This document shows, piece after piece, positions 1-64,000 of a stretch of DNA of 64,000 nucleotides. Within the stretch, counting starts at the first letter, position 1, and every line of letters starts with the position of its first letter. This DNA is from Nostoc edaphicum CCNP1411 (GTDB taxonomy: Bacteria; Cyanobacteriota; Cyanobacteriia; Cyanobacteriales; Nostocaceae). Made by a program: the position numbers and the translations under genes. The stretch is from contig NZ_CP054698.1 in NCBI RefSeq assembly GCF_014023275.1, positions 2,728,001 through 2,792,000 on the forward strand. Reading direction: 5' to 3'. Under the pieces are notes generated by a model. That model saw only the letters and a program-made list of their open reading frames with translations, ran no database searches and had not been told where the DNA came from.

Positions 1-939
1 CTTGGCTTAGATATCGATCCCGAAACCCAAATTACTGTTACCTGTGGTTCCACAGAAGCAATGGCATCTGTGATGCTAGCAACAGTTAATCCCGGTGACG
101 AAGTAATTGTATTTGAGCCGTATTACGAAAATTATGGCCCCGATGCGATTTTAGCTGGTGCTATACCCCGCTACGTGACACTGCATCCCCCTCATTGGAC
201 ATTTGATGAAGCACAGTTGCGTCAAGCTTTCAATGCCAATACCAAAGCTATTATTATCAACACACCCCACAATCCCACAGGTAAAGTCTTCACCCGTGAA
301 GAACTCACCCTAATTGCTGAACTTTGTCAAAAGTGGGATGTGTTAGCGTTCACTGATGAAATCTACGAACATATTCTCTATGACGGCACTCAACATATTG
401 CCCTAGCAACCCTTCCCGGAATGGAAGAACGCACCGTTACTATTAACGGTTTATCCAAAACTTATAGCGTCACCGGATGGCGAGTCGGCTACATTTTGGC
501 AAACCCAGAATTGACAGGAGCGATTCGCAAAGTCCATGATTTTCTCACCGTTGGCGCACCTGCACCATTACAACGAGCCGGAGTTGCCGCCATGCAACTG
601 CCACCATCCTATTATGAAGAACTAGCCAAACTTTATCAGCAGAAACGAGATAGCATTTTACAAATTCTAGATCAAGTTGGCATTCCCTATTTCGTTCCCA
701 AGGGAGCCTATTATGTTCTGGCAGATATTTCCAAATTTGGCTACAAAACAGATGTTGAATTCACTTACCATCTAATTAAAAATATTGGTGTGGCGGTAGT
801 TCCTAGTTCCAGCTTTTTCAGCGAACCAGAAAAAGGACATTCATTGATCAGATTTTGTTTTAGCAAAAGACCTGAGACATTAAAAATAGCTAGCGATCGC
901 TTACTCAAGCTGCAATCAAATCTACAACCAACATCTTAA
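1..939 (+). CDS. Class I/II PLP-dependent aminotransferase (5' end outside window)
   Basis: The reading frame is open from the first base, so the gene begins upstream; 312 residues are visible and roughly the first 70-80 of a normal ~390-residue fold-type I aminotransferase are missing. Visible motifs are NTPHNPTGK, the cofactor-contacting FTDEIYEHILY, the PLP-lysine segment NGLSKTYSVTGWRVGY and a C-terminal LIRFCFSKR with the substrate-carboxylate arginine. The layout resembles the kynurenine/glutamine/methionine aminotransferase branch. Two sulfur amino-acid genes follow on the same strand after 84 bp, so a role in methionine or cysteine keto-acid exchange is plausible. The exact substrate cannot be read from the sequence. 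Confidence 0.9.
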   Translation, partial: LGLDIDPETQITVTCGSTEAMASVMLATVNPGDEVIVFEPYYENYGPDAILAGAIPRYVTLHPPHWTFDEAQLRQAFNANTKAIIINTPHNPTGKVFTREELTLIAELCQKWDVLAFTDEIYEHILYDGTQHIALATLPGMEERTVTINGLSKTYSVTGWRVGYILANPELTGAIRKVHDFLTVGAPAPLQRAGVAAMQLPPSYYEELAKLYQQKRDSILQILDQVGIPYFVPKGAYYVLADISKFGYKTDVEFTYHLIKNIGVAVVPSSSFFSEPEKGHSLIRFCFSKRPETLKIASDRLLKLQSNLQPTS

Positions 940-1023
940 CATTCATTTATTCTCTTATCTTCCCAAATAGTAGAAAGCGAAGATAAAAAATCAATGATTT
1001 TAAAAATAATTTAGGACTGCTAT

Positions 1024-2385
1024 ATGGCTACTTACGAAAACATTTTACAAGCAATTGGTAGAACTCCATTAGTCAGACTAAACAAAATTACTGAAGACAT
1101 TCACTCAAGTATTTATGCCAAAGTAGAATATCTCAATCCTGGCGGGAGTACCAAAGATAGAATTGCTCTTACCATGATTGAAGCCGCCGAAAAAACAGGA
1201 CAACTGCAACCCGGCGGCACGATTATTGAAGCTACCGCAGGTAATACTGGTGTGGGACTGGCATTAATTGCAGCAGTAAAAAAGTATCGCTGTATTTTCG
1301 TCATGCCTGATAAAATGAGCCAGGATAAAATCAACCTACTCAAAGCTTATGGTGCAGAAGTAGTTGTTACTCCCACATCTGTACCGCCTGACTCGCCAGA
1401 AAGTTATAACGGTGTGGCGGAAAGACTCGCCAAAGAAATACCAGGAGCCTATAGACCAAATCAATTTGAAAACCCGAATAATCCTTTAGCACATTACTTA
1501 ACTACAGGCCCAGAAATCTGGTCAGATAGTAATGGTAAAATTGATGTTTTTGTTGCAGGTATGGGCACAGGTGGTACAATTTCAGGAGTTGCTAAATATC
1601 TGAAAGAGCAAAATCCAAATATAGTAATTGTTGGTGCAGATCCAGAGGGTTCAATTCTTTCTGGTGACACCCCAAAATCTTACAAAGTTGAGGGAATTGG
1701 TGAAGACTTTATTCCCAAAACATTTAATCGTCAATTAGTTGATGAAATGGTTCGGGTTAGCGATAAAGAATCTTTTAATATGGCTCGTCGTTTAGCACGA
1801 GAAGAAGGTTTATTGGTAGGAGGTTCTTGTGGTACAGCAGTAGCCGCAGCGCTCAAGTATGCAGCCAGATTAACAGAGCCGAAGTATATTGTAGCCCTAT
1901 TACCAGATACGGGAAGAAACTACATTAATAAAATCTACTCCGATGCCTGGATGCAGGAAAATGGTTTTTGGGAAGGTACAACAGTAAAAAGTATCAAAAT
2001 TGGTGAAATTCTTGCTCAAAAAACAGATTTTCCTTCTCTAGTTGCTGTTAGTCCCCGTGATACCTTGAGTAAAGCCACAAACTACCTACAAAAGCTGAAT
2101 ATTTCACAGCTACCTGTGATTGATAATAAGCATGTAGTAGGAAGCGTCAATGAAGCCTCTTTAATGAAATTTCTCCATGATGGCATCAACTTTTCTAATC
2201 AGGAAGTTTCGGCAGTTATGGGTAAACCACTGCCGATTCTCGATGAAGAAGTAGATATTTCTGAAGCTTATCGAGTACTGTTATCAGGAAGCACCGGCAT
2301 TATTATTAAGCGGCATGATGTTCCTATTGGCTTAATTACCAGAGCCGATTTAATCAGATATTGGATTAGCCAAAACCAAGAATAA
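1024..2385 (+). CDS. Cystathionine beta-synthase with C-terminal CBS domain pair
   Basis: This PLP enzyme would condense serine (or an activated serine) with homocysteine to cystathionine in the cytoplasm, the first step of reverse transsulfuration. Residues ~1-320 form the fold-type II catalytic domain: GGSTKDRIAL holds the PLP lysine, EATAGNTGVG is the substrate loop and GTGGTISG binds the cofactor phosphate. Residues ~330-450 form two CBS motifs (ISQLPVIDN...; GIIIKRHDVPIGLITRADL), as in eukaryotic-type CBS, but there is no N-terminal haem domain. The length of 453 aa fits. Only 13 bp separate it from the cystathionine gamma-lyase/synthase gene, so they are almost certainly co-transcribed. 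A cysteine synthase role is the main alternative, but the CBS pair and neighbour argue against it. Confidence 0.9.
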   Translation: MATYENILQAIGRTPLVRLNKITEDIHSSIYAKVEYLNPGGSTKDRIALTMIEAAEKTGQLQPGGTIIEATAGNTGVGLALIAAVKKYRCIFVMPDKMSQDKINLLKAYGAEVVVTPTSVPPDSPESYNGVAERLAKEIPGAYRPNQFENPNNPLAHYLTTGPEIWSDSNGKIDVFVAGMGTGGTISGVAKYLKEQNPNIVIVGADPEGSILSGDTPKSYKVEGIGEDFIPKTFNRQLVDEMVRVSDKESFNMARRLAREEGLLVGGSCGTAVAAALKYAARLTEPKYIVALLPDTGRNYINKIYSDAWMQENGFWEGTTVKSIKIGEILAQKTDFPSLVAVSPRDTLSKATNYLQKLNISQLPVIDNKHVVGSVNEASLMKFLHDGINFSNQEVSAVMGKPLPILDEEVDISEAYRVLLSGSTGIIIKRHDVPIGLITRADLIRYWISQNQE

Positions 2386-2398
2386 TCAAGGAAAAATT

Positions 2399-3535
2399 AT
2401 GGAATTTGAGACTAGAGCAATTCATGAAGGTCAGCAATCAGACCCACAAACGGGTGCTGTCATTGTTCCCATTTATTTGACTTCTACTTATGAACAAGAA
2501 GCCATCGGTAAACATAAAGGATATGAATATTCTCGCACGGGAAACCCCACCCGCACAGCATTAGAAGAGGCTTTAGCTTCTATTGAAAATGGGAAATTTG
2601 GTTTGGCATTTGCCTCTGGCTTGGCTGCAACTACCACAGTATTAAGTATACTCAAAAATGGCGATCATATTGTTGCTGGTGATGATTTATATGGTGGGAC
2701 TTATCGGTTGCTAGAAAAGGTTGTAAAAAATTGGGGTGTTACAACTAGCTATGTAGATATTGATAACATCGCTGATTTTGAAACTGCCATTCAACCAAAT
2801 ACTAAGCTGATTTGGATTGAAACCCCTACTAACCCTCTGTTGAAAATTATTGATATTGCCGCCCTAGCAAATATTGCTCGTAAAAATAATATTATCTTAG
2901 TCGTTGATAATACTTTTGCTAGTCCTTATTTTCAAACGCCGTTAGATTTAGGTGCTGACATTGTGGTTCACAGTACTACTAAATATCTAGGGGGACACAG
3001 TGATATTATTGGTGGCGCAGTTATCACATCTAACGAGCAACTATACACCGAACTGAAGTTTTATCAAAATGCGATCGGGGCGATTCCTAGTCCTTTTGAT
3101 AGCTGGTTAGTGCTGCGAGGAATTAAAACTCTGGCTGTGAGAATGCGAGAACATGAAAAAAACGCTTTATTTTTAGCTGAATTTTTAGAAAAGCATCCCA
3201 AAATTGAGCGCATTTATTATCCAGGGTTATCCAGTCATGAACAACATAAATTAGCAAAAGAGCAAATGTCTGGCTTTGGGGGGATGATTAGTTTGGAATT
3301 AAAGGGTGGTTTTGCTGAGGTTGAAAGATTCGCTTCTCGACTCAAGTTATTTTTGCTGGCTGAAAGTTTGGGTGGTGTGGAATCACTACTTTGCTATCCT
3401 ACGAAAATGACTCATGGTTCTCTACCAGAAGCAGAACGACTTCAGCGGGGAATTAAGGATAATTTAGTCCGTCTTTCGGTAGGAATTGAACATCAGCAAG
3501 ATTTGCAAGCTGATTTAGAAAATGCTCTAGCTTGA
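2399..3535 (+). CDS. Cystathionine gamma-lyase / gamma-synthase family enzyme
   Basis: This is a Cys/Met-metabolism PLP enzyme (fold type I) of 378 aa, the usual family length. Motifs seen are YEYSRTGNPTR (cofactor-phosphate Tyr/Arg), the GLAFASGLAAT phosphate loop, VVDNTFASPY and VVHSTTKYLGGHSD with the Schiff-base lysine. The family includes cystathionine gamma-lyase and gamma-synthase, which sequence alone separates poorly. Being directly downstream of cystathionine beta-synthase argues for the lyase, which cleaves cystathionine to cysteine, 2-oxobutyrate and ammonia. The start is the ATG 13 bp after the upstream stop, preceded by an AAGGA-like site. The gene appears intact. Confidence 0.9.
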   Translation: MEFETRAIHEGQQSDPQTGAVIVPIYLTSTYEQEAIGKHKGYEYSRTGNPTRTALEEALASIENGKFGLAFASGLAATTTVLSILKNGDHIVAGDDLYGGTYRLLEKVVKNWGVTTSYVDIDNIADFETAIQPNTKLIWIETPTNPLLKIIDIAALANIARKNNIILVVDNTFASPYFQTPLDLGADIVVHSTTKYLGGHSDIIGGAVITSNEQLYTELKFYQNAIGAIPSPFDSWLVLRGIKTLAVRMREHEKNALFLAEFLEKHPKIERIYYPGLSSHEQHKLAKEQMSGFGGMISLELKGGFAEVERFASRLKLFLLAESLGGVESLLCYPTKMTHGSLPEAERLQRGIKDNLVRLSVGIEHQQDLQADLENALA

Positions 3536-3710
3536 AAGTTGGTATTGGGTATGGGGCATGGAAAAAACCGATTTTTAGTCTGCATTGTAAACTTAATTTT
3601 TCGTGATTAAGTATAGGGTTTTTTACCCCTACCCTCAGAGGTAACTTTGTTTTAGGTGGGGTCTAAAATCCTATTAGTAATTATGAATTTTTAAGTGTGT
3701 CTATCTTTAA

Positions 3711-3761
3711 GTTAATATAAGTTAATAAATCCTAGGTTAATATAAGTTCATAAATGCTTAG
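3711..3761. repeat. Two-copy tandem repeat (~25 bp)
   Basis: Two adjacent copies begin with GTTAATATAAGTT and end in TAG, differing at a few positions. They are non-coding and of unknown function. Confidence 0.5.
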
Positions 3762-3852
3762 TTTAGGCATTTGTTAAAAAATATTGACATTATTTTTGAT
3801 CCAAATTTAACTCTAACTTTTGCTCCCCAATGGCAAGTTGACTTGCTTAATA

Positions 3853-3877
3853 AAACCCCACTCTAAAACCGGGGTTT
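3853..3877 (+). terminator. Possible terminator hairpin after the transsulfuration operon
   Basis: Arms AAACCCC and GGGGTTT enclose an 11-nt loop. It lies ~320 bp beyond the stop of the 2399 gene and has only a weak T-tract, so the call is tentative. Confidence 0.3.
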
Positions 3878-4084
3878 CTAAGCCTTAGTGTATATTAATC
3901 CTCAAAAAAACAACACTAAACTAGTGTAGAATTCGTTCAAATTCCCGGTAATTATATCGGGATAGTAGGCTTATAAATTCTGAATTAAAAACCCCATTGA
4001 CTCTTTAAAAGGATAAGACTAATGTTATGAGTAGTCCTTGAAAGGACAATATTTAATGCATCAAAAAATCAAGAGGTATTTCCT

Positions 4085-4459
4085 ATGATGATGATGATGA
4101 TGACTGAAACCATGACTACCGAAATGCAAGCTTGTATGGATGCTTGTATGGACTGTCACAAAATGTGCATGGAAACCATGACTTACTGCATGAGCAAAGG
4201 TGGTAAGCAGATGGACAAAAGCATGATGAGCATGATGAGCATGATGCGCGATTGCTCTGAAATGTGCATGATGTGCATGAATATGATGATGAGCGGTTCT
4301 GAGTTCATGGAACGCACTTGTATGCTGTGTGCGGAAATGTGCGATCGCACTGCAATGGCGTGTGAGATGATGAGCGATGACGCGAAAATGATGGAATGTG
4401 CTGCTGCTTGCCGCAAGTGTGCAGAGTCTTGCAGAAGTATGCACATGATGCCTGCTTAA
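4085..4459 (+). CDS. Met/Cys-rich four-helix-bundle copper-storage-like protein (Csp/DUF326 type)
   Basis: Of 124 residues, 39 are Met and 16 are Cys. The cysteines lie in CxxxC and CxxC spacings such as CMDACMDCHKMC, CSEMCMMC, CMLCAEMC and CAAACRKCAESC, spread over four amphipathic helical stretches. That is the pattern of bacterial copper-storage proteins, which line a four-helix bundle with cysteines that bind Cu(I). No Tat or Sec signal is seen, so it would be cytosolic. The protein starts with six ATG codons in a row after an AAGAGGT site, so the exact initiator is ambiguous. Copper binding is inferred from composition and spacing. No metal regulator or copper ATPase lies next to it. Confidence 0.85.
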   Translation: MMMMMMTETMTTEMQACMDACMDCHKMCMETMTYCMSKGGKQMDKSMMSMMSMMRDCSEMCMMCMNMMMSGSEFMERTCMLCAEMCDRTAMACEMMSDDAKMMECAAACRKCAESCRSMHMMPA

Positions 4460-4500
4460 TTCCTCTAACTAGCAGAAGTTTCTCTGCAACCTAATATTCA

Positions 4501-4531
4501 AGCGCTCAGACTCTTTGGGTCTGGGCGCTTG
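4501..4531 (+). terminator. Hairpin downstream of the Csp-like gene
   Basis: A 12-bp stem (AAGCGCTCAGAC pairing with GTCTGGGCGCTT, one G-U) with a short loop lies 41 bp after the stop. A weak T-rich tail follows a few bases later. Confidence 0.55.
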
Positions 4532-4579
4532 AAGTAATATTCTTTAAAAAAATTTCCCGCGTCCCATATATCTCTGCGT

Positions 4580-6382
4580 TCACTTCATCAAAATCAAGCG
4601 CAGAGGATCTAAACGGACATACCAAGGAAAAGGCTGGTCTTTCATCGTTGCCCATTTTTCTTTGAAGACTTCAGCTTGCAGATGGTAATCTTGAGAATTC
4701 TTGCCAGCCGAATGTAGTTTAAGAAACAACGTCATTCGATGAGGCGTTTCACTGGTTCGTACTACCCAGCAGGGAAAGGTGTTTTCCTGTGATGAGTCGT
4801 TGGTAAAAATGAACTGATGGGCACGAATGCCGATGTGAGATAATTCGCTCTTGATTGATCCAATTACTTGAAGAGTACAACCCCAATCAGTCGCTTCCAC
4901 CTGTTGCGATGACTGGAGAACAGCACGGGAGAAGTTTTTGCATCCAGTTAGTTGGGCGACACTCACAGTAGCAGGATGCTGGAAAATATCATGTTTACTA
5001 CCATAATGAACCGCTCTACCATGCTCTAATACCAACAGATTCGGGCAAATCCGATAAGCTTCTTCCATATTATGGGTGACAAATAAAGTCACACCTTGGT
5101 AGCTAGCTAGAGTTTCTGTCATTTGCTGCTCTAATTGACTACGTAAATGGGTATCAAGTGCCGAAAACGGCTCATCTAAAAGTAATGCTTCCGGTTGACT
5201 TGCCAATGCTCTTGCCAAGGCTACCCGTTGTTGTTGACCCCCAGAAAGTTGGTGCGGATAGCGATCGCCTAATCCCTGCAACTGCATCGCTATTAGTTGC
5301 TCCTCTACTTGCACTCTAATACTTCCAGCAGATAGGTTTTTGGGCAAGCCGAAAGCAATATTTTGCGCCACACTCATGTGCGGAAAGAGAGCATAATTTT
5401 GCACTAAAAAACCGATGCGGCGATCGCGGCTGGGTACATTAATTCCTTTTTCTGAGTCAAACAGAACTCTGTCATTTAAAACTATGCGCCCGGTTGTGGG
5501 TGTTTCTATTCCGGCAAGGCAGCGCAAAATCATGCTCTTACCTGCTCCAGAACCCCCTAACAATCCCAAGGGTTGCTCATCAGTAGTGAAAGCAACTTTT
5601 AAATGAAAGCTAGGAAGTATTTTTTCAATGTTGACAAACAATCCACCAGATTCAAAGCTAGAGTGCGGAGTATAAAGAATTTCTCCCCCTGCTCCCTGCT
5701 CCCCACTCCCCGCCCCCCTCCTCTTTTCCCTCAATTCTTGCCAGAAGTTAACCCCAATAATTCCAGATAGGGAAATCACCATAATAGCGATCGCCCAAAA
5801 CCAAGCCTCGTTCATCGCTCCCGCTTCCACAGCAAAATAAATCGCCATTGGGATTGTCTGTGTTTGTCCGGGAATGTTACCAGCCAGCATCAATGTCGCA
5901 CCAAATTCTCCCAAAGCACGGGCAAAAGCGAGCATTGTGGCGGCGACAATGCCGGGTACTGCTAAGGGTAAACTGATCCGCCAAAAGATCGTGGCTTCAG
6001 TTGCACCAAGGGTTCTGGCTACTCGCAGCAGATTACCATCTATTTGTTCAAAGGCTCCCAGTGCAGTTTTATACATTAAAGGAAAAGAAACTACCGTGGC
6101 TGCGATCGCTGCACCATACCAAGTAAAGACGATGGTGAAATCAAAAGCCTGCATGAGTTTCCCTACAGGGCCATTTTTGCCAAAAAATAGCAGCAACAAG
6201 AAACCGACAACTGTGGGGGGCAAAATCAGTGGTGCAATAAAGATACCCTCAATCAACGATTTACCTTTGCCACGATATCCCAGCATCCAGTAGGCAGCAG
6301 CCATACCCAAGAAGAAGGTAATAAATGTGGCAAGCAATGAAGTTTTGAGTGATATCCAAAGAGGTGATAAATCCAATGGCAT
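4580..6382 (-). CDS. modBC: Molybdate ABC transporter, fused permease-ATPase ModBC
   Basis: One chain carries both the inner-membrane permease and the ATPase of a molybdate importer, which supplies molybdenum for nitrate reductase and nitrogenase cofactors. Residues ~1-215 are the ModB permease, with several membrane helices and the ABC-coupling segment ARTLGATEATIFWRISLP. Residues ~245-600 are ModC: Walker A GGSGAGKS, signature LSGGQQQRVALARAL, Walker B LLLDEPFSALD and a C-terminal molybdate-responsive-like region. Such fusions are known in Anabaena. The start chosen is the ATG of MPLDLSPLW; a further in-frame ATG lies 90 bp upstream but adds a non-membrane extension. The linker (~222-234) is encoded by a low-complexity CT-rich repeat. 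No modA is adjacent. Confidence 0.92.
   Translation of the reverse strand: MPLDLSPLWISLKTSLLATFITFFLGMAAAYWMLGYRGKGKSLIEGIFIAPLILPPTVVGFLLLLFFGKNGPVGKLMQAFDFTIVFTWYGAAIAATVVSFPLMYKTALGAFEQIDGNLLRVARTLGATEATIFWRISLPLAVPGIVAATMLAFARALGEFGATLMLAGNIPGQTQTIPMAIYFAVEAGAMNEAWFWAIAIMVISLSGIIGVNFWQELREKRRGAGSGEQGAGGEILYTPHSSFESGGLFVNIEKILPSFHLKVAFTTDEQPLGLLGGSGAGKSMILRCLAGIETPTTGRIVLNDRVLFDSEKGINVPSRDRRIGFLVQNYALFPHMSVAQNIAFGLPKNLSAGSIRVQVEEQLIAMQLQGLGDRYPHQLSGGQQQRVALARALASQPEALLLDEPFSALDTHLRSQLEQQMTETLASYQGVTLFVTHNMEEAYRICPNLLVLEHGRAVHYGSKHDIFQHPATVSVAQLTGCKNFSRAVLQSSQQVEATDWGCTLQVIGSIKSELSHIGIRAHQFIFTNDSSQENTFPCWVVRTSETPHRMTLFLKLHSAGKNSQDYHLQAEVFKEKWATMKDQPFPWYVRLDPLRLILMK
5682..5717. repeat. CT-rich short repeat inside modBC linker
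   Basis: Imperfect CTCCCCCTGCTCCC-type units, the same class found between genes at 25885-25925. Here they are translated in frame as a Gly/Ser/Ala/Glu-rich linker joining the ModB and ModC parts. Confidence 0.7.
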
Positions 6383-7034
6383 AGTTGTCTGGGGAAGAAT
6401 TAGCTCAACTAATCCATAATTTACCAACTTTAGTTCCAAAATGTTCGTAAAAGTTGGTAAATCACATAACAATCAATGAAGGAAATCCCAAAAACTATCC
6501 CAAGTTTTAAAAAGTTTCTGGTTCGGTCGAGTATAAAGCGTCAGGGTGGAGTTGCATCGGTCAAAATATCGTAATGGAGAATGTCAATCACTTAGTTAGC
6601 AGTTTTTCACTCTCGATTGAACGATTATGCTTATCCTTAAACTCGATTAATACACATCCAAAATAAATAGCTGAGTCACATCTTATGCAATTTCATATTA
6701 TCTTTATCAAATGTCTACTAATTAGTAGTTAATATTATCAAATCTATAATACGACTTACGCAAGAACTCTCTAAAACTCTTATTTCTCTGTGCCCTCTGC
6801 GGTTCGAGTTTCAGTTACCTGTGCGTAAATCCTGTATAAATTACAGCCTTATCGAAGACAAAACTCCTGGAATTATGTCCTAAAAAATATGTTTTTGTCT
6901 TTACTTTTTAAAATTAATTAAATATAAAATAATTGTTATTAGCTAAACTAACTAGGAAGTATCGTCATGCAATGCTAAACAAGCAACAAGAATTGTGAGT
7001 ATGTAATGATTATTTATTAATGAGAAGCTCTAAA
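6383..7034. other. Intergenic region with repeat remnants
   Basis: No gene is supported. Around 6760-6840 there is a common cyanobacterial intergenic repeat (CTCTGTGCCCTCTGCGG and GCGTAAATCCTGT motifs). The rest is AT-rich and should carry the divergent promoters of modBC and the acyltransferase gene. Confidence 0.4.
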
Positions 7035-7799
7035 ATGAACACTAAATTTCTACTAACGTCTAACCATCTCCTCAAAGATTTTCCAGTAGTTGAAACCGGA
7101 AAATATATTCTCCGGCTTGCTTCTACTAAAGAAGAATTAGAATCTGTTTTTCGGTTGCGCTTTGAAATTTTTAATATTGAATTAGGCTTGAAATATTCTG
7201 CTTCTAACCCTACCCAGAGAGATCAAGATGAATTCGATACGGTTTGTCATCATTTGATACTCATCTTTAAACCAACTGGTAAAATAGTTGGGAATTACCG
7301 AATGCAATCTTATACAATGGCTTCTCAAGCGTTAGGATTTAGTGCTGCTAAATATTTTAATATCAATGACATTCCTGATGATATTCTTCAGGAAACTGTA
7401 GAACTTGGGCGTGCATGTATAGCAAAAGAATACCGTAATATTCAGGCACTTTTATTACTTTGGAAGGGTTTAGCAAATTATCTTGTCTGGAGTAAAAACC
7501 AATATTTTTTGGGACGTGTAACATTTAAAACACAAAGTCCTTTACAAGCTCGTTGTGCTTATAATTATTTTCAGCAAAAGAACTTGATGCATCCAAATAT
7601 TTTGGTTTATCCAAATTCAGAATTTATTTTAGAATTACCTCAACAATGTCCTAAATCATATAATCTTGAAATTCCACATATTTTACAAGCATATTTTGCT
7701 TGTGGAGCAAAAATATGTAGCCTTCCATCTATTGGTCAATTTAAGCGGATTACTTTTTTAACAATATTTAATAGTAAAAATGTTGCTAGATATCAGTAA
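7035..7799 (+). CDS. GNAT-fold N-acyltransferase (COG3176/OlsB-like)
   Basis: The sequence matches the pattern of the GNAT-type acyltransferases that use long-chain acyl groups (OlsB, PEP-CTERM-associated and autoinducer-synthase-like enzymes). Features seen are an early VFRLRFEIFNIELG (the conserved R-x-x-x-F segment), a central GKIVGNYRMQ beta strand and VELGRACIAKEYRN, which corresponds to the acyl-CoA/ACP-binding turn. The start is the second in-frame ATG (MNTKF); the first lies 15 bp upstream. The gene stands alone in AT-rich flanks. The substrate is not known, and an N-acyl amino-acid or lipid product is only an inference. Confidence 0.7.
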   Translation: MNTKFLLTSNHLLKDFPVVETGKYILRLASTKEELESVFRLRFEIFNIELGLKYSASNPTQRDQDEFDTVCHHLILIFKPTGKIVGNYRMQSYTMASQALGFSAAKYFNINDIPDDILQETVELGRACIAKEYRNIQALLLLWKGLANYLVWSKNQYFLGRVTFKTQSPLQARCAYNYFQQKNLMHPNILVYPNSEFILELPQQCPKSYNLEIPHILQAYFACGAKICSLPSIGQFKRITFLTIFNSKNVARYQ

Positions 7800-8159
7800 G
7801 AATTTATTCCTTACTAACTGGCTGGACTTTAGACTAAATAACGGGACTTAAACATTTTTTTTGAGGCATAAAGAATACTCAAACCTATATAAGGCAAGGA
7901 AAATACACCAAATACTCAAAAATGCTTGAAACCAAGATATATCAAGAAACTAGGCTTAACGATGTCAAAGTCTCTGTGCATATAAATTTGAGGCTTTTTT
8001 CTGGTTACTTTTTGTCTAAGTCCCACTAAGTCCCAATAAGCAGACTACAATACAAAGCAAAGCTAATGAGCATTTATTGTAAAAATAAAAGCACAACATT
8101 GTTGTGCTTCTGTAATTCTTTTGTATTCAATTTATTGTGACAACAAGATACTTTGTTAA
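7800..8159. other. AT-rich intergenic region
   Basis: It lies between two convergent genes. Apart from the hairpin at 8089-8109 no feature is recognised. Confidence 0.4.
8089..8109 (-). terminator. Rho-independent terminator of the methyltransferase gene
   Basis: Perfect arms AAGCACAAC/GTTGTGCTT with a 3-nt loop. Read on the minus strand they are followed by a TTTTATTTTT tract, about 50 bp past the stop of the 8160 gene. Confidence 0.8.
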
Positions 8160-9062
8160 TTAGTCCAGTTGACTACTGTAGGCGCTAAAACCATAAGCCA
8201 AAGTTTCCTTTAAACTACCTGATGGCTTAAGGCTCCTGTTGATGGCATTAGCAAACGGTACTGGAATTCCTTTAATGGTTTCCGGCAAAATTGCATATTC
8301 TTCTGTTGGTTCGACAATGTATTGTGGACACTTTGTTTGCATCCCAGCAGTTACTAACATTTCTTCTATTTCAGCAGATGTATATTGCTTGAGATAAACT
8401 GGATTTCTCACAAATGGGTTCAGCCTTCTTATAAAATTATGGATAATATGAGAAGGACAAGACTTGTTGTGAAAGGAATGATTAAAAACAAAAATTCCAC
8501 CAGGTTTCAGCACACGAGTGATATCAGCCAACAAATTTCTTAATTGTGCATCTGGGATATGCATAAAAACGCAGTTAGAAATTACCAAATCTATAGAGTT
8601 ATCTTCTAAGGGCAATATTTCAGCAGAAGTACAAATCAAGTTAAATTCAGCTTCTGGGAAAAAATTATATTCTTGCTTGACCTTGATTAACCGCCGTAAT
8701 AAAGGTTCAGAAATATCAATTCCGTAATATTTCTCACATCTCAGATTTTTCGCTTTCGAGAGATGTAATGGTGCGCGACCATAACCAGAACCAATCTCTA
8801 GAATAGAGCCAACAGATTTATTCAATGGAAATTTATTCCAAGTACCTCCAGGCGTGCCAGTTAGCAGAGTGTAATCTTGTTTAATGGGCGATGTATCTGC
8901 AATCTTTTCAATTTTTTGGGAACCATAATATGTTTTCCCGATTGCATCCCATGTTTTTTTATGTTGAGTATTATTCAACTGTTCATAATCGCTAGGAAAA
9001 TAAATGCCATCTCGTAATTCAAAGTCATTCAGACTAAATTTTACATCTGCTAATTGACTCAT
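8160..9062 (-). CDS. SAM-dependent methyltransferase, class I
   Basis: A 300-aa protein with a Rossmann-type methyltransferase domain at about residues 80-210. Motif I is SILEIGSGYGRAPLHL, the acidic ribose-binding residue lies in YGIDISEPLL, motif II/III is EILPLEDNSIDLVIS, followed by VLKPGGIFVF. These belong to the Methyltransf_11/25 group, which methylates small molecules, sugars or lipids. The N-terminal ~75 residues and C-terminal ~90 residues are family-specific and not recognised. A good terminator follows. It appears monocistronic, and no neighbour hints at the substrate. Confidence 0.8.
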   Translation of the reverse strand: MSQLADVKFSLNDFELRDGIYFPSDYEQLNNTQHKKTWDAIGKTYYGSQKIEKIADTSPIKQDYTLLTGTPGGTWNKFPLNKSVGSILEIGSGYGRAPLHLSKAKNLRCEKYYGIDISEPLLRRLIKVKQEYNFFPEAEFNLICTSAEILPLEDNSIDLVISNCVFMHIPDAQLRNLLADITRVLKPGGIFVFNHSFHNKSCPSHIIHNFIRRLNPFVRNPVYLKQYTSAEIEEMLVTAGMQTKCPQYIVEPTEEYAILPETIKGIPVPFANAINRSLKPSGSLKETLAYGFSAYSSQLD

Positions 9063-9324
9063 TATGATTATTCCTCATGAATAGTTAAGTCTGTTTTCTG
9101 TTATACTCTCAACTCAGCATTAACCGCAAGTGATGTTTACTCAACCGCTTGCCTTGAGCCTTTTTCAAAGTCTATAGCTATTTTAAGTTCAATGGGATAT
9201 GACAGATGTGCCCCTAAAGCGCCTATTGCATCCCAACGAAAATCGCTGTAATAACAACCCATTGCCTGATCAGAACACAAGTTCGTATACATTAGTTGAT
9301 GGACTGCAACAATTGGAGGCTGTG

Positions 9325-10836
9325 ATGGTAGAAGGGTCACAACAAAAACGGGTGGTAGTTATAGGTGCTGGTTGGGCTGGTTTAGGAGCAACCTACCATT
9401 TGGCAAAACAAGGTTATGATGTGACACTTCTAGAAGCAGGCCCCTATCCTGGTGGATTGGTGGCAGGTTGGCAAACACCAGCCGGCAAATCTGTTGAAGC
9501 GGGCATTCATGGCTTTTGGTATCCTTATAAAAATATTTTTTCCCTAATCAATGAATTAGGAATTAATCCTTTTACTACTTGGACTCGTTCTTCGCAATAT
9601 TCGCCAGCAGGTTTGGAAGTTGAATCACCGATTTTTCAAGACTTACCGCGACTCCCCTCGCCACTGGGAACTTTTCTCTACACTCAGTTTAAGCGGCTGC
9701 CACTAATTGACCGTCTCAGTGCCCTACCTTTACTTTATGCTGTCGTTGATTTTGACAATTCTGATGCAGCTTGGCGACGCTATGATTTTGTAACTGCCCG
9801 TGAGTTGTTCAAAGACTTCAACGTTTCTGCACGGCTTTACCGCGAGGCTTTTGAACCAATGTTATTAGTGGGCTTGTTTGCCCCTGGCGAACAATGTTCA
9901 GCCGCAGCAACTTTAGGGATGCTTTACTTTTTTATTCTGGCTCATCAACCAGATTTTGATGTAGTTTGGTGTCGGGGAACTGTTGGAGAAAAGATATTTC
10001 GTCCTTGGGTGGAACGTATTGAAAAAGCTGGTGCGCGAGTGTTACCCAAGCGTCGAGTTACAGATTTAATTGTTGATAGTAATCATCGAGCCAAGGGTGT
10101 GGTTTGTGGTGATGAAGTAATTGAAGCAGATGCCGTGATTTTTGCGGTTGGGATCACAGGGATGAAGAAAATTGTCTCAACGAGTCCTAGTTTACAAAGC
10201 TGTGAAGAATTCCGTAATTTGAGCAATTTAGGAGCAATTGATGTTTTGGCAACGCGGCTATGGTTTGATCGCAAAATTGATATTCCTCGTCCTTCTAATG
10301 CTTGTTTTGGATTCGACGCAACTACAGGTTGGACGTTTTTTGATTTGAATGCTCTACATGATGAATATCAAAATGAGCCAGGAACGGTGATTGAAGCTGA
10401 TTTTTATCATGCAAATCAGTTTCTCAATTTGAGTGATGAGGAGATTTTACCAATAGTTCAGGGTTATTTAGCAACTTGTGTGCCAGCGTTTCGGGAGGCA
10501 AAGATAATTGATAGTAGTGTAATTCGGCTACATCAGGCCGTAACTCACTTTGCACCTGGTAGTTATCGTTATATGTTGCCCGCTAAGACAAGTTTTGAAA
10601 ATGTGTTTATGAGTGGGGATTGGATTGTGAACCGTCATGGTTCGTGGTCACAGGAAAAGGCTTATGTTACTGGTTTGGAGGCGGCGAATTTGGTGGTGTC
10701 TTATTTGGGAGAAGGTCAGCCATCTGAGATTTTAGCTGTAGAAGAGGATGAAGCGCATATTCAAGTGGCGCGATCGCTCAATCAAACTTTGCGTGACTTG
10801 GGCAAATCTATCCTACCTGACTTTTGGTTGCCGTAA
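9325..10836 (+). CDS. FAD-dependent oxidoreductase, carotenoid desaturase/isomerase-like
   Basis: A dinucleotide-binding motif VVVIGAGWAGLGATYHL opens the protein, followed by EAGPYPGGLVAGW (FAD ribose and substrate loop) and a C-terminal FMSGDWIVNRHGSWSQEKAY FAD signature, as in phytoene desaturase, CrtISO and related amine-oxidase-fold enzymes. It would be membrane-associated and act on a hydrophobic polyene. An upstream in-frame ATG at 9199 would add 42 poorly ordered residues. The ATG at 9325 is chosen because GGAGG lies 5 nt before it and the fold begins right after. The product is 503 aa. It is not clearly CrtP, CrtQ or CrtH, so the substrate is left open. Confidence 0.8.
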   Translation: MVEGSQQKRVVVIGAGWAGLGATYHLAKQGYDVTLLEAGPYPGGLVAGWQTPAGKSVEAGIHGFWYPYKNIFSLINELGINPFTTWTRSSQYSPAGLEVESPIFQDLPRLPSPLGTFLYTQFKRLPLIDRLSALPLLYAVVDFDNSDAAWRRYDFVTARELFKDFNVSARLYREAFEPMLLVGLFAPGEQCSAAATLGMLYFFILAHQPDFDVVWCRGTVGEKIFRPWVERIEKAGARVLPKRRVTDLIVDSNHRAKGVVCGDEVIEADAVIFAVGITGMKKIVSTSPSLQSCEEFRNLSNLGAIDVLATRLWFDRKIDIPRPSNACFGFDATTGWTFFDLNALHDEYQNEPGTVIEADFYHANQFLNLSDEEILPIVQGYLATCVPAFREAKIIDSSVIRLHQAVTHFAPGSYRYMLPAKTSFENVFMSGDWIVNRHGSWSQEKAYVTGLEAANLVVSYLGEGQPSEILAVEEDEAHIQVARSLNQTLRDLGKSILPDFWLP

Positions 10837-10944
10837 TCTTTGGGGTAGCACAGCAGTGCATCCCTAATATAAGTAAATTTCTCGTAAATCTAGTTAATCA
10901 TTAACTGTAATCTAAATTCGGTAAGCTAAAGAAAGCGATCGCGA

Positions 10945-11094
10945 TATAGCGGTTCTCATTTTGATGCAATACACTTTGACCTCTCTCCAAACCTCTCTCC
11001 TTTTAGGAGAGAGGCTTTGAATCTTACTCCCCAACGCTAGTAGGGAAGGGGCTGGGGGTTAGGTCTGTATTGCACTCAACTGATAACCGCTATA
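10945..11094. mobile_element. MITE-like element, ~150 bp
   Basis: Imperfect terminal inverted repeats begin TATAGCGGTT and reach TGCAATACA on both ends. The interior has paired CTCTCTCC/GGAGAGAGG and CCCCAACGC/GGGGTTAGG-type segments and no coding capacity. It lies between the flavoprotein and the DUF6464 gene. Confidence 0.65.
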
Positions 11095-11129
11095 CCATCC
11101 TTATAATGTAAATCAAATCACATAAGCTT

Positions 11130-11492
11130 ATGGAGCCAGACTCTTTACAAACCGAGGTGATTCTAACGCACCCGCGTGAGTCTCTCGGTAAAGTACAACT
11201 TGATTGGACACCCCAACCCGGAAACTATCTTGATTTTCAAGGTAAAACTTATGCAGTTTTAGAGCGCCGCCATCGATATCAACTTCAAGCTGGGCGATAC
11301 CGCTTACATAATATTGCCATTTATGTACAGTCTGCTAAACGACCATCTGAGAAAAGTTTGGTAGCAGGACGTTGGGTAATCGGTGATGCCACCTGCTGCT
11401 ACAATGCTCATTCAGAACTCATTCGCTGTGCAGTCAACCCAGATGGCCCTTGCGAATCTTGCCGCTTTTATGAAAAGTTAGAAGCGATTTAA
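11130..11492 (+). CDS. DUF6464 family protein (cyanobacterial, Cys-rich C-terminus)
   Basis: A 120-aa soluble protein with no signal or membrane segment. The N-terminal ~80 residues are a predicted small beta-rich domain (LDFQGKTYAVLERRHRYQL). The C-terminal ~35 residues hold CCYNAHSELIRCAVNPDGP followed by CESCRFYE, five cysteines in a metal- or cluster-binding-like arrangement. The family is widespread in cyanobacteria and, as far as I know, has no established function. It stands alone, convergent with fmt. Confidence 0.75.
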   Translation: MEPDSLQTEVILTHPRESLGKVQLDWTPQPGNYLDFQGKTYAVLERRHRYQLQAGRYRLHNIAIYVQSAKRPSEKSLVAGRWVIGDATCCYNAHSELIRCAVNPDGPCESCRFYEKLEAI

Positions 11493-11656
11493 TTTTGGAT
11501 TTTAGATTTTAGATTTTGGATTTCGGTGTGAGCGCTACTTCGACCCTTCTCTAAGAGACGCTGCGCGAACGGCAGAGGAAGGGCAAGCAAGCTCAATACA
11601 AGTCAGTCGAATACTTTTTCCTTCAATCCAAAATCCAAAATTCAAAATCTAAAATT
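11493..11656. repeat. Inverted repeat array between convergent genes
   Basis: TTTTGGATTTTAGATTTTAG-type units at the left are mirrored by ATCCAAAATCCAAAATTC-type units at the right. A palindromic repeat lies between them (CTCTAAGAGACGCTGCGCG region). It could act as a bidirectional transcript end for the 11130 gene and fmt. Confidence 0.55.
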
Positions 11657-11665
11657 GCCAACCCT

Positions 11666-12697
11666 TCAACTCCCCGCACCAAAAACTTCTCCCACAGTTA
11701 AGCGGGTACCATTAACAAAATCCCATCCCGACTGGGGACGTTTACCAGCTAGCTGAACCTCTCGCAACAGCAACAAACCTTCCCCAGTTTGAACGATCGC
11801 CCCAATTCCTTTAACAATGCTCACTACAACTCCCGGTTGATCTGATAAGTTTGACAAATCGGGTAATTTATCCGCTATTTCTTGCAATTCTGGTGGGAGA
11901 TTGCGTAGACGCGGAGCGGCTTGTCGCCAGACATCGCCTACAGCACCAAGGGGAGCAGAAGCGGTGATTTTCAAGAGGTTGTCACGAAAAGTAGCCGTGC
12001 AGTTAGGGTAAAAGCCTCTGATTTGATTGTGTAATTGGATCGCGCTTTTTGACCAATCCAAACCATAATCTGGTTTTTGAATCAGAGGTGCATAAGTAGC
12101 TGCTAAATTATTTTGGGGAATTGGTTGAATTTCCTGGCGTTCCAACTTCAACAGAGTTTCCACCAACAAATCTCCACCGATCGCAGCTAGTCTCTCGGCT
12201 AAATCTTGGGTATTATCCAGTAATCCAATGGGTGTAGTGGCTATTTGTAGCATTGGGCCGGTATCCATCCCCACATCCATTAACATGGTCGTGATCCCCG
12301 TTTCTTTCTCACCGTTATACAAACACCACTGAATCGGCGCTGCACCGCGATATTTGGGTAAAATCGAGCCATGCACATTAATACAGCCCAACTTTGGCAT
12401 CTTCAATATTTTTGACGATAAAATCTGTCCATAGGCGACAACAACAAACACATCTGCGTCTGATTGTTTGAGTTGGGTTAAAGTTTCAGTGTCTTTTTTC
12501 ACCCGCTCAGGTTGCCATACTGGTAAGTTGTGAGCAGTTGCGATCGCTTTTACGGGTGTTGGGATCAATTTATTTCCGCGTTCCCGGCGTTTATCTGGTT
12601 GAGTGACAACTGCCAACACCTCAAATTCTGAATGATTCAATAACTTTTCTAGCGTGGGTACAGCAAACTGGGGTGTACCAAAAAATACAATTTTCAT
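11666..12697 (-). CDS. fmt: Methionyl-tRNA formyltransferase
   Basis: Transfers a formyl group from 10-formyl-THF to initiator Met-tRNA in the cytoplasm. The start [19 protein letters not shown] is typical. The formyltransferase core contains [19 protein letters not shown] (with the catalytic histidine/asparagine region) and [10 protein letters not shown] (catalytic aspartate), and the C-terminal tRNA-binding OB-like domain ends [10 protein letters not shown]. At 343 aa it is somewhat longer than the usual ~315-335. Part of the excess (around residues 254-265) is encoded by a palindromic cyanobacterial repeat at 11903-11938 that remains in frame. Confidence 0.95.
11903..11938. repeat. Palindromic interspersed repeat within fmt
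   Basis: Resembles the GCGTAGACGC...ACATCGCC repeat scattered in Nostoc intergenic DNA; a related copy sits inside the SNF2 gene at 39488-39520. It is translated in frame. Confidence 0.5.
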
Positions 12698-13673
12698 TAA
12701 TAAATTAGTCGTTAGTAATTAGTTAATCGTAAGTGCGCTCCTCATAACTGACAACATTTAAGTTGCATATTGAAACAGAATTCACCAAGTCAGGATTTAG
12801 CAGATGTATTCTGGACGGCAGTGGCAAAACACAGTTGATTTGCTGTAAATAATATTGGCTATTTGGTGGTACAATGTTTTCGTATTGTATTAGTGAAACC
12901 AAAAGCTGCTTGATTCACTTAATAGTTAAGTTGACAAGTGTAACAGCTAGCATCAACTACATCTGCCTCTAGTGAACCTAATCACTTAGTGGTTTTTCGT
13001 TACGAGTCGCTAGAGCATCTACCGAGTAAATTTCGTTGTGTTCCTGATAATTTTCCCCAAACTGCCTTTAAACGCAGTTGAGTTTCTGAAAAACTATTGC
13101 GTCTTCTAGCTATTTTGTAGTTTAGATTGCAATTTTTAAATTTGGGTTGCTGACACCAATATTTTCTGAGTATGATGTATTATGCGTCCGCTTTCCCAGG
13201 TTTTTAATTAACGCCTCACGTTTACCATTCTGAGGGTTTGCGCTGTTATATTTAGTGTATGACCTGGCTTGTTTGCTGTGTACTAGCGATCGCTAGTACG
13301 ATCCCCAATAGCCAAGTTATTTAACTCTTGTTTGCCAGCGCCATTTTCCTAACCTATACCCGGAATTTCCATTAACCAATACCTGGTGTTTGGTGTGGTT
13401 AGGTGTAGCTACAGCAAAATTATATATCGTGTAGTAATTACTGAGTTCTCAGCATATTTACTATACTCGCATATCTTTGCAAAAAAACATTCAGTACCTT
13501 AGTAAGAAAAGGTGTAGACGATGATACCTAATTTTTGTAAAACTCTGCAAACTTTGAAGAAATTATCTAGTCATTGCTTTTAGTTTCTTGTTATACATAT
13601 AATTGCCGCCTGCCCCATTGCTGCTGATGTATTGCTTCTCACATCGCAATCGCCCCCTCTAGAGAGTCTACAA
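12698..13673. other. Long intergenic region without recognised genes
   Basis: About 975 bp between divergently oriented fmt and the 13674 gene. Only very short ORFs occur. It contains a perfect 20-bp palindrome centred on a HIP1 site (13280-13299). No tRNA or known structured RNA was recognised. Confidence 0.45.
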
Positions 13674-14996
13674 ATGCTTAAACCCCTTTTGCTGTCAGGA
13701 TGGTTCCGCGCACAACCATTTCTCAATTACGTTGTCGTTGTGATACTGATTGCACCCTTGTTAGGGGCATCGGGTCACTCGATCCCAGTAAGATCCGAAG
13801 TAGCTAAACTAGCTTCGACAACTGGAGATTCTGACTCTGTATCAAAGGAAATAGCTGTAGTTGGGGAACCTGAGATAGCTGAAATATTCAAAGCAGATCA
13901 AATCAACTCATTAACAGAAGATTTTGACTCTGTACCAACACAAAGTACTGCTCTCCAGGAACCGCAAGTATTACCAGCGGATAAAATTGATTATTTGGCT
14001 CAAGTAGATAGTTTTGTGCCAAACAGCGATTTAACTGTTCCTGATACTTTGGCAGCAGTTGAACTCGCACCATTAACGGATACTCCTGTTAGTCAGCTGA
14101 ATTTAATACAAAAACTCAAAGCTGCTAATATTAAGTCTTTGAAAGGACAAGGAAATTCTCTCTCTAGAGAAAAGTCTTTTACTAAATCATTGGCAGCAAT
14201 TAAAGTAGCTCCAACTCTGAGAGAATTACAACCAACCATAACAACAGAAATACCTGCTACTGAATCAGTTGATGAGTCCCAAGCAGAACAAATAGATCCT
14301 ATCGGTAGTCCTCATCCTATTCCTTGGAAATGGATTACAGCTACTCAAGAGGCAATTGGTTCTAAGGGTGGTTCTGGAGTGCGCCACTACCGCAGCGTAC
14401 CTGTGGTTTCTCCAGATGGTAAATATGCTGTTTATAGCCGGGTGCAACTAGAAGTCAAACCCCAAATGTACAACAGCCGTGTCACCAGCATTATGTTTGT
14501 CCAAGATATGCAAACTAAAAAGTTGTGGGTGATGGCTTCAACAACTCCAGTTAGCGATCCTTTATTAAAGGTAAAGGCTGTAAAGGCGGAAGCCTCAGAA
14601 CAAACTGATACGAGCGGTAAAATTGGAGTATTAGTTCCTGTTAGCTGGTCAGAAAAAGGCGATCGCTTCTTAGCACGCAAATTTGAAGGTATATTTAACG
14701 CAGGTGATTCTACAGATAGTGCAGTGATTTGGGATCGGCAAAAAAATCACACGAATACAGTAGCTCCAGCTAATCAGGAAGATGAGCATGAGAAAATCGC
14801 TGTATTGTTAGGCTGGAGTAAAAGCCAACCAGATCATGTGCTGTTCCGTGCAGGTGAATTGGGCGAGGAAAACTGGCCGTTAATGCAAGTTACTAATGAT
14901 GGTAAGACTGTAACGACAACAGACGATGATCAGCCGATTACTTTTGGCAAAAAGGTAACAGAAATTTGGGCGGGCCCACAAGTCGCCTACCGATAG
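13674..14996 (+). CDS. Membrane-anchored protein of unknown function
   Basis: Not recognised. A hydrophobic segment near the N-terminus (FLNYVVVVILIAPLLGAS) suggests a signal anchor with the rest outside the cytoplasm. Residues ~40-190 are low-complexity and Ser/Thr/Glu-rich, probably disordered. Residues ~200-440 look like a compact beta-rich domain with PVVSPDGKYAVYSRVQLEV and VLLGWSKSQPDHVLFRAGE, reminiscent of beta-propeller (TolB/WD40-like) blades. The ATG at 13674 is preferred over one 42 bp upstream because it places the hydrophobic segment near the N-terminus. A strong terminator follows, so it is likely monocistronic. Confidence 0.65.
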   Translation: MLKPLLLSGWFRAQPFLNYVVVVILIAPLLGASGHSIPVRSEVAKLASTTGDSDSVSKEIAVVGEPEIAEIFKADQINSLTEDFDSVPTQSTALQEPQVLPADKIDYLAQVDSFVPNSDLTVPDTLAAVELAPLTDTPVSQLNLIQKLKAANIKSLKGQGNSLSREKSFTKSLAAIKVAPTLRELQPTITTEIPATESVDESQAEQIDPIGSPHPIPWKWITATQEAIGSKGGSGVRHYRSVPVVSPDGKYAVYSRVQLEVKPQMYNSRVTSIMFVQDMQTKKLWVMASTTPVSDPLLKVKAVKAEASEQTDTSGKIGVLVPVSWSEKGDRFLARKFEGIFNAGDSTDSAVIWDRQKNHTNTVAPANQEDEHEKIAVLLGWSKSQPDHVLFRAGELGEENWPLMQVTNDGKTVTTTDDDQPITFGKKVTEIWAGPQVAYR

Positions 14997-15018
14997 GTTA
15001 TAAAAAATCCTATATACT

Positions 15019-15050
15019 CCCGTTGTCGTTAGTGACGACAACGGGATTTT
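15019..15050 (+). terminator. Strong rho-independent terminator
   Basis: A perfect 11-bp stem (CCCGTTGTCGT/ACGACAACGGG) with a 5-nt loop, then ATTTTTATTTT, 22 bp after the stop of the 13674 gene. Confidence 0.9.
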
Positions 15051-15099
15051 TATTTTGTACAGTTTCAGATTTTACCCAGAAAACAATGAAGAGTGCTGT

Positions 15100-15285
15100 T
15101 CACGGTCGCGGGGCGTTTAGATGTTGGGGAATTCCTCCCATGCGCTCTAGAATGCTTTGCTCAGATGACTGGCTTTTCTCACCATGAGAAGCGTCATTTT
15201 TCTGATCCTGTCTATCTTTTATGAATAGCAAGAAGTCCAGCACTTCTTCCACTAGAGAAAGAGAATATTTATTGACATACTTAAT
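15100..15285 (-). pseudogene. Possible antitoxin (DUF2281-like) gene remnant
   Basis: A minus-strand open frame of about 60 codons without an ATG reads SLVEEVLDFLLFIKDRQ, which resembles the LPE-x-LxxEVLDFxxFLK core of DUF2281/VapB-like antitoxins. Residues SILERMGGIPQHL come near its end. A stop codon directly precedes the conserved part, so it looks like a decayed fragment. A GTG start inside it is possible but would lose the family core. Confidence 0.3.
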
Positions 15286-15350
15286 TTATGAAGCGTATCG
15301 TACAATTCGCCCACAACTATTAATCTAAATAAAAATACTTAAAATTAAAA

Positions 15351-15653
15351 CTAGAGAGGCTTAGGCTTATCACCCCTTTCCCACTCAGGTATAGCCCCTT
15401 TCACCCGCCGGATGGGCAAATTAGCAATTAAAGCTGTGGTTCGTTGGTTGCTTTCTAAGGAGAACTCCAAGCCCTCTGTCTCAATTTCTACATAGCGACA
15501 GACTACATCTAGGATTTCTTTCCGCATTTTTTCCAACGTTTGAGGATCTAAGTCGGCGCGATCATGAGCAATCACCAATTGCAGGCGACGTTTAACTTGA
15601 GTTCGACTGCTATCAGGGCCGCGAAAAAAAAGTTTTTCTAGAAGTTCAATCAT
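15351..15653 (-). CDS. minE: Cell division topological specificity factor MinE
   Basis: A 100-aa MinE. The N-terminal [10 protein letters not shown] is the membrane-targeting stretch and [20 protein letters not shown] is the MinD-contact helix; the C-terminal half is the dimerising topological-specificity domain. It stimulates MinD ATPase and drives MinCD off the membrane at midcell. It is the last gene of a minus-strand minC-minD-minE cluster, 36 bp after minD. Confidence 0.97.
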
Positions 15654-15689
15654 TACGAATAGGTCTGGGGCGGAGACTGGAAAGGTAAG

Positions 15690-16496
15690 TTAAACAATCT
15701 TTGTCCACAACAACCTTCGTAGACGGGCGAAGATGCTGTCTTGGGACGAGTCGATCTCCAGAAATTCGACACTTTCTCCTTCTAATCTACGAGCAATGTT
15801 CTCAAAGGCTGTGGCAGCTAAAGAGGGATTTTCCGCTAACACTAAGGGTTCGCCGCGATTGGTAGATACAATAACACGCTCGTCGTCAGGGATTACCCCG
15901 ATAAGGGGAATGGCGAGAAGTTCCTGAACATCTTGCACTGACATCATATCATTTGCCTGCACCATTGCGGGTCTGATGCGGTTAATTATTAAATGAACAC
16001 GCTTGATACCTTGTGCTTCTAGTAACCCCACTACCCGATCAGCATCACGAACTGAAGAAATTTCTGGTGTGCTGACAACTAGCGCTTCTTTGGCCGGGCC
16101 GATCGCATTTTTAAACCCATTTTCAATACCGGCAGGGCTATCAATAATCACATACTGATACTTTTGCGCTAGTGCATTCACCAATAACTTCATCTGTTCA
16201 GGTGTGACTGCATCTTTCGAGCGATTTTGGGCTGCCGGCAAAAGTACGAGATTGGGTTGGCGCTTATCTTTCACCAAGGCTTGTTCTAGGCGGCACTCTC
16301 TGGCTAAGACTTCTACCGCAGTATAAACGATGCGGTTTTCCAGCCCTAAGAGCAAATCCAAATTTCTCAGACCAAAATCCGCATCAACCAAAGCAACTTG
16401 ACGCCCCATCTTGGCCAAAGCCATACCCAAATTTGCTGAAACTGTGGTTTTACCCACTCCTCCTTTACCGGAGGTAATCACAATAATGCGAGTCAT
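15690..16496 (-). CDS. minD: Septum site-determining ATPase MinD
   Basis: ParA/MinD-type ATPase of 268 aa. The deviant Walker A GKGGVGKTT is at residues ~10-18, the switch region holds VDADFGLRNLDLLLG, Walker B is YVIIDSPAGIE, and an amphipathic C-terminal membrane-targeting helix (IFARLRRLLWTKIV) is present. MinD binds the membrane as an ATP dimer and recruits MinC to block FtsZ assembly away from midcell. It lies between minC (172-bp gap) and minE (36-bp gap). Confidence 0.97.
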   Translation of the reverse strand: MTRIIVITSGKGGVGKTTVSANLGMALAKMGRQVALVDADFGLRNLDLLLGLENRIVYTAVEVLARECRLEQALVKDKRQPNLVLLPAAQNRSKDAVTPEQMKLLVNALAQKYQYVIIDSPAGIENGFKNAIGPAKEALVVSTPEISSVRDADRVVGLLEAQGIKRVHLIINRIRPAMVQANDMMSVQDVQELLAIPLIGVIPDDERVIVSTNRGEPLVLAENPSLAATAFENIARRLEGESVEFLEIDSSQDSIFARLRRLLWTKIV

Positions 16497-16668
16497 GATA
16501 GAAATGCGGTCAATGAGGGTTCAGGAAATATAAAACAGTAAATTGCAGTATAAAGTATGAAGTATCGTATCAAGTATGAAGAAATATCTGTTCTCCCTGA
16601 TGATAGCGAGGCATGAATATTTCTTTTATTTCATCTTTACTTATATACTTCATTCTTTAAGTAAATAT

Positions 16669-17709
16669 TTATGGTTCTTGATTGCTCTTGGTGAATTGGT
16701 TTCTGGAAAAATCAGTCGCCCTAGCGATGCGAATTCCTTGGGGCGTAATATGTGCCACCTCTGGATAAAACTGCATTGGCGGTTTTTCTGGTGCTCTAGC
16801 TACAGCATCTGCGATTCGCAGTTGGGTTGGTTCCATTTGCAAGGCCATAATCAGACACTCACTATTGCCTCCAGCCCCAGCATGAGCAATTCCACGCAAA
16901 CGACCCCAGATAATAATATCTCCATCTGCAATTACAATACCACCTGGGTTTAAATCTCCCAAGAGAATTACTGTCCCTGGATGACGAATTTCTACTCCAG
17001 AGCGGACTGTCATTTCTAAATAGAGGGCATCTGCCTGGGGGATGGCTGTAGCCGTTGGCTCTGAACTCAAGGAAGTTACGGGCTGTAATTGTTCTACAGA
17101 ATACCCAGATGTTACGGCTGCGATCGCAGTTTGCCGCCGACTTGTCGAGACAGATATCAGTCGGAGTTGGACTTCACTTAAAGCCTCGGCGAGTTCTTGG
17201 AGTTGTCTGGCATCTACCAGGCGGTCTTGTGCCATTAGATGCACAGGTGTATTAGATACACGGAAGCGATCGCCAGCATTCAGACGTTGCCTTATTTGTT
17301 GCCAAATATCAGACCAACTAAGTTCTGAGGCAGATACTTGAGATTCCGGGGGCAAAATTAATAACAGTCGTCCCTCCTTACTCTTTAACTGGACTTGAGT
17401 ATTGTCACTTATACGATGCCCTGGCAATGCTGATTCATTCGGATTTGAATCAGTCAGGATGAAATCTGAAGGGGCATCAGTATTTGACTCTACATCTGGG
17501 TTGGTAGGATTTGACTCTACATCAGCAAGGACAGTATTTGATTTTAAATAAAGGAGGACAGATTTTAACTCCGCATCCGGGAGGATAGAATCTGACTCTA
17601 CATCAGAAACAGTAGGATTTACCTCTACCTCTGAAAGGATAGAGTTTGGTTCTGCATTAGGAAGTGCAGAATTTGACTTTAGATTGGGAATCGCAGAATC
17701 AGAAGTCAT
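16669..17709 (-). CDS. minC: Septum site-determining protein MinC with N-terminal nonapeptide repeat
   Basis: The C-terminal ~100 residues are the MinC beta-helix dimerisation domain (RSGVEIRHPGTVILLGDLNP, GGIVIADGDIIIWGRLRGIA), which binds MinD. The middle part (~105-215) corresponds to the FtsZ-inhibiting N-domain. It is followed on the same strand by minD and minE. At 346 aa it exceeds the ~220-270 usual for bacterial MinC. The excess is an acidic Ser/Asn/Pro-rich extension made of eight tandem 9-residue units at residues 5-76 (for example SALPNAEPN, SILSEVEVN, TVLADVESN), probably disordered. Confidence 0.93.
   Translation of the reverse strand: MTSDSAIPNLKSNSALPNAEPNSILSEVEVNPTVSDVESDSILPDAELKSVLLYLKSNTVLADVESNPTNPDVESNTDAPSDFILTDSNPNESALPGHRISDNTQVQLKSKEGRLLLILPPESQVSASELSWSDIWQQIRQRLNAGDRFRVSNTPVHLMAQDRLVDARQLQELAEALSEVQLRLISVSTSRRQTAIAAVTSGYSVEQLQPVTSLSSEPTATAIPQADALYLEMTVRSGVEIRHPGTVILLGDLNPGGIVIADGDIIIWGRLRGIAHAGAGGNSECLIMALQMEPTQLRIADAVARAPEKPPMQFYPEVAHITPQGIRIARATDFSRNQFTKSNQEP
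17482..17697. repeat. 27-bp tandem repeat (8 units) in the 5' part of minC
   Basis: Eight consecutive units of 27 bp encode degenerate nonapeptides of pattern S-x-[IL]-x-[DNE]-[AV]-E-x-N. No frame disruption is seen. Confidence 0.75.
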
Positions 17710-17910
17710 GCAGTACTAGCCAAAAGACAAGGGACACTCCGAATAATTACTAATATTAGATCAGTTGCAAAATTCAACAACATCCTCAGACCACAAAGTG
17801 CAGAGTGCCGAGTCCTGAGTCATAGTGACAAAATTTTGCTTCTTTACTACCCTACAACAACAATTCTTATACTCTTCACTCAGCAAGAATTTTGTTCGGT
17901 GTCTCGTGAC

Positions 17911-19236
17911 TCAAGACTGTTTAGTTAACCTCTGATAAACTGTCCCCAAGGCATCAGCATCGCCGACGTTACCAGGAAACAGCACCACAGGTAAGTTAGG
18001 AAACTGAGGATGATCGGATGGTGTTAATACCATTGAACAACCAGCTAAAATTTGACCTAGTAAACGGGCTGAGGTTAAAGCTAGTCCAGTACTCAAGACA
18101 TCGTTTGAAGTAATGCCACCCTTGCTGATTAAGAATCCTATATCAGATGGTAAACCACGCACAATATCCATCAATAAACCTGAAACTTTTACCCCAAACT
18201 CCAATCGTGTCTCCACATCTTTAAAACTTAGTTCCTGACGGCTAGTATAAACCACTGGTGTTTTGCCAGCATTGTGTATCCTCTGTATACTTTCCTGAAT
18301 TTCAGTTAGCAATCCAGCAGATTGATTTGCATCATCATTAAGTAATCGCGCTACATTTACTTCGATTCCTACTGTTCCTTCTACTTGTAACAGCGCCTCT
18401 AATTGCTGAGTAGTTTTTTTCACATGAGAACCAACAATCACCGCACCTGGTTTGCCTTGGCGCACATACTGCGCCATCTTTTCGGCGGCAATTGGTTGGG
18501 GTGGTAAAGCGGCTAAAGCTGTTAAAATACTTGCTGCACTGCGAAATAGAAAGCGTTTCCCTTGACTTGCTGCTGCTAATATATCTACTGCAAAGCGGTT
18601 GAGATCATCTTGAGTTTCACCATCTACAACAGCGCACTGATTACTATTAAGTTGTAACAATCGTTCCAAACTACCAGCGCGAATATCGGCTATGAGAAAC
18701 CTTTCTACAGCTTCAGCACTAATTCGTCCTTGAGTCTTTTCTTCAACATACTTGGGCAAGTAACTGTGATGGTAGCTGAAGACTGAATCACGGGCAAATT
18801 CAGTTTCATGGACTGGGGTGGTTACACCGCCAATAATCAAGTAATGCACGCTGTCACGGGTGATGCGTCCACCTTCAAAAAATGCTGGTACGAGAAAATG
18901 AGCATCAAAAGGGCCGAGTTCTTGTGCGATCGCATCAGTTTCAATGGGATAATGTCCCCGCAAAGTAGAATCAGAACGGCTGACAATCAGAAAATCGTCA
19001 ATTCCTTCAGCATTCAAAGCGATTTTCAGGTTCTGGCAAACTTCTGTGGTGACAGATGCAGCTGACTCTGGCGTTAGTGATCTAGTATTAGTCAGCACAA
19101 ATAAAATCGGCGAATCATCCTGCAACCCGCTGCGTAAAGTGTCCACATCCCAGTGCATTAGCAGTAAGCAGCTATGGACTGTTTGAGAACCTGTAGGGTC
19201 ATCATCCAGGACAATTATTTTGGGTTTGTTGCTCAT
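17911..19236 (-). CDS. Four-carbon acid sugar kinase family protein (DUF1537)
   Basis: The N-terminal domain opens with IIVLDDDPTGSQTVHSC, the acidic substrate loop of the DUF1537/OtnK family. The C-terminal nucleotide-binding domain contains FLISKGGITSNDVL and the closing PVVLFPGNVGD. Known members phosphorylate four-carbon acid sugars such as threonate and erythronate. The 441-aa length is normal. The usual partners, a PdxA2-type dehydrogenase and an aldolase, are not next to it, so the substrate remains uncertain. Confidence 0.85.
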   Translation of the reverse strand: MSNKPKIIVLDDDPTGSQTVHSCLLLMHWDVDTLRSGLQDDSPILFVLTNTRSLTPESAASVTTEVCQNLKIALNAEGIDDFLIVSRSDSTLRGHYPIETDAIAQELGPFDAHFLVPAFFEGGRITRDSVHYLIIGGVTTPVHETEFARDSVFSYHHSYLPKYVEEKTQGRISAEAVERFLIADIRAGSLERLLQLNSNQCAVVDGETQDDLNRFAVDILAAASQGKRFLFRSAASILTALAALPPQPIAAEKMAQYVRQGKPGAVIVGSHVKKTTQQLEALLQVEGTVGIEVNVARLLNDDANQSAGLLTEIQESIQRIHNAGKTPVVYTSRQELSFKDVETRLEFGVKVSGLLMDIVRGLPSDIGFLISKGGITSNDVLSTGLALTSARLLGQILAGCSMVLTPSDHPQFPNLPVVLFPGNVGDADALGTVYQRLTKQS

Positions 19237-19270
19237 TTAAGTCAACGGGTGATTGTTTTCTGGGAAAGAA

Positions 19271-19394
19271 TTGGGCGACTAAAAGTCGCTACTACACGAA
19301 GCAAAGTCCACCTCCGTGGACTAATCAAGATTAATGGTTTTCTAACCTGCGGAGGCAGGTTTCGTCTGTGTAGCCGCGACTTCTAGTCGCCCAA
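19271..19394. repeat. Interspersed palindromic repeat with ~19-bp inverted ends
   Basis: The ends read TTGGGCGACTAAAAGTCGC and the mirror of TTGGGCGACTAGAAGTCGC (one mismatch). The interior has GTCCACCTCCGTGGAC and ACCTGCGGAGGCAGGT palindromes. No coding capacity; probably a MITE-class element between the kinase and the 19402 gene. Confidence 0.65.
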
Positions 19395-19401
19395 GCTTTA
19401 C

Positions 19402-20091
19402 TCAGCCTTTCTGCAATTTTCTGATTTCTGCTTGCACATCGATCGCAATTTGCAATGATTGATTTAGCAGTTGAGCATATTCGCCTGCTTGACTACTAAC
19501 TTGTAAAGCTTTCAGGCTGGGTAAATTATTGACAAATAGCTCTTGATTATTCGCAAGCAATTTTTTATTATCTCGCAAAATTCGTTCCGTTTTCAGAGCG
19601 CGGACTAAATCTTCTCTAATTAGTTGTAGGGCGGCGGTTACTTTATCTCGGTCATGGATACTGCTTTCTACGTTTCCTGATGCTGCCAATTGGTCATTAA
19701 TATCAATGGCAGCAACCAGATCATGATATTTATCAACTTCGTCTAAAAGTATTGTCAGTCCTTCAGGACAGCTTAATTGTCGCCATAGCCATCGCCCCAC
19801 TAATATCGGCATGGGCACTAAAATTAATAAAAGAATTCCTAGTCGAATTGAAGAACCAATTGTTGGCAGAATAATAAACGCGTAAACAAAGCCCACAATT
19901 ATTGGTGTTAGCGCCAGCGTCACCAGCATTTCACTGATAAAAAACCCTAATCGCTTTTTGCTATCTCGCAGAACCGAGGGACGAAAAACGTCTTCTGGAT
20001 CGAACCCAGTTAAACGTCTCAGTTCCCCTTTGCTAATTTCCAAGCCTATTAAATCCGGCTGCACGACTGGATAACTCCTATGGAAGCCCAA
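19402..20091 (-). CDS. Membrane protein of unknown function
   Basis: Not recognised. Of 229 residues, two membrane segments lie near residues 47-70 (LGFFISEMLVTLALTPIIVG region) and 80-98 (LGILLLILVPMPILVG). A cytoplasmic helical C-terminal half follows, with alternating charged and leucine residues that could form a coiled coil. It sits 14 bp downstream of the DUF29 gene on the same strand and is likely co-transcribed. Confidence 0.65.
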   Translation of the reverse strand: MGFHRSYPVVQPDLIGLEISKGELRRLTGFDPEDVFRPSVLRDSKKRLGFFISEMLVTLALTPIIVGFVYAFIILPTIGSSIRLGILLLILVPMPILVGRWLWRQLSCPEGLTILLDEVDKYHDLVAAIDINDQLAASGNVESSIHDRDKVTAALQLIREDLVRALKTERILRDNKKLLANNQELFVNNLPSLKALQVSSQAGEYAQLLNQSLQIAIDVQAEIRKLQKG

Positions 20092-20105
20092 GTTAAGTAT
20101 CTATT

Positions 20106-20603
20106 TTAATCGGCTTTACCGTGATGATTGTGGTTATATTCGGGAAACCAGTTTTCATCTAAAATTTGTTCTAAAGAACCAATGGGTATAAAAGGGAATA
20201 TGTCAATGGCAAGTTGAGAGCGATCGCTTGCTTCTGCTCTTGCATCTTGATAACATTCATCAAATATTTCTAAAATGTAAGGTTTTAAGCTAGGACTATC
20301 TTTCAGAGCTTTTTTAATCTCTCTACGAAAAGTCCTGATTTCCCCTTTCCAATGTCCTTGATTACGTTCTCGTTCTTCATCCCAACATTTGAGTTTTAGC
20401 AGATGTTGAAGAAGCTTAATTAATAAACTTTCAATTGTTCGCTTCTCCCTTCTACCCATAGTTTCTAATTCTTCTAACAAATTATCCAAATCAACAGCAG
20501 AAAACTGTCCAGTGCGAAGTTGGTTTATGGTTGTCCTCAGCCACAGGTAATAATCTTGGTCGTATAAGGTTTGAGTTACTGATTGGATTATTGGTTTCAC
20601 CAT
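20106..20603 (-). CDS. DUF29 domain-containing protein
   Basis: At 165 aa it matches the DUF29 pattern that is very common in cyanobacteria: YDQDYYLWLRTTINQLRTGQ, then LDNLLEELETMGRREKRTIE, then LLQHLLKLKCW and an RNQGHWKGEIRTFRREI segment. The family is all-helical with no established function; copies are numerous and often lie near mobile or toxin-antitoxin-like genes. It is followed after 14 bp by the 19402 membrane gene. Confidence 0.85.
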   Translation of the reverse strand: MVKPIIQSVTQTLYDQDYYLWLRTTINQLRTGQFSAVDLDNLLEELETMGRREKRTIESLLIKLLQHLLKLKCWDEERERNQGHWKGEIRTFRREIKKALKDSPSLKPYILEIFDECYQDARAEASDRSQLAIDIFPFIPIGSLEQILDENWFPEYNHNHHGKAD

Positions 20604-20639
20604 ACACCAGCAAAATTCCTAGTATTTTTTTAATTTAGC

Positions 20640-20753
20640 TCAATTGAGCTTATAGCCAAAATAGCCTCTAATCTCTGACTCTAGCTTAATAGTTTTACCT
20701 TCACGAAAAGAAAACTCCCCCCCTGTGACACCATCATAATGTTGTTGGTTCAT
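20640..20753 (-). CDS. Possible small protein (37 aa)
   Basis: A complete ATG-to-TGA frame, MNQQHYDGVTGGEFSFREGK..., lies 36 bp upstream of the DUF29 gene. Its ATG overlaps the stop of the preceding fragment (ATGA). No family is recognised. The overlap suggests a former translationally coupled pair, but coding status is uncertain. Confidence 0.25.
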   Translation of the reverse strand: MNQQHYDGVTGGEFSFREGKTIKLESEIRGYFGYKLN

Positions 20754-20878
20754 TGATTACATAAGTGAGAAGCCGCTTTTACTAAAAGTTCTTTCAACGA
20801 ATCATTCCAGGGTTCAGCTGGAATTTCTGTTGTAACATCAAAAACAACTAGTACCGCAAGGCGGAAGTCAAAAGAATT
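20750..20878 (-). pseudogene. C-terminal gene fragment interrupted by a MITE-like repeat
   Basis: The minus-strand frame reads LAVLVVFDVTTEIPAEPWND and ends KAASHLCNQ, with a stop codon upstream inside the repeat element. It looks like the tail of a lost gene whose 5' part was replaced by the 20847-20966 element. Family not recognised. Confidence 0.25.
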
Positions 20879-20966
20879 CTATTCCAAGCTCTTGCGCCAT
20901 TTCAAATCAATGAAACGCTTACGCTGTATTCATTTTTAATTTTCAATTCCGCCTTGCGGTACTAGT
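20847..20966. mobile_element. MITE-like element with perfect 20-bp terminal inverted repeats
   Basis: Left end ACTAGTACCGCAAGGCGGAA and right end its exact reverse complement enclose ~80 bp of AT-rich non-coding DNA. No transposase is present. No clear target duplication could be assigned by eye. Confidence 0.7.
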
Positions 20967-21090
20967 CATGTTGTTGCGATCGCCTATCGGTCATTGTAGA
21001 GTACAATCCATCAACCTATTGGCGATCTAACTGATCAGTCACAATGCAGTAATATGTAGGCGATCGCATTTAAGCCCACATCTGAGTAGT

Positions 21091-21990
21091 ATGACCGCAG
21101 AACAAGGGTTAATAATTTTTGATACTGCAACTGCATCCTCGCAGACAGGCGCAAAACTAAATTATCGACCGCAAGCCGCCGATACCAGCATCGATGCCGA
21201 TACTTATCTATTCACCCAGTTGCGAAAACTCTCACTTGAACAACGGATAAAGATATTCGCGGCTCATGAACGTGGAGTGAAAAAACTTTGCCTTGCAGGA
21301 ATTAAATCACGACATCGCAATGTTTCCCAGGAAGAAATTCGTTGTATATTTGCCCGTGCCTTGCTGGCAGAAAAATTTTCTCCAAACTTCCAGTCAATTG
21401 GTGTTGATGAAAGTATGTGGATTCAAGATTCCATTTCACTAGCAGGCGAACTCCACCAACTTTTTGAGTCAATAAATATACCTTATTACGTTAGTGAAGG
21501 TGTTGCTAGTTCAATTCATGGGGAACCTCGCTCGACTCGCGATTTGGATTTGGTGATTTCAGTTCAACCTGACCAAATCGATTTGTTGGTAACCACACTG
21601 GAAACAGCGGGATACTATTGTCCAGCAGGAGCGGTTGAAGATTTGAAGCGAGGATCTGAGCGAATGCTCAACATCACGCATACCGAAACCATAGCTAATG
21701 CCGATCTTTATATCACTGATGGTTCACCATTTGCAGTATCGCAGATGGCACGTCGCATATTGCCCAATTTAGATGGGATACCTGCATTTTGGGTAGCTTC
21801 GCCAGAGGATACGATTTTACAGAAGCTGCGCTGGGGGCAGAGTAGTCAATCCGAAAAACAGTGGCGTGATGTATTGGGGATATTCAAGTTGCAGGCACAA
21901 ACTTTAGACTACACATACCTTATAGAGTGGGCAGAATATTTAAATTTGGTTGATACGTTGAGTCGAGCATTCACTGAAGCTGGTATTTAA
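21091..21990 (+). CDS. Nucleotidyltransferase-fold (AbiEii/MNT-like) protein
   Basis: The C-terminal ~180 residues contain YYVSEGVASSIHGEPRSTRD followed by LDLVIS, which resembles the G-[GS]...R-x-T-x-D-[IL]-D motif of minimal nucleotidyltransferases, including AbiEii-type toxins. WVASPEDTILQKLRWGQ is the conserved helix seen downstream in these families. The first ~100 residues are a helical region of unknown role (LRKLSLEQRIKIFAAHERGV). Nothing that looks like an antitoxin lies beside it. Function is therefore unassigned. Confidence 0.65.
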   Translation: MTAEQGLIIFDTATASSQTGAKLNYRPQAADTSIDADTYLFTQLRKLSLEQRIKIFAAHERGVKKLCLAGIKSRHRNVSQEEIRCIFARALLAEKFSPNFQSIGVDESMWIQDSISLAGELHQLFESINIPYYVSEGVASSIHGEPRSTRDLDLVISVQPDQIDLLVTTLETAGYYCPAGAVEDLKRGSERMLNITHTETIANADLYITDGSPFAVSQMARRILPNLDGIPAFWVASPEDTILQKLRWGQSSQSEKQWRDVLGIFKLQAQTLDYTYLIEWAEYLNLVDTLSRAFTEAGI

Positions 21991-21993
21991 CAA

Positions 21994-22139
21994 AACGTGA
22001 GTTTGATGAACCTCTCCCTCCCAGCCTGCCTCTGGGAAACGGAAAGGGAGGAGCAACGAAAAATTCAGCTTTTTGCTCCCCTCTCCGTGTCGGAGAGGGG
22101 TTGGGGGAGAGGTCAAATAAGACTTGTCGAACTCACGTT
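21994..22139. mobile_element. MITE-like element, ~146 bp
   Basis: The terminal inverted repeats are AACGTGAGTT-type, and CCTCTCCC/GGGAGAGG segments are paired in the interior (CTCTCCGTGTCGGAGAGG hairpin). No coding capacity. It begins 3 bp after the stop of the 21091 gene. Confidence 0.65.
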
Positions 22140-22148
22140 AACAAAATA

Positions 22149-22182
22149 GAATTCAGAATTCAGGAGTCAGAATTCTGAATTC
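22149..22182 (-). terminator. Hairpin downstream of the glutamate dehydrogenase gene
   Basis: Perfect 13-bp arms (GAATTCAGAATTC/GAATTCTGAATTC) with an 8-nt loop lie 15 bp past the gdhA stop. There is no long T-tract, so it may be simply a repeat. Confidence 0.45.
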
Positions 22183-22196
22183 CCTAGCAGTAAATC

Positions 22197-23486
22197 TTAA
22201 GGATAAAGACCTCTATCAGTCAGTGCTTGCGCCACTCTACCCACTCCTAAAGTGTAGGCTGCTAATCTTAAAGGAATTTGCCGCACCTCCGATTGGTGAA
22301 TCACCTTGCGGTAGGCTTGCACCATCAAATGTTCCATTTCGCGGTTGACGCGCTCCTCATCCCAAAATACATAAGAAATACCTTGTACCCACTCCAAATA
22401 ACTGACTACCACACCGCCTGCATTCGCCAAGATATCTGGTAGTACTGTCACTCCCCGCGCCTCTAGCGCCAAGTTAGCCTCAAGAGTAACCGGGCCGTTT
22501 GCTGCTTCTGCCACAATCTGCGCCTGTACCTGATTCACATTTTCTTCAGTGATTTGGTTTTCTAAAGCCGCTGGTATTAAGATATCGCAGGGTAAAGTTA
22601 ACAAATCTGCATTGCTAATTGGTACAGATTGCGGAAAACCCACAATACTCTTGCGATTTTCAGCAGCATAAACTTTCAACTTGGGAATATCAAGACCAAC
22701 TTCGGAAAATATTCCTCCAGCACCCGTTGAAACGGCAAGAATTTTCGCGCCTGCTTCATATAGTAATTCTGCTGCGGCACCACCTACATTACCAAATCCC
22801 TGAATAACTACTCGCACTCCTGCCAAAGATTTACCTTGATCTGCTAGCGCCTCACGCACAGTAATCATCACACCACGTCCGGTTGCCATTTCTCGTCCCA
22901 GAGAACCACCAATAGAAAGCGGTTTCCCAGTCACAACTCCTGGTACAGCGTTACCAACATTCACAGAGTAAGTGTCCATCATCCAAGCCATTTCACGGGA
23001 CGAAGTACCCATATCTGGCGCCGGAATATCTACGGAAGGCCCAATATCTTTAATTAACTCGCTGATATAACGGCGGCTGATTCGCTCTAATTCACCAACA
23101 CTGTAACGTTTTGGATCTATGGGAATGCCACCCTTACCACCACCATAAGGAATACCTAACAGGGCACATTTCCAGGTCATCAGCATTGCTAGAGCGGATA
23201 CTTCCCGCAGTGTCACAGCCGGATGGTAACGAATTCCGCCCTTGTAGGGGCCTAAAACATCGCAGTGTTGCACACGATGTCCAGCGAGAACTTGTATTTC
23301 CCCATTATCTAGTTTCACGGGAATGGAAACTGTGACAACCTTACGCGGGTGGCTGAGAATTTCCAGTAAACCCTGATTTAAATTTAATTCTTTAGCTGCC
23401 GCTTCTAAGTAGCTACATGCTTGATCGAATGGGCATATATGCGCTGGAGAAGCAGGTTCTGGCAGCAACAGTGATTTTGAAATCAT
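22197..23486 (-). CDS. gdhA: Glutamate (Glu/Leu/Phe/Val) dehydrogenase
   Basis: Reversible oxidative deamination of glutamate (or a related amino acid) with NAD(P)+ in the cytoplasm. GPYKGGIRYHP, KCALLGIPYGGGKGG (catalytic lysine) and PAPDMGTSSREMAWMMD form the substrate domain. VVIQGFGNVGGAAAELL is the dinucleotide-binding motif. The C-terminal segment GGVVVSYLEWVQG is conserved. Length is 429 aa, as for the hexameric ~45-kDa class. A branched-chain dehydrogenase is the alternative; the overall pattern favours GDH. Confidence 0.9.
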   Translation of the reverse strand: MISKSLLLPEPASPAHICPFDQACSYLEAAAKELNLNQGLLEILSHPRKVVTVSIPVKLDNGEIQVLAGHRVQHCDVLGPYKGGIRYHPAVTLREVSALAMLMTWKCALLGIPYGGGKGGIPIDPKRYSVGELERISRRYISELIKDIGPSVDIPAPDMGTSSREMAWMMDTYSVNVGNAVPGVVTGKPLSIGGSLGREMATGRGVMITVREALADQGKSLAGVRVVIQGFGNVGGAAAELLYEAGAKILAVSTGAGGIFSEVGLDIPKLKVYAAENRKSIVGFPQSVPISNADLLTLPCDILIPAALENQITEENVNQVQAQIVAEAANGPVTLEANLALEARGVTVLPDILANAGGVVVSYLEWVQGISYVFWDEERVNREMEHLMVQAYRKVIHQSEVRQIPLRLAAYTLGVGRVAQALTDRGLYP

Positions 23487-23794
23487 AAAATTTTCTCCTA
23501 ATCACGGTATCTTTGCGAACCGGATATCATCTGTATCTAAGCTTATCCTTTTTTTTAGGAAAATAGGAATTTTGTAGTTTTTGTTACAGTTTTATATTTT
23601 ATATCCTGATATAGGAAAAAATCAATATGTGGACTACTGGTCTGTCAAATTCATTTTGACGGTTAGAGAGACGCGATAAATCGCCGTCTCTACAGGAAAT
23701 TTATCCATCAATTATTTATTGACAGACTACTACCACATTCTAGATAGCCTGCTTTCTTAAGGAAATCCAAAAAATAAATTATCCCCACAGATTT
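23487..23794. other. Intergenic region with a repeat element
   Basis: Upstream region of gdhA. Apart from the inverted-repeat element at 23629-23737 it is AT-rich with no recognised gene. Confidence 0.4.
23629..23737. repeat. Inverted-repeat element (~109 bp)
   Basis: The ends share a CTAC(T/C)-x-GTCTGTCAA-type inverted repeat. The interior contains a GAGACGCG...CGTCTC hairpin common in cyanobacterial intergenic repeats. MITE-like; no coding capacity. Confidence 0.5.
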
Positions 23795-24940
23795 TTATCT
23801 TGTTAATGCGATCGCAACATTCTGTCCACCAAAGCCAAAACTCAAACATAATATCTGGCGAATTTTACTTAGACGGGCTGCTGTAACGATATCTAAGTCA
23901 AACTCTGGCTGCTGGAATCCTACACAAGGTGGTAAAATTTGATGCTTTAATGCCATGAGAGAAAAAGCTACACCTAACGCTCCAGATGCCCCTAGTGTAT
24001 GACCTGTGCTTCCTTTGGTGGAACTAACCGCCACCCCTTGGGGAAACAAACGCTGGATTACCATGCTCTCCATCTGATCATTTAGCTGGGTAGCTGTGCC
24101 ATGAGCATGAATATAATCGATATCGGCTGCTGAGAGACAACTACGTTCTAGACATTGTTTAATGGCAGCGATCGCACTTTTGCCTTCTGGTTCTGGTGAA
24201 TTACTATGATATGCGTCGTTGGTTAAGCCAAAACCGAGAATTTCACCATACACTTTTGCTTGACGCTGTTTTGCCAACTCTGCTGATTCTAAGACAAACA
24301 CAGCCGCGCCTTCGCCCAACACTAAGCCTTCTCGCTGCAAATCAAAAGGATAAGCCCCAGTTTTCGCCAAAGCGCCCATCTGCTGAAACCCAGCTAAAGT
24401 TAGGGGTGTGATTGGTGCTTCTACTGCGCCAGCGATCGCTTGTTGACATTGCCCAGTTTGGATAAGTAAAGCTGCTTGGGCAATAGACCAAATTCCTGTT
24501 GCACAAGCTGCCATTGGTGCTAAAACCGTTCCAGATGCACCAATTTGCCTTGCAGCTGCGATCGCATTTATATGAGGTAATGTATCTAGCCAGTTTCCAA
24601 AAGAGGACACGGGAAAATTCTTCGCGTCACTATACATTTGCCGAGCCAGAATTTCCCAAGATGCTTGATAAGAGCGACTCGATCCAATGACTACAGCACA
24701 ATCAGCTAAAGGTGGAACTAACCCAGAATCTTGCAAAGCAGAAGTAACAACCATCTGAGTTAACATTGTCAATTCAGATGGTTGTTGTCCAATTAAACCT
24801 AGAGGAAATGGTGTAAGTTCTGGAAATGGTTGATGTAATCTAATTCCAGATTTCCCTGCTAGCAAATTTTGCCAGCTATCCTCTAAGCTTCCACCCAAGG
24901 CGGAAACTAGACCAATACCAGTGACATAAACCTTAACCAA
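23795..24940 (-). CDS. Beta-ketoacyl-ACP synthase (KAS I/II family)
   Basis: A thiolase-fold condensing enzyme with the Cys-His-His triad: cysteine in APMAACATGIWS, first histidine in IHAHGTATQLND, second in STKGSTGHTLGASGALG. At 381 aa it is shorter than FabF (~415), and the nucleophile motif departs from the usual DTACSSS. It may therefore be a specialised paralogue rather than the housekeeping enzyme. The start MVKVYVTGIGLVSALG is typical. The next gene upstream on the same strand (25034) is unrelated. It would catalyse Claisen condensation of acyl and malonyl units in fatty-acid or polyketide-like synthesis. Confidence 0.85.
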   Translation of the reverse strand: MVKVYVTGIGLVSALGGSLEDSWQNLLAGKSGIRLHQPFPELTPFPLGLIGQQPSELTMLTQMVVTSALQDSGLVPPLADCAVVIGSSRSYQASWEILARQMYSDAKNFPVSSFGNWLDTLPHINAIAAARQIGASGTVLAPMAACATGIWSIAQAALLIQTGQCQQAIAGAVEAPITPLTLAGFQQMGALAKTGAYPFDLQREGLVLGEGAAVFVLESAELAKQRQAKVYGEILGFGLTNDAYHSNSPEPEGKSAIAAIKQCLERSCLSAADIDYIHAHGTATQLNDQMESMVIQRLFPQGVAVSSTKGSTGHTLGASGALGVAFSLMALKHQILPPCVGFQQPEFDLDIVTAARLSKIRQILCLSFGFGGQNVAIALTR

Positions 24941-25033
24941 TTTGCAATTTTGGGGATGAGGTGGATCAGGAAGATGAGGAAGAATAATAATCGTTTTTTT
25001 ACTTCCTCATCTCCCTCATCTCCCCATGCTCCT

Positions 25034-25834
25034 CTACTGTGCAGGTGTTTTCAGATTTTCAGCACCTTGGGTGACTTTGGCAGAGTCAATGCGATCGCCT
25101 TGCTGAATTTTGTTGACTACATCAAGGCCTTGAGTGACATTGCCAAAGACGGCGTAGTTACCATCTAAAAACGCCAAATCTGCCAAAGCAAAGTAAAACT
25201 GAGCAGAAGCGGAGTCTGGTGATTGCGATCGCGCCATCGCTACTGCACCCTGTTTATGGGGCAATATGACAGGTTGAGTAGTAGCATCAAATGGTTTATT
25301 GTAAACCGGAGTATCTGAACCTTTTGGCTTAACTTCTAAAGGTATATAGCGAGCATTTCCCGTTTTTGGGTCAATATAGCTACCGGTTCCTAATCTATCT
25401 GCTGGAACTTTTGGATCTTTGCCTTGGGGATCGCCGCCTTGAACTACAAAAGGTTGGGGTTCACGCACAACTCGATGGAAAGGTAAACCATCGTATACAC
25501 CCTTTTGTACTAAATCTACGAAATTGCCAGCTGTAATGGGGGCATCAGTGCCGTCTACTTCGATAGTAATCGGCGAACCTTTAACCATTAGCACCACAGT
25601 AGCCTTGCCTTCAAGCCGTGGTAAATTTGTGATTCCAGGAACACTCTCACTACTAGTTTGAGATACAGATGTTGCATCACTAGTTGTCTTGGTGCTTGCC
25701 TCGCTTGTAGTCGAGGTAGCTGTTGAGCCTGGAGAAGACGTATTAGAAGCGACTTGCTGTGGTGAACATCCTCCCAACATCAAGGCACTGATAATTACAA
25801 GAGAAAGCAAAAATTGTGAAATTTTTAACCGCAT
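25034..25834 (-). CDS. Lipoprotein peptidyl-prolyl cis-trans isomerase, cyclophilin type
   Basis: An N-terminal signal ending in lipobox LMLGGC (Cys23) predicts a membrane-anchored lipoprotein. A Ser/Thr-rich linker (~24-70) follows. The cyclophilin domain (~75-260) shows [40 protein letters not shown] and [13 protein letters not shown]. It should catalyse proline isomerisation in the periplasm or thylakoid lumen. 266 aa, intact. Confidence 0.93.
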
Positions 25835-25884
25835 TGCCAGTTACTGATTTAACCAGAGTATCTTATCGTCTCAAGAGGGAATGG

Positions 25885-26002
25885 GGAAGAAGCAAGGGAG
25901 CAGGGAGCAGGGGGAAAGGGAGAAGAGTTTCCCCTCAGCAAGAGCAGAACCCTATGCCTCTGCCTCTTTTCAATGCCCAATGCCCCATGCCCCATGCCCA
26001 AT
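25885..26002. repeat. Short low-complexity and heptameric repeats
   Basis: GGGAGCAGGGAGCAGGGG-type units at 25890-25918, and GCCCAATGCCCCATG-type units at 25971-26002. The same two classes are found inside modBC (5682-5717) and the SNF2 gene (39632-39669). Confidence 0.6.
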
Positions 26003-26005
26003 TTC

Positions 26006-26575
26006 TTACAGTCCTTCTAACGAGACTCCCAAAAAGCGGGCTAACTTTGCGCCTTCTGTTTCCAACTCTGTTAGAGATAGCGGTTGTCCAACCCGTGTTA
26101 GGGGTATATCTCGCCGCCCCTTAATGCGTAGATAGAGGGCGCGACGGGGATTAAGACCTTCTTTGACGGCGATTCGCACAGATTGCACATCTTCTATGCG
26201 ACTATCAATCTCAATTCGGCGGTTTTTGCCAGGAAACCCCCAACGGAAGATTTTGATTGTGCCAGTTTCCTGATTAAATTCGTTGTAACCGCCTCCTACA
26301 TCCAATAAAATCACTAGCCACAAGTATGTAGCTAATAGCAAGCCAGCAGCGCCATATAACCCCATTACCAATCCTTGGGGGACGAATACCAGTTGAGTTG
26401 GATCGGAAACTATGAGTAAATTAACTTTTAAATAACTGGATATCCCAGCCAATAAAAAGCCGCTTGCTCCCAAGGTAACGATGGTTGCCCACCAGTAGTT
26501 ACTAAACCGACGAGAACCGAGAACATTTTGATGCAGGAGGCGATCGCCTTTGTTAATCGTTGTTGATGTCGTCAT
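26006..26575 (-). CDS. ycf4: Photosystem I assembly protein Ycf4
   Basis: A thylakoid membrane protein that helps assemble photosystem I. It has two N-terminal membrane segments (~27-50 and ~65-88), then a soluble domain with KIFRWGFPGKNRRIEI, IEDVQSVRIAVKEG, LYLRIKGRRDIPLTRVGQ and a LAxFLxVxLEGL-type C-terminus, all characteristic of Ycf4. The start MTTSTTINKGDRLLHQ is chosen; an in-frame start 45 bp upstream adds a non-conserved stretch. 189 aa, normal length. Confidence 0.93.
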   Translation of the reverse strand: MTTSTTINKGDRLLHQNVLGSRRFSNYWWATIVTLGASGFLLAGISSYLKVNLLIVSDPTQLVFVPQGLVMGLYGAAGLLLATYLWLVILLDVGGGYNEFNQETGTIKIFRWGFPGKNRRIEIDSRIEDVQSVRIAVKEGLNPRRALYLRIKGRRDIPLTRVGQPLSLTELETEGAKLARFLGVSLEGL

Positions 26576-27498
26576 TGAACTACCATTGCCTGTGAGATAC
26601 TCGCTGTGACATACTCGCACACTAAATGCTTTTGCATAGAGTGGTGGCTCTCTGTGCTAATCCGGCTACTGCTTAGGAGGCACTTCAGCACTGTTTTAAG
26701 TCCACCGGATAACCTGCCGCAGACTATGAAGTTTTTACCCTGTAATCTACAAATTTTACTATCCCGGATGATGCTGGCTTACTTGCACTACGAGACAAAC
26801 CACTTAGGCTATTTGTATTTAGTCAAGATGTGCCAACTTTCTTTCCCCTTGGCTAACGTTTCACATAGGTTTTCCAGAGGTGTATCAACGACGGTGGCGG
26901 CGAAGTTACCATCCACATTTTACCAAACATCGTTCACAAAAACTCAACTGCGCCCCTCCATGTTCCTGCTACCGATATAATTTCTTAGGGCATGTTGTAA
27001 TACCATTTTTTCACTCAATGGCTGATAAAAATTCTTTCTTCCCTCCCCCTCAGCCCCCCATATCCCCTGTTCCTCTCTTTCTGCCTCTTTTTCACCTCTT
27101 GGGAATGAGTTAGCTACATACGTCCATCTGCATTAATTTTTTTCAGATTTCTGAGAAAAGTTGTGTCAAATTGTAAAAATTCTGATATTCATATTATTAA
27201 TAAGGTTCGTGTTTCATAGCTCATTTGCTTCTGCGTATCAGGCAAAAACCCTGACTAGTGTGATAAATTAAGAATCATTAAGTTACCACAAGCTAGATTA
27301 CTAGCCGATGGTACGTGTAATGTCATAACCCTGAGAAATAACGACTTAACTAGTCTGCAAGCTCTCAGAATCTCAGTTGTTTAAAAGCTGTTGAGATTGT
27401 CAAAAAAAACGTTAATTCCTCACGGTAGTCGGTTAGATTGACTCTCCGTACTACCTTAAAAACGTTGCAATTTTAGTAAAAAATGAGGATTTAGTCCG
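26576..27498. other. Long region between ycf4 and psbD
   Basis: About 920 bp with no convincing gene; plus-strand frames here have no family resemblance. It includes a CT-rich repeat around 27035-27100 and should contain the psbD promoter and leader. No known structured RNA was recognised. Confidence 0.45.
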
Positions 27499-28554
27499 AT
27501 GACCATCGCAGTTGGACGCGCCCCCAGTAGAGGGTGGTTTGACGTTCTAGACGACTGGCTCAAGCGCGATCGCTTCGTATTCGTAGGTTGGTCAGGGATA
27601 CTATTGTTCCCCTGCGCCTTCCTAGCACTAGGCGGTTGGCTGACCGGCACAACCTTCGTCACCTCTTGGTATACCCACGGGTTAGCCTCCTCTTACCTAG
27701 AAGGTGCTAACTTCCTGACAGTGGCAGTATCCACCCCCGCCGACAGCATGGGACATTCCCTATTGCTGTTGTGGGGGCCAGAAGCCCAAGGCAACCTCAC
27801 CCGTTGGTTTCAATTGGGTGGTTTGTGGCCATTCGTAGCTCTGCACGGAGCCTTTGGTTTGATTGGCTTCATGTTGCGGCAATTTGAAATTGCCCGTCTG
27901 GTAGGTATCCGTCCTTATAACGCCCTCGCTTTCTCTGCTCCCATTGCAGTATTCGTCAGCGTATTTCTGATGTACCCCTTGGGACAATCTAGCTGGTTCT
28001 TTGCACCCAGCTTTGGCGTCGCGGCAATTTTCCGATTCCTACTATTCTTGCAAGGCTTCCACAACTGGACACTCAACCCCTTCCACATGATGGGCGTTGC
28101 GGGTGTATTGGGTGGTGCTCTATTGTGCGCCATTCACGGTGCCACAGTGGAAAACACCTTGTTTGAAGACGGTGATGGTGCTAACACCTTCCGCGCCTTC
28201 AATCCTACCCAGTCTGAAGAAACCTACTCAATGGTGACAGCAAACCGTTTCTGGTCACAGATTTTCGGTATTGCTTTCTCTAACAAACGCTGGTTGCACT
28301 TCTTCATGTTGTTCGTACCAGTTACAGGCTTATGGATGAGCGCCGTCGGTATCGTCGGTTTAGCACTCAACCTGCGGGCTTATGATTTCGTCTCCCAAGA
28401 ATTACGGGCGGCGGAAGACCCTGAGTTTGAAACCTTCTATACCAAAAACATTTTGCTGAATGAGGGTATCCGCGCTTGGATGGCTCCTCAAGATCAACCC
28501 CACGAACAATTTGTATTCCCTGAGGAGGTATTACCACGTGGTAACGCTCTCTAA
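27499..28554 (+). CDS. psbD: Photosystem II D2 protein
   Basis: D2 subunit of the photosystem II reaction centre in the thylakoid membrane; it binds P680 chlorophyll, pheophytin, QA and, with D1, the non-haem iron. The 351-aa sequence starts [20 protein letters not shown] and carries five membrane helices. Ligand-bearing segments include [20 protein letters not shown] and [20 protein letters not shown]. The C-terminus [20 protein letters not shown] is typical. The last 17 bp overlap psbC in another frame, a conserved psbDC arrangement. Confidence 0.99.
28521..28540 (+). promoter_or_regulatory. Ribosome binding site and GTG start of psbC inside psbD
   Basis: GAGGAGG lies within the psbD coding sequence ~9 nt upstream of the GTG at 28538, which decides the psbC start as MVTLSNRP. 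The upstream in-frame ATG at 28460 would add 26 non-conserved residues. Confidence 0.85.
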
Positions 28555-29929
28555 TAGACCAAATATATTAGGCGGCACTGGACGCGACCAAGAATCTACT
28601 GGCTTTGCCTGGTGGTCTGGTAACGCGCGTTTAATCAATCTATCTGGCAAACTACTGGGTGCTCACGTTGCCCACGCTGGTTTGATTGTATTCTGGGCTG
28701 GAGCGATGACTTTGTTTGAAGTCGCTCACTTCATTCCCGAAAAACCCATGTACGAACAGGGCTTGATCCTGTTACCTCACCTTGCTACCCAGGGCTGGGG
28801 TGTTGGTGCTGGTGGTGAAGTCATCGACACCTTCCCCTACTTTGTTGTTGGTGTACTCCACCTAATTTCCTCAGCCGTCCTTGGCTTTGGCGGTATTTAT
28901 CATGCTGTCCGTGGCCCAGAAACCTTAGAAGAATACTCTTCTTTCTTTGGTTACGACTGGAAAGACAAGAACAAGATGACCAACATCATCGGCTTCCACC
29001 TGATTATTTTAGGATGCGGTGCGTTGCTGTTGGTGCTGAAGGCAATGTTCTTTGGTGGTTTGTATGACACTTGGGCACCAGGCGGTGGTGACGTTCGTGT
29101 TATTACTAATCCGACATTGAACCCAGCGGTTATCTTCGGTTATGTAATCAAGTCTCCCTTTGGTGGCGAAGGCTGGATTGTCAGCGTTGATAACTTGGAA
29201 GATGTCGTCGGTGGTCACATTTGGATTGCCTTTATCCTAATTGCTGGCGGTATCTGGCACATCTTCACTAAGCCTTTTGCTTGGTCACGTCGTGCATCCA
29301 TCTGGTCTGGTGAGGCTTATCTCTCCTACAGCTTGGGCGCTCTGTCGTTGATGGGCTTCATTGCCTCAATCTATGTTTGGTTTAACAACACCGTTTACCC
29401 CAGCGAATTCTACGGCCCTACTGGGCCAGAAGCTTCTCAAGCTCAAGCTTTGACCTTCTTGATTCGTGACCAACGCTTGGGTGCTAACGTCGGTTCTGCC
29501 CAAGGCCCTACAGGTCTGGGTAAATACCTGATGCGCTCTCCAACTGGTGAAATCATCTTCGGTGGTGAAACCATGCGCTTCTGGGATTTCCGTGGCCCTT
29601 GGTTGGAGCCTCTACGTGGCCCCAATGGTCTTGATTTGGAAAAAATCAAGAATGATATTCAACCTTGGCAAGCTCGTCGCGCCGCTGAATACATGACCCA
29701 CGCTCCTTTGGGTTCTCTGAACTCCGTAGGTGGTGTGGCTACTGAAATTAACTCCTTCAACTACGTATCTCCTCGCGCTTGGTTGGCGACTTCTCACTTC
29801 GTACTAGGATTCTTCTTCCTAGTTGGTCACTTGTGGCACGCTGGACGCGCACGGGCTGCGGCTGGTGGTTTTGAGAAAGGAATTAACCGTGAGACTGAGC
29901 CAGTGATGTTCATGGACGACCTAGATTAG
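28538..29929 (+). CDS. psbC: Photosystem II CP43 chlorophyll-binding protein
   Basis: Inner antenna protein of photosystem II with six membrane helices and a large lumenal loop. It starts at GTG ([13 protein letters not shown]) after a strong internal Shine-Dalgarno site and overlaps psbD by 17 bp. Landmarks are [20 protein letters not shown], the loop segment with [17 protein letters not shown], and [20 protein letters not shown], whose GGETMRFW includes the Glu and Arg near the Mn cluster. The C-terminus ends MFMDDLD. 463 aa, full length. Confidence 0.99.
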
Positions 29930-29972
29930 GTTGTAAAGTTTATCTCATCACTGACAATCAAATAGTTTAAAG

Positions 29973-30001
29973 GCTCTTGCGTAAAAGCAAGGGCTTTTTT
30001 T
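29973..30001 (+). terminator. Rho-independent terminator of psbDC
   Basis: GCTCTTGC/GCAAGGGC stem (one G-U) with a 6-nt loop and a run of seven T, 43 bp after the psbC stop. Confidence 0.88.
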
Positions 30002-30044
30002 ATAGGAAAATTAGTAATCTAGTGATTAAACGGTAATTAATACT

Positions 30045-30230
30045 ATGAGCGATTCCAATTTTATTGATGCTTTGCGATGGACATCTGAAGCTAAAGAAAA
30101 ATTGCAAAATATTCCCTTTTTTGTCCGCTCTCAAGCCAAAGCTAGAATTGAACAGCTGGCTCGTGAAGCAGGACAAGAGGTTGTGACGGCTGATTTGGTA
30201 GAAGAGGCTAGGCTTGAGTTTGGACAATAA
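30045..30230 (+). CDS. PCP-reductase-domain small protein
   Basis: A 61-aa protein made almost entirely of the domain found at the C-terminus of light-independent protochlorophyllide reductase subunit [21 protein letters not shown] followed by [14 protein letters not shown] and a [11 protein letters not shown] segment. As a free-standing module its role is not established. It follows psbDC after their terminator, and a Uma2-type gene follows 21 bp later. Confidence 0.8.
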
Positions 30231-30251
30231 AATATTCTGGAGATCGTAACA

Positions 30252-30896
30252 ATGACAGTCGCCAAGAATCGAGCAGACCGAGTAATGCTTTATGACATTA
30301 GCTGGCAACAGTTTGAAAATCTTCTAAAAGACTTGGGAGAGCATCGGGCAGCAAGGTTAGCTTACGATCGCACTACCTTAGAAATTATGACACCTTTACC
30401 TGAACACGAACATTACAAAGAGGTAATAGGCGATTTGGTCAAAGAAATCGCTGATGTGCTGGATTTAGACTATGAAAGTTATGGCTCGACTACTTGGAAG
30501 CGAGAAAGCCGAATGGCAGGGGTAGAATCAGATAATTGCTTCTATTTCCAGAATGAAGCTGCGATTCGGGGTAGATTGGATCTAGACTTGAGACAAGATC
30601 CACCGCCTGATTTGGCACTGGAAATTGATGTTACTAGTAAATCTTTAGATCGTTTTCCCATTTATGCCCGCCTGGGAGTACCAGAACTCTGGTGTTATGA
30701 CTCCGGTGAAATCAAGATTTATCTCCTGCAAAATGGGGAATATGTCGAGTCAGAGAACAGTCTAGTGTTTCCTACTTTAGAAATTCGATATCTGCCAAAA
30801 CTCATTGAGCAAAATCGGGCAGATGGCAGACGGGCAATTCGTCAGGCGGTACGCGAATGGGTGAGAAAAGGCGGCAAGGGTGAACTACCCAGTTAA
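30252..30896 (+). CDS. Uma2 family (DUF820) restriction-endonuclease-like protein
   Basis: A PD-(D/E)XK-fold protein of the type highly multiplied in cyanobacteria, 214 aa. Landmarks are ISWQQFENLLKDLGEHRAAR, LEIMTPLPEHEHYKEVIGDL, GVESDNCFYFQNE, PPPDLALEIDVTSKS (acidic catalytic residues) and LGVPELWCYDSGEIKIYLL. The activity of most members is untested, although the fold suggests a nuclease. A paralogue lies at 56397. Confidence 0.88.
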   Translation: MTVAKNRADRVMLYDISWQQFENLLKDLGEHRAARLAYDRTTLEIMTPLPEHEHYKEVIGDLVKEIADVLDLDYESYGSTTWKRESRMAGVESDNCFYFQNEAAIRGRLDLDLRQDPPPDLALEIDVTSKSLDRFPIYARLGVPELWCYDSGEIKIYLLQNGEYVESENSLVFPTLEIRYLPKLIEQNRADGRRAIRQAVREWVRKGGKGELPS

Positions 30897-30921
30897 CCTA
30901 ATTACGAATTACGAATTAGTA

Positions 30922-31758
30922 TTAGCTTCCTCCCACATTCATTGCTGTTAAAAAAGCCTTCTGGCTCACATCTCTATAAACTGTATTCAAATACTTCATT
31001 ACCACATCACTCGAAGTCGAATTTACTACATTTTCCTCTTCCTTCGCTAGGGGAATTGCTCCTAATACATCTAATACCATCTCATTAGTAGACGGCGCAA
31101 TCACTACTAATGATGACTCTAGTGGCTCATTGTATTGCCAGAAAGAATCAATTTTTACGGAGTATTTGTTATTAGGAATTGACTGTTGAATTTCGGGCGT
31201 TTCTATGGTATTGGGCTGAATCTTGGCATTACGTAATTGACGTAAATCGCTGATAATTTGCTCTTTGGTGCGTCCGCGCAATTGAAATAGTACAAAAGGG
31301 TCTTCACTGAAGCGATCGCCTAACTGATAGTACAGTGCACCAATGTGTTTACAGGGATTTGCCTTATCAGGACAAGAGCATTTACTCTGGACATCACCAA
31401 GAGTAAAAGGGAATATCGAAAGACCATTAGCCGTAAAGACTTCTTCTATATTTTGTGGCATTTCTCCTGCTAGTAATTTTGCGGCAAAAATTGCCCTTTG
31501 GGACATGGTTTCAATTACATAACCCCATTGTTCATCAGTAAATGGTTCAAGGGAAAGGGAAACTTTATAAGGTTCAACTTCACTACCTTGCACCCTAGCT
31601 AATACTTTTGCACCTTTAAATTCAATGCTCAAAACATTTCCTTGACGAGCATAATTTCTCGCACGTTCTAAACGCTTTTTAAAGCGATAGGAATCTAGCA
31701 AATCTAGCCATTGTTGTGACCACCATTCTCGACTTGCTTGTAATGTGTAATTAGTCAT
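30922..31758 (-). CDS. SWIM zinc finger protein
   Basis: A 278-aa protein with the SWIM motif SKCSCPDKANPCKHIGALYY (CxC...CxH zinc ligands) near residues 125-145. In many bacteria such a protein is encoded next to an SNF2-family helicase and thought to act with it on DNA. Here the SNF2 gene is on the same strand but ~5.3 kb upstream, separated by the caspase/NB-ARC block. The first ~110 residues (WWSQQWLDLLDSYRFKKRLE...) match the conserved lead-in of these partners. Confidence 0.88.
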   Translation of the reverse strand: MTNYTLQASREWWSQQWLDLLDSYRFKKRLERARNYARQGNVLSIEFKGAKVLARVQGSEVEPYKVSLSLEPFTDEQWGYVIETMSQRAIFAAKLLAGEMPQNIEEVFTANGLSIFPFTLGDVQSKCSCPDKANPCKHIGALYYQLGDRFSEDPFVLFQLRGRTKEQIISDLRQLRNAKIQPNTIETPEIQQSIPNNKYSVKIDSFWQYNEPLESSLVVIAPSTNEMVLDVLGAIPLAKEEENVVNSTSSDVVMKYLNTVYRDVSQKAFLTAMNVGGS

Positions 31759-31934
31759 AATAAATTTAAAATTATAGAATAAATGGGTTGATCTAGTTTT
31801 GTGACAGTTACCTCAGACTCTAGCATTTATGGTTGGGAGCATATCAGTTTCGCAAATATACGGCTACAGATTGGAAGTCTGGGATTATACAGAGACGTAA
31901 AACCTTGAATTAATTACTAATTACGAATGACGAA

Positions 31935-33269
31935 TTATTCTATCCCCGTCTTACGCCGCAACCACTCAACCAATTGGCGCGAAAAATCCAAGTTCTTATC
32001 GCGCAAGCGCTCTCGGATTTCCAGCGCAGTCAGTGCTAAGGGTAGTGCCTCTGTATAGCGCCCCTCCTCCTTCAAAACTCGTGCTAACCCCTCTTGAGCA
32101 TCAGCGACCAAACTTTGCTGTCCTATTTCCTGCGCCAGGGTTAACTGACGCTCGTACCAGGTACGGGCTTCTGTAGGGCGGTTGCGGTTAAGGGCGAGAT
32201 GTCCTAAACCAGCAGAATGAGAAGCTTCTTGTTCTTTAAAACCCAGCTTTTTAGTGATCGTCAATGCTTGCTTGTAGTAAAATTCGGCGCCATCGTAGTC
32301 TCCCTGCGAGCGTGCAAATCCTCCCAAATTGTTGAGGGCGATGTACAACTGCTCCGCTTCCGCCCAGTCCTGGCGTTGCTCTGCAATCACTCCTTGCATA
32401 CGGGTTGCAAAAGCCTTGTCCCGAAGGTTGCCGCCCCGTTCCATCATCTCCTTCATTTGATCTCCCGAACTTGCTGTTCGATCTTTGTCCGCACGTTGGT
32501 AGTGAATCCAGGCAACATGATATGCACCCCAACCAGCATCGCTCCACTGACTCAGTGCCTTTCCTGCCAGATATCGCCACTCAGCCAAGCGTACCCACTC
32601 ATCCCAGTAGCCTCGAAACCGGAGGAAGCTAGACAAAGCGTGTTCCAAATCGATGAGCATTTGGGCAGCTTGTTGGTCTTTCAGCGTACCGGGGATACCT
32701 GCCATCTCCCACAAGGTTGTCGCCACGCCTTCTAGATTCTGCCACTCGGCTTCCAGCTTGTCATGGGTCTGATAGGCATCTTTGCCCTCACCCCCGTACT
32801 TCTGGGCAAAGTCTACCCAGTAGCGCAGAACTTTGCGTTGGGCGGCAGAGTCAAACCGAATTCCACTTAGGGGTGCAGTCCCAACAGTATCCGTTCCGTC
32901 CACAGCTGCCAGGATATATGTGCGAGTGAGGGGGTGCAGGCCAAACCGTTCTCCATCCAAATCATTCACCAAAGATAGAGTTACCAGCCGTTCTAAAGAA
33001 ACTTGAATCTCAGTGATGGCTAAATCCGTAGCATCTGCCAATGCTGCGGTTTTTGCTGGTGTCAGGAATACAACCAGGGCACACAACACTGTGCGATCAT
33101 TTCCAGAGAGAGTTTCGGCGGCATCGGCAAACAGAAACCCGTAGAGATCGGGAGATTTGGCGGCATTCCGCAATCGCTCTAGGGCAACACTGATAGAGTA
33201 GCCTTTGTGTGCCACCTGTCCTAATGTCCAATCTAGCGCTAGGGGATTGCCACCAGAAGCTTCATATAA
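31935..33269 (-). pseudogene. NB-ARC/TPR (STAND) ATPase, C-terminal part, separated by IS insertion
   Basis: This continues the 34665-35496 gene on the far side of an insertion element. It begins in frame with LYEASGGNPLALDWTLGQ, the last NB-ARC helix (the SGGNPLAL motif). A winged-helix-like region follows (TAALADATDLAITEIQVSLE... FGLHPLTRTYIL), then a TPR-type helical array to the end (GGFARSQGDYDGAEFYYKQA, RPTEARTWYERQLTLAQEIG, GRYTEALPLALTALEIRERL). Without the insertion the full protein would be about 720 residues. The frame shows no other lesion, so the damage looks recent. As a free piece it could only be translated from an internal GTG at 33215. Confidence 0.82.
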
Positions 33270-34664
33270 CCCTGTTTTGTCACTCTAGGCAGAGGAAAAG
33301 TAGAAATCAGGGTGAGACAGGAAAATAAATATTGAACTGGTGAGGTTATAAATAATAGATTGAAGTTTCGAAAAACCCAAAGACAATTGGGGAATAGGAA
33401 AAACTGTCAACCAGGGATATATTAGGTTAAATAAAGTAAAAGGTTGAATTATTAAACGGAGATTGTTAAGAATGTTCTTCCAACCCTTCCCATCATCCCA
33501 CCAAGGATGAGCAGCCAATTTTGATGGAGACTTTGGTGGAGAAGACTGCATTTGTTCAGAGTGTAGACTCACCATTAAGTAGCTACTACAAACAATCTCC
33601 CACCAGCGTTCAATATCCGCATAATGAGTCAGCCGATAATCTGCCCAACCTAATTCATTCTTACTTTGCTTCAAGCCATATTCAACCCAAGTTCTTAACC
33701 CATAAAAGTTACCAACATCTCTTGGTGTAAGGTCTGCGTATTTACTCATCACATACCAAGTAGTGTTACCGGGTAATTTCTCAATGTCAGTAGTAATCTG
33801 CCAATACCTTTTTTTCTTGTCGTTTACCATGAATTATTTCCCTAATAAACCGATTCTCACTACTCAAGTTAGAGAATACTCTTTTAAACTTATGCCACTT
33901 TAAATATTGAGTATGTTGTCTAGGAAGTAGCTCTACAGAATGGTTTGAGCGAATCGCCACTAGATAATTTAACCCCAGATCGTCTAATATAGATATGAAA
34001 TTAGCACTACTCTCACCATATAAGCTATCTGCTAGTACTAGGTTGAATTTAAAACCCATCAACTCTAGCTTTTTTCATCATTATTGCTGCTATTTGAGGC
34101 TTCGTAAGATATTTATCCCCCTGGCTTTAATCTTTCGCGTGGCTTGTATACTTCAAACAGTAATGGAAAAGTCATCCCACAGAATACACCATACGCCGTG
34201 ACTGCTACAATTCCATTTTCTACTTTACCCAAATTACCTATGTACTGTCGTTTCACATAATCTGTCTTATTCCCTTTCTTTTTTATCTCCTGTCTCATCA
34301 ATAATTAGAATGATTGGTCTACCTTTTAGAACTTGTAAAATTAGCTCTAATCGCAAGGCTCTTAACTTCTCTATATCCCAAGGTGATGTAGTTAAAAAAA
34401 ATGGTGCAAACCCTGCTGATTGTCCAATCCTACAATTTTTGCTATTTCTGGTAGGGTTTTCCGTTTTAGTTCAGAAATACACCCTACATGAAGGTATTTA
34501 AAAGCCTCGAAGCTCCTAACATCTGGAAACAGGCTTTTATACCATTGGCAATATTCGTCCACGAATTTTACTGTTGGTGCGGCTGGACGAGGCTGTACCA
34601 TACTCTGTGTCTTGGTTCTAGCGTTTGTACCTTATTATACTACTGCCAGAGTGACAAAACAGGG
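33270..34664 (-). mobile_element. IS701-family-like insertion sequence (1395 bp)
   Basis: The boundaries are perfect 17-bp terminal inverted repeats (CCCTGTTTTGTCACTCT at 33270-33286 and its complement at 34648-34664). A 4-bp target duplication ATAA flanks it (33266-33269 and 34665-34668). Removing the element and one ATAA restores the NB-ARC reading frame exactly (ALYEASGG). The size, 4-bp duplication and transposase type fit IS701. The transposase gene is frameshifted, so the copy is probably not autonomous. Confidence 0.92.
33285..34601 (-). pseudogene. Frameshifted IS701-type DDE transposase
   Basis: The transposase is present end to end but split over several frames. From the 5' end the pieces are VDEYCQWYKSLFPDVRSFEA; IILIIDETGDKK (first catalytic Asp) with TDYVKRQYIGNLGKVENGIV; FNLVLADSLYGES (second Asp); and YGLRTWVEYGLKQSKNELGW (catalytic Glu). 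At least two frame changes, and probably more, are needed to read through, near 34390-34300, 34115-34060 and 33830-33790. Confidence 0.88.
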
Positions 34665-35496
34665 ATAAAGCGGTCAATATCTCCGGCTTTATGGCGTTTA
34701 GTTCCTGGGCTAGACGGGGGTGCGATCTTCCCTTCTCTCTCATTAATTCCAAAGCTTCTGCCTCTAAGAGACGATCTAAGCGGATGGTGACGGCGCTTTC
34801 CCCAGTGCGGCGGCGGCTGGTGATGATCGCTTTGTTGGGGGTGGGCAGTTTCCGCAAAAACTCGGCAATCATATCGCGTTCTTCTGAATTCAAGGTTTCC
34901 AAGTTGTCCCAAATCAACAGGGTGCGCCGTCCCCGCAGGGCATCGAGAAGGGCGCGGCGGCGTTCTGTGGCATCATTCATTTTCACAATATCTGTTTGTC
35001 CCAACCTCTTGGAAAATTCCCGGCAGAAGCTATCGAGAGAAGACAGGGCCAGGGTTTCTTCCCGCACTCCCTCTGTAGAGAGCCTGGTAGTCTTGGCAGA
35101 AACAAACAGGTAGGCATCAAACAAGGCTTGCTCACGGGCTAAATGTGCTACCTCCAGCGCTAACGCCGTTTTGCCCATACCACCAATACCATCGATCGTC
35201 ACACCCCAACCGCGCTCCTCTGGTGAAAGTGCTTCCAAACAACGGGCAATTTCTTGTTTGCGTCCCACAAACACATCGTTATAGCGGGGCAGGTTATCGG
35301 GCAAATTTTCTGAGCGCTTTCCCTGTAATTGGCTTAATCGCGCCTCTAAGCTAGTGACTTCTTTTTGTTTTTCTTCTAGTTCGATTTGCAAATCTACTGG
35401 AACTCGAATCCCATAGCTAGCTTTTTCCTCCTCTATTATCTGGAGGGCGCGACGAGCGCGGTTAAGAGTTCGCTGTAATGCTTCTTGATTATCCAT
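34665..35496 (-). pseudogene. NB-ARC (STAND) ATPase, N-terminal part with adaptor-like domain
   Basis: Residues ~10-55 form a short helical module (ALQIIEEEKASYGIRVPVDL then QIELEEKQKEV) nearly identical in pattern to the C-terminus of the adjacent caspase. Residues ~70-275 are an NB-ARC ATPase: VFVGRKQEIARCLEAL, Walker A IDGIGGMGKTALALEV, Walker B RTLLIWDNLET and sensor KAIITSRRR. The coding sequence then runs into the insertion element, adding a short foreign tail (SLFCHSGSSIIRYKR) before a stop. The intact gene would encode adaptor-NB-ARC-TPR, the architecture of STAND sensors in programmed cell death and anti-phage defence. Confidence 0.85.
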
Positions 35497-35544
35497 AAGG
35501 TTATATAAAAATAAATCTAATATTAATACGCTGCAAACTATGGA

Positions 35545-35623
35545 GATCCCCCTAAATCCCCCTTAAAAAGGGGGACTTTAAGAAACTCTCTTGCCCCACT
35601 TTTTAAGGGGGGTTGGGGGGATC
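35545..35623. repeat. Palindromic GATCCCCC-type repeat
   Basis: The ends are GATCCCCCTAAATCCCCC and the mirror GGGGGGTTGGGGGGATC, with a second inner pair (CTTAAAAAGGGGGA / GCCCCACTTTTTAAGG). A common cyanobacterial interspersed repeat able to form a long hairpin. Confidence 0.6.
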
Positions 35624-35664
35624 AAAAGCCTGTGGGGTAACTTTAGTCTTTCACAGTATCTCCC

Positions 35665-35842
35665 AGAACTCGGCGATTCGTGTTCGGAACTCGGCGATTC
35701 GTGTTCAGAACTCGGCGATTCGTGTTCAGAACTCGGCGATTCGTGTTCGGAACTCGGCAGTTCGTGTTCAGAACTCGGCAGTTCGTGTTCGGAACTCGGC
35801 AGTTTGTGTTCAGAACTCGGAAGTTCGTGTTCGGAACTCGGA
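35665..35842. repeat. 21-bp tandem repeat, 8 full units plus a partial one
   Basis: Consecutive units of the pattern RGAACTCGG-CGA/CAG-TTCGTGTTC, with no spacers. One sub-family carries CGGCGATTCG and the other CGGCAGTTCG. All frames stay open because the unit is a multiple of three (minus strand: SSEHELP/SSEHESP heptads). It lies between the caspase gene and the NB-ARC gene. Confidence 0.85.
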
Positions 35843-35872
35843 ATGAGAAAAATCATCGTCGGATATATTTGC

Positions 35873-36895
35873 TTAATCCAATCCTGTTCTTTGATGCCGG
35901 GACTCTAATTCAGTTACCTGGCGACGTTTCTCTTCTAATTCAATCTGCAAATCCACTGGAATACGAATGCCAAAAGAAGCAGCTTGTTCTTCTAAAATTG
36001 CTAAGGCTCGTTTTGCTCTTGCTAATGCAGGTGTTACCACTTGTTGATCAGTCATAATTTGCAAATCTGGGATTGTGGTTGAGCTTGGTAGTCCCTTCCC
36101 TCCCCGCAGCATGGCAATAGGAAAATCTTCCATCGCCGTATCAAAAAACGGAGTCTGTTCAGCCTGACGTTGGGTTCTGGCGCTCTCTGGAACGGTTTTA
36201 CCCAAATGATTCATCAGATTTGAGAGCATAACTTTGGAATCGCCTGGTTGATTAGCCGCTCCCCGCAATGCCTCAATTAGATGATAAGTATAGAGACTCA
36301 TGGTTCCATCAGGACGTATCCAAGAAACCTGATTGCCTCTGGAGGATGTAAACACCGCCCGTCCTTCGCCCTGCTTCAAGGCATCGACTACGCCCTTGGG
36401 CAATGCCGTAGCGATAAAATCAGCAGGTAGTTCGCCTTTAGAAGTAGCCATACCCTCTGCATGACAACTATCAATTACCACCCACAACCGCTTTGCTTGA
36501 ATCTGCCGCAAAGCTTGAGTAAATTCTTGGGCAGATAGGGCGGTATTAGCAATGTCTGTGGAATTGAAGTCATGTTGCAGCAAATAATAACACTGACTTG
36601 ATAAGTCAAAGCACCCATGACCAGAGTAAAAAACTACAATTGTTGCATCGCGATCGGCAGCAGCCTTTTCCTTTAACCACGTTAATCCATCCAAAATTGC
36701 GCTGCGTGTTGTCTGTTGATTCTGCAATAAACGAATATGTTCGGAATCATCCACATAGGCACACAAGTTTGGATCGGTTAGCACTGTTTTCAAGGCTTGC
36801 ACATCTTTAACTGTGACAGGCAATGAATATTGAGATTCGGCTGTTCTGCCAACCCCAATTAACAACGCATAACCGTGGGCAAAGTGATTCGACAT
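35873..36895 (-). CDS. Caspase-family (C14) protease with C-terminal adaptor-like domain
   Basis: A metacaspase-type cysteine protease. The N-terminal ~230 residues are the p20-like fold: AHGYALLIGVG opens it, the catalytic histidine is in VVFYSGHG and the catalytic cysteine in LWVVIDSCHAEG. The last ~60 residues (PALARAKRALAILEEQAASF, then GIRIPVDLQIELEEKRRQV) form a small helical module that also starts the neighbouring NB-ARC protein, so the two probably dock. The start MSNHFAHGY is preferred; an in-frame ATG 39 bp upstream adds non-conserved residues. 340 aa. Likely role is an effector protease for cell death or defence. Substrate is unknown. Confidence 0.88.
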   Translation of the reverse strand: MSNHFAHGYALLIGVGRTAESQYSLPVTVKDVQALKTVLTDPNLCAYVDDSEHIRLLQNQQTTRSAILDGLTWLKEKAAADRDATIVVFYSGHGCFDLSSQCYYLLQHDFNSTDIANTALSAQEFTQALRQIQAKRLWVVIDSCHAEGMATSKGELPADFIATALPKGVVDALKQGEGRAVFTSSRGNQVSWIRPDGTMSLYTYHLIEALRGAANQPGDSKVMLSNLMNHLGKTVPESARTQRQAEQTPFFDTAMEDFPIAMLRGGKGLPSSTTIPDLQIMTDQQVVTPALARAKRALAILEEQAASFGIRIPVDLQIELEEKRRQVTELESRHQRTGLD

Positions 36896-36992
36896 GATGG
36901 CACAGGGTAAAGAAAAAGGTGTGATATTTTTCAATATCGCATATTTAATCTAGTGGTTTATTTGGTTATTTATCGGAGGGGTGAGAAACGAA

Positions 36993-37029
36993 CCGCAAAG
37001 GGCGCAAAGGGCGCAAAGAGCGCAAAGGA
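36993..37029. repeat. GCGCAAAGG short tandem repeat
   Basis: Four 9-bp units of the GCGCAAAGG type upstream of the caspase gene; a short tandem repeat of the class common in filamentous cyanobacteria. Confidence 0.6.
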
Positions 37030-37107
37030 AGAAAAGTTAAGAATGAGTTTACTTTGTAGTGGGTGGCTCTAACCCTAAATTCAAGGACTAAAGTCCTTAC
37101 TACGAAC

Positions 37108-40100
37108 TTATTCTGTATCATCGTCAATTACTGCACTGCGATCTAGTATTAGTAAGTTGCGGAGTTGATCTGTATCTAGTTCTGTCAACCATTCTTCACC
37201 AGCACCTACAACTTGTTCAGCTAGCTGTTTCTTACTTTCAATCATGTCATGAATTTTTTCTTCTAAAGTACCTGTGCAAACAAATTTATGTACTTGCACA
37301 TTCCGGGTTTGACCAATCCGAAATACTCTATCTGTGGCTTGATTTTCCACAGCTGGGTTCCACCATCTATCAAAGTGGAATACATGATTTGCTCGTGTTA
37401 AATTCAGTCCGACTCCACCCGCTTTCAGAGAAAGAATCATAATTGGTGGCCCTTGAGGATCGTGTTGGAAACGGTCAATCATTTCCTCACGTTGTTTTTT
37501 GCTGGTGCTGCCATATAAAAAGAATATTTCTCGCCCTAGCTGTTTTTCTAAATAGGGTTTAAGTAACTTACCCCACTCAGCAAATTGTGTAAAGATTAAG
37601 GCGCGATCGCCTTCTGCTAAAACTTCTTCTAACATTTCTTCTAGCCGCAGAAGTTTGGCTGAATTATGTTGTTCTAATGTGGCTTGTTTCAAATATTGTG
37701 CTGGGTGATTGCAGATTTGTTTGAGTTTGATTAGTAAAGCTAAAATCATCCCCCGCCGTTGCAATCCTTCAGCAGAGTCTATCTCTACTAAAGATTGTTC
37801 TACAATTTGTTGATAAAGTGCAGCTTGTTCACCAGTTAAACCGCAAAATACGGTCATTTCTTGCTTATCTGGTAAGTCTTGAATGATGTCGCGATCGCTT
37901 TTTAATCGCCGTAGTATAAATGGTTGTACTAATGAACGTAACTGAGTCAAAGAGGCAGTATCACCATACTTTTCAATTGGCATGGCAAACCGACGCTGGA
38001 AAAATTGCTTATTGCCTAAATAGCCAGGATTGAGAAAATCCAAAATAGACCAGAGTTCTTGCAGCCTATTTTCTACAGGTGTCCCCGTCAACGCAATCCG
38101 AAATGTCGCTTCTAATTCCCGCACTGCTTTTGACTGCTTCGCGTCTGGGTTTTTCACATTTTGGGCTTCATCTAAAACAATTATCTGCCAAGAGACACTT
38201 TGCAATGATTTGATATCTCGATGAAGCAGTGAGTAGCTGGTAACGATTAAATCGTGCTTTTTCACTGCTTCTAAAAACGCTTTCCCTTTAGGGCGTTTAT
38301 CACCGTGATATTGCAAAATTTTCAGGCTTGGTGCAAATTTATTAACTTCCCTTTCCCAGTTGCCTAAAACAGAAGTTGGACAAACTAATAGTGTTGGATT
38401 TTCTAGTGCATCTTGTTCTTTGAGATGTAGCAAAAAAGCAATGAACTGCACGGTTTTACCGAGTCCCATATCGTCGGCGAGACATGCACCCAAACCCCAA
38501 CGTTCTAAGAAGGACAGCCAAGCCGCACCACGTTCTTGATAAGGCCGCAACTGTCCTTTAAAGGCTGCTGGTGTGGGTAAAGGTGCGATCGCTTGATTAT
38601 TGCTTAACGCCCCAATCAACTCTTGCAACGCCCCAGATGCCTCAAAGCTGACGACTGGTAATTTTTCTATTACCTGGGTATCTCCTGTACTAAAACGCAA
38701 GGCATCTTCCAAGGAAAGGGCCATTTGATCTTTGCGAGTGGTAAAAAATGTTTGGGCTGTTTTGATATCTTGGGGGCGCAATTCTACCCACTCGCCGTTA
38801 ATTTCTACTAGCGGACTATTTAAAGCTACAAGTTTATCAAACTCAGCTTTAGAAATAGTCTGTCCGCCAATTGCCAATTGCCATTGGAAATTTAGTAAAC
38901 TCTGCAACCCTAAACGTCCCTGCTTTCCTTTTGGGGTTTCGGCAGTAATTTTCAAACCCAAACGGTTCGCCCATCCTTCACGGTTTGCCAAACTGGGAGG
39001 CAAAATTACTCCCAAACCACTGTCTTCCAGCCTCCAAGCTACAGCTTTGATAAACTCATAAGCTTGAATGGGGGTGAGACGAGAAGATTGGGGATATTCG
39101 GTTTCAAAGCTGGGTGCGATCGCTGGATATAATCGGGAAGCTACCCCCAAACCTCGCAAAAATGTTTCTTGTGGTTGCTCAATTGTCCGATTTTCATAAA
39201 CCAATCGTTCAACCGGATTGTTCCAAATAGTTGCCGCATCCACCAAAAACTCAGGATCGTCAGCCGCTTGTAGGAAATATGCTAATGTCCAATCTGTTTC
39301 GCCAAACTCTGGAGAACGCAGTTGAAAACAGGTACGAAATAGAGTTTTAAGAGTTAATTGGTATTGTAGCGGCATAGTCCAAGCCTTCAGTGCCGCTTCC
39401 AGTCGTTCTATTTCAATGGCATCTGCATTGACTGTGCCAGATGTACTAGTTAAGCCTTGCAACCACTGTCGCACCCCAGCTGGTAAAGATGCGTAGGCGT
39501 TGCCCGTCGTAGACATCGCCTTAGCTTCAATTGGAGGTTGAGAACCTACCATTTCTCGCACTTGGGCATCTATCGTACTGTTTAGAAATCCCAAAAGTAA
39601 TTCTTGAGGTTCGGCTGGGAAGTTTATATAGATTGGGCATTGGGCATGGGGCATGGGGCATGGGGCATTAGTTATTAATTCTTCTCCACCCAGTCCCTCT
39701 TGATAAGTACGACAAACCAACGGCATATTCGCAGAATATTTTTCTAGGCGGGTTCCATCTACAGCACTATCTAGAAGTACTCGCCACTTAGCAGCAAATG
39801 CACCATCTGATTGTCGGTTAATTGCTGGTAAAAACTTACACCGTGAGATTAAATCTAAACTCCAGCGGGCAACCTGCGACCAAAAGCGTAAATCTCCACC
39901 TAAAAAGGCATCTTCCCCTTTAGCAGCATTTAAAGGAACAGCAGCGAGAAATTTTATTGCTTCGCTGGGGTTGAGACGAAAACCCTCAACTCGCCACGGT
40001 TGTAAATATTGTGGTGAATCTGTATTTTCCCCCAAGCTGGCAGAATGTACAGGGAAAATCGCTGTTGTTCCTTTATCACTTCCTTCTGGGATATAAGTTG

Positions 40101-40398
40101 GTAAGGCAATGATTTGGGAGTGCGTTGGTAAACTTATCTCAGGGGCACTGGCGGCTTTGCGGGTTCGCCCAGTAGTTGCGATGGCTACTTGGGGTTTTTG
40201 AATGAAGTTAGTAATTGCCATGTTCTGCGATCGCAACCACTCACTCAACTCAACCGATGTCATTGCCAATGGATGTAGTGCTATATCTCCAGATCCACTA
40301 GACTCGAAATTCACTCGTGGCGATCGCCAAGTTTCCCCCCAAATAAATAAACTACTATTTTTATTTTTTAGTAACCAATTACAGTGTAAAATCACCAT
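37108..40398 (-). CDS. SNF2-family helicase (DEAD/DEAH box, SNF2_N plus helicase_C)
   Basis: 1096 aa. The N-terminal half is the SNF2-associated region typical of bacterial members. The C-terminal ~480 residues are the motor: Walker A DDMGLGKTVQFI, Walker B VLDEAQNVKN, motif III ALTGTPVENR and motif VI QATDRVFRIGQTRNVQVHKF. It would translocate on double-stranded DNA and remodel protein-DNA complexes. The start MVILHCNWLLKN...LFIWGETW is family-typical. Around residues 243-256 a heptameric DNA repeat is translated in frame (NAPCPMPHAQCPIY). A SWIM partner gene lies downstream after the caspase block. Confidence 0.93.
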   Translation of the reverse strand: MVILHCNWLLKNKNSSLFIWGETWRSPRVNFESSGSGDIALHPLAMTSVELSEWLRSQNMAITNFIQKPQVAIATTGRTRKAASAPEISLPTHSQIIALPTYIPEGSDKGTTAIFPVHSASLGENTDSPQYLQPWRVEGFRLNPSEAIKFLAAVPLNAAKGEDAFLGGDLRFWSQVARWSLDLISRCKFLPAINRQSDGAFAAKWRVLLDSAVDGTRLEKYSANMPLVCRTYQEGLGGEELITNAPCPMPHAQCPIYINFPAEPQELLLGFLNSTIDAQVREMVGSQPPIEAKAMSTTGNAYASLPAGVRQWLQGLTSTSGTVNADAIEIERLEAALKAWTMPLQYQLTLKTLFRTCFQLRSPEFGETDWTLAYFLQAADDPEFLVDAATIWNNPVERLVYENRTIEQPQETFLRGLGVASRLYPAIAPSFETEYPQSSRLTPIQAYEFIKAVAWRLEDSGLGVILPPSLANREGWANRLGLKITAETPKGKQGRLGLQSLLNFQWQLAIGGQTISKAEFDKLVALNSPLVEINGEWVELRPQDIKTAQTFFTTRKDQMALSLEDALRFSTGDTQVIEKLPVVSFEASGALQELIGALSNNQAIAPLPTPAAFKGQLRPYQERGAAWLSFLERWGLGACLADDMGLGKTVQFIAFLLHLKEQDALENPTLLVCPTSVLGNWEREVNKFAPSLKILQYHGDKRPKGKAFLEAVKKHDLIVTSYSLLHRDIKSLQSVSWQIIVLDEAQNVKNPDAKQSKAVRELEATFRIALTGTPVENRLQELWSILDFLNPGYLGNKQFFQRRFAMPIEKYGDTASLTQLRSLVQPFILRRLKSDRDIIQDLPDKQEMTVFCGLTGEQAALYQQIVEQSLVEIDSAEGLQRRGMILALLIKLKQICNHPAQYLKQATLEQHNSAKLLRLEEMLEEVLAEGDRALIFTQFAEWGKLLKPYLEKQLGREIFFLYGSTSKKQREEMIDRFQHDPQGPPIMILSLKAGGVGLNLTRANHVFHFDRWWNPAVENQATDRVFRIGQTRNVQVHKFVCTGTLEEKIHDMIESKKQLAEQVVGAGEEWLTELDTDQLRNLLILDRSAVIDDDTE
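39488..39520. repeat. Palindromic interspersed repeat within the SNF2 gene
   Basis: A GATGCGTAGGCGTTGCCC...ACATCGCC-type sequence, related to the 11903-11938 repeat inside fmt. Translated in frame. Confidence 0.45.
39632..39669. repeat. Heptameric short tandem repeat inside the SNF2 gene
   Basis: TGGGGCA-type heptads (five units) in coding DNA. The same unit occurs between genes at 25971-26002 and in degenerate form near 3543-3560. Confidence 0.75.
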
Positions 40399-40537
40399 TT
40401 GCTAACTACTTATATTTTCCCAAAACTCAATAATGAAAATTGCAATTATTCTACTTTTTACATCTTATAAATAAGATTTTTGACCAAAATTTCCATATAA
40501 TAATAGATATTTAAGTAATTATTCCACATAGTTAATA

Positions 40538-41083
40538 ATGAAATTTCCCCTAATTAAAGTTTTAAAAAATGGAATATTAGTGGAACTAGATTATATACAT
40601 CCTCAAGATCATGAGGTTGTAAGAGCATTACTCAATCTTGTAATTGTTGAAGGTAAAACCTATCCCCAAAAGCAACCTCTATCTCCTACAGAATTTTCAA
40701 CTTACTGGTTAAGCAAGGATGCCTTTGTTGTCAGACCATCTGTTGTAGATCCTACACACAAGCCAAAAGAAATATTAGGGGCGTTTTATTTAAAGCCAAA
40801 CTTTCCCGGTCGGTGTAGCCATATTTGCAACGCTGGTTTTATTGTACAACCTGAGTTACGCGGTCAGGGTTTAGGACGGTTCATGGGAGAGGCGATGCTT
40901 TCGATAGCAGCACACCTGGGCTACGAAGCAGTGATGTTTAATTTGGTCTTTGAGACTAATATACCTTCAATTACACTTTGGCAGTCGTTAGGATTTGAGA
41001 TTATTGGGCGAATTCCGGGTGCGGTGAAGCTAGAGAATGAGCAGGTAGTAGACGCGCTAATCTTGTATCACACTTTGGGTTGA
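40538..41083 (+). CDS. GNAT family N-acetyltransferase
   Basis: A 181-aa protein with an N-acetyltransferase domain in its second half. Motif A is GFIVQPELRGQGLGRFMGEA (the R-x-x-G-x-G/A acetyl-CoA loop), followed by YEAVMFNLVFETNIPSITLW (motif B, N-x-x-S/A-x-x-L/W) and SLGFEIIGRIPGAV. The acceptor substrate cannot be told. It lies ~100 bp upstream of pnp on the same strand. Confidence 0.88.
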   Translation: MKFPLIKVLKNGILVELDYIHPQDHEVVRALLNLVIVEGKTYPQKQPLSPTEFSTYWLSKDAFVVRPSVVDPTHKPKEILGAFYLKPNFPGRCSHICNAGFIVQPELRGQGLGRFMGEAMLSIAAHLGYEAVMFNLVFETNIPSITLWQSLGFEIIGRIPGAVKLENEQVVDALILYHTLG

Positions 41084-41184
41084 ATGACTTGTCTATCTTT
41101 GTATGTACTAGAAGTCAGCTATATGGCATAAATGTTAGGATTGCCACAGAAAGAGAATAGCGAAAGAGAAGGAAAAAAAACTGA

Positions 41185-43341
41185 ATGGCAGAAGTTGATA
41201 AGTCAATATCCTTCGATGGAAGGGATATTCGACTGAAAGTAGGCCTATTAGCTCCCCAGGCTGGTGGATCGGTTTTGATAGAATCAGGGGACACATCCGT
41301 TTTAGTAACGGCTACGCGATCGCAAGCCAGAGAAGGCATTGATTTTCTTCCCCTTACTGTAGATTATGAAGAAAGGCTATATGCCGCTGGTCGGATTCCC
41401 GGCGGGATCATGCGCCGCGAAGGTCGTCCACCAGAAAAAACAATTCTCACCAGCCGTCTTATAGACCGTCCCATGCGTCCCTTGTTCCCGTCATGGTTGC
41501 GGGATGACCTACAAATTATCGCCTTAACGCTATCGATGGACGAGTTAGTTCCACCCGATGTGTTAGCAGTTACAGGCGCTTCCATCGCTACCCTGATTGC
41601 CCAGATTCCTTTTAATGGGCCAATGGCAGCAGTGCGGGTTGGTTTAGTGGGAGATGATTTTATCATTAACCCCACTTATGCCGAAACTGAAGCTGGAGAC
41701 TTGGATCTGGTAGTAGCAGGTTCACCACATGGCGTAATCATGGTGGAAGCGGGAGCCAATCAGTTGCCAGAGCGAGATATTCTTGAGGCGATTGACTTTG
41801 GTTATGAAGCAGTACGGGACTTAATCAAAGCGCAGCAAGATTTATTAGCAGAACTGGGTCTGGTAATAGTGCAAGAAGCACCACCAGAAGTAGACCAGAC
41901 GCTAGAAAATTATATCCGCGATCGCGCCAACGGTCAGATTAAGAAAATTCTGTCGCAATTTAGTTTCACCAAACCGGAACGCGATGCAGCTTTAGATGTC
42001 GTCAAGGATGAAATTGCCGCGACGATTAGCGAACTGCCAGAAGAAGATCCCATTCGAGTTGCCGCAACTGCAAATAAGAAGGCACTTGGTAACACTTTTA
42101 AAGATATTACCAAACACTTCATGCGGCGACAAATCATCGAAGATAACGTCCGCGTTGATGGTCGTAAACTCGATCAAGTGCGTCCGGTTTCTTGTTTAGT
42201 TGATGTCTTACCAAAGCGAGTCCACGGCAGCGGTTTATTTAACCGGGAACTAACTCAGGTATTATCCACTTGTACTCTGGGTACACCTGGAGATGCTCAA
42301 AACCTCAACGATGACATGCAGCTAGATCAGCACAAGCGTTACCTGCATCATTACAACTTCCCGCCGTTCTCAGTCGGAGAAACCAAACCAATGCGTTCTC
42401 CAGGAAGGCGTGAAATTGGTCACGGGGCATTGGCAGAACGAGCGCTCCTACCTGTGCTACCGTCAAAAGAACAATTTCCCTACGTGATTCGCATCGTCTC
42501 GGAAGTACTTTCTTCCAACGGTTCTACCTCAATGGGTTCAGTCTGCGGTTCCACCCTCGCCCTGATGGATGCTGGTGTACCAATTCTCAAACCCGTCAGT
42601 GGCGCGGCAATGGGTCTGATTAAGGAAGGGGACGAAGTACGAGTCCTGACGGACATCCAAGGTATTGAAGACTTTTTGGGCGACATGGACTTCAAAGTTG
42701 CCGGGACGGATACCGGGATTACCGCCTTGCAAATGGATATGAAAATCTCCGGTTTGTCTTTGGAGGTGATAGCCCAAGCCGTCCACCAAGCCAAAGCAGC
42801 CAGATTGCATATTCTGGAGAAAATGCTCGCCTGTATTGACACACCGCGGACTGAAACCTCACCTTATGCCCCACGTCTGTTAACAATCAAAATTGATTCA
42901 GACATGATTGGTCTGATCATCGGGCCTGGAGGCAAGACTATTAAGGGGATCACAGAGGAAACTGGTGCAAAAATTGACATCGAAGATGATGGCACCGTGA
43001 CAATTTCTGCTGTGGATGAGAACAAGGCCAAGAGAGCTAGAAATATCATCCAAGGCATGACCCGCAAGTTGCACGAAGGGGATGTCTATGCAGGACGCAT
43101 TACTCGGATTATACCGATAGGTGCATTTGTGGAATTTTTACCTGGGAAAGAAGGTATGATCCACATTTCTCAACTAGCTGACTACCGCGTTGGCAAAGTT
43201 GAGGATGAAGTAGCGGTGGGCGATGAAGTAATTATCAAAGTGCGCGAAATTGATAACAAAGGTCGCATCAATCTCACCCGCTTGGGTATTCACCCAGATC
43301 AAGCAGCAGCAGCACGAGAAGCTGCGGCGGTAAATCGTTAA
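41185..43341 (+). CDS. pnp: Polynucleotide phosphorylase
   Basis: A phosphorolytic 3'-to-5' exoribonuclease of the RNA-decay machinery, 718 aa. Two RNase PH domains are separated by a helical domain: the first opens [20 protein letters not shown], the second contains [14 protein letters not shown] and [19 protein letters not shown] residues with [16 protein letters not shown] domain ([20 protein letters not shown]) and an S1 domain ([20 protein letters not shown]) complete it. Full length, with start MAEVDKSI. Confidence 0.97.
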
Positions 43342-43727
43342 ATCGATTTGGGATTTTAGATCAATTAAATCTAAAATCCGCGATGCCTATTGTGAAGGCA
43401 TCGCCGTATGCTTCTCTATTTAGTTGTACAACATTTATAACAAAGAGTAATCGGAATCGAATCAATGAAACTTATTCCTGATAACCCTTGTTTTGAGCAA
43501 TTTATCTCACTACGAACTAGGATTTTATTTTATATTTAATTATGCCTAAGTAGTGTCAATTCATAAATTGCCACTATTTCAAACATTTAATAATTTAATA
43601 AATATTCAATTACTAAATAAAATAAGCCAAAACCTACAGTAAAACTATCGAACTTTAGTATAAGAATATCTATTGATTACTGACAAATAAGTCTTGCCAT
43701 TAAATACTAAATCTTTCATATTTAAAA
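43342..43727. other. Intergenic region after pnp
   Basis: Contains a perfect 11-bp inverted repeat (43351-43379, GGATTTTAGAT arms) that could end the pnp transcript, and a HIP-like palindromic repeat near 43380-43412. The remainder is very AT-rich with no gene recognised. Confidence 0.45.
43351..43379 (+). terminator. Hairpin downstream of pnp
   Basis: GGATTTTAGAT/ATCTAAAATCC arms, 10 bp after the stop, without a T-tract. The sequence is shared with the 11493 repeat, so it may be a repeat rather than a terminator. Confidence 0.4.
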
Positions 43728-44726
43728 ATGAAATTTCAAACTACAAATATTGACATTATGACATCTCTAAAAATTATGAATGAGAATTACCAATCTCTCA
43801 ACAATGAGGGTGAAGATGTCATTCAAGGATTAACTCAAAGTCCCAAAACTTTACCTCAAAAATATTTTTATGATGATTACGGTTCAGAGTTATTTGAACA
43901 AATATGTGAATTACCAGAATATTACCTAACACGAACAGAAGCAGGGATTTTGCACAAATATGCCCATGAAATCGCTCAGATAACAGGAGCTTGTGAACTT
44001 GTAGAATTAGGCAGTGGTAGTTCTACAAAAACTCTGTTTTTGTTAGATGCTTACCAAAAATTTGCCAGTTCTTGTAGGTATATAGCCATTGATATTAGTG
44101 GGGGAATTCTTAAATCTAGCGTAATAAAGCTACAGCAAAAATATCCTGCTTTCTTTATTGAGGGATTAATAGGAACATACCAACAAGCATTGATAAAATT
44201 AGAATCAACCTTTACACAATCACGGATGATTTTTTTCTTGGGTAGTTCTCTTGGTAATTTTAACCTGCAAGAATGTGATGATTTATTAAGACAAATTACT
44301 AGGACTTTACAAGTAGGTGATTACTTTCTTTTGGGGATTGACTTACAAAAACCCAAGGAAATTTTGGAGCAAGCTTATAACGATAGTCAAGGAGTTACGG
44401 CTGCTTTTGACTTGAATATACTTTCTCATTTAAATTGGCGTTTTCAAGGCAATTTTGACCTCAATTTATTCACTCCTCAAGTTATTTATAATCAAAATAA
44501 TGCTCAAATTGAGACGTATCTACATTGCCAAAAGAGTCATAAAGTCTCTCTAGAAGCGTTAGATTTACAAGTTTTGTTTGCAGATGGAGAAAGCATTCTT
44601 ACCCAAATTTCTCGCAAGTTTGATTTAGGAATTATGCAGAAACAACTGGAGACATACGGATTTAAGACACTGAAGACTTGGACAGATCCCAAGGAGTGGT
44701 TTGGGTTAGTTCTTTGTCAAGCTTAA
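43728..44726 (+). CDS. egtD: L-histidine N(alpha)-methyltransferase (EgtD-like)
   Basis: A SAM-dependent methyltransferase that trimethylates histidine to hercynine in ergothioneine synthesis. Landmarks are PKTLPQKYFYDDYGSELFEQ, ELPEYYLTRTEAGIL, CELVELGSGSSTKTLFLLDA (SAM loop), FFLGSSLGNFN and GDYFLLGIDLQKP. The length of 332 aa matches. Two alternative in-frame ATGs follow within 17 codons of the annotated one, so the start is uncertain. EgtB, the sulfoxide synthase, is not adjacent. The related dimethylhistidine-forming or tyrosine-betaine enzymes are less likely alternatives. Confidence 0.85.
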   Translation: MKFQTTNIDIMTSLKIMNENYQSLNNEGEDVIQGLTQSPKTLPQKYFYDDYGSELFEQICELPEYYLTRTEAGILHKYAHEIAQITGACELVELGSGSSTKTLFLLDAYQKFASSCRYIAIDISGGILKSSVIKLQQKYPAFFIEGLIGTYQQALIKLESTFTQSRMIFFLGSSLGNFNLQECDDLLRQITRTLQVGDYFLLGIDLQKPKEILEQAYNDSQGVTAAFDLNILSHLNWRFQGNFDLNLFTPQVIYNQNNAQIETYLHCQKSHKVSLEALDLQVLFADGESILTQISRKFDLGIMQKQLETYGFKTLKTWTDPKEWFGLVLCQA

Positions 44727-44823
44727 ATTTTGCTTCCTGAAACACAGTTAATGGTACAGTTTAGATTGAATTAATCTGAACTTCTTTTACCTTTAATTGC
44801 AGTATGGGAAAAAATATGAAATT

Positions 44824-44964
44824 ATGCTAACCGGATTAGTAGAACTTTGCCAACTAAAAATCCTAGATTCTGAAGGCACTGACAGAACGGGACAAAATCA
44901 ACATTCTCTATGCGATCGCATTCTCTATGGATGTAAAGAAACATTATTCAATAAATTAGTTTAA
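44824..44964 (+). CDS. Possible small ORF coupled to the downstream transporter
   Basis: A 46-codon frame begins MLTGLVELCQLKILDSEG and ends in TAA, whose last A is the first base of the transporter's ATG. No family is recognised and no clear ribosome binding site is seen. The TAATG junction suggests either translational coupling or chance. Confidence 0.22.
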   Translation: MLTGLVELCQLKILDSEGTDRTGQNQHSLCDRILYGCKETLFNKLV

Positions 44965-45851
44965 TGGAAACTAAAAATTCATTACATTTAAAAGGAATAA
45001 TACTGCTTATCCTTGTTAATGTAATTAGCGCTACAACCTTTCCATTGACTAAAGACATCGTTAGTAGTCTTTCACCAAGTGCATTGATTGTCAGCCGCTT
45101 TGTCATAGCGGCAGGGGTTTTTACCTTAAATTTACGTAATATTAATGCACTTTTATTTCGTGATGGTACAGTACTAGGGCTTTTGCTTTTCTTTTTCTTA
45201 GCTATAGAAACAGTTGCACTCAAGACGATACCAGCAAACCGGGCGGCATTCATTGGCAGTTTGAATGCACTCATTGTCCCTCTACTAGGATGGCTGAGTG
45301 GTCAACGCGTGCTGTTAAGAAGTTTCCTTGCTGCTGGAGTAGCTGTGATTGGTATTGGCGTGATGTTTTGGGAAGGGGGAGAACTAGGAATTGGCGATCT
45401 ATTGATGTTTGTTGATGCTTTTGTCTATGCAGCATACATACTTTTTTTAGAGCGAGTCGCCTCCCGTCACCCCACTTTAACACTCACTAGTGTTCAACTT
45501 TTGTTCATTGCGTTAGTAGGGATACTCTGGAATAACACACAAATCCTTAACGAATTTGAGGCAATTCGCCAGCACTGGGGAGCGATTGTCTACTTAGGGC
45601 TGTTGGCGACGGCTGCTGTCATCTGGCTTCAAACATTAGCACAGCAATGGGTTTCATCTGACGAAACCGCCTTACTCTATACACTTGAGCCATTGTTCGC
45701 CACAATTTTCTCGTTTTGGCTACTTGGAGAACATCTGGGAATACGCGGTTTCATTGGCGCGATTCTTGTGTTAGTTGCTCTGTTTCTAAGTCAAATCCCT
45801 CAAAAAATTGAGCCGGAAGCGGAAGCAAAAGTTGAGGTACAGAGCAGTTAA
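44964..45851 (+). CDS. DMT-superfamily transporter (EamA family)
   Basis: An integral inner-membrane protein of 295 aa with ten hydrophobic segments arranged as two repeated five-helix EamA units (FPLTKDIVSSLSPSALIVSR in the first, LATAAVIWLQTLAQQWVSS in the second). AALLYTLEPLFATIFSFWLL-type residues precede the last helices, which is the family hallmark. Members export amino acids or other metabolites. The substrate cannot be inferred, and the adjacent egtD gives only a weak hint. Confidence 0.9.
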   Translation: METKNSLHLKGIILLILVNVISATTFPLTKDIVSSLSPSALIVSRFVIAAGVFTLNLRNINALLFRDGTVLGLLLFFFLAIETVALKTIPANRAAFIGSLNALIVPLLGWLSGQRVLLRSFLAAGVAVIGIGVMFWEGGELGIGDLLMFVDAFVYAAYILFLERVASRHPTLTLTSVQLLFIALVGILWNNTQILNEFEAIRQHWGAIVYLGLLATAAVIWLQTLAQQWVSSDETALLYTLEPLFATIFSFWLLGEHLGIRGFIGAILVLVALFLSQIPQKIEPEAEAKVEVQSS

Positions 45852-46235
45852 CGGACTATTAACTTATTAGAACCATAAACTTCTTAGGTTGGGTTTCGTT
45901 CCTAAACTCAACCTAAGATTCTCCTTTGCCCAAGCATATTGCTCTTTAATCTCTTTGTTTAAAAGTATCGAGAAATTAAGGTTAAATGCCTGAAATCCAG
46001 CCAAACATTTGATACTTCAGTCTAAAAAGTGTAGTTCAGCCTGAAGTGAGAATTTAAATTTTGTAGAGCATAAAATCTTGCAAATATGCATGAATTAAAA
46101 AAATATATTTGAAACTTATTTTGCCATAAAAGCAGCAGTAAAATTAGAAAAATTTACTTTACAAAAAATCACTTTACATAGTAGATTTAACTCTAATTAA
46201 ACCAAGTTTTTTTTAAATAAAATGGTTCTTTTTTT
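45852..46235. other. Intergenic region before the SET gene
   Basis: The first part holds a terminator-like hairpin (45883-45917). The rest is AT-rich and contains no recognised gene. Confidence 0.4.
45883..45917 (+). terminator. Hairpin downstream of the EamA transporter
   Basis: 14-bp arms CTTAGGTTGGGTTT/AAACTCAACCTAAG (one mismatch or wobble), 31 bp after the stop. The T-tract is weak. Confidence 0.5.
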
Positions 46236-46718
46236 ATGAGTACAATAGAGGTAATTTCAGCTTCAAAGCTCAATTCTCGTATCACGATTCAACAAACAGG
46301 AAAAGGACGAGGAGTATTTGCTAGACAAAAATTTTTCCAAGGGGAAACTGTCGTAGTGGGTATTTCAATTGAAGAAGTTCCCGAACGAACAATTTATTCC
46401 TTTCAGATGGATTTTAATTTGTATGTCAACCTAGACGAGCCTGCTGTCGTCATTAACCATTCTTGTGATCCAAATACTGGGGTAAGAAACAATCAGTTTG
46501 GAGGATATGACTTCGTTGCTTTAGGGGATATCGAAATAGGTGAGGAAATTACCTGGGACTACGAAACCACTGAATATGAATCAATTGCTGTCCGCCGATG
46601 CTTGTGCGGATCTCTATCTTGTCGAGGGAAAACATTAGGATTCAAATTTCGGGAACAAATGTTGCGTGATACTTATGGAGAGTATATTGCAGATTATCTC
46701 AAAACTAAAAGCAAATAA
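46236..46718 (+). CDS. SET domain protein-lysine methyltransferase-like protein
   Basis: A 160-aa SET fold. GKGRGVFARQKFFQGETVV is the N-terminal SET strand pair, VVINHSCDPNTGVRNN the SAM-binding pseudoknot motif (NHSCxPN), and GEEITWDYETTE the catalytic tyrosine region. It ends with the post-SET cysteines CLCGSLSCRG. Bacterial SET proteins methylate lysines of ribosomal, DNA-binding or host proteins; the target here is unknown. The gene is flanked by non-coding AT-rich DNA and is probably monocistronic. Confidence 0.88.
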   Translation: MSTIEVISASKLNSRITIQQTGKGRGVFARQKFFQGETVVVGISIEEVPERTIYSFQMDFNLYVNLDEPAVVINHSCDPNTGVRNNQFGGYDFVALGDIEIGEEITWDYETTEYESIAVRRCLCGSLSCRGKTLGFKFREQMLRDTYGEYIADYLKTKSK

Positions 46719-46782
46719 TGTTTGTTAAACCACATCTATTTTGAGAAATATATTTTTTCAAAATCCTGGGAGCATCAACTCT

Positions 46783-46833
46783 TGTAGAGACGCGTTAGCA
46801 CTGCGGGACAAAGTACAATTTCGCGTCTCTACA
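46783..46833. repeat. Hairpin repeat (TGTAGAGACGCG type)
   Basis: 12-bp perfect arms TGTAGAGACGCG/CGCGTCTCTACA with a 27-nt loop, between the convergent SET and ilvC genes. A widespread cyanobacterial repeat that may act as a shared transcript end. Confidence 0.6.
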
Positions 46834-46841
46834 TTCTTTTA

Positions 46842-47864
<1,023 letters not shown>

Positions 47865-47930
47865 TCATTTATTGGCAGGCTTACGATTGTACCTCAAATT
47901 GAGTAACACAAATGAATTATCAATCATTGA

Positions 47931-48245
47931 ATTTATCTCTTTGAACTCAGGGGGAGTGTTTTCGACGGCAATAATCGAGAAAAAGGCCAAGTTGATGAGC
48001 GATACTGTAATGGTGGCGATCGCCTTACCGAAAAAGAATGGCGGATTATTCTCAACAAAATGATCAACTGTAACGGTGCTGAACTAGCACAAATGGTAGA
48101 AAAAGCAGCGCGTGCATTATTTCATCAGGGGAAAGAAATTTATATTGGGTTATCCGAACTGTTGGAGCAAAGGGAAATGATGGTGCCACTCTATGTCAGG
48201 GATACTGATATTTTGATAAGTAATTCACAATCGTATCTGCGGTAG
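47931..48245 (+). pseudogene. C-terminal remnant of an AAA-family ATPase
   Basis: An open frame without its own start reads RLTEKEWRIILNKMINCNGA followed by ELAQMVEKAARALFHQGKEI and LLEQREMMVPLYVRDTD. This is the pattern of the small C-terminal lid domain of AAA ATPases (GAE[IL]xxxVEKAA). No Walker A or B region is present, and a stop codon cuts off the 5' side, so it is a truncated relic. A 45-bp piece of the same sequence recurs at 50174-50218. Confidence 0.5.
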
Positions 48246-48400
48246 ATGTTTTGCACTCAGTATGATTTATGCGATGTTTGCGACGGGCTACGCCTATGCT
48301 TGGGGTTTTCTCTAAGAATGGAGTGGGTGATCGCACTCCATCACCCTAACTAGCAAAGCAAAATCCCCATCTCAAAGCGCAGGTTCATGGCGATCCCTAC

Positions 48401-49693
48401 TTAATCAAAAAGCTCGCCTGCTATTAGCAGATCGTTTCTATTTTGATTAGCAAGCCAGATAAAGAACCATCTATCTACAACATTTAATCGTCTATTTGTT
48501 TGGTCATAATCAAGAATTATAGGCTTAATATCTTTTTTCACTTGAAGTGACGCTGTTGATTGCAAAGCTTGAGTTAGATTACCAGGATTAAGATCTTTTT
48601 TTTGTGGATGATGTGATTGGAGTATTTCACGTATTCGAGCATAAGTAAGTCCTTGCTCTAATTCTTTTAAATTTGCTGTCAAAATAGGGTACAAAAGCCA
48701 TTTATGCATTTCAAGTCTGGTATCTTGAAAACCTTCAGAAAATTGAGTTATAAAGGACATATAACGCCCACTCTGTTGGTTAACAACTGACTTGATTAAT
48801 TCGTGTACATATAAATTATTACCAATTAAACGACACTTCTCTAACGTTTCACTAACTCCTGATTCACGACATGCTTTAGCACAAACTTCTTGAACTATAT
48901 AAACACTATTAAAAGATTCGGATATCAGGGTATTTTTAAAATGCTCTGTAAATTCAATATTTAATAATTTAGCTCCATCGTCAATGACTTGACGCAATTC
49001 TTTATTATTCCACTTGTCAGCATCTATTGCAATTACACGCCCAGTTAAATCACCATTATATACAATTAATCTATTCTCTTCTAGCCAAACACCTATAATA
49101 ATAAAGCAGAATTCAGATGCTTCATGGAATGCTTTTAAGGCAACGGCAAAGTCTTTTTGAGCTTCTGTAGAAAGGTAATGAAAATCTTCTAAAACGATAT
49201 ATTTTTTAAATTTTACCGCTTTCAATGCAGCGATAATATCATTTACATCTTCTGCATCAAGTTCCAAACTTTCTAATGTAATCTCAGTAGATTTCGTCTT
49301 TTCTGCATCACCTGAAACTGTTCCTTTACCTTTAAAAAAGTTTAATAAGCTAATTCCACCTTCAATGGAAGCCATAATTTTTTGCTTACCAGCAGCAGTT
49401 TTCTTAATTGATTGAGTAATTTGGTAACCTACTGCTTTAAGGATTGCAGAGTGTATATCTACTAATTCCCAACGATTGGAACATTGGATATTAATATATT
49501 CCTCAGCGTCCAGACAATGTTTCCGCAGAGATGTTTTTCCTTGTTTTGAACTACCGTATATAACAATGTGCCTATTTTTTGTCAAATTTTCTATAAGTCT
49601 GTGATCCACTTCTTGTCTTTTTACATAATTTAAAGGAAGATCGCGTGCAATACCATAGACAGAATCAGCCGAGTAAACTTTTTTACTAAACAT
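48401..49693 (-). CDS. P-loop ATPase of unknown function (STAND/AAA-like)
   Basis: A 430-aa protein with Walker A IVIYGSSKQGKTSLRKH (residues ~43-59) and Walker B KYIVLEDFHYLS, followed by a sensor-like CFIIIGVWLEENRLI. The C-terminal ~200 residues are helical and may include a winged-helix unit (RIREILQSHHPQKKDLNPGN ... RRLNVVDRWFFIWL). It has no clear family name. Low GC and its place between duplicated AAA remnants and a restriction-modification pair suggest an accessory, possibly defence-related, gene. No effector domain is visible in it. Confidence 0.7.
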   Translation of the reverse strand: MFSKKVYSADSVYGIARDLPLNYVKRQEVDHRLIENLTKNRHIVIYGSSKQGKTSLRKHCLDAEEYINIQCSNRWELVDIHSAILKAVGYQITQSIKKTAAGKQKIMASIEGGISLLNFFKGKGTVSGDAEKTKSTEITLESLELDAEDVNDIIAALKAVKFKKYIVLEDFHYLSTEAQKDFAVALKAFHEASEFCFIIIGVWLEENRLIVYNGDLTGRVIAIDADKWNNKELRQVIDDGAKLLNIEFTEHFKNTLISESFNSVYIVQEVCAKACRESGVSETLEKCRLIGNNLYVHELIKSVVNQQSGRYMSFITQFSEGFQDTRLEMHKWLLYPILTANLKELEQGLTYARIREILQSHHPQKKDLNPGNLTQALQSTASLQVKKDIKPIILDYDQTNRRLNVVDRWFFIWLANQNRNDLLIAGELFD

Positions 49694-49867
49694 TTATTTA
49701 TTTTTCCGCACATTAATGAGTTTGATTATACACACTTGTTCCTTCTATTGTTGAGTGTGATCGCTCACCCTGTTTCCTCTAAGAAATTGGTTGTTGCTTG
49801 AGATGCCCAGCGATGGCGTAACCGCCTGCCGGAGGCGATCGCATCACTGGGCTTGATTTACGTCATC

Positions 49868-50029
49868 CTACTTCTGTTGTTGATCTGGGGGAAGTTGACA
49901 AGCTCCCTTTTCAAACTGGTACTCAATTCCTAACCCTTTTAAATAAAAGTTCACAGGGTTGCAACCAGAGAACGCGGCGGCAACGATATGAGCGATCGCT
50001 ACAAGGACATTGAGCCGAGATAGCTGCAT
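49868..50029 (-). CDS. Possible small lipoprotein-like protein (53 aa)
   Basis: A complete ATG-to-TAG frame begins MQLSRLNVLVAIAHIVAAAF followed by SGC, a hydrophobic stretch ending in a lipobox-like FSGC, then FYLKGLGIEYQFEKGACQLP. No ribosome binding site is obvious and no family is recognised. Its 5' end overlaps an inverted repeat (50008-50022). Confidence 0.35.
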   Translation of the reverse strand: MQLSRLNVLVAIAHIVAAAFSGCNPVNFYLKGLGIEYQFEKGACQLPPDQQQK

Positions 50030-50171
50030 ATTCGGAAATTAAGACTCTTAACGATTATCCTGCTTAGATTTGGTAATTTGCTACTTGTTTGTACTTAATA
50101 CCGTTATAGGCAACAAAAAATCAAGCCTTTTCAGCCACTATTTCCGTTTTCGTTCTTATCTCGGCTCAATG
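50008..50171. repeat. Inverted-repeat element with 15-bp perfect ends
   Basis: CATTGAGCCGAGATA at 50008-50022 is matched by its exact complement at 50157-50171. No transposase. It abuts the 50174 AAA fragment. Confidence 0.5.
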
Positions 50172-50173
50172 CC

Positions 50174-50218
50174 GCGATCGCCTTACCGAAAAAGAATGAT
50201 AGATTATTCTCTGAAAAA
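50174..50218. repeat. Second copy of the AAA-remnant segment
   Basis: The first 25 bases are identical to 48016-48040 (GCGATCGCCTTACCGAAAAA then GAATG) and the next ~20 are similar, in the same orientation. The two copies flank the 48401-49693 ATPase gene as direct repeats. Confidence 0.6.
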
Positions 50219-50331
50219 ATAATGTAAGTATTCTTGTTTGTTTATACTTTATTTCTCAACACTATATAATAAATTGCGTTTTACCCTTATCCTCGGTTTC
50301 GGGTAAATCACTCCCTTTGAGGTTGGCTTTC

Positions 50332-51201
50332 ATGGCAAAGAAAATTGCATTTGGTTGGTATGGCGGCAAGTACAGTCATTTAGACTGGCTTTTACCCTTG
50401 TTGTCAAAAACGACCCACTACTGCGAACCCTTTGGCGGTTCAGCAGCCGTGTTGTTGAACCGAGAGCCTTCGCCTGTAGAAACCTACAATGATATTGATG
50501 GCCAGGTAGTCAACTTTTTTCGCGTACTACGCGACCAAAAAGACCAACTCATCGAGGCGATTGGGTTAACCCCATTTTCGCGTGAAGAATTTCGGATTGC
50601 TATAGCTAAAGAGGAAGAGAGTTTGTCAGACCTGGAAAGGGCTAGACGATTTTTCGTCCGGGCGCGACAAGTGAGGACGGGCTTGGCACAAACCGCCAGT
50701 GTTGGACGATGGGCGCACTGCAAACTTACTAGCCGCGCTGGAATGGCTGGTGCAGTTTCCCGGTGGCTTGGTAGTGTTGAGGATCTGCCCGAAATCGTGC
50801 AACGGTTGCTACGCGTGCAAATTGAGAACGACCGAGCAATTGATATTATTCGACGGTACGATAGTCCAGAAACATTATTTTACTGTGACCCTCCCTACCC
50901 GCACGATTCCCGTGGGGATAGCAAGGCTTACGCTTATGAAATGACCGACGACCAGCATCGGCAGCTAGCGGATGTTTTGCGTTCAGTCAAAGGTAAAGTT
51001 GCCCTTTCAGGCTATGATTGTTCGTTGATGCAAGAACTATATGGTGACTGGAACTGCATTAAAGCGCCCGCGAAACACTGCCATTCCATCAAGCAGTTAC
51101 GGCAAGAAGTACTTTGGCTCAATTATGATCCGCAAGCTTCCACACTTACTGTTGAAGAAATCGCTCCATGTCCACAACCCCAGCAGCTATCCTTGATGTA
51201 G
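50332..51201 (+). CDS. D12-class adenine-specific DNA methyltransferase
   Basis: An N6-adenine methyltransferase of the Dam/D12 type, about 289 aa. SAM-binding motifs are FGWYGGKYSHLDWL and YCEPFGGSAAVLLNR, the target-recognition region lies in the middle (~100-170), and the catalytic motif IV is FYCDPPYPH. It starts at MAKKIAFGWYGGKYSH; an in-frame start 15 bp upstream is possible. The stop lies 34 bp inside the downstream endonuclease-like gene, so the pair is a type II restriction-modification unit. The recognition sequence is not readable. Confidence 0.92.
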   Translation: MAKKIAFGWYGGKYSHLDWLLPLLSKTTHYCEPFGGSAAVLLNREPSPVETYNDIDGQVVNFFRVLRDQKDQLIEAIGLTPFSREEFRIAIAKEEESLSDLERARRFFVRARQVRTGLAQTASVGRWAHCKLTSRAGMAGAVSRWLGSVEDLPEIVQRLLRVQIENDRAIDIIRRYDSPETLFYCDPPYPHDSRGDSKAYAYEMTDDQHRQLADVLRSVKGKVALSGYDCSLMQELYGDWNCIKAPAKHCHSIKQLRQEVLWLNYDPQASTLTVEEIAPCPQPQQLSLM

Positions 51202-52298
51202 CTTTACAAAAAGCCGAAGCATCGATAGCACAACCGATTGTCACCAACCCCAGCATTGCCGAAAAAATTGACTATGTGTCGCGCTATGTAGGCAATCGTG
51301 CTGTAGTTCGTTTGTTGCTGGCCTGCTCTTTGGCAGCAATTCACCGTGCAAATGTTGATATTCGCAAGCCTTACACCGAAATAGGCACACCAGATGCTTA
51401 CTCTGGACGCTACTACGATGAAAGTTACATCACAGCATTCATTAACCAGCACGAGTTGCCTTGTAATCCCACTACTGCGTTCCTCACCCCTGCACTGCGA
51501 AACCGTAACATCACCTTAACCCCAGCAGTGAATCTGGTGGGACGACCGCCCAAACTCTACGAAGTCGCCCTGCAATTACTTGATGATGTTCATGAAGGCA
51601 GAATAACTGCTGAGGAACTGCTAGCCCAAACCATTCGCTGTCTAATTATTGCTCGGAACGAGAAGCGGCAGCGCATGGAAACACTACTAGCCGACCTGAA
51701 AAAGTCGGAAGACGCAATACCTTTGTCAGCAGAGGAAATTATCACACTCCTGAAACAGCATTTGGCTTGCCGAGGTTCAAGCCGTCTTCCTGTACTAATT
51801 GTTGCTGCTGCCTATCAAGTAGCAGAACAATATATTGGGGAGCGTTTTTTACCTCTAGAATCCCACAATGCAGCAGACGAGCAGACTGGAGCTTTGGGAG
51901 ATTTGGAAATTACTTTAGTTGATGATGAGAAGGTGATTACCAGCTATGAAATGAAGACCCGACGCGTCACGTTAGCAGATATTGACCGTGCTTTGCAAAA
52001 AATCAACAGCACAGGCAAGCGGGTTGACAACTATATTTTTATCACGACGGATGCGATCGAAGAAACTATTCAGGAATATGCCTCAAGTATGTACGACCGT
52101 ACAGATGGTATAGAGATTGTGGTTTTGGATTGTATCAGTTTTGTACGTCACTTTCTGCATTTGTTCCATCGGCTGCGATCGCAATTTTTGTCAGCCTACC
52201 AACAGCTAGTGCTAACAGAACCAGACAGTGCCGTTAGCCAACCTCTAAAAGAAGCTTTTTTGGCATTGAGACAGGCTGCTGAAAGTGCCAAAGAATAA
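51168..52298 (+). CDS. Type II restriction endonuclease (SacI-family-like, PD-(D/E)XK)
   Basis: A 376-aa protein overlapping the methyltransferase gene by 34 bp. A PD-(D/E)XK-type core is visible: GALGDLEITLVDDEKVITSY provides the acidic residue, followed directly by EMKTRRVTLADIDRAL with the ExK pair. The N-terminal ~200 residues are helical with a conserved AVVRLLLACSLAAIHR segment. The arrangement recalls the SacI family, but that assignment rests on pattern memory, so target specificity is left open. It is paired with an adenine methyltransferase. Confidence 0.75.
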   Translation: MSTTPAAILDVALQKAEASIAQPIVTNPSIAEKIDYVSRYVGNRAVVRLLLACSLAAIHRANVDIRKPYTEIGTPDAYSGRYYDESYITAFINQHELPCNPTTAFLTPALRNRNITLTPAVNLVGRPPKLYEVALQLLDDVHEGRITAEELLAQTIRCLIIARNEKRQRMETLLADLKKSEDAIPLSAEEIITLLKQHLACRGSSRLPVLIVAAAYQVAEQYIGERFLPLESHNAADEQTGALGDLEITLVDDEKVITSYEMKTRRVTLADIDRALQKINSTGKRVDNYIFITTDAIEETIQEYASSMYDRTDGIEIVVLDCISFVRHFLHLFHRLRSQFLSAYQQLVLTEPDSAVSQPLKEAFLALRQAAESAKE

Positions 52299-52390
52299 TG
52301 ACTAACCCTGTTACATAAATCGCAACAATACAAGCTTTGAGTTTTTATTCAGTAATACTGGGGTTAACTTCATCTATCTGGGGGTAGATT

Positions 52391-53317
52391 ATGTATACTT
52401 CGACTAAATTCCCGCGTACATCTGCTTTGTTTATAAGTGCGTTACTTGGAGGGGTGATTTTTACCAGTTGCGCTTCTTCTGAACGCTCAACAAATTCGGC
52501 TTTACCTCAAATGGCCGCCGATGGGATGGCAAATCGAGCATCTGCACCTGCTGGTGAAAGCAGTATTTCTCAAAAGGCAGAAGCTTCATCAATAGTTCGT
52601 TCTCGTCCTCAACTCATCAAAAAGGCAGCAATTTCTTTGACTGTCAACTCTGTAGATAAGACTGTTGATGCTGTTTCGCAAATTATCAATCAACAGCAAG
52701 GGGATTTAATCGGGTTGAAACAACAACAACCTAGAAACGACAACCCGCGTTACACAGCAACAATCCAATTGCGGATACCAGAGAATCGGCTAGAACCGAC
52801 CCTGGAACAATTAGCCAAATTAGGCACTGTTGATAGTCGTAATATCACTGCCGAAGATGTAGGCGATCGCTTGGTAGATTTCCAAGCCAGACTAACGAAT
52901 CTACAGAAGACTGAAGCCAATTTACAAAAAATTATGGATCGGGCGGGTTCTGTTAGAGATGTGCTTAGTGTTGCTCAAGAACTGAGTAATGTCCGACAAA
53001 CAATAGAACAAATTAATGCCCAACTCAAAAGCCTACAAAATCAAGTTGCTTATTCCACTATTACGCTGAACCTAGAAGCCGCAGTTTCTAGCACCAGTTC
53101 ACAACCTGCCTTGGGTTTGCAAGTTCAGGAGACTTGGAACAAATCTACCCACTCCCTTAGTTCATTTTCGGTTGGCTTACTCAAGCTGGGTATTTGGTTA
53201 ATTGTTTACAGCCCCTATTTGTTAATTTTTGCTGCCCTTGTTTATGGTTTTACTCGTTGGCGGCGAACTCATTCACCACGTTTGACACAAATACCAGAAT
53301 CAACTAGTTCTGAGTAA
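52391..53317 (+). CDS. DUF4349 domain lipoprotein
   Basis: A 308-aa envelope protein. The signal ends in lipobox VIFTSC (Cys27). A low-complexity segment follows, then the DUF4349 domain (~75-270) with AAISLTVNSVDKTVDAVSQI, IPENRLEPTLEQLAKLG and ITAEDVGDRLVDFQARL. A long coiled coil (LQKTEANLQKIM...QLKSLQNQVAYSTITLNLE) leads to a C-terminal membrane helix (LGIWLIVYSPYLLIFAALV). Anchored at both ends, it is probably an envelope structural or sensing protein. Biochemical role unknown. Confidence 0.88.
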   Translation: MYTSTKFPRTSALFISALLGGVIFTSCASSERSTNSALPQMAADGMANRASAPAGESSISQKAEASSIVRSRPQLIKKAAISLTVNSVDKTVDAVSQIINQQQGDLIGLKQQQPRNDNPRYTATIQLRIPENRLEPTLEQLAKLGTVDSRNITAEDVGDRLVDFQARLTNLQKTEANLQKIMDRAGSVRDVLSVAQELSNVRQTIEQINAQLKSLQNQVAYSTITLNLEAAVSSTSSQPALGLQVQETWNKSTHSLSSFSVGLLKLGIWLIVYSPYLLIFAALVYGFTRWRRTHSPRLTQIPESTSSE

Positions 53318-53551
53318 ACTTGCATAAATCCTACATTTATGGTTGATAAATTTACATAAGCAAAAAGTAATTCAAATATTGCCAAATCTTATTAACTGAG
53401 CATCCATCTAGAAAAGTTCTGTTAATCCTGTAGTTTTGATTACTTAAATCATTCTTCAAATGTAAAAATAAACACAAAATATATGATGACAAGTTTGATA
53501 CAAATTTGTTAAGAATAGTTACAATAGTCGGCATCCCGGATAATATTTCTT

Positions 53552-54886
53552 ATGGTAAATTCACTTGACAATAATCCACCACATCAAGTAGTTATTGTTG
53601 GCGGTGGTTTTGGTGGACTGTATGCGGCAAAAACACTCGCCAAGGCGGCAGTAAACGTTACTCTGATTGATAAACGTAACTTTCATCTATTTCAACCCCT
53701 TTTATATCAAGTCGCCACAGGTGCGCTATCTCCGGCTGATATTTCCTCACCGTTGCGTTCTGTACTCAGCAAGAGCAAGAATACGAAAGTGCTGCTGGGA
53801 GAGGTGAATAATATTGATCCAGAAGCGCAAAAAGTGATTGTGGGCGATGAAGCAATAGCTTACGATACGTTAATTGTTGCCACAGGTGCGAAGCATTCCT
53901 ACTTTGGCAAAGATAACTGGGAAGAATTTGCCCCAGGCTTGAAAACAGTAGAAGATGCCATAGAAATGCGTAGCCGGATTTTTTCGGCTTTTGAAGCCGC
54001 AGAAAAAGAAACCGATCCAGAAAAACGCCGTGCTTGGTTAACTTTTGTAATTGTGGGTGGTGGGCCAACAGGTGTAGAGTTGGCAGGTGCGATCGCAGAA
54101 TTGGCAAATCAAACCCTCAAAGAAGACTTCCGCAACATCGACACCTCAGAAGCCAAGATTTTGCTATTAGAAGGTTTGGATCGGATTTTGCCACCCTTTG
54201 CACCAGAGTTATCACAAGAAGCGGAAGCATCCCTGACGCGGTTGGGGGTAATTGTCCAGACAAAAACATTGGTAACGAATATTGAAAATGATGTAGTTAC
54301 CCTCAAACAAGGCGATGAAGTTAAAGAGATTGCCTCAAAAACGGTATTATGGGCAGCAGGTGTGAAAGCTTCCGCAATGGGTAAAGTGCTAGCAGAACAC
54401 ACAGGTGCAGAGTGCGATCGCGCTGGACGGATTATTGTCGAACCCGACTTGAGTATTAAAGGACATCCTAATATTTTTGTAGTTGGCGACTTAGCAAATT
54501 TTTCTCATCAAAATGGTAAACCCCTACCTGGTGTTGCACCTGTAGCCAAGCAAGAAGGTGAATATGTAGCAACATTGGTTCAACAGCGGCTTGCAGGTAA
54601 AAATTTGCCACCCTTTGCTTACACTGATCACGGTAGTTTAGCAATGATTGGACACAATTCTGCTGTGGTAGATTTGGGCTTTATGAAGCTAAAAGGTTTC
54701 TTTGCATGGCTATTTTGGCTGGTGATTCACATCTACTTCTTAATTGAATTTGACAACAAATTAGTAGTAATGATCCAGTGGGCATGGAATTATTTCACCC
54801 GTAATCGCGGAGCAAGATTAATTACAGGAAAAGAATCAATTACGGAGTTTGTAATTTCCGATAATAAACAGCCTGTAAATGTCTAA
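53552..54886 (+). CDS. ndb: Type II NADH dehydrogenase (NAD(P)/FAD-dependent oxidoreductase)
   Basis: A non-proton-pumping NAD(P)H:quinone oxidoreductase of 444 aa. FAD-binding QVVIVGGGFGGLYAAKTLAK is at the N-terminus and the NADH-binding FVIVGGGPTGVELAGAIAEL is near residue 165. The C-terminal FAD signature is IFVVGDLANFSHQNGKPLPG with GVAPVAKQEG. The C-terminal hydrophobic segment FFAWLFWLVIHIYFLIEF is the membrane anchor region. The family shuttles electrons from NADH to plastoquinone in cyanobacterial membranes. Which Ndb paralogue it is cannot be decided here. Confidence 0.9.
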   Translation: MVNSLDNNPPHQVVIVGGGFGGLYAAKTLAKAAVNVTLIDKRNFHLFQPLLYQVATGALSPADISSPLRSVLSKSKNTKVLLGEVNNIDPEAQKVIVGDEAIAYDTLIVATGAKHSYFGKDNWEEFAPGLKTVEDAIEMRSRIFSAFEAAEKETDPEKRRAWLTFVIVGGGPTGVELAGAIAELANQTLKEDFRNIDTSEAKILLLEGLDRILPPFAPELSQEAEASLTRLGVIVQTKTLVTNIENDVVTLKQGDEVKEIASKTVLWAAGVKASAMGKVLAEHTGAECDRAGRIIVEPDLSIKGHPNIFVVGDLANFSHQNGKPLPGVAPVAKQEGEYVATLVQQRLAGKNLPPFAYTDHGSLAMIGHNSAVVDLGFMKLKGFFAWLFWLVIHIYFLIEFDNKLVVMIQWAWNYFTRNRGARLITGKESITEFVISDNKQPVNV

Positions 54887-54894
54887 TTGGGAAG

Positions 54895-54936
54895 AGGTGA
54901 CAGGTGACAGGTGACAGGTGATAGGTGATAGGTGAT
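54895..54936. repeat. Heptameric short tandem repeat (AGGTGAC/AGGTGAT), 6 units
   Basis: Six perfect-length 7-bp units directly after the ndb stop; three end in C and three in T. A typical STRR of heterocyst-forming cyanobacteria. Confidence 0.9.
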
Positions 54937-55048
54937 AGGGAATAATCTGTACCCTGTAACCTTTACCCTATTCCCTTCCCCACTCCCCACTCCCCGCCCT
55001 CATAAATTAGCAGTAAGCTATTTGAGGGCGTTTTTTCATATCTACATA

Positions 55049-56284
55049 ATGGCAACTATTAACGACAACTACCTGAAACTGAAAGCGGGTTATCTGTTTC
55101 CAGAAATTGCTCGGCGGGTGAATGCCTTTGCAGAAGCCAATCCTGATGCTAAAATTATCAGGCTGGGCATTGGTGATGTTACCGAACCTCTGCCGGAGGC
55201 TTGCCGCACAGCGATGATTAAAGCTGTGGAAGAAATGGGCGATCGCAATACATTCAAAGGCTACGGCCCAGAGCAAGGCTACGCTTGGTTACGGGAAAAA
55301 ATTGCTACTCAAGATTTCCAAGCACGGGGAGCCAATATTGATGCTTCCGAAATCTTTATCTCCGACGGTTCCAAATGCGACACGGGCAATATTCTAGAAA
55401 TCTTTGGTCATGACAATCTAATTGCCGTAACTGACCCAGTTTACCCCGTGTATGTAGACACTAACGTTATGGTGGGTAATACGGGAGATGCCAACGATAA
55501 AGGCGAGTTTGAAGGTTTAGTTTATCTACCAATTACGGCTGATAACAACTTCACCGCAGAGATTCCCTCAAAGAAAGTCGATTTAATTTATCTCTGCTTT
55601 CCCAATAACCCCACTGGCGCAACTGCTACCAAAGAATATCTCAAAGCATGGGTGGACTATGCCAAAGCTAATGGCTCGATTATTTTCTTTGATGCAGCCT
55701 ACGAAGCTTATATTACCGATCCATCGATTCCGCACTCAATTTATGAAATTGAAGGTGCAAGAGATGTTGCGATCGAATTTCGGTCTTTTTCCAAGAATGC
55801 AGGTTTTACAGGAACCCGTTGCGCCTTAACCGTTGTACCGAAGACACTCACAGGAAAAGCTGCCGATGGTTCCGATGTGGAACTGTGGAAACTCTGGAAT
55901 CGCCGCCAGTCTACCAAATTCAATGGTGTTTCTTACATCGTTCAACGGGGAGCCGAAGCGGTTTACTCTGAAGAAGGACAGGCACAAATCAAAGCATTGG
56001 TTAGTTTCTATCTAGAAAACGCCAAAATTATCCGCGAAAAACTCACAGCCGCCGCATTATCAGTTTATGGTGGCGTGAATGCACCTTACGTTTGGGTAAA
56101 AACTCCTAATGGTTTATCCAGTTGGGAATTCTTTGATAAGTTGCTGCAAACCGTCAACGTTGTGGGGACACCTGGTTCTGGCTTTGGTGCTGCGGGTGAA
56201 GGTTACTTCCGAATTTCGGCATTTAACAGCCGAGAGAATGTGGAAGAGGCGATGAAGCGGATTGCTGAGAAGTTTAAGGTGTAG
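55049..56284 (+). CDS. dapL: LL-diaminopimelate aminotransferase
   Basis: Catalyses the one-step amination of tetrahydrodipicolinate to LL-diaminopimelate in the plant/cyanobacterial lysine pathway. The 411-aa protein starts [20 protein letters not shown]. Motifs are [54 protein letters not shown] and the PLP-lysine segment [17 protein letters not shown], all diagnostic of DapL. An in-frame ATG 117 bp upstream lies in non-conserved repeat-like DNA. Confidence 0.97.
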
Positions 56285-56396
56285 AGCGATCGCTTTTGTT
56301 AAACTCAATCTATTAGTCTAAAGGTTACGGTGGGCTATATTATCCACCGCAACCTCATAGATAATTATTGAGATTCAGCTTACTTGTATTTTGGTT

Positions 56397-57035
56397 ATGA
56401 CTGCTGCTATCCCCGTTTTTAAAGCTGTTAGCCAGATGCAATTAGCACCTGGTAGCACGGTGACAATTCCTGATGTTAGCTGGCAAGAATTTGAATCTAT
56501 TTTAGAAGAATTGGGAGAAAAAAGAAATACACGAATTGCCTACAGCCAGGGTACTTTAGAAATTATGGCTCCTTTACCAGAACATGAAATTCCCAAAGAT
56601 TTAATTTCTGATATTGTCAAAATATTGCTGAAAGCTAAAGATATCAGATACCAACCTTTTGGTTCCACCACTTTTAAACGGCAAGGTGTAGCGGGAGTTG
56701 AACCTGATGCTTGCTTTTATATTCAAAATTATCAACAAATGATTGGTCATCGTCGCTTACAACCTGATGATCCGCCCCCAGATTTAGCGATTGAGACTGA
56801 TGTCACATCGAAAACTACTCTTGATGCTTATGAAGCCATTGAAGTCCCAGAATTATGGGTTTACGATAGCGGAAATCTTTCTATTTATTTGCTGAAAGAG
56901 GGGAAATATATAAAATCTAACACCAGTCCTAATTTTGCAGATATAGCGATTACTCAAATTATTCCTGCTGCTGTGGAACGTAGTTGGCAAGTGGGAAGTT
57001 TTCAAGCTTTGAAAGAATTGGAAGCAATGATTTAG
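56397..57035 (+). CDS. Uma2 family (DUF820) restriction-endonuclease-like protein
   Basis: Paralogue of the 30252 gene, 212 aa. It shares VSWQEFESILEELGEKRNTR, LEIMAPLPEHEIPKDLISDI, GVEPDACFYIQNY, DDPPPDLAIETDVTSKTTLD and VPELWVYDSGNLSIYLL. Start ATG chosen at MTAAIPVF, six bases after an in-frame TTG. As with most members, the nuclease function is inferred only from the PD-(D/E)XK fold. Confidence 0.88.
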   Translation: MTAAIPVFKAVSQMQLAPGSTVTIPDVSWQEFESILEELGEKRNTRIAYSQGTLEIMAPLPEHEIPKDLISDIVKILLKAKDIRYQPFGSTTFKRQGVAGVEPDACFYIQNYQQMIGHRRLQPDDPPPDLAIETDVTSKTTLDAYEAIEVPELWVYDSGNLSIYLLKEGKYIKSNTSPNFADIAITQIIPAAVERSWQVGSFQALKELEAMI

Positions 57036-57097
57036 TAAATGATAAAGTAGCCACTGGATGATGTAAATAATAATTGACGTAATCTAAAAGATAAAGA

Positions 57098-57696
57098 TTA
57101 TCGAATAAATTTGTTTAGTTCTTCAACTAAAAGATGTACTGTTGTTGAAGGATTATCACTTACTGGATTAGAAGGGTTATATTGCTTGAGAAAACTTTTA
57201 GCGTGTTTGATGGCAGTAGATTGCCTATTTTCTATTTCCTCATAGATTGTTGCACTATTTTTTTATATTTGTGTCCAAGCAATTTCTCTTTCTCTAACTT
57301 ATCGATGTAATCTTTGCGAGGAAGTCCAGTATTTAAAAATTCAAAATGCAATACATACCATAATTCAAAAGCTTCATTAGAATAAGCAACTTTAAATCCT
57401 TCTCTTTCAGCGTTTGCAATGGCGTTGTTAAAATCTTGCTTAGGCCAATCATCCCTATCAAATACACACCAAATTTGATCGTAATCTCCTTGAGCTTTTA
57501 ATTCTTTAGCTTCTTGTACTAGTTTACTTGGATTGTATCCAAACCCTCTAACATCAATTTTCTTCACAGTCGTGGAAACGCGAAAACTCATGAAGTAATT
57601 TGGCTCGGTTTTTTCCCCTTCACAAATAATTAAAAATATTTGCCTAAGCTCTCTTGTTTCAACTTTTCTATCAGCATAGCCACGCTTTCTAGGCAT
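57098..57696 (-). CDS. RloB/AbiLii-like protein, C-terminal part in the -1 frame
   Basis: The start MPRKRGYADRKVETRELRQI leads to a TOPRIM-like region (FLIICEGEKTEPNYF, then YDQIWCVFDRDDWP), as in RloB and AbiLii. In the annotated frame translation ends soon after LLGHKYKK with a stop at 57232. The homologous C-terminus continues in the -1 frame: NSATIYEEIENRQSTAIKHA ... NPSTTVHLLVEELNKFIR, ending at 57098. The switch falls at a run of seven A (57258-57264 on the plus strand as T). It overlaps the ATPase gene by 8 bp, so the two are translated together. Either a frame mutation, a sequencing error or slippage-based expression. Confidence 0.72.
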
Positions 57697-58957
57697 TAGG
57701 ATCACCAAGAAGTTGACTTAAGTCACCAATAAATGGAATAGCACCATATCTACCCTTGATATAATCACTTTCAAAAGAAGCATCATGTGGTATTTTATAT
57801 TCAACTAATGAATATAAATCTGTAGCACCATATTTGTTTTTCTCAGTAAACCAAATCTGATCTCTACGAAAAAGTTTATTACTAAGCAAATTAGTGTCAT
57901 GAGTCATAAATATTAGTTGTGCATTATTAGAGTTTGTTTTTTTGGAGTTAAATAATTCAACAATTGCTTTGCCAATTAGTGGGTGAAGTCTCGCATCAAA
58001 TTCATCAAATATCAAAACTTTGCCATATTTAAGAGTATCTACTAAAAGTCCAGCAATAGAAATTATTTTTTTAGTTCCTTCCGATTCTTGATTATCTAAA
58101 TCAAAGAATTTAATAGAAATATTACCTTTATTACCAAACTTTTCATGACCAGTTCTAATTGAATTGTCTGTTTTAAAATGATAAGAGCTTTGTTCTATAG
58201 GAATAATCTCTGCTTCCTTTATTCTTATTTGTTTAATACCTAAATCTAATTTTTTAATTAATTGAATAACTTCTGATTTATTGTCATTATTTTTTAGTAA
58301 AAAGCTTACTGTATAACTCAAATGCTCTTGATCATCTAAACCTGAAACTATATTTACTTTTTTTGTGAGCAAATCTAGTATTCTCTCAGCTATTTCAACG
58401 TTAAATTGAGCAGCTACTGATAGGAAAAGTGCATTGCTCCTAGTTTTTGGGTAAATACCATCAGCTTTGAACCTTTTAGATAGATATTTTAGCTTATGTG
58501 AATTTCCATCAGTAATTCGCTCAAAAAGACGAGTTAAATTTGTTTTAGGAACATCAGATAACCACTCAGAAACAACCCTTTTTTGATTAACTTCAAATCC
58601 ATATCGATACTTTGTAGCATCTAATAGAAATACAATTTCAAAAAAAGATGGTTGTGCTTCAGTTTCTGTACTTAGCTCAAATGGCTCAACTCCTATTTTT
58701 TCTGTACTTTGAGTTTCTTTAGAGGAATTAATCATAAACCACTTCATGAAGCTCAAAGCTTTCGCAAGATTACTTTTGCCACTCGCATTAGCACCATAAA
58801 TTGCAGCACTTTTGAGTAATTTTAGATCATCATCTATCGCAAAAACGTTGTTTTCATCAAGTTCATTTTCTTTGGCAACAATATTGGCAGCAACCATACT
58901 AAAGGTTACTTTATCCTTAAAGGAGCGGTAATTGCCAATACTAAACTCTATGAGCAT
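57689..58957 (-). CDS. AAA-family ATPase of an AbiL/RloA-like defence pair
   Basis: A 422-aa ABC/SMC-type ATPase of the OLD/AbiLi kind. The N-terminus is IEFSIGNYRSFKDKVTFSMV, Walker A is AAIYGANASGKSNLAKALSF, and the C-terminal Walker B with D-loop is GKVLIFDEFDARLHPLIGKA, followed by QLIFMTHDTNLLS (H-switch). The RloB-like gene overlaps its end, the AbiLi-AbiLii order known from abortive-infection systems. Cytoplasmic. The predicted role is sensing infection and, with the TOPRIM-like partner, stopping phage or host growth. Confidence 0.88.
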   Translation of the reverse strand: MLIEFSIGNYRSFKDKVTFSMVAANIVAKENELDENNVFAIDDDLKLLKSAAIYGANASGKSNLAKALSFMKWFMINSSKETQSTEKIGVEPFELSTETEAQPSFFEIVFLLDATKYRYGFEVNQKRVVSEWLSDVPKTNLTRLFERITDGNSHKLKYLSKRFKADGIYPKTRSNALFLSVAAQFNVEIAERILDLLTKKVNIVSGLDDQEHLSYTVSFLLKNNDNKSEVIQLIKKLDLGIKQIRIKEAEIIPIEQSSYHFKTDNSIRTGHEKFGNKGNISIKFFDLDNQESEGTKKIISIAGLLVDTLKYGKVLIFDEFDARLHPLIGKAIVELFNSKKTNSNNAQLIFMTHDTNLLSNKLFRRDQIWFTEKNKYGATDLYSLVEYKIPHDASFESDYIKGRYGAIPFIGDLSQLLGDPNA

Positions 58958-59115
58958 AGTAACTTTTTATCCTAAACAGCATATTTGTGAAACGATCGCA
59001 AATATATAAGTTAAGCATAGCGGTTATCGCACATAAAATATGACTACTCTGACTATGCGATGCCTACAACGGTAAACTATACACTTTCCCAATTATCCAT
59101 TCATGCATCAATAAA

Positions 59116-60444
59116 TTATTCCTGAGCATTACTTCCTCCTTCTTCACTATCATCAGGTAAATCAATTTTCGGTTGCCCATAATTAGCCAAAGTCACCCCT
59201 TCTTCTAAATATACAGTAGAGTATTTACTCAACCCAATACGTTGCGCAGAATAAATTCCAGAATGACCGGAAAATAAATAGCTCACTACACAGCTAATAG
59301 CAATAAATACCCCTGATTCCAAACCAAATAATTCAATTCCCATTAAAGTCGATGCTATAGGTGTATTTGCTGCACCCGCAAACACACCCACAAATCCCAT
59401 TCCTGCTAACAGTGGTGCAGGTAATGCTAAAAGCAACGATAAAGCATTACCTAAAGTTGCACCAATAAAAAACAAAGGTGTCACTTCTCCACCCTTAAAA
59501 CCTGCACCTAAAGTTAAAGCAGTCAGACCTAATTTTGCTGCAAAATCCCAAGGAGGTAGCTGAGTATAGAAGGAATCAACGATTGTTGGGATACCAAGCC
59601 CCATATACTTGGTTGTTCCACTCAATCCAACAATTGCTGCTATTATTGCACCACCTATCAAAGGACGCATTGGAGGATAGGATATTTTGGTTTTAAAAAA
59701 ATGACTGATTTTGTGAGTTACTTTAGCAAAAAATCTTGCGACTATTCCAAATATTATACCTGCAATAATTGCAGAAATTAGTCCCCAAATTGTGAGCGTC
59801 GGTATTAACGGAGCGTGTCGGTATGCGGTATGATGTAAACCCAATAGTAAGGTGACTTGATTCCCTACGATCGCAGCAATTAAAGAAGGAAAAAGAGCGT
59901 CGTAATGAATCTTCCCAATTGCTAAAACTTCTAGACCAAATACGGTTCCAGCTAAGGGAGTACCGAAAACTGAAGCGAATCCCCCACTTATACCCGCCGT
60001 TAACAAAATTCGCCGATTAGCCCCTTTAAAATGTAGTATTTTAGTCACCTGATCTGCCAAAGAAGCACCCATTTGTAATGCTGTCCCTTCACGACCGGCT
60101 GAACCACCAAAAAAATGGGTAAGGTCTGTTCCTAGTAACACAAGAGGAGCCATACGGAAGGGAATAATCTTTTTGGGGTTATGGATTTCTTCAAGTAAAA
60201 GGTTATTTCCGGCTTCTACAGTTTGACCAAATCGATGATAAATCCAACCACTCAAGAAGCCGCCAAGAGGAAGGAAGGCGATAATCCACCGATGTGATTC
60301 CCGCCAATTAGTTGCCCATTCTAATGATGCTAAAAGAACCGCAGAAGCCATTCCAGCAAGAATGCCAGCTACAACGGAAATAGGCAGCCATTTGATTAGG
60401 TGGGGTAAGGCAATAAAAGGTTCAGATTGACGTAGTTTTTTCAT
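59116..60444 (-). CDS. CLC family antiporter, probably fluoride-specific (CLC-F type)
   Basis: A 442-aa membrane protein with the CLC fold: AGREGTALQMGASLADQ carries the gating glutamate, GTPLAGTVFGLEVLA and GAGFKGGEVTPLFFIGATLG are further pore motifs. The usual GSGIP selectivity motif is replaced by EAGNNLLLEEIHNP, as reported for fluoride-selective CLC-F proteins. It is the second gene after a fluoride riboswitch (about 47 bp downstream of the antiporter gene on the same strand). It would expel fluoride in exchange for protons. Generic chloride transport is the alternative but less consistent with the context. Confidence 0.88.
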   Translation of the reverse strand: MKKLRQSEPFIALPHLIKWLPISVVAGILAGMASAVLLASLEWATNWRESHRWIIAFLPLGGFLSGWIYHRFGQTVEAGNNLLLEEIHNPKKIIPFRMAPLVLLGTDLTHFFGGSAGREGTALQMGASLADQVTKILHFKGANRRILLTAGISGGFASVFGTPLAGTVFGLEVLAIGKIHYDALFPSLIAAIVGNQVTLLLGLHHTAYRHAPLIPTLTIWGLISAIIAGIIFGIVARFFAKVTHKISHFFKTKISYPPMRPLIGGAIIAAIVGLSGTTKYMGLGIPTIVDSFYTQLPPWDFAAKLGLTALTLGAGFKGGEVTPLFFIGATLGNALSLLLALPAPLLAGMGFVGVFAGAANTPIASTLMGIELFGLESGVFIAISCVVSYLFSGHSGIYSAQRIGLSKYSTVYLEEGVTLANYGQPKIDLPDDSEEGGSNAQE

Positions 60445-60491
60445 ATTAATTCGTAATGGGCTTCGCCCCGCTACGCTAACGTAATTCGTAA

Positions 60492-62126
60492 TTAAATTGA
60501 GTTTATTTCACGGTTTTCTAGCAAGATTACAGGTATTGGGCTGGCTTCTAAGACTGCTTGTGATACTGAACCAATTAACACTTGCTCCCAAGGTTGATGT
60601 CCGCGTTTTCCCATAACGATCGCAGTGACAGAATACTCTTTAGCAATGCGAATAATCTCTTCTGGTATCGTGCCTGTAACAGTCAAAAACTCGTACCTGA
60701 TATCAGATAACAACTGTTTGCTTTGTTCTTCTATTTTTTGGATGTCTTGCTGGTTTGAGGTGTTAACTACATGCAAGACGATCGCTTCCCCGTTGCTACG
60801 ACGTGCTAAATCTGCGACTTTGGTTAAAACTTCTGTGGCTAAACTCGATGTATCCACGGCTGCCAGCAATACTGTACGAGTAGCAACTGTTACCTTGGTC
60901 GGGTCAACTTCGCCTTTGGTGAGCAATTTCGGGGCAAAAGTCATAGTTGCCCAAGCGCCTAATGGTGCTGTGATTAAAATTGATAGAGCTGCGATCGCTA
61001 AAATTATCTCACCTCCAGCAATTCCTTGGGAAAGGGGTATTGCCCCAATGGCGGCTTGGACTGTGGCTTTGGCTGAGTTTCCTGGTAGCAGAAATAATTT
61101 TTCTCGCCAATTCCAATTACTACCCAAGGTTGAAAGATACCAGCCCAACATCCTACCAATGAGTAAACCGATTGCCAGAATTACAATACCGGGTAACAGA
61201 ATTTTCTCTAATACTTGCAGTTGAATAGTTGCCCCTAACAAGACAAACAAAAAAATCTCAGCTACTATCCATAAACTGTCAAATCCACCGCGTAATCTTC
61301 GGGCTAAGGGAGGATCTAATTCAATTAAGAAAAAACCCATAGCCATTGCTGCTAAATAACCAGAAAAATAAGGCAAAGCATGAGCGACAATTACCAGGAA
61401 TAAAGCTAAACTGGCAGCAATCACAGTATCTTGAACAATATTCTGAGTCCAGTTTTGTTTAGTTAATAGTAAAACTAATAAACGGGCTGCTAAATAGCCA
61501 AACAAGACTCCCAGCAATATTTGCATGATAATTTGGAACGGCAGCAATTGCAGAGCAGTCAAAGTGAATCCCCCAGGTAGGGTAATCTGCTCAACACCTC
61601 CGTCACCTAAGAAACTTAGCAGTAGGCTGAAAACTAGCAATAGCAGTACATCTGATAAAGCACTACCAGTTAAAATTGCATCGGGAATTCCTTTTGTGAC
61701 ACCCCAACCTAAACTTTTCAACCTCAGCATTCCTGGGACAATTACAGCTGGAGATTCAGCGCCAATTACACAGCCCAAGAGTAATCCAGTGGGAAAGTCA
61801 AATTTAAAAATTATCATAGCGGTAATTGCGATCGCGATCGCTTCTGTTGCTGCTGGCAAAAATCCTAAGCGCAGCGCCACTGTTCCCTGTTGAGCTAGCT
61901 TTTCTCTATCTAAACCCAATCCGGCTTTCATTAAAATAATCATTACTGCCAAAGTTCTTAACTCATCAGCAGCACCCAGCACATCTTCACTGATGACATT
62001 CCGAACTTGGGGCCCAAGGATAATCCCCACTAAAATCATGCCAATTAAAGGCGGAGCGCCTAAACGACGGGCAAGTTGACCGACAAAAAAGCCCATCATT
62101 AAAATCCACAATACACTGGCTAGCAT
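60492..62126 (-). CDS. Cation:proton antiporter (CPA2-like) with C-terminal universal stress domain
   Basis: 544 aa. Residues ~1-390 are a KefB/NhaA-type antiporter with about 12 membrane segments (GAPPLIGMILVGIILGP, PAVIVPGMLRLKSLG, LLPGNSAKATVQAAIGAIPL). Residues ~405-540 form a universal-stress-protein domain: TRTVLLAAVDTSSLATEVLT, VTAIVMGKRGHQPWEQVLIG and GSVSQAVLEASPIPVILLE, with the ATP-binding GxRGH-type loop. An AAGGAG site 7 nt before the ATG can be sequestered (see 62131-62180), and a fluoride riboswitch lies upstream. Antiporters and UspA proteins are among genes known under crcB-type riboswitches. Confidence 0.92.
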   Translation of the reverse strand: MLASVLWILMMGFFVGQLARRLGAPPLIGMILVGIILGPQVRNVISEDVLGAADELRTLAVMIILMKAGLGLDREKLAQQGTVALRLGFLPAATEAIAIAITAMIIFKFDFPTGLLLGCVIGAESPAVIVPGMLRLKSLGWGVTKGIPDAILTGSALSDVLLLLVFSLLLSFLGDGGVEQITLPGGFTLTALQLLPFQIIMQILLGVLFGYLAARLLVLLLTKQNWTQNIVQDTVIAASLALFLVIVAHALPYFSGYLAAMAMGFFLIELDPPLARRLRGGFDSLWIVAEIFLFVLLGATIQLQVLEKILLPGIVILAIGLLIGRMLGWYLSTLGSNWNWREKLFLLPGNSAKATVQAAIGAIPLSQGIAGGEIILAIAALSILITAPLGAWATMTFAPKLLTKGEVDPTKVTVATRTVLLAAVDTSSLATEVLTKVADLARRSNGEAIVLHVVNTSNQQDIQKIEEQSKQLLSDIRYEFLTVTGTIPEEIIRIAKEYSVTAIVMGKRGHQPWEQVLIGSVSQAVLEASPIPVILLENREINSI

Positions 62127-62130
62127 TCCA

Positions 62131-62180
62131 TGACTCCTTGAGGCGCGATTTGTAGATTTACACTTTCTACAGGGGAGTCA
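62131..62180 (-). promoter_or_regulatory. Shine-Dalgarno-sequestering hairpin (riboswitch expression platform)
   Basis: TGACTCC (62174-62180 side on the minus strand) can pair with GGAGTCA (62131-62137), which contains the ribosome binding site. A nested TGTAGA/TCTACA stem lies inside (62151-62156 and 62166-62171). This predicts control at translation initiation. Confidence 0.65.
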
Positions 62181-62227
62181 GGTAATGCATTTAGCCAAGC
62201 CCTACTCTCCCGCAGTTAGCGAAGAAA

Positions 62228-62297
62228 GTAGGAGCCATCAGCCTTCCATATCAGAATTTATCCGTTTGGAAAGGCGGTTTTGGCGAGCTCCATCACC
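62228..62297 (-). promoter_or_regulatory. Fluoride riboswitch (crcB motif)
   Basis: Read on the minus strand, the sequence is GGTGATGGAGCTCGCC, then AAAACCGCC, a variable stem region, and GGCTGATGGCTCCTAC. This is the conserved core of the fluoride-sensing aptamer: G-rich GGxGATGG, an A/C-rich junction with paired GCC/GGC, and CTGATGGC-x-CCTAC. It lies about 100 nt upstream of the antiporter start and, through it, the CLC-F-like gene. The family-specific positions of the core agree; exact tertiary pairs were not modelled. Confidence 0.9.
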
Positions 62298-62400
62298 ATT
62301 AATAGTTTTTCATTAAATTGATAATACCATTTTTGCTGTGAGTCAATATCTTTGGTATTCTACGATATAGATAAATAATGTATATCATTGGCGGTATTAT

Positions 62401-64000
62401 ATGCTGCCATCATCAGAAAGTAATTATCAACCTGTTAAAGATTCTCAGACAAAACTAGATCAGTTTTTAGTTTGTGGGCTAGGAAGTTTGGGTCAGCATT
62501 GCGTTGCAGTCCTAAAAGAGTATGGTGCTGTTGTTAATGCTATTGACCAAGAACAACCCCAACATTTGGAAATACCAAATTTATTAAGTTTATTAGAAAA
62601 CTTATTCATCGGAGATTGTCGTCAGAGCAGTGTTTTAGAACAGGCAAACATTTCTCGGTGTCGAACTGTACTTTTAGTCACTAGCAATGAACGAGTAAAT
62701 ATAGAAGCTGCCTTTGCCGCAAGGCTTTTAAATCCTCAAGTTCGCCTGGTTGTACGTTCTGACAAACAAAATCTCAATGAACTGTTAAGTCAGACTCTTG
62801 GTAATTTTATTGCCTTTGAGCCAAATCAAATTTCCGCTTCTGGCTTTGCTCTTGCAGCCCTTGGAGATGACAATCTTGGATATTTCCAACTGGAAGAACG
62901 CCAATTTCGGGTAGTAAAGCGTCAGATAAAAATAAGTGATAACTGGGCCAATAAATGGCATATACATGAACTAAATACTTTATATCGTCGGGTATTAAAT
63001 TACGCTAATGATTCATCTCCTTTGCCTAAAGAGTTTCATCAGTGGGAACCAGAAGCGACATTAAACCCAGGCGATACGATTATTTATATCGAAGTTACAG
63101 AGCAGCTTAAAAGTTTAAAACAAATTGCTACTGTGCGTAAATACAACTGGCAGCAGTTATGGCAAGAGATTGTATTAGGTAGAACCTGGAAAAATTTAAA
63201 AAATAAAATAGCATATCTTTTGCGGACATTCTCTCGTTATCAGAGTTTGCGGGTGGCAATTATCTGTGGAATTACAGTACTTTTTCTTTGGTGTTTTGGA
63301 ACAATTATTTATATCTTAAATTATCCTGAAAGTAACATAATAGAAGCATTTTATGCTATTGCTGTCTTGCTTCTGGGAGGATATGGAGATGTCTTTGGCG
63401 GTGTGAATTTTAAAACGCCACCAGAACAGGCTGAAAATATGCCAGGATGGTTGCGATTGTTTAGCCTCGCACTAACTGTAACTGGTATAGGTTTTGTTGG
63501 GGTTTTATATGCGTTGCTAACTGATGCTCTGTTAAGTTCAAGGTTCCAGTTTTTTAATAATTACCAGCCATCAATCCCCCAAAAAGACCATGTTGTACTT
63601 ATTGGGTTAAATAGAGTTGGTCAGCGAGTCGCGGCTTTGTTACAAGAATTCAAGCAACCTGTAGTGGGTATTAGTAGCACAGCACTTAACGCCGATTTTA
63701 TCAACAAAATTCCACTGATTATTGATAATATTACCGATGCTTTAGACAAGGTAAATCTCGCTAATAGTAAAAGTGTCGTTGTAGTTACGGACGATGACAT
63801 GGAAAATTTGGAAATAGCTTTGATGGCATACGCTAAAAGTCCTAAAACTCGTGTGGTCATTCGGACTTACGACCGATACTTTCGTGATAATGTCGCACGA
63901 TTGTTTCCTTATGCTCAAGTTATTTGTACCTCTGCTATTTCAGCAGAAGTATTTGCTGCTGCGGCTTTTGGAGAAAATATTCTCAGCTTATTTAACTTCG
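62401..64000 (+). CDS. TrkA-N/NAD-binding potassium channel-like protein (3' end outside window)
   Basis: An open frame of more than 530 codons starts ATG at 62401 and has no stop before the right edge. Two Rossmann-type NAD-binding (TrkA-N/RCK) units are seen: LVCGLGSLGQHCVAVL near residue 20 and VVLIGLNRVGQRVAALLQEF near residue 400. Between them are two membrane helices around residues 280-380 with a short pore-like GGYGDVFGG. That layout suggests a ligand- or NAD-gated ion channel or RCK protein. It is divergent from the fluoride operon. Confidence 0.82.
   Translation, partial: MLPSSESNYQPVKDSQTKLDQFLVCGLGSLGQHCVAVLKEYGAVVNAIDQEQPQHLEIPNLLSLLENLFIGDCRQSSVLEQANISRCRTVLLVTSNERVNIEAAFAARLLNPQVRLVVRSDKQNLNELLSQTLGNFIAFEPNQISASGFALAALGDDNLGYFQLEERQFRVVKRQIKISDNWANKWHIHELNTLYRRVLNYANDSSPLPKEFHQWEPEATLNPGDTIIYIEVTEQLKSLKQIATVRKYNWQQLWQEIVLGRTWKNLKNKIAYLLRTFSRYQSLRVAIICGITVLFLWCFGTIIYILNYPESNIIEAFYAIAVLLLGGYGDVFGGVNFKTPPEQAENMPGWLRLFSLALTVTGIGFVGVLYALLTDALLSSRFQFFNNYQPSIPQKDHVVLIGLNRVGQRVAALLQEFKQPVVGISSTALNADFINKIPLIIDNITDALDKVNLANSKSVVVVTDDDMENLEIALMAYAKSPKTRVVIRTYDRYFRDNVARLFPYAQVICTSAISAEVFAAAAFGENILSLFNF

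Follow-up and report, generated by a model that had tools for sequence, protein, structure and literature searches.

We have analysed a 64,000-nucleotide stretch of Nostoc edaphicum CCNP1411 (NCBI RefSeq assembly GCF_014023275.1, contig NZ_CP054698.1), hereafter the window, in which a caspase-like protease gene and a STAND ATPase gene lie side by side in a slot bordered by an SNF2 helicase gene and a SWIM zinc-finger gene. The features are as follows, in window positions.

37108..40398, minus strand: SNF2 helicase, one border of the slot
35873..36895, minus strand: caspase-like protease, 340 aa from the ATG, with Peptidase_C14 at residues 8-253
35897..36055, minus strand: adaptor hairpin at the C-terminus of the caspase, residues 281-333, type A
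35497..35872, minus strand: intergenic stretch between caspase and STAND genes, 376 bp
34665..35496, minus strand: N-terminal part of the STAND ATPase gene (adaptor, linker, NB-ARC), 277 codons ahead of the insertion
35338..35496, minus strand: adaptor hairpin at the N-terminus of the STAND protein, residues 1-53, type A
33270..34664, minus strand: insertion sequence interrupting the STAND gene, 1,395 bp
31935..33269, minus strand: C-terminal part of the STAND gene (remainder of the ATPase module, then TPR repeats)
30922..31758, minus strand: SWIM zinc-finger gene, opposite border of the slot

The protease gene matches PF00656 with an E-value of 2.4e-20, in agreement with the caspase call of the first-pass annotation. 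His93 (in SGHG) and Cys144 (in DSCHAEG) are invariant in all 17 aligned sequences, the window caspase among them, and this protein has a Peptidase C14 catalytic domain with both residues. The intergenic stretch downstream contains a 21-bp tandem repeat of 8.5 copies (35664-35841). The neighbouring gene had been annotated as an NB-ARC/TPR STAND gene, and both domains are indeed found, NB-ARC in the frame 35496..34618 (E 1.4e-8) and TPRs in 33215..31935 (best E 1.9e-15); what does not hold is a single open frame, as the insertion sequence lies between them. This element has 16-bp inverted ends, CCCTGTTTTGTCACTC, and a 4-bp target duplication, TTAT. We have found eight genomic copies of it, all accompanied by a 4-bp duplication, and the transposase frame of the window's copy is broken too. 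Past the element the STAND frame picks up again (LYEASGGNPLALDWTLG) as in unsplit relatives, one of which, L017, has the NB-ARC with P-loop plus C-terminal repeats of a STAND NTPase in one piece, while in the window they are split.

Since the 1,395-bp element splits the sensor gene, the caspase/STAND system is probably dead in Nostoc edaphicum CCNP1411. A search of its own genome with the adaptor gives only two significant copies (E 2.5e-31 and 2.5e-15), the next match having E 0.945 at 32% identity; with the sensor split and no third adaptor copy at significant E in the genome, the caspase is probably left without a partner. The insertion and the presence of just these two copies make it quite likely that the locus in this genome is a decaying leftover without function, though the caspase frame is still open and its catalytic residues are conserved. 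This reading concerns the window's strain only, and is compatible with our best explanation for the relatives.

Caspase residues 281-333 and STAND residues 1-53 align without a gap, with 32 of 53 positions identical and 44 of 53 positive (E 7e-18), so that the shared module proposed in the first-pass annotation proves to be homologous. Over the 54 aligned codons of the window pair, 18 of the 32 shared residues use different codons, and hence this pair is not a fresh copy. Structure prediction, named there as a check, models the ~55-residue module as a two-helix hairpin in both proteins (caspase 283-307 and 314-338, in a low-confidence model with pLDDT 64.6; STAND 4-27 and 34-57, modelled on relative L017). 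A profile search of solved structures (PDB) with the adaptor returns weak matches only, the best being a coiled-coil protein at E 0.34. As to membership in a named effector-associated domain (EAD), a Pfam search with 11 adaptor sequences finds no EAD family at E 10 (the library includes the EAD1 and EAD8 models), and we have dropped this assignment; hhalign of the adaptor profile against EAD1, represented by two sequences only, gives a probability of 0.1.

A single scan of a genome collection with the STAND query yielded 26 related loci, and in 24 of them an adaptor-bearing partner adjoins the STAND gene; of the other two, L026 starts at a contig end and L031 has no partner within 20.8 kb. The co-occurrence in other genomes on which the earlier proposal depended is thus observed, and its adaptor reading and predicted diversity of partners are borne out by relatives carrying the module on caspase, TIR and other effectors. 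Within the order, the module is present in 16 of 388 genomes, with at least two copies in 15 of those 16. It is fused to the C-terminus of caspases or nucleoside phosphorylases and to the N-terminus of TIR proteins, and a second copy stands at the N-terminus of the adjoining gene. For the window, and for the majority of relatives, that gene codes for a STAND ATPase ending in TPRs. The second copy on an adjoining gene recurs at further loci, namely those with nucleoside phosphorylase and G414. Nucleoside-phosphorylase effectors with a C-terminal adaptor occur in five further genomes, each directly adjoined by another adaptor gene: AAA_16-TPR proteins in G619 and G614, a TPR protein without ATPase match at E 1e-5 in G501, a 123-aa protein followed by an AAA_16-TPR protein in G528, and a 121-aa frame close to a contig end in G536. 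A third adaptor-bearing gene was seen in G528 alone. We did not score as systems a weak adaptor match in G342 (E 0.0018, internal stop), nor a match in G707 that contains two stops.

Because caspase and sensor share an adaptor that relatives put on other effectors, these data suggest a plug-in bacterial cell-death system. We read the window pair as a two-gene effector/sensor cassette joined by an EAD-type adaptor, with a probability of roughly 0.75, and from it we infer binding, immunity and cell death. The TPR end would sense an invader or danger ligand, and the NB-ARC ATPase would then exchange nucleotide and oligomerise. Adaptor hairpins clustered in this way may recruit effectors through hairpin-hairpin contact, whose specificity would be set by the loop and the first part of helix 2. 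Crowding would then turn on the caspase, TIR NADase or phosphorylase, which would kill or arrest the infected cell. PADLOC reports no full defence system for the pair, with single-gene caspase, TPR and TIR/SEFIR-type matches only; the SNF2 helicase is matched by its helicase models.

In the SNF2-SWIM slot, caspase and TIR substitute for one another beside similar STANDs. For example, L019 (caspase) and L022 (TIR) match at 89% through SNF2 and again at 93% from 23 bp before the STAND ATG. A tree of 24 STAND bodies, in which the window row is the first 277 codons only and from which L026, L029, L031, L034, L038, L087 and G099 were omitted (effectorless, cut, shortened or of another kind), requires at least eight effector changes and at least five adaptor-type changes. 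Topologies grouping all TIR loci, or all type B loci, are rejected, while 11 of the 21 inner branches are unresolved. At the level of sequence comparison, this shows that at one chromosomal slot the effector has been replaced and the STAND retained.

The slot is also patchily occupied: among 100 slots, 75 are empty, 3 retain a relic and 5 have both genes, whole or partial (of 13 slots with a longer gap, 9 were viewed for content), and an SNF2 tree of 39 chosen loci implies at least nine changes between occupied and empty. Breakage is seen in 6 of 27 loci, a set made up of the window and the loci whose contig spans both genes (L026, L029, L031 and L038 omitted; L086 is the same contig as L024; G099 graded; nucleoside-phosphorylase and G414 loci outside the count). 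Such patchiness, repeated effector exchange and frequent breakage count against a role as a switch for development or stress in filamentous cyanobacteria instead of one in immunity, since a developmental switch is expected to be steadier. We consider that alternative improbable, although PMC3501461 has metacaspases commonest in filamentous, differentiating strains, and the mobile-element searches fit it as well. The STAND adaptor has no match in phage records; against viral contigs, 133 stretches fit a pattern of the adaptor alignment and none was confirmed. The TIR partner has no plasmid match, and the adaptor was found on one plasmid, from Chloroflexota.

Two adaptor types, A (unsplit STAND in L017) and B (unsplit STAND in L033), occur on this STAND; the labels were assigned by locus and afterwards checked on the adaptor tree. 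Effector and STAND carry the same type in all 27 caspase or TIR pairs counted. L034 is among them, its STAND adaptor represented by 33 residues only; L021 (frameshifted TIR adaptor), L026, L031 and the further nucleoside-phosphorylase and G414 loci are outside the count. Between the window and L033, nucleotide identity is 96% in the caspase body, 67% in the caspase adaptor, 55% in the STAND adaptor and 95% in NB-ARC, whereas the same-type control, window against L019, gives 96, 97, 91 and 94%. Judged from the genes, adaptor types are thereby shown to change in both partners together.

A two-helix hairpin is able to self-associate, so the hairpins might be a mere shared oligomerisation piece by which each protein assembles with itself and the two never bind each other. 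In favour of this, the PDB search was weak with a coiled-coil protein as best match, and adaptors cluster mainly by carrier gene: the likeness of caspase A is 68% to caspase B and 59% to its STAND partner, and that of caspase B is 68% to caspase A against 48% to STAND B. In TIR pairs the partner adaptors share 45-50 of 54 residues, while caspase adaptors instead group among themselves. On the other hand, the matched types in all 27 pairs, the paired replacement between the window and L033, the swapping of fused effectors without a change of STAND adaptor type, and a cognate excess that is greatest at the loop of the hairpin all oppose it, and we regard it as very improbable.

This excess was measured by permutation on 15 hand-chosen pairs (without G501, whose partner adaptor is divergent, G619b, G707 and near copies; for G528 the 123-aa middle protein was used, not the large TPR protein), with column blocks chosen after the adaptor comparison had been seen. 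Cognate against non-cognate likeness is 0.56 against 0.48 over all columns and 0.61 against 0.46 in the loop and start of helix 2, each reached in 0 of 20,000 shuffles; helix 1 shows some excess as well (103 of 20,000). Reducing the set to a single pair per lineage (11 pairs) gives counts of 9 of 20,000 for all columns and 6 for the loop and start of helix 2. Without type A (also 11 pairs) the excess is small, at 557 for all columns and 293 for the loop, and absent in helix 1. The cognate partner is the best match in 5 of 15 rows, or 7 of 15 in the loop, and co-change of columns between partner adaptors is not significant (Fisher p 0.14).

Matching of types is not in itself evidence of selection, since the two adaptor ends neighbour each other and one recombination tract can swap both. 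Type matching by such hitchhiking or gene conversion, without selection on pairing, would suit the four TIR pairs counted, whose adaptors have 32-46 of 54 codons in common, the pattern expected of a recent duplication or conversion. It is less apt for the six type A caspase pairs counted, where 18-19 shared residues differ in codon, or for G414, where the loop motif recurs in a third form, PPELLIQLEDK, in both partners; overall we think it rather unlikely. Fresh duplication of the shared motif is likewise disfavoured by codon differences for the caspase pairs counted, and not for the TIR pairs. As a tentative extension of the cassette reading, at somewhat less than even odds, A, B and the third form in G414 could be mutually exclusive lock-and-key pairing codes in the loop and start of helix 2, with pairs evolving in place at one slot by swapping the whole effector within a code or both adaptor ends between codes.

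Two distinct sets of matched adaptors thus occur on near-identical caspase and NB-ARC bodies, and STANDs that are very much alike lie beside caspase or TIR. Such loci are ready-made natural chimeras for direct tests of homotypic binding and its specificity, and suggest how a bacterial NLR-like sensor could acquire a different killing arm in place.

Coupling on this principle has been published before under the name of EADs, adaptors of MoxR-vWA, iSTAND and GTPase systems whose coupling was proposed on the strength of domain architectures and gene neighbourhoods (Kaur et al. 2020, 2021; PMC7159879, PMC8195603), and the present adaptor is a family without Pfam match. Like EADs, it is a small non-enzymatic domain, placed terminally on a core NTPase as well as on effectors encoded next to it, with a second copy on the adjoining gene, and caspase, TIR and PNPase effectors are named in the EAD papers too. 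At ~55 residues it is shorter than the EAD1 and EAD8 models (90 and 96 positions), and it also differs in its NB-ARC-TPR (or AAA_16-TPR) STAND core in a two-gene set, and, for the window pair, in its SNF2 and SWIM neighbours. The CARD-NLR systems, i.e., the Lysobacter gasdermin system and Caulobacter LypABC, also join a protease and a TPR-ATPase via helical N-terminal domains, whose interaction was demonstrated by two-hybrid (PMC13236601). They have a CARD-like bundle on a trypsin-like protease and a third gene, whereas here we find hairpin models with caspase, TIR or phosphorylase effectors and a third adaptor gene only in G528, so we do not place the pair among them. Antiviral STAND (Avs) and other bacterial NLRs share with the present system a putative sensor that is a STAND ATPase ending in repeats, while the effector is fused to the STAND in Avs and encoded by a separate gene here. 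Both Avs and other bacterial NLRs are named in PMC10907252. Finally, the caspase domain aligns with EACC1-associated caspases (NF047832) at 97.4 bits, below the model cut-off of 140 bits, and its neighbours here are STAND, SNF2 and SWIM genes.

The C-terminal end of the caspase and the N-terminal end of the STAND ATPase encoded by the adjoining gene are identical at 32 of 53 residues (E 7e-18), which bears out the adaptor module that the first-pass annotation had seen on both proteins. The same annotation had read the STAND as a single gene; in the window it is in two pieces with an insertion sequence (34664..33270) between them, and in unsplit relatives the protein is continuous across the insertion point. 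The module and the caspase-STAND pairing are real, and the system is split in the window's strain. The features are:

36895..35873, minus strand: caspase, 340 aa, with the adaptor module as its C-terminal end
33270-34664: insertion sequence cutting the STAND gene
35664-35841: 21-bp tandem repeat, 8.5 copies
37108-40398, minus strand: SNF2 helicase gene
27499-29929: genes that we take to be psbD/psbC-like

The insertion sequence has eight copies in the 8.3-Mb genome (1,389-1,395 bp), all with 16-bp inverted ends and a duplication of 4 bp beside them, among which only that in locus L008 keeps an unbroken 446-codon frame, the copy in the window being broken. A 37-base pattern from the tandem repeat, searched in its own genome with up to three mismatches, was matched nowhere but there; a repeat frame of similar look was seen in a relic slot (L100, genome G396), where slot means the interval between the SNF2 helicase gene and a SWIM zinc-finger gene.

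No Pfam model matched the module: when 11 diverse copies were scanned up to E 10, six families appeared with one copy each, at a best E of 0.059. AlphaFold2 models of the two partners agree in predicting a two-helix hairpin at both module sites. In the caspase it spans residues 283-307 and 314-338 (pLDDT 56-82 in ten-residue blocks, 64.6 for the whole model), and in the STAND, modelled from the relative L017, residues 4-27 and 34-57 (blocks 71-90). The caspase model is structurally like metacaspases and MALT1, and the STAND model resembles the STAND-TPR protein 6mfv and TPR arrays.

Scanning 84,980 species genomes with the N-half of the STAND gave 28 loci, i.e., 26 close relatives, all cyanobacterial, and two distant ones (L042, L043). 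The pairing recurs in other genomes, as the annotation had anticipated: in 24 of the 26 the gene adjoining the STAND carries the module, being either a caspase with a C-terminal or a TIR protein with an N-terminal copy. The expected spread to further effectors was also found, since a search of the same order with an adaptor alignment, which detected the module in 16 of 388 genomes (at least two copies in 15 of them), added a nucleoside phosphorylase (PF01048) with a C-terminal module in G619, G536, G528, G614 and G501. G099, G619, G528 and G614 have an ATPase partner of another kind, with AAA_16 ahead of TPRs, while the partners in G501 and G656 show TPRs and no ATPase model among the matches listed. 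In an even draw across the phylum, the module was present in 3 of 386 genomes with a one-sequence query and in 4 of 386, one doubtful, with the alignment.

Several individual loci show other arrangements. G528 (L196 3901-9033) has three adaptors in a row, on a phosphorylase, a 123-aa protein with no Pfam match and an AAA_16-TPR protein. Fischerella PCC 9431 has a second adaptor-STAND (L031 10001-12481) in which another ATPase region (residues 492-708) replaces the usual C-terminus, and no adaptor partner for it was found within 20.8 kb. On a plasmid protein of Candidatus Chlorohelix (Chloroflexota; L051 6001-6888) the module precedes a membrane helix and a stretch that is presumably a vWA domain, judged by eye, with no vWA family among the protein's Pfam matches.

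The adaptors of this STAND are of two types, A and B. Over residues 1-50, type A adaptors share 86-89% with one another and type B adaptors 79-86%, against 32-46% for comparisons across types, a split absent from the rest of the STAND protein. With labels assigned per locus and afterwards checked on the adaptor tree, the types match in all 27 typable pairs with this STAND: 12 caspase A/A (including L034, with 33 residues of STAND adaptor), eight TIR A/A and seven caspase B/B. Between the window and locus L033, DNA identity is 96% in the caspase body and 95% in NB-ARC, but 67% in the caspase adaptor and 55% in the STAND adaptor; the spacer is gapped at 355 of 376 positions, and the dissimilar tract has sharp edges near 36,100 and 35,340. 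L019, whose adaptors share the window's type, is without such a trough. Joint replacement of both adaptors is mechanically explained by a single recombination tract, and we further infer selection for matched adaptors. The caspase-body tree (17 rows) requires at least four changes of adaptor type; a type B clade on it was rejected (p 0.0014).

Thirteen columns, mostly in the loop and the start of helix 2, switch between A and B in both partners. Type A partners agree with each other at 9 of them and type B partners at 5, whereas partners drawn from unlike types agree at 2 and 2. Any coincidence of changing columns between the two partners is not significant (p 0.14). In 15 hand-chosen pairs, identity of cognate versus mismatched partners is 0.61 versus 0.46 for columns 27-43, the loop block (0 of 20,000 shuffles), 0.47 versus 0.42 for helix 1 (103) and 0.67 versus 0.64 for the end of helix 2 (1,371), figures that are not strict probabilities because the blocks were chosen after the A/B column comparison had been seen and related pairs are not independent. 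When each lineage is represented by a single pair (11 pairs), the loop count is 6 of 20,000; with type A left out (11 pairs) it is 293 of 20,000, and helix 1 has no excess. Contrary to a tidy story, the adaptors cluster chiefly by carrier gene: caspase A and caspase B adaptors share 68%, caspase A and its own STAND 59%, caspase B and its own STAND 48%, and TIR adaptors alone are closest to their STAND adaptor (84%).

Effectors are exchanged as well. The STAND-body tree (24 rows), in which 11 of the 21 inner branches are unresolved, calls for no fewer than eight changes of effector class and five of adaptor type, and four of seven well supported two-row forks differ in one or the other (L019/L022, L018/L032, L033/window, L030/L041). 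Grouping all TIR loci (p 8e-86) or all type B loci (p 3e-72) was rejected. In two comparisons of type A loci that differ by a caspase-TIR exchange, similarity returns 22-23 bp upstream of the STAND start.

In most Nostoc loci the pair lies in the SNF2-SWIM slot, which in many Nostoc records adjoins stretches orthologous to 27499-29929; the SWIM gene is found in 124 of 126 genomes of the family. Among 100 slots read, SNF2 and SWIM are adjacent without the pair in 75 (gap <600 bp, median 102), and effector and STAND are at least partly present in five: the window, G418 (stops in the caspase), G445 (80 residues of STAND), G338 and G406 (both TIR). The others comprise three relics, four without SNF2 seen and 13 longer gaps, of which the nine inspected contain other genes. 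In two genomes (L084 7059-9001, L085 6763-9001) the slot holds two similar genes, common to both genomes and not related to the caspase-STAND pair, so it accepts other cargo too. A quick SNF2 tree of 39 hand-chosen loci alternates between occupied and empty at least nine times, and between caspase and TIR at least five times (21 occupied loci). The SNF2 helicase scores 469 bits as ZorD and 452 bits as DpdE in PADLOC, probably generic helicase similarity, since it adjoins SWIM in so many slots without the pair.

Caspase His93 and Cys144 are invariant (17 of 17), the STAND P-loop (GIGGxGKT) is kept in 21 of 21, and all eight TIR partners keep a C-x-x-E motif (NCMYE), whose Glu we take to be the NADase residue. 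The simplest reading of these sequences would be an NLR-like pair of bacteria in which hairpin contact recruits the killing arm. The coupling principle is already known: Kaur et al. (PMC7159879, PMC8195603) state it for effector-associated domains (EADs), whose effectors include caspase, TIR and PNPase. For LypABC, a two-hybrid assay showed that protease and ATPase touch through helical domains at their N-termini (PMC13236601), and PMC10907252 discusses EAD8 on a STAND and a nearby trypsin. Within the open-access article text that was searched, no account of this hairpin family or its paired replacement was found, nor of the slot and the matched exchange; they may be described elsewhere.

Six of the 27 loci whose two genes both lie within the contig are broken: by insertion sequences (the window, G099), by STAND loss (L034, L087), by a TIR frameshift (L021) and by stops in the caspase (L024), with sequencing error possible for L021, L024 and L034 because several loci are drafts or metagenome bins. 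In G099 (L162 3414-8542), a transposase-like gene splits the caspase, and the adjoining AAA_16-TPR protein differs from the usual partner while bearing the same kind of adaptor.
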